This document shows, piece by piece, positions 1 through 31,917 of a DNA stretch of 31,917 nucleotides. How positions within the stretch are numbered: position 1 is the first letter of the stretch; each line of letters opens with the position of its first letter. Made by a program: the position numbers and the translations under genes. Source of the stretch: a virus; IMG/VR virus record IMGVR_UViG_3300020430_000057, positions 1-31,917 of that record; one strand, 5' to 3'. The notes under the pieces are model-generated. The model was not told the DNA's origin. It saw only the letters and a list, made by a program, of their open reading frames with translations, and did no database searches.

Positions 1-2766
1 ATCTGTGCAACTAAGAATAATGTCCGCCAGTCTTACATCCGAACCAGGAATGAATCCATGAGCATCACTTGTGGTAATAGTTGCTATGCCCGTGGATGGC
101 GTATATACAAATCCATTAATAGTCCTGGGGTCCTGCTCAATCCTTACTACAATATTATCCTGACCTACATCGGCATTTGATGTAACCACACCAACATATT
201 TTTCAACACTCTTACCATTAGCAATAATACCAAATGTTCCAAAACTACTATTACTATTTGTTAGATCTACCTGACCACCGGCGTGACATTGAATTGAAGA
301 ATCACAACAGATGGTGAACACGGAAACCAACTGTGCATAACCCTCATTAGTAACAGCAATTCCAACACCACCCTGATTATATTGGGTAAAGGCATCCACA
401 TTCATTGATTTGGTCTTAGGTGCTAATCTACCATCAACCCTCAGACCAACACCTGAGGTCGTATCACTCGTGCAGTTTTGGATGTATGGTCCTTTCCACT
501 TACCACCACCAACGTTGGAAGCACCATTTGGGGGGAAAGCAACAGCAGCGGCTGGATGAACGTGACCAGAGAAGGTCATATTTGATATTTTACAAGCCTT
601 ATTAACATGGAACAGATCCTGATTGGCAAAATTTGGAAGAACTTTTACAGTTCTTAAATCATCACCAACAATAGCACTGAATGCTGGTAGTTCAATGGGA
701 TTATTCTCCACATAGTTACCAGACATGACCTTGATAACAGAACCAGTATTAGCAACACCCACTGCCCCAGCAATGGTCAGTTTGGCATTATCAATGGATG
801 TTCCATTATTAGCATCATCACCATCCTTGGCAACATAGAAAACATTAGGAGCAGAGTTGATACCAGTGGCACCAGCATCAAGTGTGACATTCTCACCCAG
901 GATGATTGTGGAGTTTGTAACAGTAACAAGACCAACACTGACTGTATTGTTGTCACCATCAATCACAACAGATGCTGAACCAACAGTTAGGATGCCAAGT
1001 ATTCTGGCATCACCATCAACCAACAATGCTGTATTACCAGAACCAATATGAACTGTTCCAACCCCAGTGTTAAAGGTTGATATACCAGTTACATTGATAC
1101 CACCTGATAATACATCAACACCTGATCTGGCAGTAACAATACCAATAGAGTCTATATTTTTGACATCCTCATAAGTTGCGATTCCAGCAACACTTAAGTT
1201 TCCTGACAGTACAAGATTTACTCCAGTGGTATTCTCTGATAGTTCATCAGCAGGACCACCAACCGCAGTGCTAGCAATACCTACCCACTTAGCACCATCA
1301 TAAATTAGAAGTTTGTTTGTTCCTGTTGTTTGATCAAAGGTTACATCATCAAGATCCTTAATGAATCCTGCTCCACCACCACCCATGGTGGAAAGTTGGG
1401 TCTGAACCCTGTTTATAAACAACCTGTAGTGGTTAGATAAGTCCTCAAGAGTGGCAAACTTTTGATCCAATGGTGTTAATGGATCTAGTCTCCCACCTGA
1501 CCTTTCTTTTGTGTTGGGAGGTTCATTTAATAGACCCTCCATCAGTTTTTCTGCCTTTTTACCAGTAGTCAGATTTGTTTCTGACAGTGTTTTTTGCTGT
1601 TTTTTGATGACAACGGCAATTTTGTGGAGTTCAGATACAAGACTCTTGATATCAGTTTTAACAGATTTTACATCTGACTGTAAATCATCAATTTGCTCAT
1701 CATAATACTTAACCTCAGGTATTGAGTTCACCTTTTCCTGAATATCTTCCTTTAATTCTTCAAAATATGATAAGATTACTTTATCTGTCTTCACACTATC
1801 ATCAGTAAACTTCTTGATTTGCTTTTCAAGTGTTTGTTTGATCTTATTTTGTTCACCAAGTATTGCTTTTTTTAACTTTCTATCATCATCCTTAAATTCG
1901 TGCTTGTGATCATAGATCCTAAGGGTGATTTCTTTCAGTTCTTTGTAAATATTATCCTTCGAGTCTGAATAATTTTTCTTAAAGTTGTCTAAATCAACTT
2001 TTTGCTCAAAATCTTTGATTTCAATGTTCTCATTAAGTTCAGAAACCCTTAAATCTATCTTTTCTTTGATAATATCAAGGTGTCCCTGTACCTTTTTGAA
2101 GTCATCATCAATAATTCCAAAGGTTTTACCAATCCAGGAGAAATCTGGAACCTCATTTACCTTCTGAACCCAGTCAGGGAAGGTTGGAATGCTCTCATTG
2201 ACCTGTTCAATCCTTGATTTAAGGGCATCAAGGTCATTCTCATAGTATTTTACCTCAGGTAGGGACTCAATTTCTTCCTTAATTCTTGATATTTTACCAT
2301 AAATGAGATCAATATCACCCTCATAGTACCTAACTTCAGGAACTTCGGTGATTTTTTGCTCAATATCAGTTAATTTCGCTTCAAATTCATCATTTTTTGA
2401 TTTTAAATCATAGATTTTATCACTTTTAAGGTCATATATTGAGAAATTTTCTTGAATTTCTGCTATTTTTTCACTTATCTGACCAATCTCTTCATCATAT
2501 GATTTAATTTCAGGTATTTCTGGTATTTCTTTTCTTACATCATTAACAAGACGCACCAATTCCTGCCACTCTGGTGCCTTGACAACATCAATAATCTCAG
2601 CAAATGAGTTACCATTCGCATCTTCTATTGTTTCTTCCTCTATGTGGGTCTTATAATCCTCTACTGACGGTAATTCTTTCTCTTCCTCAATGAAGTCTTT
2701 ATAAGAGGGCAATTCACCATCTTCTAGATAATCATTAATTGACGGCAGGTCCTCTTTATTAGACAT
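1..2766 (-). CDS. Large fibre-like virion structural protein, 3' end outside window
   Basis: This reading frame is open for 922 codons from ATG at 2766 to the window edge, so the C-terminus is missing. The N-terminus reads MSNKEDLPSINDYLEDGELP. Residues about 60-455 are charged, helical and coiled-coil-like, with four copies of a PEVKYY(D/E)xxIDxL motif. A glycine run (MGGGGAGF, near residue 460) separates this from a beta-rich part. That part has GNLSVAGIATYEDV and GGINVTGISTF-type linkers and then a parallel beta-helix-like stretch beginning FYVAKDGDDANNG near residue 640. The visible end carries an HGFIPGSDV module. Proteins of this build are known as virion structural or fibre-like proteins in marine T4-like phages; a tail-fibre or whisker role is inference. 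The start is the first ATG after the gp16 stop, is in frame with gp16, and lies downstream of a late promoter box. No strong ribosome binding site is visible. Confidence 0.85.
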   Translation of the reverse strand, partial: MSNKEDLPSINDYLEDGELPSYKDFIEEEKELPSVEDYKTHIEEETIEDANGNSFAEIIDVVKAPEWQELVRLVNDVRKEIPEIPEIKSYDEEIGQISEKIAEIQENFSIYDLKSDKIYDLKSKNDEFEAKLTDIEQKITEVPEVRYYEGDIDLIYGKISRIKEEIESLPEVKYYENDLDALKSRIEQVNESIPTFPDWVQKVNEVPDFSWIGKTFGIIDDDFKKVQGHLDIIKEKIDLRVSELNENIEIKDFEQKVDLDNFKKNYSDSKDNIYKELKEITLRIYDHKHEFKDDDRKLKKAILGEQNKIKQTLEKQIKKFTDDSVKTDKVILSYFEELKEDIQEKVNSIPEVKYYDEQIDDLQSDVKSVKTDIKSLVSELHKIAVVIKKQQKTLSETNLTTGKKAEKLMEGLLNEPPNTKERSGGRLDPLTPLDQKFATLEDLSNHYRLFINRVQTQLSTMGGGGAGFIKDLDDVTFDQTTGTNKLLIYDGAKWVGIASTAVGGPADELSENTTGVNLVLSGNLSVAGIATYEDVKNIDSIGIVTARSGVDVLSGGINVTGISTFNTGVGTVHIGSGNTALLVDGDARILGILTVGSASVVIDGDNNTVSVGLVTVTNSTIILGENVTLDAGATGINSAPNVFYVAKDGDDANNGTSIDNAKLTIAGAVGVANTGSVIKVMSGNYVENNPIELPAFSAIVGDDLRTVKVLPNFANQDLFHVNKACKISNMTFSGHVHPAAAVAFPPNGASNVGGGKWKGPYIQNCTSDTTSGVGLRVDGRLAPKTKSMNVDAFTQYNQGGVGIAVTNEGYAQLVSVFTICCDSSIQCHAGGQVDLTNSNSSFGTFGIIANGKSVEKYVGVVTSNADVGQDNIVVRIEQDPRTINGFVYTPSTGIATITTSDAHGFIPGSDVRLADIILSCTD

Positions 2767-2808
2767 TCTATTAGTAATAATACTTTGGGATTTCTCTCCC
2801 TTGATGTA

Positions 2809-3177
2809 TTATTTATCAGTATTTTTCTTCAATAATTTTTGAAGTTCTGCTGTTGATCCAACAAAGAGGGCATTGTTGACTGTGGTTGGTCCCCTCTTCT
2901 GCTCCTCATTCACATCTTTAAGTTTCTGTTGGAGTGTCATCAGTTTATCAGTCGCATCAGCAACATTCTTGATTAACTGACCAGCAACCTCATAAGCCCT
3001 TGGCATCTCACTCTCTTGGGCAAGTTCAAGGATGCCATTGATTGCTTCCTGACCTTTTTCAATGATTGAATAGAGATTACCCCTAGTATATTCATAATCC
3101 TTCTCAACATCATCTTTTGTGAGATGAGCAGGTTTTTCCTTGCCAGGTGTAATGTCTATGATATTATCGTCTGTCAT
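2809..3177 (-). CDS. gp16: Terminase small subunit (T4 gp16-like)
   Basis: This 122-residue acidic, helical protein begins MTDDNIIDITPGKEKPAH. It has a central helical part (YEYTRGNLYSIIEKGQEAIN, then RAYEVAGQLIKNVADATDKL) and a C-terminal part with NNALFVGSTAELQKLLKK. That pattern and the position directly after gp15 fit the small terminase of marine T4-like phages, which forms a ring that helps gp17 start DNA packaging. T4 gp16 is longer, about 164 residues. The ATG overlaps the gp15 stop by four bases (ATGA), so the two are probably translationally coupled. The large terminase gp17 is not in the window and may lie beyond the left edge. Confidence 0.85.
   Translation of the reverse strand: MTDDNIIDITPGKEKPAHLTKDDVEKDYEYTRGNLYSIIEKGQEAINGILELAQESEMPRAYEVAGQLIKNVADATDKLMTLQQKLKDVNEEQKRGPTTVNNALFVGSTAELQKLLKKNTDK
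2810..2817 (-). promoter_or_regulatory. T4-type late promoter box (GATAAATA)
   Basis: GATAAATA on the minus strand matches the T4 late -10-like TATAAATA at 7 of 8 bases. It overlaps the last sense codon and the stop of gp16, and the fibre-like gene starts 43 bases downstream. In T4 such boxes are read by RNA polymerase carrying the late sigma factor gp55. Use here is inferred from sequence and position. Confidence 0.6.
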
Positions 3178-4181
3178 AGGATTGTACCATCAAATCCAAA
3201 GTTATCACCAATATCAATGAATCCAGCGTCTGCTTCCTCGATACCGAGTAATGGTGCCCCAAGAACATGGGATGCTGCTACGGTCTTATCCTGTGCCCTC
3301 TCAACAGTTAGTTGATTACCATTAATCTGCTTAACAAACATTGACTCATCGCCAACCGTGATGTATTGCTTGGCAGTTACTGCTGATCCATCAGTAACAG
3401 ATATAACAGTTTCTGTGGTATCAACATCCTCAGCAAGTTCAGTCAGGATATTACCGTTATAATCCTTAGTTGCCCTTGGAACAACCTTGTAAGATACATC
3501 CCTTGTATATGCTTGACCGCTTGATGTTCTCTGACCAGATACATAACCAACCTGAACCCTTTTAATAACATCAGAGGATACATCACTGATGGGCCCATAA
3601 AGATTAGTCTTAGCAACAAATCTGAAGGTGTAAACTAATGCTCTCCTTGTGTCAAAGTTGCCCTCATAATCATCCTCCATTGAAATGGATTCTATCTGAA
3701 CGGGAACATTGACAACCTCCCTCAAATCTCCAAGGAGTTTAATAGGAAGTGTGTATGATGGTTGAAAATATGGTAGAATCTGCTCAGTAATCTGGAGCAT
3801 GTCATCGTTTAACTTAGTCATGACAGATAGTTCAAATCCCATATTGTATGGGACAGGCATAAAGACCTTCTTGGTCTTTGTTCCACTATCAGTTACCGGA
3901 TGAAATGCCTGTGTTTGAGTTGCTTTCCTAGTTGGATCATAAGTAAGATCAATAAACTCAAATGACATCCTAGGTAGGGTCATTTGAACCGCCTTATTTA
4001 AATCCTCTTGCTGCTCCAGTCTAGCAAGGAACTTCTGGGTAGGACCATACGCCAGGGGAACCCTGATTACACTAAAGGTGTCATTATTCGCATCCTTTTT
4101 ATGAATCTCAATTCCGTTGAATAAAGATCCAAATGCTATGATAACAGACCTGAAGATCTCATGGTAAAAATGCTCAAACAT
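3174..4181 (-). CDS. gp15: Tail sheath stabiliser / tail completion protein (T4 gp15-like)
   Basis: This 335-residue protein begins MFEHFYHEIFRSVIIAFGSL, and the conserved core runs to about residue 215 (SVIRVPLAYGPTQKFLARL, PRMSFEFIDLTYDPTRK, VPYNMGFELSVMTKLNDDML). These match the T4 gp15 family, a ring at the top of the tail that caps the sheath and tube and joins the neck. T4 gp15 is 272 residues. The extra length is mostly C-terminal, where residues about 255-315 form a module (VISVTDG ... ITVGDESMFV ... LTVERAQDKTVAASH) seen also in the giant genes of this cluster. An AATAAATA late box lies 19 bases upstream of the start. The gene overlaps gp16 by four bases. Confidence 0.9.
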   Translation of the reverse strand: MFEHFYHEIFRSVIIAFGSLFNGIEIHKKDANNDTFSVIRVPLAYGPTQKFLARLEQQEDLNKAVQMTLPRMSFEFIDLTYDPTRKATQTQAFHPVTDSGTKTKKVFMPVPYNMGFELSVMTKLNDDMLQITEQILPYFQPSYTLPIKLLGDLREVVNVPVQIESISMEDDYEGNFDTRRALVYTFRFVAKTNLYGPISDVSSDVIKRVQVGYVSGQRTSSGQAYTRDVSYKVVPRATKDYNGNILTELAEDVDTTETVISVTDGSAVTAKQYITVGDESMFVKQINGNQLTVERAQDKTVAASHVLGAPLLGIEEADAGFIDIGDNFGFDGTIL

Positions 4182-4200
4182 TTTACTATACTTTTTTTAC

Positions 4201-4208
4201 TATTTATT
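4201..4208 (-). promoter_or_regulatory. T4-type late promoter box (AATAAATA)
   Basis: AATAAATA on the minus strand matches TATAAATA at 7 of 8 bases. It runs into the stop codon of gp14 and lies exactly 19 bases before the gp15 ATG, the same spacing seen before gp8. It would drive a gp15-gp16 transcript. Function is inferred from match and position. Confidence 0.65.
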
Positions 4209-5595
4209 AAGGCATACCAAAGGGGTTGGTTTTACTAAAATCAATGATATCATCTGCCCTTGTTTCAATGGTATCATTGTCAGCAAATGGATCAACCCTA
4301 TCATTTTTATCAACCAGTCTGATTGTAAATGATGCACCTGATTCAGATCCTACAATACTTTCACCAACCAGGAAAGCACCATCAACAATGGATACCTCAA
4401 GACTATTATTTACGGCATCCCATTCCTTAACCCTTGCTGTTGTTCCTGATGCAGATCCAGTTACTATCTCATTGAATACATAACTTCCTGTTGCAGCACT
4501 GGCAGGTGGAGCAGCGAAGGTGAGTGTTGGTGCGGTAGTATAACCTGAACCTGGATTAATAATGAAGGCATTAGTAACAGCACCCCCAGAGTTAATAATA
4601 CCAATACCTGTCGCAGTTACTCCCGAACCGGATCCTGGTGCGGAGAATGTGATTATTGGATTAGATGTGTAACCAGAGCCAGCATTTGTAAGTGTAATAG
4701 AGGCAACATTAACCATTGTTGCAATACCAGTAGTTGCTGCTGCTCCACCACCTCCACCACCAGTGAATGTAATAGATGGTGCTACAGTATATCCGGCACC
4801 TGCATTAGATAGCAGGATTGCCTGAACGGTTCCTCCCTTAGTCCCATCACAACCAATAAAGTCATTGGAGATGGATGCTATACCAACTGCTGTGACACCA
4901 CCAGAGGGTGCTGAGGAGAATCCAACCACTGGTGCTGAATCATAACCACCCCCTACATTTGTAATGGTTGGTAATGTTATACCACCAGTGCTGGTGGTTG
5001 CTGTGCCTGCTGCTGTGATTGCCTGTCCTATGAGGGTCAGGGTTTGTATATAACCGATCTGTTCTATCTCATCATCAATGGTCTCCACACCGGTGTCAAT
5101 AACCTCATCCTCGTATCTGTAGAGTTGAAGACTTAGCGTGTAAACATAGTTCTTTTGTAGTTGATAGAATGGTTGTTCATGCTCGACATAGTTGATCTCA
5201 AACAACCTATCACCAAGTGGGAAGTAGACCAGATCACCCTCTTTTGGTCTGCTTGATAACTCAATATTCGGAATATTCTTAATAAGTGGTGTTATATACC
5301 TCTCATATCTGTCCCTGGATATGATAAGTTTTAGATCATCCTGCTCCTGAATACCAAACTTTGATAACAGGGTTCCCTGTCCACCATACCCATCATAACT
5401 ATCAACATAAGCCTCAAGAGGGTAGGCATCAGTAAATTCAGATTGTATTACCTCCCTTATGACAGTATTTTTTGTAATATACCTTCTAGGAATGTAATAG
5501 ATTTCAATCCCATATATCTTCAACTGCTCATTGACAAGACTCTGTATGAGGTTCTGCTCTGATTTTTGACTATTGAGAAAATATGGATTTAACAT
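4207..5595 (-). CDS. gp14: Neck protein (T4 gp14-like) with a tandem-repeat insertion
   Basis: The N-terminal 190 residues (MLNPYFLNSQKSEQNLIQSL, IKYGIEIYYIPRRYI-like stretch, DDLKLIISRDRYERYITPLI, VYFPLGDRLFEINYVEHEQP) are typical of gp14. With gp13 it builds the neck that connects filled heads to tails. The C-terminal stretch with DRVDPFADNDTIE and DFSKTNPFGMP also fits the family. The protein has 462 residues against 256 for T4 gp14. The excess is mainly an insertion at residues about 200-365 made of four tandem beta-like modules, each with a GxGY core followed by P and a beta strand. A following stretch (NEIVTGSASGTTARVKEWDA) adds another small beta unit. The start lies one base after the gp13 stop, with an AGG a few bases upstream. 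Confidence 0.9.
   Translation of the reverse strand: MLNPYFLNSQKSEQNLIQSLVNEQLKIYGIEIYYIPRRYITKNTVIREVIQSEFTDAYPLEAYVDSYDGYGGQGTLLSKFGIQEQDDLKLIISRDRYERYITPLIKNIPNIELSSRPKEGDLVYFPLGDRLFEINYVEHEQPFYQLQKNYVYTLSLQLYRYEDEVIDTGVETIDDEIEQIGYIQTLTLIGQAITAAGTATTSTGGITLPTITNVGGGYDSAPVVGFSSAPSGGVTAVGIASISNDFIGCDGTKGGTVQAILLSNAGAGYTVAPSITFTGGGGGGAAATTGIATMVNVASITLTNAGSGYTSNPIITFSAPGSGSGVTATGIGIINSGGAVTNAFIINPGSGYTTAPTLTFAAPPASAATGSYVFNEIVTGSASGTTARVKEWDAVNNSLEVSIVDGAFLVGESIVGSESGASFTIRLVDKNDRVDPFADNDTIETRADDIIDFSKTNPFGMP
4500..4960 (-). repeat. Four tandem GxGY-type coding repeats inside gp14
   Basis: Four related units encode GGGYDSAPVVGF, GAGYTVAPSITF, GSGYTSNPIITF and GSGYTTAPTLTF. Their DNA cores begin at about 4942, 4789, 4669 and 4540, giving spacings of 153, 120 and 129 bases, all multiples of three. 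The repeat is recognisable both in protein and in DNA, so duplication in frame is likely. Confidence 0.8.
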
Positions 5596-5596
5596 A

Positions 5597-6460
5597 TCAA
5601 CCTATCAGATCCATTGGTGGGATTTCATACTTACTAAGCATTTCAGTTTTAATCTCATCAAGTTCCCTCTGAGCATCATCAAATAGTTGTCTACCATTAA
5701 ACTCCACTCCACCGGGTAGTTTAACACCTGTAAACTTAATAAGATTTTGACCCCATTGCCTCTTTATGAGTGCGGTAAGATATCTCTTTAAGAACGGGTC
5801 ATTATACACCCTTGTATAATCATCAGGATTCATTGCTCGATAACAATCAAGAATGATAAACTCATCCTCTTTTAAATTATCCCAATCAACATCAAGATAC
5901 AATCTATCCTGTCTGATATTATATCTAATCCTCTTATGAGTATTAAGGAGAAAGTCCATCGTCTCCAAGTAACTCATAGACATCGTATATGAGAGTAGAT
6001 CAGTGCTTCCAAAATAATAGATATCGTTCAAAAACAGTTGATACTTGAAACTGAACATATTTGAACTACTTGCCGCCTGGGCATCATCATATTTAAAAAT
6101 CCTTTCAATACCTATAACCTGTGGTGGTATCTGAATATAATTACTGTTCTCATAATAAGAGAAGGTTGTAGCTGTCCCCACCATGTCTTGTGTTACAGTG
6201 GTGGTGGTAATACCAGTCTGTGTCGTTTCACTTGATGCACCAGGAGGTCTTGCTTTACCCCTTTCTACATCAGCAGCAGTAATCTGATACTTTAAGAATG
6301 CTTTTTCGACACCATCATAGTGCCTCTCTTGAAAATATTGTATCGCATCATCCATCAAGTCCTGAACTTGCTCATCAGCGACATTTATCTCCAAGACAGG
6401 AGCACCCAACTGTCTTAAACAATAATCTATAAGTTCTTGTCTTGAGGAAGGTTGTGCCAT
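5597..6460 (-). CDS. gp13: Neck protein (T4 gp13-like)
   Basis: This 287-residue protein begins MAQPSSRQELIDYCLRQLG and continues with APVLEINVADEQVQDLMDDA and IQYFQERHYDGVEKAFLKYQ. These are characteristic of gp13, the neck protein that binds the portal vertex after packaging and partners gp14. Its length is close to T4 gp13 (309 residues). The C-terminal third (YRAMNPDDYTRVYNDPFLKR, then LIKRQWGQNLIKFTGVKLPG) also fits the family. An AAGGAT ribosome binding site lies about a dozen bases before the ATG, and a weak late box lies further upstream. The gp14 gene follows after one base. Confidence 0.92.
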   Translation of the reverse strand: MAQPSSRQELIDYCLRQLGAPVLEINVADEQVQDLMDDAIQYFQERHYDGVEKAFLKYQITAADVERGKARPPGASSETTQTGITTTTVTQDMVGTATTFSYYENSNYIQIPPQVIGIERIFKYDDAQAASSSNMFSFKYQLFLNDIYYFGSTDLLSYTMSMSYLETMDFLLNTHKRIRYNIRQDRLYLDVDWDNLKEDEFIILDCYRAMNPDDYTRVYNDPFLKRYLTALIKRQWGQNLIKFTGVKLPGGVEFNGRQLFDDAQRELDEIKTEMLSKYEIPPMDLIG

Positions 6461-6481
6461 TATACACTATATCCTTTTTTA

Positions 6482-6489
6482 TATTTAGT
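6482..6489 (-). promoter_or_regulatory. Possible weak late promoter box (ACTAAATA)
   Basis: ACTAAATA on the minus strand matches TATAAATA at 6 of 8 bases and lies 21 bases before the gp13 start, close to the 19-base spacing of better boxes nearby. It overlaps the stop of the preceding gene. The match is weak and could be chance. Confidence 0.35.
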
Positions 6490-6872
6490 TAGATGGAGAG
6501 ACCCCCCTCTACCAGTACACTGCCTGAAACCATCTTGTAGACTGTCGATGCTGTACTTACAGCAGAAATATCAAAGTAATATCTTCCTGGATTTAAAGCA
6601 GTAGTAACAGTATCAGTAAGGGTGATATCAAACTCACCATTTGCAGCAGATGTAATGCCACTTGTGAACGAGGTGATTCCTCCACTTGATGATCCTATTG
6701 CTACAGATTTTTTCATCCTTGCCTGGATGGTATATCCGGTAAGGTCAAAAACTGCCTTACTTTCCTGTTTAACAGCAAATGTTGATCTAAAATCCGCACC
6801 CTCCAATATTGTAAGGTTCACACCAAACGCGACATTAGAATCTGGATTGAAAGTGATTGTATTGTTAGCCAT
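6489..6872 (-). CDS. Small beta-rich virion protein, probable
   Basis: This 127-residue protein begins MANNTITFNPDSNVAFGVNL. Predicted strands (NLTILEGADFRSTFAVKQES, FDLTGYTIQARMKKSV, GEFDITLTDTVTTALNPGRY, YFDISAVSTASTVYKMVSGS) suggest an immunoglobulin-like or BppU-N-like sandwich, a fold used as an attachment domain in phage baseplates. There is no signal peptide or membrane segment. Its start overlaps the previous gene by eight bases, and it lies between the DUF4815 gene and gp13, where T4 has the genes for baseplate pins, short fibres and whiskers. A structural role is inferred from fold pattern and neighbours; the exact role is unknown. Confidence 0.75.
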   Translation of the reverse strand: MANNTITFNPDSNVAFGVNLTILEGADFRSTFAVKQESKAVFDLTGYTIQARMKKSVAIGSSSGGITSFTSGITSAANGEFDITLTDTVTTALNPGRYYFDISAVSTASTVYKMVSGSVLVEGGLSI

Positions 6873-7086
6873 TGATTACTGCTTTTAACATTGATTTGAT
6901 TTCATCTAGATCACCTTTCAAATCATCAACTTTTCTTTCAAGGCAGTCAACCCTTTCTTTTTCAGAAATGAGTTTCTGCCTATTTTTCATATACTCTTGA
7001 TATTCATTCTTATTTGTATTAATGATGGCATTTGATTTGCCATCCCTGGACAGATTTTTATTGCCCTCAACTGGAATCAAACTCAT
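6865..7086 (-). CDS. Small coiled-coil protein of the late cluster
   Basis: This 73-residue protein begins MSLIPVEGNKNLSRDGKSNA. The second half (LISEKERVDCLERKVDDLKG, then DLDEIKSMLKAVI) has heptad spacing and should form a coiled coil. I recall small proteins with a similar N-terminus next to the DUF4815 gene in marine T4-like phages, but no function is known to me. Its ATG overlaps the stop of the 2532-residue gene by four bases (ATGA), and its end overlaps the next gene by eight, so the three genes are probably translated together. An oligomerising or assembly-helper role would be a guess. Confidence 0.75.
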   Translation of the reverse strand: MSLIPVEGNKNLSRDGKSNAIINTNKNEYQEYMKNRQKLISEKERVDCLERKVDDLKGDLDEIKSMLKAVING

Positions 7087-10000
7087 GCCAATGCTATTGC
7101 CCTCAGGTTTCTAAATTGTGGTACAACCGTCTGATTAGTCGATGTACCAATCAGTTTCAATCTGAATGTTTTGAATGGTGGCAGATCATCCATCGTAAAC
7201 TTAAACTCAGTAAAGTCATTAATGTCAGGGTTTGCAGTCAATTTGTCACTCTTAAGCACAGGAATATCAGGTGTTCCATCAGAAGCAGCAGGGTTGATCA
7301 CATTACCATAGGCATTAATATTATTATGTCCTGGGAATGGTTCAAAAACAACCTCCTTAGCAGGAACATCCTGATCAAGGGCATAGAACATTCTAACATC
7401 ATTAGAAGATGCTACATATCCATCTAAGAATACCTTGAGTGAAGTTGCTGGATTTTCCAGAGTCACATTCTTGGTAACATAGATCATACTGTTGGGATCA
7501 TTGGGAATACCGACAACCCTAGGATCAGTAGCAAAGTTAGAGATAGGACCATCAACCCTATTAGATACAAAGATAACAGAGGAATGATTCAGGTCAATCA
7601 TGGGTGAGATTCTTCTATCATATGTAATCATATCAAGGTTCATGGTGAATGATTTATTACCTGGAAGTTCGTTCAGGAAGGTTGTCTGATTGATCGCTGA
7701 GGCAACCATTCTTTGAGTTTCAAAGTAGTTCTTCTGATTGAACTGAACATCCTGGAATCCCTGATCCACATATGAAATCTCATCACCATTTACTGATGTT
7801 TCTGAAACAGTTCTGGCAGATGCAAGAACATATGATCCCTCAGGTGCTGTTGATGTAACACTTGGTATAATCAAGGAATATGGAATATTATATGATCCCC
7901 TAGCACCAGGCAGACTTGAGACTCCATCAAGGATATAATTTGTCTGTGGAACAAACTTACCACCAGATGTGGTTCTGTTGGTGCCATTGCCACTCTCACC
8001 CATATCAAGTTTGATGTGATAACTATCAATACCAATCGGATCAGGTTTGGTCACATCAGCTAGATTATGGGTTTTATTAATCCTTCTCAGAGATACACCA
8101 TTGAACTCATATTTGGATACAAGAGAGTTGGTAACATATGTTGCTGCATTGCCCTCAACTGCCCTACCAATTCCAATCAATGTTCCAGCGGTTCCAGATC
8201 CAGATGTGACTCCCTCATAACTGATAATCTCCTCACCAATCTGAACATATCCTGGATTGGTGTTAGACACACCGACATTTTCAAAGGTGTCAAAACCTGT
8301 GGTATCAGCAATCGATATAGCGGCAGTGCTTGCTCTATTATAGTTTACGAGCAATGATGTGGGGGTGGATGATGACTTAACCTTACTCAGTGACACCCTA
8401 TTGGTAGAAGCATACATTCCATGATTTCTCTGGAAGATCTTCATGTGCAGTCCATCCTCGATCACAGTAGTTCCAGTTGGAACAACTGACCCACCCACAC
8501 CAGCATTGATAGAGAGTCTTGTTCCAGCAGTTGAATCATATTCAAGATAATCGAGGGGATCTGTGCTGAAGTCACCCTGAACATTACTTATGACTAACGC
8601 TTTTGTTGCTGTAATCACACCAACAGTCAACTGCATACCCACACCAAGTCCCTGTGTTCCAACAGAAATCGGCGCAAACACATCACCTACTATTACATTA
8701 TTTCCACCATCATCAATTGTTGCTCCAATAGCAACACCATTCTGAATGGTAATATCAGCAGTTACATCAGTTCCCCTTCCTGTTATTGAAGTTAATGCAA
8801 CACCAGAAAATGTACGCACAGCAGCAGAGGGAGTGAATCCAATACCAGGATTGGTTATAAACAAATCACCGGTGGCAATACCAGCAAACTGTTGAAGGAT
8901 ACCAGTGGCATCTGTATTTTCTTGAGTAATCCTATTACCAATAATAAGGGGATCAGCAGCACCATCCTGATTTACAGTAGTTCCAATACCTACGCTAATG
9001 GTTCTAGGCAGTCCTTGAACACCACCAGCCCTGATTGCTGAAACCTTTGGATCAAGATCAGGGTTATAGAATTGAATATTACCAGCACCAACAAAGTCTG
9101 CCCTATGGAGCACAAACTTCATGTCTTCATATTGGCTAGGTGTCCATACCTTAGCATTCTGAGACTTGAATAGTGAACCAAGGAGTGGTTGTTCGGTGAC
9201 CAATACTCTATCATCTTCAGTGGCAAGGGTTGTTACATCCGCCTCACCCAATCTAGAAATCCAAAGGTTATATGTTGTCATATTTGACATGACAACCAGT
9301 GCATAATCGACACCAGGTCTCAGATATATTGGTGATTCAAATCTAAATGTGGTGGCAAGAGTTCCATCCTCAGAAACATTGACAGCATCAGGATCCAAGG
9401 TAACCTCAGACATTCCAAGGATGGTCTGATTTGGGGTCCCAAGTGTTGTCTCCCTGATTTGAATGGTGACTGGTGCCTGTTCATCCTTACTTTGGAAGAA
9501 AAGATCAATCTTTGTGGCATAGATTCCCTTCTTGGAATCAATGGTGAAGGTTTGTGCGAGTGGGTCACCACGTCTGGGTGGACGTGGTGGTGGAGGGGGT
9601 GGTGGTGTGGGTCTTAGCGTGGTGCTATTAATAATATCAAAGTTGATATCAGATTCTTGAGTTCTATCTTGTTGCTCAACTTCCTCTGTTGTTACCCTGG
9701 CGTTTCTAAGTGAAAGTGTTACCTCCTCCGTGGTATCCACATCACCTCTTGAATAGAAAACTTCCTCCGCAGATGTCGTTGTTGTACCCTCAATCTGACT
9801 ATCGATGTTGCTGCTAGTCAATGAGAAGACGTTTCTTCCGGTATTAAATGTGGCAAAATCGTCCTCCTCATCTGGAACATTAAAGCAACCAATAACTGTC
9901 CCAACCCTATCCGTAAGGAGGTTCTGATTAGTAACTGTTGCCTGAGCACCAGTGCTCTGACCCCTAAGAGTCATTCCAATAGTGATATTACCACTGAAAT

Positions 10001-13000
10001 CTATCTGATTTATATCAGCAAGACTTGCTGTATCAATATTCAGGATTGTGCTTTCAGGTCCGTATGATGATGGGATAGAGTTGCTTCTGAGATAAGGATT
10101 GCTATCATAAAAATCAGAGGGGTTATTATAAGCACCATATTTGTGATTAGCAGTAGCAACCCTCGCAAAAAAAGTTTCTTCACTGGATCCAACTGGTGAT
10201 CCATGAATCACTTCACCAACCTCGAATTGTCCACTATCCATGGCGATCTGAACCAGTTTCGGTGTGCATCTTAAGGTTACATTCACACCGTCAAAGAAGG
10301 AAAATACCTGGGTATTTGGTTTCAATCTAGTTCCAGTGAACTCAATATTTCTCTCCCGCATAAAGGGAACGATGGTCCTATTGATGATTCTTGAACCTAG
10401 CGATTCTGCCTCTGTGATAACCTCATTTATGCTCTGTTGTCTTCCTGTTCTGTTTTGCTCAAGATTAATAGAACCATCAAGACTGAAACTATCAACTGTA
10501 GACAGGTTAGCATCATTACCACGCAGTCCTCCAAACTGTGAAAAGGTCATCCCCATCCTGCGAGCAGCAGCATTAAAGGACTCGTTCTCGGTCAATTGAC
10601 CAGTCACATCAAAACTCACACCAGTGGTCTCCCATGAGTTCCAGAGCACTGGTGCTAAACCTGCTCTCAATCCATCTCCTCTGTCGGCTACATCAGCATT
10701 AATAGCACTGGCAATTGATTCAAAGTTGCCCTCCATGCGAACATTTCTTATTCCTGCTGGAGATGTACTGACCCATGTATCAGTAGTTGGGTTGAGTGCT
10801 ATTGAACCCTTATAGAAATCAATCAGGAATGGAGTAACATTCTCCACCCTTGTGGCATATGGTTGTGATATTTCAGGAACTTCAGCATAATCCAGACTGA
10901 CGACATTTCCGGTCCTCTTTATATTTCTACCTGCTAGTGAAGCAAATCTTGAATCAACAGTTGGTGTTGTGTCAGTCCCAATTCCGGGAATAGTGCTGTT
11001 ACCAACTTCGAGATTAACTGCTGTGCAATAGTGAGCTGGTCTCAATACTTTCTGGACAGGATCAATACTGTTTCTAATACCAATTGTGACATCCTGTGGG
11101 GTAAATGAGGTAAAGTTATCAATGAAGATTCCAGATTTAAATCTATTAAGTCCATTCGCATCAGATACAAATGTATTAAGAGTATTCTGCTCAAGCATGT
11201 TCAATGATGTATAATACTCAAGATTCTTGATTCTCTTTTCAAGTTTTGCGATATCATTCATCTGATATCTCTTATGTTCAACAAATGATACACTTGAATC
11301 TTCTACTGAGTAGAGATATGGGGGGTGGATTACATTTGATATATTCAAAGACCCCTGTAATACATCAGGAAGTTCTGGTCTATCAGAGGGGGCACCAAGT
11401 GTCACCTGAATATCACCCTCTCTAGTCAAATAAACCCTATCAGCTCTTCCAAGATAGAAGTCATACTTCAAGATTGATGTAGAATCAGAGGCAAATACGT
11501 GTTTTGAGGTTTGCGCTGTGTTGCTAAAATCTCTTCCATCAAATTCAAATGGAGAGTTAGCACCGGATGCAACCGTATATGGAGCAACCCTTGGTCTAAC
11601 ATCAATCAAATCAGTGTTTCTAAATCCATCTACACTCTGGATCTCCCTTGTATAATCACAGTCCTGGTAAGAGTTAACAGTTGTAATATCGCCTTCATCA
11701 TTAGGATCATAGTCAAGGAAACCATAATAGATGGTCAGTTTCTTGGATGGAACTGCTACACCACGCTTTCTTTGTATCCTTGAAATATCATATCTGTCAC
11801 GTCTCTGACCATTATCAAATGTGTATGATTTAGCAATATTAGGCGAACCAGCAGTCAGTTCAGTTACATTTGCCCTTACACCGGATTTTTCAAAATCAAT
11901 AATCTCATTATTTTGGAAAGTTTTATTGTTTAGATAGGCAAACTTGATTCCTGATGTTGATGTTTGCTCAAGGTAGATTGCCTTGGCATTAGATAGGTTA
12001 CCTGTAAATGTATCACCAATAATAAGATCATTAGTTGATGAATTTGGACCTGACAAATTAGCACAGGACATTGCTGGTGCGGTGGCATCATTTACATCAA
12101 CCGATTCGTAAACAGCATGTACAACATAAGCATCGGGTACATTCAGTGATATTTCAACATCCTGAACCCTAGTTCCGAATGGGAAATCTCCATAAGTAAG
12201 ACCATCATTTAGTGTGGTGCCAGCTAGTCCAACAGCATCAGTTCCAGATGCTGGATCATTTGACTTGTCAATAATAATCTTTTTGGCAATATTTTTTCTC
12301 TTCTTCTTGGAGGCAAGTTGTGTTTGTAAAATTGTACCAAGAAGAACTGCTGAACCAGACCCTGAAAGACCCTTGATCGAAAGACTGGTTCTATCAGAGC
12401 TAAATGTAAACTTGTCCCTTGTAAGGACTTCCGTGCTACCATCACTCTCAAGTGAGAGGGTGTATCTTTCCTCATCAAATGCTGTCCAGGTCTGAGTGTT
12501 TATATCATCAACACCGATTGCACTGGTCTCACCATTAGTTATTGTAACTACCTTTCTAACCCTGAATGTAGCGTTGGAACCCTCAAGATTTACAGATTGA
12601 ACATTAGCATTTGGGAGGACACTGTAAAGTGCATTACCACCAGAAAGGTTTCCAATTCGGGATGTTCCTCTTAACTTGGTTGTAACAAGTTTCAGATCGT
12701 TAGCATCAAAGTTGGCAGTTGGAAGTTGACCATCAACAATTCCAGTAACAGTTGTTACTCCTGTTATTTGAAAACTAGTAGCACCAACAGAGACAACCCT
12801 TGCCATGGAAATGTCCAGGAATCCTGGTCTTTCATATGTTATGAGATTGCCGGTTGTCACAACTCCAATAAAACTATTACCTTGAAGTGCTGGACTTGTT
12901 ACGGTGGATATGGTTCCAACCGTTCCATCAAGTTCAAGTCCAGTTATTTTTGCATTCTCAAAGGTAAGAATGTCACTTTGTACAATATCAGCAGCAAATG

Positions 13001-14681
13001 TGTGAGATGTCCCAACTTGAGAATGAACAGATTTTGCGTCAGATAAGGTGAACTGTCTAGATGATTTAAGAATCCTACTAATATCAGGAAATCCATTAAA
13101 GAAGATTTGCTCACCTCTTAAGAATCTACCTTGAACACCTACAAGAACAGCCGTATCAGAATTGGTGGTTGCTGTTTTAATAAAACCAGATGCACCACTT
13201 TGACCTCCTTCTACTCGTGTTGACTTAGCAAGTGATGCTGCTAGATTAAGTACAATCTCAGTATCAGTTTGAATATCAAAGAGGGATAAATCCCATACAT
13301 TAAGGGCAGAGTTGGCGGCGTCGTATGAACCTGATTCTAAGGCAAAATCATAAATTCTTGCCTTACCAATCTCATTACCAACTGCTGGTCCATTAGGAGT
13401 TTCATTTACCCTTTGATCCCTTAACGATAGAGTGTTTGTGGTTATAAAACCTATAGGACCACTACCAGAAACATTATTAACAGCAACCGTTGGGGCAAAA
13501 TCAAAACTGATGCCAGTGTTACCAACTGTTCTGGTGGTTCTGGGTTTTGGAACATCAATAAACTGTGGAGACTTGATTTCAGTCTCATAACCTCTCACAT
13601 ATGCCCTACCAGGTGATACTTGATATATCATTAGGTCATCACTTGGCACAAGACCACTTCTTGTAGTCTGACCAGGAGTAAACACACCACCATTACCCTC
13701 TAAGTTATTGAGACTTTCTTTGAGCGTAGTATGTAACTCGGAAATATAGTAATGACCTGATTCATCGAAAGTTCTTCTTGCTAACTCATTACCAAGTTTG
13801 TTATATTTAATTTGATTATTGATAGCATTTTTTAACTGACCATTAAATACCTCAGCAATCTGAACAAATCCTTGAGTATCAAAGTTACCAAGTTCTTTTT
13901 TTGCTAATGTTGCAGTAATTTTAAATCTATCAGCACCTGGTGCTGTATAATTGTTAAAACCACTAGCATTGTCATATAGTGTTTCATCATCATCTGCTGT
14001 GATGATCTTTTCTTCAATCTGAAAACCAATTCTATAGTTTGATACAGTCGAATATTGGTCTAGAATCAGGATCTGATTGTCAACGGTGACAAAATTACCC
14101 CTAAGATAGAAAATACCCGCACTTTGGGTAAAAGCGGTTCCAGTTCTTGCTGCCTGATCAACAATTGTATTAGCAAAACCTTCACCAGCAGCAATAAATG
14201 AGTTTCCAAATGCTAATGCTGTGTTTGTAGTAAGAATTTCATCATCAAAGAAGACTTCACTAGAATTTCCATCATCACTGGAATCCTCATAGTTCAAATA
14301 AAGTGTGTAATTGCCATTATCTGATTGTTGATTAGTAATAAATGTAACTACCCTTGCTGATACACCAGAAGTTCTACCAGTAATCTTTTTACCAAGAAGA
14401 TTATCAAGATAAAGATTTACTGGAATGCCTAAAAACTCAGGTTGTATCTGAATGCAATGAAATTTTTGTTTATAAGATGAATTTCCAGGAATGACAACAC
14501 TTCCTTCCTTGAAAGTGTGGTCACCCATTGCTTCAATCTGTCCCTGAAGGATAGATTGAATATTATTTAACTCTCTTGCCTGAATTGGGTAGGCAGGTTT
14601 GAATAGTACCTTATTGTAGTTTTTAGTTGCGTCAAAATCATCAAAATAAGGAGCAACGTTGAGATTAGTTTCCTGTGGCAT
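7083..14681 (-). CDS. Giant DUF4815-type virion structural protein
   Basis: This 2532-residue protein begins MPQETNLNVAPYFDDFDATK, followed by NKVLFKPAYPIQARELNNIQ and GDHTFKEGSVVIPGN, the hallmark start of DUF4815 proteins of marine myoviruses. A proline run (PPPPPPPRPP, near residue 1690) leads straight into DPLAQTFTIDSKKGIYATKI, a motif seen in phage tail and baseplate proteins. The middle has an NPGIGF copy of the GxGY module and, near residues 2120-2190, an IGEEIISYEGV module. The C-terminus (MDDLPPFKTFRLKLIGTSTN, then PQFRNLRAIALA) looks complete. The gene follows gp8 by six bases, where T4 carries genes 9-12. A role at the baseplate periphery or as fibre anchor is inferred from position. 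No signal peptide, enzyme motif or frameshift is visible. Confidence 0.87.
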   Translation of the reverse strand: MPQETNLNVAPYFDDFDATKNYNKVLFKPAYPIQARELNNIQSILQGQIEAMGDHTFKEGSVVIPGNSSYKQKFHCIQIQPEFLGIPVNLYLDNLLGKKITGRTSGVSARVVTFITNQQSDNGNYTLYLNYEDSSDDGNSSEVFFDDEILTTNTALAFGNSFIAAGEGFANTIVDQAARTGTAFTQSAGIFYLRGNFVTVDNQILILDQYSTVSNYRIGFQIEEKIITADDDETLYDNASGFNNYTAPGADRFKITATLAKKELGNFDTQGFVQIAEVFNGQLKNAINNQIKYNKLGNELARRTFDESGHYYISELHTTLKESLNNLEGNGGVFTPGQTTRSGLVPSDDLMIYQVSPGRAYVRGYETEIKSPQFIDVPKPRTTRTVGNTGISFDFAPTVAVNNVSGSGPIGFITTNTLSLRDQRVNETPNGPAVGNEIGKARIYDFALESGSYDAANSALNVWDLSLFDIQTDTEIVLNLAASLAKSTRVEGGQSGASGFIKTATTNSDTAVLVGVQGRFLRGEQIFFNGFPDISRILKSSRQFTLSDAKSVHSQVGTSHTFAADIVQSDILTFENAKITGLELDGTVGTISTVTSPALQGNSFIGVVTTGNLITYERPGFLDISMARVVSVGATSFQITGVTTVTGIVDGQLPTANFDANDLKLVTTKLRGTSRIGNLSGGNALYSVLPNANVQSVNLEGSNATFRVRKVVTITNGETSAIGVDDINTQTWTAFDEERYTLSLESDGSTEVLTRDKFTFSSDRTSLSIKGLSGSGSAVLLGTILQTQLASKKKRKNIAKKIIIDKSNDPASGTDAVGLAGTTLNDGLTYGDFPFGTRVQDVEISLNVPDAYVVHAVYESVDVNDATAPAMSCANLSGPNSSTNDLIIGDTFTGNLSNAKAIYLEQTSTSGIKFAYLNNKTFQNNEIIDFEKSGVRANVTELTAGSPNIAKSYTFDNGQRRDRYDISRIQRKRGVAVPSKKLTIYYGFLDYDPNDEGDITTVNSYQDCDYTREIQSVDGFRNTDLIDVRPRVAPYTVASGANSPFEFDGRDFSNTAQTSKHVFASDSTSILKYDFYLGRADRVYLTREGDIQVTLGAPSDRPELPDVLQGSLNISNVIHPPYLYSVEDSSVSFVEHKRYQMNDIAKLEKRIKNLEYYTSLNMLEQNTLNTFVSDANGLNRFKSGIFIDNFTSFTPQDVTIGIRNSIDPVQKVLRPAHYCTAVNLEVGNSTIPGIGTDTTPTVDSRFASLAGRNIKRTGNVVSLDYAEVPEISQPYATRVENVTPFLIDFYKGSIALNPTTDTWVSTSPAGIRNVRMEGNFESIASAINADVADRGDGLRAGLAPVLWNSWETTGVSFDVTGQLTENESFNAAARRMGMTFSQFGGLRGNDANLSTVDSFSLDGSINLEQNRTGRQQSINEVITEAESLGSRIINRTIVPFMRERNIEFTGTRLKPNTQVFSFFDGVNVTLRCTPKLVQIAMDSGQFEVGEVIHGSPVGSSEETFFARVATANHKYGAYNNPSDFYDSNPYLRSNSIPSSYGPESTILNIDTASLADINQIDFSGNITIGMTLRGQSTGAQATVTNQNLLTDRVGTVIGCFNVPDEEDDFATFNTGRNVFSLTSSNIDSQIEGTTTTSAEEVFYSRGDVDTTEEVTLSLRNARVTTEEVEQQDRTQESDINFDIINSTTLRPTPPPPPPPRPPRRGDPLAQTFTIDSKKGIYATKIDLFFQSKDEQAPVTIQIRETTLGTPNQTILGMSEVTLDPDAVNVSEDGTLATTFRFESPIYLRPGVDYALVVMSNMTTYNLWISRLGEADVTTLATEDDRVLVTEQPLLGSLFKSQNAKVWTPSQYEDMKFVLHRADFVGAGNIQFYNPDLDPKVSAIRAGGVQGLPRTISVGIGTTVNQDGAADPLIIGNRITQENTDATGILQQFAGIATGDLFITNPGIGFTPSAAVRTFSGVALTSITGRGTDVTADITIQNGVAIGATIDDGGNNVIVGDVFAPISVGTQGLGVGMQLTVGVITATKALVISNVQGDFSTDPLDYLEYDSTAGTRLSINAGVGGSVVPTGTTVIEDGLHMKIFQRNHGMYASTNRVSLSKVKSSSTPTSLLVNYNRASTAAISIADTTGFDTFENVGVSNTNPGYVQIGEEIISYEGVTSGSGTAGTLIGIGRAVEGNAATYVTNSLVSKYEFNGVSLRRINKTHNLADVTKPDPIGIDSYHIKLDMGESGNGTNRTTSGGKFVPQTNYILDGVSSLPGARGSYNIPYSLIIPSVTSTAPEGSYVLASARTVSETSVNGDEISYVDQGFQDVQFNQKNYFETQRMVASAINQTTFLNELPGNKSFTMNLDMITYDRRISPMIDLNHSSVIFVSNRVDGPISNFATDPRVVGIPNDPNSMIYVTKNVTLENPATSLKVFLDGYVASSNDVRMFYALDQDVPAKEVVFEPFPGHNNINAYGNVINPAASDGTPDIPVLKSDKLTANPDINDFTEFKFTMDDLPPFKTFRLKLIGTSTNQTVVPQFRNLRAIALA

Positions 14682-14687
14682 GATTTC

Positions 14688-16244
14688 TTAGAATTGCAAA
14701 ATGATTTTGACGTCTTCTTTCTGGGATGTAGACCTTGTTACTGGTGGTCTATTATCAACATATATGATATTGCCAGAATATTTTTTGGATTCAGGATTCG
14801 CAGCACCCATTGTAAATTCCTGACCCAGATTATATGTCCTACTATTTATTACGGTACTTATACCTGAGAATGAAGTGCTAATCTGCAATGTGGCAGTTCC
14901 GCCAACAATGTCTACACTTCCTCCTGGGTTTGCTTTAGCATCCCCGTCAAATAATATATTAATAAAACCATATTCTGGACTTGCATTTTGTGAACCATCA
15001 GAGTTAAAACCTACATTAGTTCTATCCTGCCAATATTTTAATACTCCAGTTGTCTGATCATATGAAATAACCCTACCTACCGCTGTTGAACCAAGACCCA
15101 CAGTTTGTGTAATCTCTTGATCACCAGCGAATACAACAGAACTATATCCAGTTCCAGTTAATCTGAGTGCGTAGGTCGCCGCTGCCTTGTCGGATGATAA
15201 AAGATCAGATGATCCAAACTGTTGTGGGTTCTCTACTAATCCAACCCTGGCAAATTGATTGCCAGTGATAAAATCAGGATTATCAGTATCATTCTCATAC
15301 CTTGAATATGCAAGTACGTTAAAGGCTCCCAACTCAACATAAACATCATGACCATGACCACCAGGAGGAGGAATAATCACATTAAACACTGGGGTGGTTG
15401 TCCCTGTCAAACCTTTTTCTGTAAGATCTATTGTTCCAAAGGTGTATCCTGAACCACCATTTGTTACTGACACAGATTGAACCTTACCATCGGCATTGAT
15501 TGTAACAGTTGCCGTGCCACCCACGCCATCACCCTTAATTGTTACCCCTGTGTAGGTGTTAGCATTACCAAGTCCAGCACCCCTATTTCTGATTGTGATA
15601 ATCTTTATCTGACCACTTGATTCGGCATTTGTTTTAATTATTGCTGTTTCAGTTGAGTTCCCCCAGTTTGAGGGAACTGGAATATAGTTTACTGAATCAA
15701 ACTTGATGGCATCACTCGGTTTAATCGTATAGAGATACTTCCAAATGTATCCATCACCGCTTGAACCTGCCGCCCTTGGTTCAAGATCAGTAAAGGTGGG
15801 TTCATCCAACGAAGGGCTACCTTTAAAATTGTTTTCTGGGTTAGCATTATTAAAAAGACATACATAAACCCTGAAATCACTATTCATCACATAGTAATTT
15901 GCTGAATAGATATTAAACGAACCAGACGGTTGTGAAGGATTGTTTCTTGAGATGTCATTCCTCCACATGTCATAAATGTTTCCAGATGACCAGTTATTTC
16001 TGGTGACAACCTGAGAAACATCACTACTATTGACCTTTTTAAGGGCAATCATCGTGTCCCAATAATCATTTGATTGATCTAAACTATCTTTGGGAGATGG
16101 GGGTGCTGAATCCCAGGTATCTGAATAGTCACTGGCATTTGGCAGACCAATAAACGTATAATATGAGTTCGTGTTGGTCTGAACTCCCGCCACAAAGTTT
16201 TTAGCATTTAATATACGAAGTTGATCAGTTATAATCGCAGCCAT
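14688..16244 (-). CDS. gp8: Baseplate wedge subunit (T4 gp8-like)
   Basis: This 518-residue protein begins MAAIITDQLRILNAKNFVAG and continues with NSYYTFIGLPNASDYSDTWD, YDMWRNDISRNNPSQPSGSF and DGYIWKYLYTIKPSDAIKFD, all familiar from gp8 of marine T4-like phages. T4 gp8 (334 residues) forms dimers in the wedge with gp7 and gp10. The extra length here sits mainly after residue 200, where a GGSGYTF-containing module and further beta-rich sequence occur. The C-terminus reads NRPPVTRSTSQKEDVKIILQ. A perfect TATAAATA late box lies 19 bases upstream, in the 32-base gap after the giant gene. The next gene starts six bases after the gp8 stop. Confidence 0.93.
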   Translation of the reverse strand: MAAIITDQLRILNAKNFVAGVQTNTNSYYTFIGLPNASDYSDTWDSAPPSPKDSLDQSNDYWDTMIALKKVNSSDVSQVVTRNNWSSGNIYDMWRNDISRNNPSQPSGSFNIYSANYYVMNSDFRVYVCLFNNANPENNFKGSPSLDEPTFTDLEPRAAGSSGDGYIWKYLYTIKPSDAIKFDSVNYIPVPSNWGNSTETAIIKTNAESSGQIKIITIRNRGAGLGNANTYTGVTIKGDGVGGTATVTINADGKVQSVSVTNGGSGYTFGTIDLTEKGLTGTTTPVFNVIIPPPGGHGHDVYVELGAFNVLAYSRYENDTDNPDFITGNQFARVGLVENPQQFGSSDLLSSDKAAATYALRLTGTGYSSVVFAGDQEITQTVGLGSTAVGRVISYDQTTGVLKYWQDRTNVGFNSDGSQNASPEYGFINILFDGDAKANPGGSVDIVGGTATLQISTSFSGISTVINSRTYNLGQEFTMGAANPESKKYSGNIIYVDNRPPVTRSTSQKEDVKIILQF

Positions 16245-16263
16245 TTTATTAGGACTTTTTGTT

Positions 16264-16271
16264 TATTTATA
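16264..16271 (-). promoter_or_regulatory. T4-type late promoter box (TATAAATA)
   Basis: A perfect TATAAATA, preceded by C and followed by AAC, lies on the minus strand between the giant gene and gp8, 19 bases before the gp8 ATG. It should start a transcript for gp8, the DUF4815 gene and the two small genes after it. Confidence 0.8.
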
Positions 16272-16276
16272 GGGGA

Positions 16277-19200
16277 TTAGAGGTAGTTCTTAAATTTCAA
16301 TGATTGCGTTCTGTTAACCAAACCAGAGGTTGATATTCCAGTCACACCATCATCACCATAGAAATCAAAACTCTTGGGATCTGGTCTCTCTGCAAATTCA
16401 ATAACACCCCAACTGTAGTTACCTAATGATGGCTCTCTCTGAGGTGTATCATCTATACCCGCATGATAATCATCAACATTACATACAATCCTTTTGATTG
16501 TTGTCGTGATACCAACACTCTCCTCATTGAAGACCGTCCTCATCTCTACAACTGCTAATGCAACCTCATAAACAGCATCAAGGAATGTGGTTGCTGTACC
16601 AACAGTGGAGGCAAATGTGCTCCCAAGTGATATATTTGTGTTACTTATCACAACACGATCACCAACATCAAGAGTGCTTACTGTTACAGCTGTTCCAACA
16701 AGTGAAAGATCTCTCATTGGAGATTCAGTTGGAATATATGTCTCAAAATAGATTTGCTTCTGTGATCCATCAGTGGTGGTTCCAATGCCGGTTACAACAC
16801 CGAAGTCTCCTTCGTATGATGTAACATTGATTGTCTCTGTTATGATTCTAGGTTCAGAGATGAGTACGAGGGGTTCTGTGCTATAATTAGTGCCACCGTC
16901 ATCAATGGTAACAGAGGTCACAATATCACCTGTTAGAGCGGCAGTGGCGGTTGCCTGAGTGCCTGTTTCAATACCAATAGTAACGGTTGGTATAAAGTCA
17001 TAACCTTTACCAGGATTTGGAATGTTTATTGCCGTGATTGTACCAGCAGTGCTAACAGTTGTTTCCGCAATAGCACCCTCAAACTCATTCTGTGATGTGA
17101 GTGTTATTCTGTTCTGGAAGGTTCTAAATGATGTTTCATTATTAGCGTCATACAAGGGTCTCACAGAATCAACATATACCTGAGTGGATGCAGTTCCCAC
17201 TGATGATGTGATATAGGATGTTGGGAAGATATTGGGCTCATATTTAATCCTATCCTTACCCACAAACTGACCGTTAATCTTTTTATCAACAGTTTGTCTA
17301 CACCAGGTAACTGGTCTTGTTGTGGTCTTATCAAAGGCAAGACCAGGACCTTCATAAACATTTGTAAGAAGAGCATCCACAGTAGTGATGCCTGCGACAA
17401 CCCTCTTATTCTGTTGAAGTATATCTGTTTGTCCTACTTCCGGGTTTGCATTCAATTGAACAGTATCACCAGTTTTAACTGTTTCAAGAACATCCCTAAA
17501 CACGACATCAGAATCACCACCACCCTTGTAGAATATGATTCTAGAAGAATCACCAGCGGGAACTCCCGATCTAGGACCTTTAGGTGCCTCATTAAATGTA
17601 ATCTGACTTCCTCCCTCAAATGTGTAAGATTCTCCAGGAACTTGAAGAATATCATTGATAAAGACAAGAAGTGTCTGGTCAACCTCAATGTTAGAATCCC
17701 TTGCTGCTACAATTGAAATTGGATTACCATTAAGAAGTAGTGGGAATACCCTATCCAAACCGTTAAAGTACATATCAATTCTATCAAGCACCTCAAATTC
17801 GCCGGGTGAGAAAGCATTGAACGAATCACTATAAACATCTTGAATAGTGATTTGGAATTCATCAAATGATAATGTGGGATCAAGAGGAATGCCAGTGGTT
17901 CCACCAGTGGGGACAGTCAAAATTTCCTGATTCTTGAACGCATATCCAGTGTGTTGAATCTCAAATTCAATGATACTTGAACCCTGACCAACCTTAATAT
18001 CAATGGTCGCACTCGTTCCGATACCAGTATTAGAGGAAGTGGAATATATCAGTGGAATATTATCATAGTTAAGTGGCTCTTCTATAATGACAACAGGAGG
18101 ATTGGATTGATCGAATCCACTACCAGGATTTGTTATGGTGACACTATCTACATTTCCATTAACTATGACTGCCTCACCAATATGAGTGTCAATAGGTACA
18201 ACACCATCATAAGTTTGAACACCCACAGTATAAGCAGTAACAACACCAGCCCTGTAACCAGAACCACTGTTTCCAATGCTGATGGATTGAATAGCACCGG
18301 AGCCTGAAACAACAGCAGTTCCACCAGCACCAATTAATGGTTGATAACCAAATCCTGCTGATGAACCAACTGATACAATCAATCCACCAATAGGTAGATT
18401 GCCCTGATTAGGATCATATCCAGTGGCAGTTCCAAGACCGGGATTAAACTGAGCAGTGGTTACACCAGCACTCTCAAGGTTAATATATTCTCCAACTTCA
18501 CCAACCTGAATACCCTGTTGTGACTGATAGATATTATTCAGCAAATAGATTGTGTTGGATGTGATGCCAGTTACATCATTACCACCCGTTTTCATCACAA
18601 ACTCACTAGTAATACCAGTAAACTGATCAGTAATATCATCAAATACAAAGTTCTTGCTATAGGTTTCCTCTGTGCTATCCTCTACACCCCTCTTGGTGAA
18701 CACCCTTCCACTAAATCTGGAATTTGTGGTGATACCAGTGAAGTCCCTTGCATCAGGTGGATTGGTTGTAGATGATACAGGAATTTTTCCATATGGGGCA
18801 CTGACAAAGTTCAATGTATTATCAGTAATTGTGTAGTTACCGGTAAACTTAGTAACTGCTGCACCTGCGGAATGGGTAGCAATAAGGGAACCAAGGATTG
18901 GTCTCTCCACAAACACTGTGGTTGCAGTTCCCACAACAAAGGATGTGACCCTCATAAACTCATCATCTATCTTGATTATATCATTTGATGCTATAGTATT
19001 AATTCCACTAGTGATGAACCGAGTATCAAAGACAATATCTTGGGAAAGTGTCGCATTGATATTAGTAGGGGTAATGGGTGCCTGAATCATATTGTCAATC
19101 GTAATCAGTGCTTTGGTATTCTGATTAATTGCAGTAATATAATGTGAGGTTCCAGAACCGACAGCATCAAACTCAATTTTTGTAGGAATGATCGACTGAG

Positions 19201-22200
19201 CAGCAGCAGGACTGGTGGCAAAACCAATGGCCTGATCACTTATCTTGATGGCAAACAAATCAGTTGGAAGTTGATTTACTACACCAACACTACCACCAAA
19301 ATCAGTTGGTTTAATACCGATTCTTGATGAAAGTCCAAGCACCTCATACTTGACTGCCTCACCAGTCTGGAAGAAGTGATTTGGTGATATGACAACACTG
19401 GATAATGTATTGACCCCAGTAACACCATCAAACTGTCTCTCAAAGATTTGATCACCATTATGTGTGAGATTAAAACTCTTCTTAATGTTAGTAAGTGTTC
19501 CTTGATAACTTCCAGAATATGTCCTAAAGAATCCATCATTATAGTCAATTTGATTTAAATCAACATCTGCAAGAGGTTCCCTTAGATTGACAAAGAAGGT
19601 TTTTACCTCAACAGCAATACCAGCATTTGGGGTGTAGACAACATGCACATCATTACCTGTGGTGGTCACACCAACTGTTCCCAGACCAACACTAGTTGCT
19701 ACGTTTCCATATTCAACTAAGTTTTGGACTGGCCTGGCCGTAGAGTTTAATACATTCAGTTCAAACATTTCATGATTATTATTTGCTGTATCTTCTACAC
19801 AAATAGCCATATATGATGCAGAATACGCTTCAGCGGTTGTTGTTTCATAACTGGAAATAATATGCTCGGTTGGTGAACCAGAGGATGGAATAGATTTATA
19901 ACTACTTCCAACCCTTGCGGTGGTCATTGATGTAAACCCAGTTGTGCTGGTGCCCCTTACGTGAGAAACAACCTGACTATATGATGTTGCTGCTATTCCA
20001 GGGTTTGGATGGAATATCAAATTAACATCAGAACCACTAATCTCTCCACTATATGTTCCAATACCTCCACTGAAACTTAATCCAGAATTTTCATCAATAT
20101 TATTGTATTCAACGATAAACACATCAGTGTCATCGTGAATAATATTAAGCTCAGCGAAGTGGAAATCATCACCAGATACCAAAAGATTCAAAATCTTATT
20201 TGATCTGAAACTTGTGCCAACAGAGACAATGGTTGTGTCTGTCCCTGTTGGTACATTAACCTCCTGAGAACTAAACTCAACAATGTCGCCAAAAGATGAT
20301 CCTGCCGCACCAACTGCCTCTGGTTCAAATGCAAAGCTGAAGGATGAAACGCTGTAGTTGTTTAAGGTAAATTTGATTGGATGGAATTCAAAATTCCATT
20401 CTTGAGAATCAATACCAACATCAACATCACCCAGATCAAGAACCGTAAATAGTTTACCATACTGGGTCAGATATGCTAAATCATCATCAACTATTGTGGT
20501 TCCAACTAACAACATTCTCTCATCAGTAAATGTTGTATCCTTTACAAAGAATAACTGTTTAGCAAATTTAACAGAAGTTGAAAAATCAGCGACATTAGAA
20601 AATGCTTCTGGACGGGCATTGCTATTGAATGAATCACTTACATCATCAATTTTGATTGCCCTATTACCCTGAGATTCAAAGAAGTCAGTCAGGATTACAT
20701 TTTCAAAAAATACTTTATCAGATAAAGATTTTCCATTTACCTGGAATATATTTTCTTGAGCATTATCGAAGTCATAATAGCAGTGAATATCACCCGATCC
20801 CACACAATCAACAGTAAATGATATTTGTGTGTCCTCAACATCTCTTACAAATGTAGAGGGTGATTCACTGACAACCTGTAGATCAGAAAACTTTCTAAAT
20901 CCAGCAGTATGATTCAGAGCACCAACAGTTTTATCCCATACATTGAGTGGTACTGGTGATTTAAGTGAATAGGAAAATCTTTGATAATATTCATTATCAG
21001 GAATCTTCTGTAATTCATCATTTAAGAATCCGGTGTTTCTTTCCCATCCATAGTTTATCGTGGTTCCGGCACCTGCTTTAATATCACCCTTGAAATCAAA
21101 TCTTTTAATAACAATTCCTTTGGTTTTAGATGAACTACCGGTGATAATATCCCCAACAAGAAGATCAACCTGAGACTTGATTTTTAAAATATTGGTGCTT
21201 TGATTAAACTTATCAATGACACCAACATTTGGACCCCAGGTTACTGTCTCATCTGTGAGGAATTTATTCTTCCTCAACTCAGAAGTATAAATGGGAAGAT
21301 GTTCCTCAGGAATAACCTTTGAAGAGTCAAATGATAATATGTTTCCAGGAACATCATTTTCTCCTAGTTTATCCTTCAATGTATATTCGACATACGCACC
21401 AGATCCACCAGCATTAGTTTTAACACCAACCACACTAAACAAATTATGTCTATATTGATCGGAGTTGTAACCTTTGCCGGTTGTTCCAATACCAATGTTG
21501 ATATTCTCAACATAAACTTTTCCACCAATATAAAATGGATACTCATCATCACTATTAAACTGGTTGGTTAAGTCTAGTTTTACGGTAGTCCCATTTCCAT
21601 CCAGAGTGATTGCACCGATATAGTAACCATTTGAGTTATTAACTGGAATGATTCTTGGTGGTGTATTAAAGAATCCGGTTGAGTTTGTGATGATTTTAAC
21701 CTCGGGATCACCTAACTCATAATCAAGAACACAATCAACAATATCATCAGTAAAACCATCCCTCACAACCAAGGAAGGTGCTGTAAGATAGTCAATACCA
21801 GATGAGGTAATACCAATCCTACTGAATGAGGAAAGTGCATCAATTTCAACAATCTCAGGAAGATTGGCAGTCGGTTTAAGGGTTTGATCAGTCGGGTAGT
21901 TCCATCCAATATTATTGGATTTGAACTTTTGATTGGTAATTCTGCCAATACTGGTTGACTCAGCAAAAAGTATTGCTCCTGCACCAGTATCCGTTTTTAT
22001 ATTGCTGATGCCTGGAAGTTGAGTATATCCGTAGTTGTTGTCAATCAGATCAATCTTCTTAATATCACCAAAGGCAGTTTTTGATGACGTTTGATAGTTT
22101 GGTATGGATGTGGTCTGATCATATGAAACTATCTCAGAGAATGCTCTAATATTAAAATCAAATGTTGTAGAGCCAATCCCCACAATCTTATGTCTGCCAT

Positions 22201-25200
22201 CAAGTTTTGATACTGACTTGAATATGGTATTATGTGAGATCACCTCAGTATCAATAACAAGTTTCTTCTCATCAAGTATGAATGACTCATTTTCAAGATT
22301 AAACTTGTAATACAGTGCTGGAGGAGTATCCTTCACTTTTATTCTAAGTGCTCCGTCTATTCCAACCACACCTGATGTCTCAACATCAAAATCAGAATCT
22401 TCTTCAGTGTTGAAATATTGATTCAGATAAAGGGGATCAGTAAAAATATCCATCTTAAATGCTGGATATCTAATTGAGTTTGATACAAATGACAGTGACT
22501 CATCAGAAAGATCAAAGAGAAGATTAGTGGTAGCATTTACGACAGGATTAATCTTGGAGATAGTACCAATACCAGCAGATGTAATATTGACAAAGTTTGG
22601 AGATACTTTATCAAGTTCAACCCTGTCCTCAACAAGTTTAATCGAAGTCGAGGTATCAAGATAGACATAATACATTTTCTCATTTACCAAACCACCTGAT
22701 GGAGCGGGTGATTGATAGATGATTTTATCACCAGTTCTAAATCTATTTGTGGATACTCCAATAGCATTGGTGGTCGTATTTACAGCGGATGCGGCAAATT
22801 CAAATGGATCAAATACGATCCTTCTATTAAAATTATTATACTTAACAGTGATTGTTTCTTCATTAGTTGGATTGAGTTGAAGATCAATAATGTCATCAAC
22901 AAATAGACCGTGGGTTCCAGCTGTGGAGACAACAACCTTAGTCCTCTCAGCACTTCCTGTAACTACATTTTCAAAATCAGTTTTCAAACTATGATACACA
23001 CCAGTTCCAGTAGATGTAAAATAAAATAGACCAATTATTTCATTTTCAATACCAAAATAACCTGATGTTGTAACACCGATCTTAGTTGATGAAAGACCAA
23101 TAAAGTTCTCACTGATTGGGGCAACAAACAGGGTTGAGTAGAAATCAAGATCCCTCTTAGGTTCATTCGATTCACCATTCCATATCTCTATGGATGTTCC
23201 ACCATTCTTATTATAAGTAACAGTTTCATTGATTCTAAATCCATGAGCAGGGAGATAAAGTTGTTGTTCGGGTGCAAAGATACTAGCAATGCCAGCGCCA
23301 GGATTACTGAACGTAAGTGTCTTACCAGCACCAGTTATTGCTTCACTACCAATTCCTAATGCCTCGGCAGGATCAAAGTAAAATTCAGTATTCTTTCTTA
23401 GAAGTTTTGTTGTCTTAAGTGTTCCAACGTTAATTGAGAATGACTTTGGATCTTGGAACAGGGGAACGTTACCAGTGTGAGCAATACCAGTTGTTCCATC
23501 CTGTTCTCTAAGAACTCTTACCCTATTATTAAGAGGATCACTGTTTAGAACCTTGACTCTTTCAGATGAAATGGTAATGATATCATTGGGTCTCATGAAT
23601 GGATACTGAAAAGCACCACCAACACTAAAATATGTAACTATACCAGTGTTTGCTGCTGTATCGACATCATCAAGGAGAATGTAAGAACCAGTGTTGATAC
23701 CAATCTGATAGAATCCATCAAGACCAGCAAAGTAATCAGATAGACCATCAATCCTAAGTTCAGTCCCATCAATCAATGAATGGGGCTGAGTCATGAATCC
23801 AACAAACTTATTTTCAACCCCGACATTCACAAATTCAATATCTGTAAACAGGGTTGTGGAAATATCCACATTATTAACCGGTTTACCACCAACTTTAGAG
23901 ACAGCAGCCCTGGCAGACCTACCATAGGTATCACCAGAGAACAGAATCTTGTCAGACACCTTATAGTTGCTTCCACCAGTTAGAATGCCAACATTGTCCA
24001 CACTACCCTGAGATGTCCCGGTGACCTCAATAATTTGCTCCCTTTCTTTATTGGAGTTGAAAATGTAATCATATCCACCAAATAACGAGTTAATCTTGTA
24101 TGCTGTTGTTATCCTTCTCCAACCATTTTCTACCAAATCATAACTAACATGATTTGATAATAGTTTGAAGTTGAAATCATTCTGCTTATGTTCAAAAGAA
24201 TCACCAATCAGATATGGGAATAATGGTTTTTTAATACCCTTGAATGGACCACTACTTTCGGTTAGTTCTGAAACGGTGGCAAAGTAAACAAATTTTCCAT
24301 TTGGATATTCTGGTGTCACACAGAATCTACCATTATTTTTGTTAAGATCTCCAATATCTGTAAAAACATAGTCCTCAACAAAGAATCCAAGAGGATACAG
24401 ACTTAGTGGTGGTCTATTGGGGGTAACTTTTGCCTCGTATCCACTCTTCATCCTCCTTACAGTGCCACCGGATTGGGTATCATATCCATAAGGACCGTAG
24501 ATTGGTGATCCATCGTATGCCCACCCAATAATTGGTGAGTGAAACTTATTATTAACTTCTAAATTGTTAACAAGTTTCAGATCGGGATGATTATATTGTG
24601 GTTCGCCATTGGATTTTAATCCATAGACTGCCGCCCTAAGATTTCTAGGAGCATATAGATGCGAAAGTTGTGTTGAGTTGTTTAAAGAACCGACTGTGAT
24701 GATACAATCATCACTTGTGAGATTCTTGAAGTTTTGTTCAAATTTATTGATAGTCCAGTTATTAATATTCGCAGATACTGATCCATCTATACCTGCCGCA
24801 TTTACAGTAATAAATGAATCACTCCTATAACCCACACCCCCATTAACAACGATGACAGATGTAATGACACCATTTGTCAAAACAGGAGTCAACTTACAGT
24901 ACAGCCCCCCTGTGACATCAAGTGTGGGTGGTGAGTTGTAACCACTACCACCCCTATTGACCACAACCTCTTTAATAGCACCATCAGCAACAATGGGTGT
25001 CAGTTGAGCACCACTTCCACTATCAAGAGTTGTGCTGGGCAATCTATTGAAGTTAAAAATCTCAGATGAACCATAACCAACACCAGATGTGGTCACATCA
25101 GCGTTGGTGATTTTTCCCCTGAATATTGGTTGAACAGAACAAATAATATCCTGCCCAAAACTGGTATTAAGACCAACCGCACCCTCAATACTTACAGTAA

Positions 25201-28200
25201 TTGGTTTATAGTTGAAACATCCATCACCCTCACTAGTGAGATCAACGCATATTGAGTTATCAAGATTATATCTTGTACCAAGTGATCCGGTGCTCTTCTC
25301 AAAAAGTTTAAATCTATCATCGTCAAGTTTACCAACCAGATATTCGGTATTGGTGCTTAATCCTCCGATATCAGTTGTTTTTTGGAAATAGCAAATAATC
25401 TCACCAGTTTCATATCCGTGGTTCTTAATCGTGATGATATCAAGTGCTGTGCTTACCCCAACAGCGGCAACAGTCTTTTCCCGATTTTTGTATCCAGCAC
25501 CAGGATTTGATACATTAATGGTGCTTACAATTTTCTTCCTTTCAACTGTTGAAAATGTTTGGGTGCCATTACCCAGACCAAGGAGTTGTACCGTGTTTAT
25601 TCCAGCAACAGCATCATCAAAACTTGGGAAGAGTCTGATCCTCCTGCCATCAATGACCTTAGAGAAATATGTCTGATTGGTGGTAAGACCCACGATTGGG
25701 TTTGGATTAGAATCATAGGTAACATGCTCAATATCCCTAAGATTGTGGAATGTTGTAAAACCGATGAAATCATCATCTAAATCCACACCACCTATCGTGG
25801 TGGTATAAGCAATCCCTGCTAGGAATGGGATAGAGTGTGAAACCTCTATCATATTGACATGTGCCTCAGCAGGAGTTGTTGGACTTCCTCCGCTGATTTT
25901 TACAATGGGTGTTTCAGTGTAATCAAATCCATTGTTTATGATTCTAAGTTCCTGAAGACCACCCTCAACTGAGATAGTTCCTGTTGCCCCAGTCCCAAAA
26001 TCGTCAGTGATATTTAAAACTGGTGGATTGATTACATCATAATCCTTTCCATCACTACTAACATCAAAAGATTCAATGCCACCATAGAAAATAACATCGT
26101 TTGATTTATAGTTCTCAATCTCTACGCCATTTATGAGTATGCCTGTGGAACCTGGTTTTGTTGTAAATGTTCCTGCTTCCCTAATCGGCTCGTCAATCTC
26201 CCTGTATATCTTTTGACCCAACACGGGTTTTTTATAGAATGGATAATAGGTAAACTTATTATCAGTGACTGTTCCTATGGGAACAATATAGTTTCTATTA
26301 AGCAGATTTGACTTACTCTCCGCAAGTCTAATACTGAAGGCATCAACCCTTTGAACAAAAAACACACCCTCTGGTAGATTGGTAAATCTGCTTCGTGTGG
26401 TAGAACTTATTGTACCATCATCAACTTGAATTGTTGTGGTGATATCATTATGATTATAATATACGGCATCACCAGTATATAATCCATGATCAGCACTTGT
26501 TGTGAGTGTGATTATGTCGAAGTTTGCCGCACCGGAAAATGTAAAAGTTTTGTTATCACACCTAATCTCATTAGCATATCTTGGGATGCTATTACATGCG
26601 ATGAGATTCTTCTCCCCCTTAGCATATACATTTAGTATATTTGCATTAAAATCATTGACACTGGTAAGTTTATTTGAATCGCCTTTCAAAAGTTGATTTT
26701 CCACCGAGAACTCATTTGATAGGGTGGCTACGGGAATGACAGTTACAACCTTAACGTTCAACACCGTATCTGAATCTATCGAGGTTATCTCTCCCTCAGT
26801 TACTCTTGATAGATGTTTGTCGGTGATGTTAATCTTGTATCCTACCCTATAATCATGTGCCTCAAAAAATGAGAGTTGGTAGATATTATTTCCAGGATTT
26901 ATCAGTGTGATTGATTTTACATCCAGTTTCGACTTTACATTGTAGAACCAATCTGACTTGGTATTATCCGATATACCAATGGTCTTAAGACTTATCCTAT
27001 CACCCTTCTCAATACCAAAGTTACTATCAACATATTCAATCTCCTTTAGGGTGGAGACTATTCTAAATCTAACCTGATTCCCAGTTCCCACACCCACATT
27101 TACGAATGAAAAATCATCCTTTCTCACATCAGTCGTTGAATTGAAATTGGATGTGGTTGTGGTTACTCCAAGAAACTGAGTGAGGTTCTTATCAGTGTAT
27201 GAAAGGATATTTTCTTCTCCATTCGTATCAACTAAGGATAGTGTTCCTGAGGAGGGGAAGTCAATGGTGGAGTCCACATCCAGAATAGTTGAACCAATAC
27301 TCACATCATTTAATAGTTTTGTTTTTGAGTTAGGTTCAAACTTACCAAAGATTGTTCCATCTACATCAATGTCCCTCTGGTAACCAGAATCAATGGATAT
27401 CTGATAGAAGTTTCCATCAACATTGAGTTTTTCAACCTTTGTGACAGTTCCCCTGGAACCTGTTGACTTCTGATATACGGTATGATTCTTAATCAGTAAT
27501 GGGTCACCAACATACTCCTCAATGACATAATCCTGACTAACAAGATAGTTAGCATCAGATGGTCTAATGAGGAAGTTATCTGGTTTGATTATCTCTACAT
27601 CTTCACCATAGATTGCCTTGAACAGGATCTTGAAAGAGTCATCAGTTCCTTTTGATTTGTAAAAACTATCTGCTGCCTTTACAAAATTCTTTTGATTCAG
27701 ATCGGTGGAAAGGGATCTTCTCTCAAATCCAGGTGTAATGAGTGTTTTTAACTTGTTAAAAAACTCCTGTAAGAACAGGACACTAAGATTTTTTACGGTT
27801 GCTCCAGACTTATGAGCGGCTGGAAGGGTTGATTGGAATGTTAGTTTATCAGGTATGATATTGTCGAGATACTGGGTTACACCACTAAATCCCCTTACAC
27901 AGTCTTCAAAAGTTGTTGTTGTCTTAGATCCATACTTGATAATCTCATTGTCAATCAATATGAGACCATTCTCATCTGGGAAATCATATGTAAAATTAGT
28001 AGTGCCAGAAAGGGTTATCGTGGTATCAAGGATTCCTACATCAGCACCCAACTGGGTCTCTAATCTAATATTAGCAAGTTCATCAACCTTGACATACTGA
28101 TCAAGATTTTGAATCAGATCTAGGGGACCGCCACCATTTTCCTGTGAAGTATAATATTCCTCTAAAAAATCAACCAGGAGTGGAAAGTCATCCCTCACAT

Positions 28201-28255
28201 ATGCAGGGATTTGGGATGCAATGACATCCTGAATTTTAACTCTATCTACCGCCAT
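16277..28255 (-). CDS. Giant multidomain baseplate/virion structural protein at the gp7 position
   Basis: This single frame encodes 3992 residues, against 1032 for T4 gp7, the wedge initiator encoded at the same place between gp6 and gp8. The start reads MAVDRVKIQDVIASQIPAYV, and residues about 190-235 hold a conserved block (FVKAADSFYKSKGTDDSFKI, then IYGEDVEIIKPDNFLIRPSD). The rest is a chain of beta modules. At least seven copies of an HGxxTGDxVxY...FxL unit and about ten GxGY units are visible. Several IDDE...VER...H units and a YHYH-type domain (residues about 1230-1335) are also present. The C-terminus has GNYSWGVIEFAERPDPKSFD. No stop or frameshift interrupts it. I infer a wedge role from gene order; clear sequence kinship with T4 gp7 is not something I can show by eye. 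It starts six bases after the gp6 stop. Confidence 0.87.
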   Translation of the reverse strand: MAVDRVKIQDVIASQIPAYVRDDFPLLVDFLEEYYTSQENGGGPLDLIQNLDQYVKVDELANIRLETQLGADVGILDTTITLSGTTNFTYDFPDENGLILIDNEIIKYGSKTTTTFEDCVRGFSGVTQYLDNIIPDKLTFQSTLPAAHKSGATVKNLSVLFLQEFFNKLKTLITPGFERRSLSTDLNQKNFVKAADSFYKSKGTDDSFKILFKAIYGEDVEIIKPDNFLIRPSDANYLVSQDYVIEEYVGDPLLIKNHTVYQKSTGSRGTVTKVEKLNVDGNFYQISIDSGYQRDIDVDGTIFGKFEPNSKTKLLNDVSIGSTILDVDSTIDFPSSGTLSLVDTNGEENILSYTDKNLTQFLGVTTTTSNFNSTTDVRKDDFSFVNVGVGTGNQVRFRIVSTLKEIEYVDSNFGIEKGDRISLKTIGISDNTKSDWFYNVKSKLDVKSITLINPGNNIYQLSFFEAHDYRVGYKINITDKHLSRVTEGEITSIDSDTVLNVKVVTVIPVATLSNEFSVENQLLKGDSNKLTSVNDFNANILNVYAKGEKNLIACNSIPRYANEIRCDNKTFTFSGAANFDIITLTTSADHGLYTGDAVYYNHNDITTTIQVDDGTISSTTRSRFTNLPEGVFFVQRVDAFSIRLAESKSNLLNRNYIVPIGTVTDNKFTYYPFYKKPVLGQKIYREIDEPIREAGTFTTKPGSTGILINGVEIENYKSNDVIFYGGIESFDVSSDGKDYDVINPPVLNITDDFGTGATGTISVEGGLQELRIINNGFDYTETPIVKISGGSPTTPAEAHVNMIEVSHSIPFLAGIAYTTTIGGVDLDDDFIGFTTFHNLRDIEHVTYDSNPNPIVGLTTNQTYFSKVIDGRRIRLFPSFDDAVAGINTVQLLGLGNGTQTFSTVERKKIVSTINVSNPGAGYKNREKTVAAVGVSTALDIITIKNHGYETGEIICYFQKTTDIGGLSTNTEYLVGKLDDDRFKLFEKSTGSLGTRYNLDNSICVDLTSEGDGCFNYKPITVSIEGAVGLNTSFGQDIICSVQPIFRGKITNADVTTSGVGYGSSEIFNFNRLPSTTLDSGSGAQLTPIVADGAIKEVVVNRGGSGYNSPPTLDVTGGLYCKLTPVLTNGVITSVIVVNGGVGYRSDSFITVNAAGIDGSVSANINNWTINKFEQNFKNLTSDDCIITVGSLNNSTQLSHLYAPRNLRAAVYGLKSNGEPQYNHPDLKLVNNLEVNNKFHSPIIGWAYDGSPIYGPYGYDTQSGGTVRRMKSGYEAKVTPNRPPLSLYPLGFFVEDYVFTDIGDLNKNNGRFCVTPEYPNGKFVYFATVSELTESSGPFKGIKKPLFPYLIGDSFEHKQNDFNFKLLSNHVSYDLVENGWRRITTAYKINSLFGGYDYIFNSNKEREQIIEVTGTSQGSVDNVGILTGGSNYKVSDKILFSGDTYGRSARAAVSKVGGKPVNNVDISTTLFTDIEFVNVGVENKFVGFMTQPHSLIDGTELRIDGLSDYFAGLDGFYQIGINTGSYILLDDVDTAANTGIVTYFSVGGAFQYPFMRPNDIITISSERVKVLNSDPLNNRVRVLREQDGTTGIAHTGNVPLFQDPKSFSINVGTLKTTKLLRKNTEFYFDPAEALGIGSEAITGAGKTLTFSNPGAGIASIFAPEQQLYLPAHGFRINETVTYNKNGGTSIEIWNGESNEPKRDLDFYSTLFVAPISENFIGLSSTKIGVTTSGYFGIENEIIGLFYFTSTGTGVYHSLKTDFENVVTGSAERTKVVVSTAGTHGLFVDDIIDLQLNPTNEETITVKYNNFNRRIVFDPFEFAASAVNTTTNAIGVSTNRFRTGDKIIYQSPAPSGGLVNEKMYYVYLDTSTSIKLVEDRVELDKVSPNFVNITSAGIGTISKINPVVNATTNLLFDLSDESLSFVSNSIRYPAFKMDIFTDPLYLNQYFNTEEDSDFDVETSGVVGIDGALRIKVKDTPPALYYKFNLENESFILDEKKLVIDTEVISHNTIFKSVSKLDGRHKIVGIGSTTFDFNIRAFSEIVSYDQTTSIPNYQTSSKTAFGDIKKIDLIDNNYGYTQLPGISNIKTDTGAGAILFAESTSIGRITNQKFKSNNIGWNYPTDQTLKPTANLPEIVEIDALSSFSRIGITSSGIDYLTAPSLVVRDGFTDDIVDCVLDYELGDPEVKIITNSTGFFNTPPRIIPVNNSNGYYIGAITLDGNGTTVKLDLTNQFNSDDEYPFYIGGKVYVENINIGIGTTGKGYNSDQYRHNLFSVVGVKTNAGGSGAYVEYTLKDKLGENDVPGNILSFDSSKVIPEEHLPIYTSELRKNKFLTDETVTWGPNVGVIDKFNQSTNILKIKSQVDLLVGDIITGSSSKTKGIVIKRFDFKGDIKAGAGTTINYGWERNTGFLNDELQKIPDNEYYQRFSYSLKSPVPLNVWDKTVGALNHTAGFRKFSDLQVVSESPSTFVRDVEDTQISFTVDCVGSGDIHCYYDFDNAQENIFQVNGKSLSDKVFFENVILTDFFESQGNRAIKIDDVSDSFNSNARPEAFSNVADFSTSVKFAKQLFFVKDTTFTDERMLLVGTTIVDDDLAYLTQYGKLFTVLDLGDVDVGIDSQEWNFEFHPIKFTLNNYSVSSFSFAFEPEAVGAAGSSFGDIVEFSSQEVNVPTGTDTTIVSVGTSFRSNKILNLLVSGDDFHFAELNIIHDDTDVFIVEYNNIDENSGLSFSGGIGTYSGEISGSDVNLIFHPNPGIAATSYSQVVSHVRGTSTTGFTSMTTARVGSSYKSIPSSGSPTEHIISSYETTTAEAYSASYMAICVEDTANNNHEMFELNVLNSTARPVQNLVEYGNVATSVGLGTVGVTTTGNDVHVVYTPNAGIAVEVKTFFVNLREPLADVDLNQIDYNDGFFRTYSGSYQGTLTNIKKSFNLTHNGDQIFERQFDGVTGVNTLSSVVISPNHFFQTGEAVKYEVLGLSSRIGIKPTDFGGSVGVVNQLPTDLFAIKISDQAIGFATSPAAAQSIIPTKIEFDAVGSGTSHYITAINQNTKALITIDNMIQAPITPTNINATLSQDIVFDTRFITSGINTIASNDIIKIDDEFMRVTSFVVGTATTVFVERPILGSLIATHSAGAAVTKFTGNYTITDNTLNFVSAPYGKIPVSSTTNPPDARDFTGITTNSRFSGRVFTKRGVEDSTEETYSKNFVFDDITDQFTGITSEFVMKTGGNDVTGITSNTIYLLNNIYQSQQGIQVGEVGEYINLESAGVTTAQFNPGLGTATGYDPNQGNLPIGGLIVSVGSSAGFGYQPLIGAGGTAVVSGSGAIQSISIGNSGSGYRAGVVTAYTVGVQTYDGVVPIDTHIGEAVIVNGNVDSVTITNPGSGFDQSNPPVVIIEEPLNYDNIPLIYSTSSNTGIGTSATIDIKVGQGSSIIEFEIQHTGYAFKNQEILTVPTGGTTGIPLDPTLSFDEFQITIQDVYSDSFNAFSPGEFEVLDRIDMYFNGLDRVFPLLLNGNPISIVAARDSNIEVDQTLLVFINDILQVPGESYTFEGGSQITFNEAPKGPRSGVPAGDSSRIIFYKGGGDSDVVFRDVLETVKTGDTVQLNANPEVGQTDILQQNKRVVAGITTVDALLTNVYEGPGLAFDKTTTRPVTWCRQTVDKKINGQFVGKDRIKYEPNIFPTSYITSSVGTASTQVYVDSVRPLYDANNETSFRTFQNRITLTSQNEFEGAIAETTVSTAGTITAINIPNPGKGYDFIPTVTIGIETGTQATATAALTGDIVTSVTIDDGGTNYSTEPLVLISEPRIITETINVTSYEGDFGVVTGIGTTTDGSQKQIYFETYIPTESPMRDLSLVGTAVTVSTLDVGDRVVISNTNISLGSTFASTVGTATTFLDAVYEVALAVVEMRTVFNEESVGITTTIKRIVCNVDDYHAGIDDTPQREPSLGNYSWGVIEFAERPDPKSFDFYGDDGVTGISTSGLVNRTQSLKFKNYL
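24266..24545 (-). other. YHYH-type domain inside the giant structural protein
   Basis: Residues about 1237-1330 of the giant protein contain SPIIGWAYDGSPIYGPYGYD and, further on, NNGRFCVTPEYPNGKFVYFA. This is the pattern of the YHYH domain family, in which the second block usually ends in a YHYH-like motif. Here the motif reads FVYF, so both histidines are absent. The domain's role in phage tails is unknown. Confidence 0.65.
24780..25090 (-). repeat. Cluster of three GxGY coding modules in the giant protein
   Basis: Three consecutive units encode SGVGYGSSEIFNF, GGSGYNSPPTLDV and GGVGYRSDSFITV. They are of the same type as the four in gp14 and the pairs near 16850-17040 and 18090-18300. Each has a glycine-rich turn, a tyrosine, often a proline, then a beta strand, with an SGA- or G-rich linker. 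Confidence 0.7.
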
Positions 28256-28261
28256 TTCTTA

Positions 28262-30424
28262 TTAATAACCTGAAGAGGAACCTGAACTTGAGGGGGATGA
28301 TGATGAAGAACCGGATGATGTTGAACTGGATGATGTTGAACTGGATGCACCCGTTGTACCAGTTGAATATGTATTCTGTGTGGTCTGAGTTGAACCATCA
28401 ATTCCAGTTGTCACACTAAATGAGTCAGCAGTCTGAACATTTGTTTGTGTGGTGGCCGATACAGATGCAGTTACCTCAGATCCGGTAATAATAGGTGTGC
28501 CCCTCACAAGCACGCCATTGGAGTAGGAGGAGGTAACTATGTAGTTACTACCAGAAATATCATCACCAGATGCAATATCATCTGTTACAGCACTTATGGA
28601 TACATTATTTGTATCAAGTTGAAGATAAAGATCCTGCTTTCCGATTACATCATTTGAGTAAGGGGTGGCAGATATTTCAATAAGTGGCTCACTTCTATTT
28701 ACTACGGTAGAAATAATGTTTATTGGTGCAATCATCAGTTCACCCTTCACATAATCAATAGTACCAACATTCTGCTTTACAATCACAAACTCAGTCTCGG
28801 AGTTCAACTTAAACAGGAACAACGTGCCATTTTTAAGTGATTGATCAGGAGAGTCACCAAGATATACGGTGTCTGAGATACCAGCAACCTTAAAACCGGA
28901 TGATTTGATGTTGAGTCCAATCTCACCACCATGTGTTCCATGTCCATGATTCTTAATGTGGAACCTGTTTCCAAAACATATCTCATACTCCGCAAATGTG
29001 TTAAGGAGACACTGAAGGTCCCTCCTCATATTCACGGTGGTGATATTGGATGTGATTGATGTATGACTGTTATCCAGGACATTCTGAAACTTACTATACT
29101 TGAACCTGGCACCAAACTTATTCAACTCAGCCGAATCAGCGTATGAGTTCACATTGGTCCTACACAGTCCCAACACAGCAGCGGAACCAGGTGCCTTATT
29201 CTCATTATAATATACAAATGAGCTGGTCTCCACATACAGATACTTAAGGTCAACAATTTCTGGAATGATTCCAGCAACAGAGTATCTCTTAAGTTGTCTT
29301 TGTATATCCTCCTTTACGGATGATGATAGGAATACACCATTGATTGGTTTCACCGCGATCATGACCTTACCAAACTGGGGTGGGTTTAGATCCTCACCAC
29401 CGAATGCTGATACTGACTCCGCCTCTGGATAGATCTTGGGAATCATCGTCTCATAATCAGTGGAGGTCACAGCCCTATTTTGTGATGCATAAATCTGAGG
29501 TGCAAATCTCTTGATTGATTCCACATCCTCAATCTCAGAACCACCAAAACTTGATTGGTCCACAACCATTGTGGTTATGTTTGCCGTTATCGGACCCCCG
29601 TTATTATTAACCAACTGACCAGCATAGGAAAGTCTACCAATATTATTACCATTCAATCCGTTTGATATGATATATCCCACCTCAATCACATTTGGTTCCA
29701 CCACCGGCAATCCAAAGATACCATCACCAAATAGCAACTCATACCTCTCATTATCAATCTCCTGCACGAAGTAGATTGGTGAGTCACCATTAACCTCAAA
29801 TAATCCCTTTGATTCCTTATATTCCCTTAACACCGAGGAGTTGGCTGATTCCCTCACACTCACCCTGATTAGATTCGTATCGATACCACTATTCGGAAGG
29901 ATATATTTCTGATTGGGTGTCCTGGAGTTCACATTGAACTTCTGTTCAATAAATGTGCCCTCATGGACCGTGATGGTATCGAATATGGCAAGTCCATCAT
30001 CATTCACACCAACGGTGATGTCCTCCGGTATTGAGAAGGTATATGACTGAGAACCGAATGTGCTTGCTGAGACGGCAACTATACCCCTCTTGAGTGTCAC
30101 CGCAACAGTCGTGGTTCCTGACACATCAACGGCAAAGGATACGAATGCCTTTGCCGATCTCCTGGGTCTGGGCGTATATCCGATATTCTTTGCCAATGAT
30201 ACCACATTCTCCCTCAATGTGGCACTATCGATGAAGACCTCATTGGTCACCATATTGGCATTATATGAACTGATATACGTGTTATATGCTAACAGATCTA
30301 TAATGGTTGAGAGATTGGATCCATCAAAATCATAATCAGTAAAGTTGGAATTCGCACGAAGATAATCCCTCAAGGATGTCTTGATCTGATCGAAATCTAG
30401 ATTGCTGAAATTTACTAAAGGCAT
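28262..30424 (-). CDS. gp6: Baseplate wedge subunit (T4 gp6-like)
   Basis: This 720-residue protein begins MPLVNFSNLDFDQIKTSLRD and continues with YDFDGSNLSTIIDLLAYNTY and EVFIDSATLRENVVSLAKNI, followed by GYTPRPRRSAKAFV. This is the gp6/Baseplate_J-like wedge family, which ties wedges together around the hub. T4 gp6 is 660 residues. Residues about 130-370 (SYTFSIPEDITVGV, NERYELLFGDGIFGLPVVEP, VTSTDYETMIPKIYPEAESV) carry the J-like core. The last 35 residues are an unusual low-complexity tail of Ser, Thr and Gly ending in GSSSGY. The start codon follows the gp25 stop directly (TAAATG), with an AGG eight bases upstream; the gene probably shares the gp25 transcript. Confidence 0.95.
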   Translation of the reverse strand: MPLVNFSNLDFDQIKTSLRDYLRANSNFTDYDFDGSNLSTIIDLLAYNTYISSYNANMVTNEVFIDSATLRENVVSLAKNIGYTPRPRRSAKAFVSFAVDVSGTTTVAVTLKRGIVAVSASTFGSQSYTFSIPEDITVGVNDDGLAIFDTITVHEGTFIEQKFNVNSRTPNQKYILPNSGIDTNLIRVSVRESANSSVLREYKESKGLFEVNGDSPIYFVQEIDNERYELLFGDGIFGLPVVEPNVIEVGYIISNGLNGNNIGRLSYAGQLVNNNGGPITANITTMVVDQSSFGGSEIEDVESIKRFAPQIYASQNRAVTSTDYETMIPKIYPEAESVSAFGGEDLNPPQFGKVMIAVKPINGVFLSSSVKEDIQRQLKRYSVAGIIPEIVDLKYLYVETSSFVYYNENKAPGSAAVLGLCRTNVNSYADSAELNKFGARFKYSKFQNVLDNSHTSITSNITTVNMRRDLQCLLNTFAEYEICFGNRFHIKNHGHGTHGGEIGLNIKSSGFKVAGISDTVYLGDSPDQSLKNGTLFLFKLNSETEFVIVKQNVGTIDYVKGELMIAPINIISTVVNRSEPLIEISATPYSNDVIGKQDLYLQLDTNNVSISAVTDDIASGDDISGSNYIVTSSYSNGVLVRGTPIITGSEVTASVSATTQTNVQTADSFSVTTGIDGSTQTTQNTYSTGTTGASSSTSSSSTSSGSSSSSPSSSGSSSGY
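28313..28347 (-). repeat. 15-base tandem repeat in the Ser-rich tail of gp6
   Basis: The 15-base unit GGATGATGTTGAACT (plus strand) occurs twice in full at 28313-28327 and 28328-28342, and a third partial copy follows. On the coding strand each unit encodes SSTSS. Because the unit is a multiple of three, slippage would change tail length without breaking the frame. Confidence 0.85.
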
Positions 30425-30826
30425 TTACCTGGAAAGCTCTAATGCGAATGTTATCTGCTGTGGTGTTGCAACAATACCTATAATATTATAAAAGATTGCC
30501 ACATCAAAGGAATTATTATCAATATTTGGTTTTACAACCACATTAGTAAGATTGACCCTGGGTTCATACTTAATTACCGTGTTCTCAATCTGTTGCTTAA
30601 TATCTGATCCGGTAATCTGATCCAGGTTCTCAAACAGTGTTGTATAAACATCGGAACCCACGTCAGGTTGAAAAGGTTTTTCACCGGGGATCGTGAAGAT
30701 CAGGTTACGGATTGATCTTGAGATTGCATTCTCATTATTCAATCCAATCAGATCATTATTCAGGGGGTTAGTCTGAAACGTCGCACTAATATCTTTAAAT
30801 GGTTTACTAACCCTCTGGACAGGCAT
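30425..30826 (-). CDS. gp25: Baseplate wedge subunit (T4 gp25-like)
   Basis: This 133-residue protein has nearly the length of T4 gp25 (132). It begins MPVQRVSKPFKDISATFQTN. Diagnostic features are RSIRNLIFTIPGEKPFQPDV near residues 38-57 and the EPR motif in IKYEPRVNL near residue 88, which in this family (also TssE of type VI secretion) joins the wedge core bundle formed with gp6 and gp7. Gene order agrees: gp6 follows without a gap. A perfect TATAAATA late box lies 26 bases upstream. No strong Shine-Dalgarno sequence is seen before the ATG. Confidence 0.96.
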   Translation of the reverse strand: MPVQRVSKPFKDISATFQTNPLNNDLIGLNNENAISRSIRNLIFTIPGEKPFQPDVGSDVYTTLFENLDQITGSDIKQQIENTVIKYEPRVNLTNVVVKPNIDNNSFDVAIFYNIIGIVATPQQITFALELSR

Positions 30827-30852
30827 TATTATCGCACAATAGGATATGTCTT

Positions 30853-30860
30853 TATTTATA
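30853..30860 (-). promoter_or_regulatory. T4-type late promoter box (TATAAATA)
   Basis: A perfect TATAAATA on the minus strand, preceded by C and followed by AAG, lies in the 48-base gap between the 239-residue gene and gp25, 26 bases before the gp25 ATG. It should drive gp25, gp6 and the giant gene as one late unit. Confidence 0.8.
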
Positions 30861-30874
30861 GGGTTTGTTCGGGA

Positions 30875-31594
30875 TTATTGAATCCTCAATCTACCATCCT
30901 GGGAGTGATAGGTATCGATGGGATCCTCGTCCAATTGTTCAACAACCTCCCTCTCCTGGGTCGTCTTCCAGAAATACGAATCCTCATCACCCAGTCCCAT
31001 CCTGTCATGACCGTTCTCAACCTGATAATACTCCGTTGATACCTTGAAGTCGGGCATCTTTGGATTATCCGGCGTCAGACTGTTATCAAAAATCCTGGTC
31101 CTGTTATTCGGATACAGGCAATACTGACCATTCCTCAACTCAATCAGGTTATGTGACTTGTGCTCGGATGGTATCTCGGAGGTGCTGTAATCAATAATAT
31201 CCGGGTCCTGGTGGTAGTTGTCTATCGTACACACATAGGTGCCCTTCTGGATGCCGTGGTCCCTCGTATAGACCTCATAATCCATGGACCCGATGAACTG
31301 CTTCTGGATGGCAACGATCCCATAGTCCATACAGTTCCAGAACTGGAGGTTAAACAGGTTCATATCGGGATCGGGTGTCCTTGGTTCCGATACGAATGCG
31401 CTGATGGGTAACTTATCATACATTGCCGCATATTCTGGAAGGTAGGTCTCAAAATAGAAGGCCCTTCCCGGTATGCTCTTTGCCGATACCCACCAACCCT
31501 TTACAAACTCCCCCCAACCCGATGTATGGTCGGTGAGGTATTCCTTTCTTACATAGACCTCCACATTAGGGAGGTTACAGATCAAACATGCCAT
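30875..31594 (-). CDS. Uncharacterised protein upstream of gp25
   Basis: This 239-residue soluble protein begins MACLICNLPNVEVYVRKEYL. It is rich in aromatic and acidic residues (SGWGEFVKGWWVSAKSIPGR, FWNCMDYGIVAIQKQFIGSM, then KVSTEYYQVENG), with a CLIC cysteine pair at the N-terminus and no membrane segment. The frame stays open upstream to an ATG at 31777, but that longer version would cross the terminator and a complete basic gene, and its added residues look random. The ATG at 31594 is therefore preferred. I recall similar proteins in marine T4-like cyanophages without a known function. A weak late box lies 19 bases upstream. Proximity to gp25 hints at a late role, but this is inference. 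Confidence 0.8.
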   Translation of the reverse strand: MACLICNLPNVEVYVRKEYLTDHTSGWGEFVKGWWVSAKSIPGRAFYFETYLPEYAAMYDKLPISAFVSEPRTPDPDMNLFNLQFWNCMDYGIVAIQKQFIGSMDYEVYTRDHGIQKGTYVCTIDNYHQDPDIIDYSTSEIPSEHKSHNLIELRNGQYCLYPNNRTRIFDNSLTPDNPKMPDFKVSTEYYQVENGHDRMGLGDEDSYFWKTTQEREVVEQLDEDPIDTYHSQDGRLRIQ

Positions 31595-31613
31595 TGAATA
31601 GAGATTTCCCGCT

Positions 31614-31621
31614 GATTTATC
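31614..31621 (-). promoter_or_regulatory. Possible late promoter box (GATAAATC)
   Basis: GATAAATC on the minus strand matches TATAAATA at 6 of 8 bases. It lies just after an intrinsic terminator and 19 bases before the chosen start of the 239-residue gene, the same spacing as before gp8 and gp15. Position supports it more than the match does. Confidence 0.45.
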
Positions 31622-31639
31622 TATACATAAAAATACATA

Positions 31640-31666
31640 CAAAAAAAGAGGGGTTTGTGACCCCTC
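31640..31666 (-). terminator. Intrinsic terminator after the 48-residue basic gene
   Basis: On the minus strand GAGGGGT, a five-base loop and ACCCCTC form a perfect 7-bp stem, followed by seven T. Arms are 31660-31666 and 31648-31654; the T run is 31641-31647. It begins four bases after the stop of the small basic gene, so it should end that transcript and separate it from the gp25 block. Confidence 0.9.
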
Positions 31667-31670
31667 CCGA

Positions 31671-31817
31671 TTATCGACCCTGACCCCTGTATCTCTTCTT
31701 CGCGGGTCCCCTGCTGGATGCGGAATATTTTGTATGCTTCCCTTGACCCTGACGTGTCTTCTTGGGTGTTGCCTCAATGAACACCGTACCCAACATTGAC
31801 TTCTTAATCTTTGCCAT
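31671..31817 (-). CDS. 48-residue highly basic protein
   Basis: The frame encodes 48 residues beginning MAKIKKSMLGTVFIEATPKK and ending KKRYRGQGR. About 14 residues are Lys or Arg and only one is acidic, with several Gly and Gln and no hydrophobic segment. A strong ribosome binding site (GAGGAG) lies eight bases before the ATG, and an intrinsic terminator follows the stop almost at once, so the gene is well supported despite its size. I recall small proteins of this type in marine T4-like phages but no known function. Nucleic-acid binding would fit the charge but is a guess. Confidence 0.82.
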   Translation of the reverse strand: MAKIKKSMLGTVFIEATPKKTRQGQGKHTKYSASSRGPAKKRYRGQGR

Positions 31818-31866
31818 TAATCATACTCCTCAATTAGTGCATTTGCGATTAACTATACTCCTCGAT
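31817..31866 (-). repeat. Imperfect 18-base direct repeat around a gene junction
   Basis: Positions 31817-31834 and 31849-31866 match at 15 of 18 bases with an offset of 32. The right copy encodes the IEEYS end of the partial gene. The left copy carries the GAGGAG site of the basic gene and, in a different frame, would read IEEYD and stop. Confidence 0.6.
31826..31831 (-). promoter_or_regulatory. Ribosome binding site (GAGGAG) of the 48-residue gene
   Basis: GAGGAG on the minus strand is spaced eight bases from the ATG at 31817. It is the strongest Shine-Dalgarno match in the window and fixes the start of this short gene. Confidence 0.8.
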
Positions 31867-31917
31867 GACACAATCCGTATTATTGATATGTGGTGTATCG
31901 GTGACCGGATCACCACC
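31849..31917 (-). CDS. C-terminal 22 codons of an unidentified gene
   Basis: A frame open from the window edge encodes GGDPVTDTPHINNTDCVIEE, then YS and a TAA stop at 31849. It lies upstream of, and on the same strand as, the 48-residue basic gene, 31 bases away, so both may share a transcript that ends at the terminator at 31640-31666. Too little is visible to name it, and its reality rests on orientation and spacing only. Confidence 0.5.
   Translation of the reverse strand, partial: GGDPVTDTPHINNTDCVIEEYS

Follow-up and report, generated by a model that had tools for sequence, protein, structure and literature searches.

A putative small-barrel repeat family at six fixed places in the giant gp7-like baseplate wedge protein of T4-like cyanophages

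We analyzed a 31,917-nucleotide stretch of viral DNA (IMG/VR record IMGVR_UViG_3300020430_000057, hereafter the window) and found that its 3992-aa open reading frame is the gp7 baseplate wedge protein of a T4-like cyanophage, and that this protein contains a real repeat, a short unit present at six places. The six-unit array is older than the radiation of the phages sampled, and the units are under purifying selection. They appear to form a family of small barrels whose frozen gp7 array most likely has a rigid structural or docking role, a reading that we hold with somewhat better than even confidence.

Results

The giant gene encodes gp7

16277..28255, minus strand: giant gene for the unit-bearing gp7-like baseplate wedge protein (3992 aa; phrog_2885 and annotated cyanophage orthologues)
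27389..27811, minus strand: segment sharing homology with a portion of T4 gp7 (roughly residues 149-289, far end approximate)
24269..24571, minus strand: YHYH domain between units 3 and 4, without its HxH (residues 1229-1329; PF14240, E 1.8e-22)
23447..23698, minus strand: barrel of a different kind, adjoining the marginal copy and ahead of unit 4 (residues 1520-1603)

In the PHROGs scan, phrog_2885 ("baseplate wedge subunit") matched residues 4-3351 of the protein at 3154 bits, and the genes next to it matched baseplate wedge families. Orthologues in cyanophages are annotated as gp7 or baseplate wedge initiator, and in annotated cyanophages the gene order is gp25-gp6-gp7-gp8. The N-terminal part aligned with residues 678-812 of T4 gp7 (hhalign 90.8%, E 1.2e-6, 128 columns), while the T4 gp6 and gp10 controls gave no more than 0.5% with the same stretch. 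PF23786 also matched the protein, at an E-value of 1.3e-4 that is below the family cut-off, and the YHYH domain was the only Pfam family above cut-off. At the HxH positions of the YHYH domain, counting rows with a letter there, 0 of 73 had histidine at residue 1323 and 2 of 73 had it at residue 1325. The barrel at residues 1520-1603 resembled a baseplate protein of phage JBD30 (8rk3_b; Z 12.2, 1.6 A, 79 residues). The rest of gp7 contains other repeats.

Six units and one marginal copy

26291..26527, minus strand: unit 1, with a long variable loop (residues 577-655; 37.8 bits; hhalign 92.7-98.7% with the other five unit profiles)
25598..25786, minus strand: unit 2, aligned with UBA1/UBA6 FCCH (residues 824-886; 51.2 bits; hhalign 91.0-98.3%)
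25271..25456, minus strand: unit 3 (residues 934-995; 60.0 bits; hhalign 96.8-99.3%)
23060..23281, minus strand: unit 4, HGFRINETVTY (residues 1659-1732; 45.9 bits; hhalign 91.0-98.0%)
22601..22783, minus strand: unit 5 (residues 1825-1885; 46.1 bits; hhalign 96.4-99.3%)
19187..19414, minus strand: unit 6 (residues 2948-3023; 38.3 bits; hhalign 95.9-98.0%)
23642..23821, minus strand: marginal seventh copy (residues 1479-1538)
22784..22963, minus strand: possible further divergent copy, HGLFVDDII, weak evidence (residues 1765-1824; hhalign 0.3-22.1% with the six units)

A 63-position profile found the six units at 37.8-60.0 bits; their conserved letters are H, G, Y, GL, Y.V and L. The initial annotation had named five copies and a looser one, counting at least six in the giant gene. 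The five named copies all lay in frame in the 3992-aa open reading frame, and we fixed the exact motif sites as DHGLYTGDAVYY at 26456-26491 (originally placed at 26461-26510), HNLRDIEHVTY at 25715-25747, NHGYETGEIICYF at 25385-25423, NRFRTGDKIIYQ at 22712-22747 and NHFFQTGEAVKYE at 19343-19381. The sixth is unit 4, which had been overlooked. In all six units an IxL/FxL-type strand follows 35-52 residues after the motif (IGL in unit 4, IKI or IGF in unit 6), in keeping with the earlier estimate of about 40.

The looser copy, given before as 23671-23790, proved marginal: it scored 48.0 bits with the seed profile and 8.5 in the next round, and was then lost. Its own profile matched unit 2 at 86.6% and the five others at 8.9-52.7% (hhalign). 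In phage S-SRM01 a copy near the corresponding position (residue 1474) exceeds the profile threshold. For the possible further divergent copy HGLFVDDII, a match of 14.2 bits lies between units 4 and 5 of contig L030.

The strict motif pattern had 6 overlapping starts (4 distinct sites) in the protein, against a mean of 0.168 and a maximum of 3 in 500 shuffles. Reversed sequences did not exceed 8.2 bits in the final round of the iterated profile search, from which matches under threshold or covering less than 55% of the model were excluded, or 5.7 bits in a later profile search, both with profiles that include the units themselves. Profiles built for each position from orthologues only provided an independent test of the repeat, and with these all 15 unit pairs matched at 91.0-99.3% (hhalign), most over most of their length. 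Values above 50% were reached by 2 of 168 comparisons of a unit with a control window and by 28 of 378 between controls, control windows with fewer than 8 orthologues having been excluded. Since every unit pair matched and few controls did, the self-comparison that had been proposed as a check does not refute the repeat; the off-diagonal similarity is present. That the units lack shared ancestry, and that a common turn-strand pattern of beta proteins arose repeatedly, is extremely improbable: the pattern is short, gp7 has other repeats and some control pairs do pass 50%, but the separately built profiles match throughout, and a search with a single unit retrieved a fibre of a Sinorhizobium phage (E 6e-8, 51.9% identity).

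The array is old and its places are fixed

One unit was found by profile search at each of the six places in the window and in all 12 named cyanophages; in B23 the set is split over two open reading frames, and S-SRM01 has one extra unit beyond the six. The orthologue search gave 14 of 15 proteins with units, the exception being the second gp7-like open reading frame of S-SSM7, which has none. Complete uncultured open reading frames of at least 3300 aa, one of which (L013) comes from the virus of the window itself or a near-identical one, had six units in seven cases and seven in one (8 of 8). Spacings between successive unit starts, from unit 1 to unit 5, were 223-259, 109-127, 693-792 (S-SRM01 extra copy excluded) and 153-174 residues and hardly vary, while the stretch from unit 5 to unit 6 differs in length by some 400 residues.

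In a tree of the units (63 columns, 79 rows, many forks open), grouping by place took 7 changes, where the least possible is 6 and shuffles took 51.9, and grouping by phage took 71. Because the units lie at the same six places and group by place and not by phage, the array predates the sampled radiation, which argues against ongoing modular growth. The initial annotation had read the spread of the module over two genes as modular growth of the virion surface, with copies gained or lost recently. These phages do have the module in at least two of their virion genes, single extra copies are seen in S-SRM01 and contig L030, and the distance from unit 5 to unit 6 varies; nevertheless the place-wise tree largely refutes such growth for gp7, and we consider it highly unlikely. 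The ratio pN/pS was 0.14-0.35 in the units and 0.16-0.33 in six other gp7 regions (41 pairs; rough values, as pS was high at 0.38-0.55), and modal conservation was 0.57 in units 1-5 and 0.60 elsewhere in gp7.

Predicted fold and relation to E1_FCCH

25541..25843, minus strand: full extent of the barrel predicted around unit 2 (residues 805-905, model 246-346; taken from structural alignment, Z up to 8.6)

AlphaFold models, one of them covering residues 560-1400, had pLDDT values of 90.0 and 87.0, from alignments whose redundancy filter kept 76 out of 92 and 60 out of 76 cropped relatives. With the 560-1400 model, ranks 1-30 of the best 50 PDB matches were E1 enzymes or fragments (Z 6.9-8.6), and 29 of these 30 aligned approximately model 246-346, that is, unit 2 and its flanking strands (rank 30 spans 208-347). 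Unit 2 matched the FCCH of UBA1/UBA6 at Z up to 8.6 (76-77 residues, rmsd 2.0-2.1 A); by the scale of the tool, this Z barely exceeds what is common among models that have no clear match. The E-values from Foldseek alone were weak (best E1 row 0.22), and on whole models Foldseek was uninformative, with large rmsd across several domains. The predicted structure thus places the FCCH barrel fold in unit 2, the only unit with a clear fold match; units 1, 3, 4 and 5, also contained in the models, and unit 6 presumably share it.

Profile comparison, suggested earlier as a check, agreed with this. A profile of 19 bacterial E1_FCCH stretches over the Pfam cut-off matched the profile of all gp7 units at 95.5% (E 1.6e-8). 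By unit place the values were 13.3-95.5%, units 4 and 6 being weak, and 28 control windows gave at most 13.1%. Judged from these profiles, the gp7 units are remotely homologous to E1_FCCH. The likeness to FCCH noted initially thus holds for fold and remote homology but not for membership by Pfam score: no unit passed the curated PF16190 cut-off of 29.5 bits, only 2 of 79 were listed at E up to 10 (best 0.016), the Pfam scan of the whole window gave 0 matches, and none of five phage genomes had a match over cut-off (best 15.5 bits). We did not use sub-threshold E1_FCCH lines in phage genomes as evidence, since T4 also gives one (12.4 bits). As the cut-off is reached by no unit, the units look like a family separate from E1_FCCH and without an existing domain model. 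Across 299 bacterial genomes the unit search and the E1_FCCH search gave matches in disjoint sets, of 6 and 11 genomes.

Units outside gp7

1..117, minus strand: region of the fibre motif HGFIPGSDVRL, truncated at the window end and not supported as a copy of the unit (motif 28-60; -0.2 bits with the unit profile)

The motif in the fibre-like gene of the window had been taken for the same module, at 36-71. With its score of -0.2 bits this is not supported; its relatives end differently, in YxxGG, and a profile of them (three sequences) gave 74% to bacterial E1_FCCH members and 12% to the gp7 unit. The broader idea of a module across two virion genes survives in altered form, in that a fibre gene of these cyanophages does carry the unit, but it is a different one, with an open reading frame of about 1640-2330 aa. 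The unit is also present in tail fibres of Sinorhizobium phages and in giant bacterial open reading frames (the bacterial unit profile was made from 17 of 20 loci). Pfam gave one weak End_beta_barrel line and otherwise none on six bacterial or phage stretches, five with units and one from a fibre open reading frame.

Discussion

We propose that the units form a single family of small beta-barrel domains, one that has E1_FCCH and the endosialidase barrel as relatives yet differs from both. Six of them stand at fixed places along the long wedge protein gp7, between other beta modules and the YHYH domain. There they most likely act as rigid structural elements that set the spacing of the elongated protein, and would also present docking surfaces to adjacent wedge proteins or to the bases of fibres. 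The family is mobile elsewhere, in tail fibres and giant bacterial proteins, with the set within gp7 frozen. Structure searches found no solved structure of this baseplate.

Purifying selection and fixed spacing favor the structural role, for which glycan contact is the main rival. In that case the barrels would be glycan-binding sites that hold sugars of the host surface as the endosialidase barrel does, and the baseplate would grip the cyanobacterial envelope by many weak contacts. According to PMC12632334, polysialic acid is bound at three sites, of which the barrel of K1F endosialidase is one, and this barrel is a hotspot of host discrimination. The phi92 endosialidase 4hiz matched the unit in a profile search (E 0.002), End_beta_barrel was listed for 6 of 79 units at E up to 10 (best 0.0029), endosialidase rows matched the unit 2 model at Z 5.5-6.6, within the range that the tool calls common, and proteins annotated as tail fibres likewise carry the unit. 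With the second model, the rows of endosialidases were left unused; they span 27-334 with only about 80 residues aligned. The closest relative with a known ligand is this sialic-acid-binding barrel, which speaks for glycan binding and against a purely structural reading. By contrast, the places are conserved, the units change no faster than the rest of gp7, and the conserved letters look like fold-makers. Glycan binding seems to us possible but doubtful, and we retain the structural or docking role as the better reading.

Among ocean viruses the T4-like cyanophages form a major group, and their giant baseplate gene is mostly unannotated. The unit makes gp7, and fibre genes of these phages, accessible at the level of domains; it is a candidate for domain libraries, and it shows the gp7 repeat array to be old and frozen, not growing. 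Phage and bacterial surface barrels appear tied to E1 FCCH by two separate lines, profiles and fold, and the origin of FCCH becomes testable. A speculative and, in our estimate, unlikely extension is that the unit represents an undescribed prokaryotic sister family of E1 FCCH on surfaces (phage wedge and fibre proteins, giant bacterial proteins), from which the eukaryotic E1 insertion was captured; the FCCH insertion that sets eukaryotic E1 apart from MoeB/ThiF would then be a captured barrel of the unit superfamily. We recognised no paper on phage FCCH domains in a search of the open-access literature, which does not show absence from print. Unlike the E1 domain, which is inserted in an adenylating enzyme and contacts ubiquitin, the gp7 unit is carried by a baseplate wedge protein.

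Among known systems, E1_FCCH (PF16190), the first catalytic cysteine half-domain of ubiquitin-activating enzymes such as human UBA1, has the pattern HG..GD.V ... G(L/M) ... Y.V ... TF.L in common with the unit, but the profile alignment covers 45 columns and ends before the YxxGG of most bacterial members. End_beta_barrel (PF12195; endosialidases K1F and phi92) is a phage tailspike barrel with a weak sequence match; no unit, and none of the five phage genomes, passed its cut-off of 35 bits, and there the barrel is part of an enzyme, whereas here six copies lie in a wedge protein. The tail fiber family phrog_38233 matches 21 of 79 units (best E 1.7e-9), but is a fibre and not a wedge protein. 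T4 gp7 has about 130 residues (678-812) homologous to the N-terminal part of the 3992-aa protein, and the unit profile search found the unit absent from T4 gp6-gp12 and from the whole T4 genome. Finally, the entire 3992-aa protein is a member of phrog_2885, the gp7 family of T4-like cyanophages, but that family models one long protein, and the inner unit has no fitting model of its own in the Pfam, NCBIfam or PHROGs scans of 79 units.

The gp7-like gene and its features

The window, 31,917 bases long, is a virus record, and residues 4-3351 of its giant 3992-residue protein match phrog_2885, a baseplate wedge subunit family. Neighboring genes match baseplate wedge, head-tail connector and tail sheath stabilizer families. 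The orthologues in T4-like cyanophages, mostly labeled gp7, baseplate wedge initiator or baseplate wedge subunit, are preceded by the gp25 and gp6 genes.

Features of the giant gene (window coordinates, or residues of its product; units delimited by iterated profile)
16277-28255, minus strand: gp7-like giant gene, 3992 aa, carries the units
27389-27811, within gp7: stretch homologous to T4 gp7 678-812
Residues 577-655: unit 1
Residues 824-886: unit 2
Residues 934-995: unit 3
Residues 1659-1732: unit 4, missing from the initial annotation
Residues 1825-1885: unit 5
Residues 2948-3023: unit 6
24269-24571 (residues 1229-1329): YHYH domain, naming histidines lost
23447-23698 (residues 1520-1603): second kind of barrel, structural match

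A profile of the orthologues' first 560 residues matched T4 gp7 678-812 at 90.8%, while the controls, T4 gp6 and gp10, stayed at ≤0.5%. PMC7029224 states that cyanomyophages and pelagimyophages lack T4 Gp7, with VrlC apparently in its place; our match is evidence against complete absence.

A 19.4-kb IMG/VR contig (L013) carries a gp7 identical to that of the window, so that the two come from one virus or from almost identical ones. In phage B23 gp7 is divided between two ORFs, and S-SSM7 has two gp7-like ORFs with a gene labeled wedge-tail fibre connector lying between them (records L005/L006, B23 and S-SSM7). The product of 30875-31777 (P0007) matches phrog_3704 'ferredoxin', and an S-SM2 gene in a similar place is labeled both purM and ferredoxin; these labels look unreliable.

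Detection of six units

The five copies named in the initial annotation were all present in the 3992-residue protein, and a strict motif pattern, which averaged 0.168 occurrences in shuffled sequences, gave 6 overlapping starts there, falling at 4 separate sites. Starting from the six places of that annotation, iterated profiles converged on six units. Because an iterated profile contains its own hits, we built a separate profile for each place from orthologues only, and all 15 pairs of places matched (91.0-99.3%, E 1.1e-6 to 1e-20). When units were compared with 28 control windows, 2 of 168 comparisons passed 50% (82.4 and 57.4); among the control windows themselves 28 of 378 did so, since gp7 contains another repeat family. 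A looser copy proposed at residues 1479-1538 was marginal, matching unit 2 at 86.6% but the other units at only 8.9-52.7%, and it dropped out of the iterated profile. We conclude that the six-fold array of this barrel family in gp7 is real, old and fixed.

The other repeat family, of the GG..Y...PP type, is found in gp7, gp8 and the head-closure protein (P0001, P0004 and P0009). phrog_460 matches all three, and the gp7 control windows match one another.

Age and constancy of the array

One unit was found at each of the six places in 12 named cyanophages and the window, with one extra unit in S-SRM01 and the set split over two ORFs in B23; the second gp7-like ORF of S-SSM7 had zero units at the profile threshold. 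Complete uncultured ORFs held six or seven units in 8 of 8 cases. On a 79-row tree, in which the extra S-SRM01 unit counted as a seventh place label, place required 7 changes (minimum 6; shuffles 51.9) and phage 71. Support for single places was mixed: unit 2 formed one side of a branch, and unit 1 needed 4 changes. Inter-unit distances were nearly constant except between units 5 and 6 (758-1194 residues). The six-unit set predates the divergence of the sampled phages.

Relation to E1_FCCH and endosialidase barrels

The module had been likened to the FCCH domain of E1 enzymes, a likeness borne out by profile and fold comparison but not by Pfam score. Of 79 units, 2 had a Pfam line for E1_FCCH and 6 had one for End_beta_barrel, all of them weak. 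In profile-profile comparison the gp7 units matched an alignment of 19 bacterial E1_FCCH stretches, chosen as lying above Pfam's cut-off, at 95.5% (E 1.6e-8); units 4 and 6, taken singly, did so weakly (38.2% and 13.3%), and controls reached ≤13.1%. Against solved structures, the unit profile matched the phi92 endosialidase 4hiz (E 0.002).

AlphaFold models were made of residues 560-1400 (77 rows, pLDDT 90.0) and 1440-1900 (61 rows, pLDDT 87.0). For the first, E1 enzymes or fragments took ranks 1-30 among the 50 matches listed; 29 of these aligned to about model positions 246-346, unit 2 with flanking strands (Z 7.0-8.6, 2.0-2.6 A), and rank 30 had Z 6.9 at 5.7 A. Endosialidases followed at Z 5.5-6.6. 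By the fold tool's own caution, Z values as high as about 8 are often seen, and Foldseek on its own gave weak matches, so the predicted likeness of unit 2 to E1 FCCH is good but not overwhelming. The unit family is remotely related to both E1_FCCH and the endosialidase barrels, below the Pfam score of both.

Fibre genes and giant bacterial proteins

The initial annotation had also placed the module in the fibre-like gene at the window edge (P0002). That the motif there, at residue 903, is the same module was not established, because it is cut off and scores -0.2 bits with the unit profile, its relatives (P-SSM2, a single-cell virus) continue into a different, YxxGG-type end, and their three-row profile matched the gp7 unit at 12% versus 74% for bacterial E1_FCCH members. 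Sharing between gp7 and a fibre gene nonetheless stood, through another gene: in 10 of 12 cyanophage genomes an ORF of ~1640-2330 aa outside gp7 carries a unit (E ≤0.001); of the two inspected, that of S-SM2 is annotated tail fiber protein and that of S-SRM01 long tail fiber protein distal subunit. P-SSM2 missed this threshold (E 0.0128), and the genome search found no such ORF in B23. More copies were seen elsewhere: S-8S55 carries the unit in a hypothetical protein, and S-SRM01 also in a shorter tail fiber protein.

With one S-SM2 unit as query, 109 phage records matched at E ≤0.1, including 3 Sinorhizobium, 2 Microbacterium and 1 actinomycete phage; the phiLM21 tail fiber protein reached E 6e-8 and 51.9% identity. 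The bacterial match was a single locus, in gammaproteobacterium HIMB30, whose genome had seven unit matches, four of them within a single ORF; the best scored 77.3 bits. Across 299 genomes of its phylum, HIMB30 among them, 6 had the unit at E ≤1e-6 (ORFs of 418-10327 aa), 11 had E1_FCCH and none had both. Pfam gave nothing for most ORF stretches tested. The unit is a domain common to gp7, fibres and giant bacterial proteins. Nine matches to it fall in a giant ORF of Actinomycetia phage DSL-LC01 (L148) whose annotation reads 'ALK tyrosine kinase receptor'.

Other domains of gp7

The YHYH motif reads FVYFAT in the window's gp7, and histidine occurs in 0 of 73 aligned rows at residue 1323 and 2 of 73 at 1325. 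PMC7824862 takes YHYH to be a zinc-dependent hydrolase, a prediction based on conserved histidines and an aspartate; the gp7 version may be inactive. For the predicted model of the barrel at 1520-1603, structural matches were the JBD30 baseplate protein at Z 12.2 and, at Z 9.8, the tail tip of phage chi.

Possible function of the units

Conservation in units 1-5 was close to that elsewhere in gp7 (modal frequency 0.57 versus 0.60), and in 41 pairs of close relatives pN/pS was 0.14-0.35 for the six units versus 0.16-0.33 for six other regions. Nothing in these comparisons suggests an arms race at the unit domains, which, together with the fixed spacing, favors rigid structural barrels that would serve as spacers and docking sites for parts of the wedge. 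The literature searched, with the accessible part of PMC3037559, yielded no experiments on gp7 units. By analogy, the units might instead bind glycan, a rival reading raised by the K1F endosialidase barrel, which according to PMC12632334 serves as a polysialic acid site and is a hotspot for host discrimination. The FCCH of E1 enzymes contacts ubiquitin (PMC12355090), a role without counterpart in the gp7 units.
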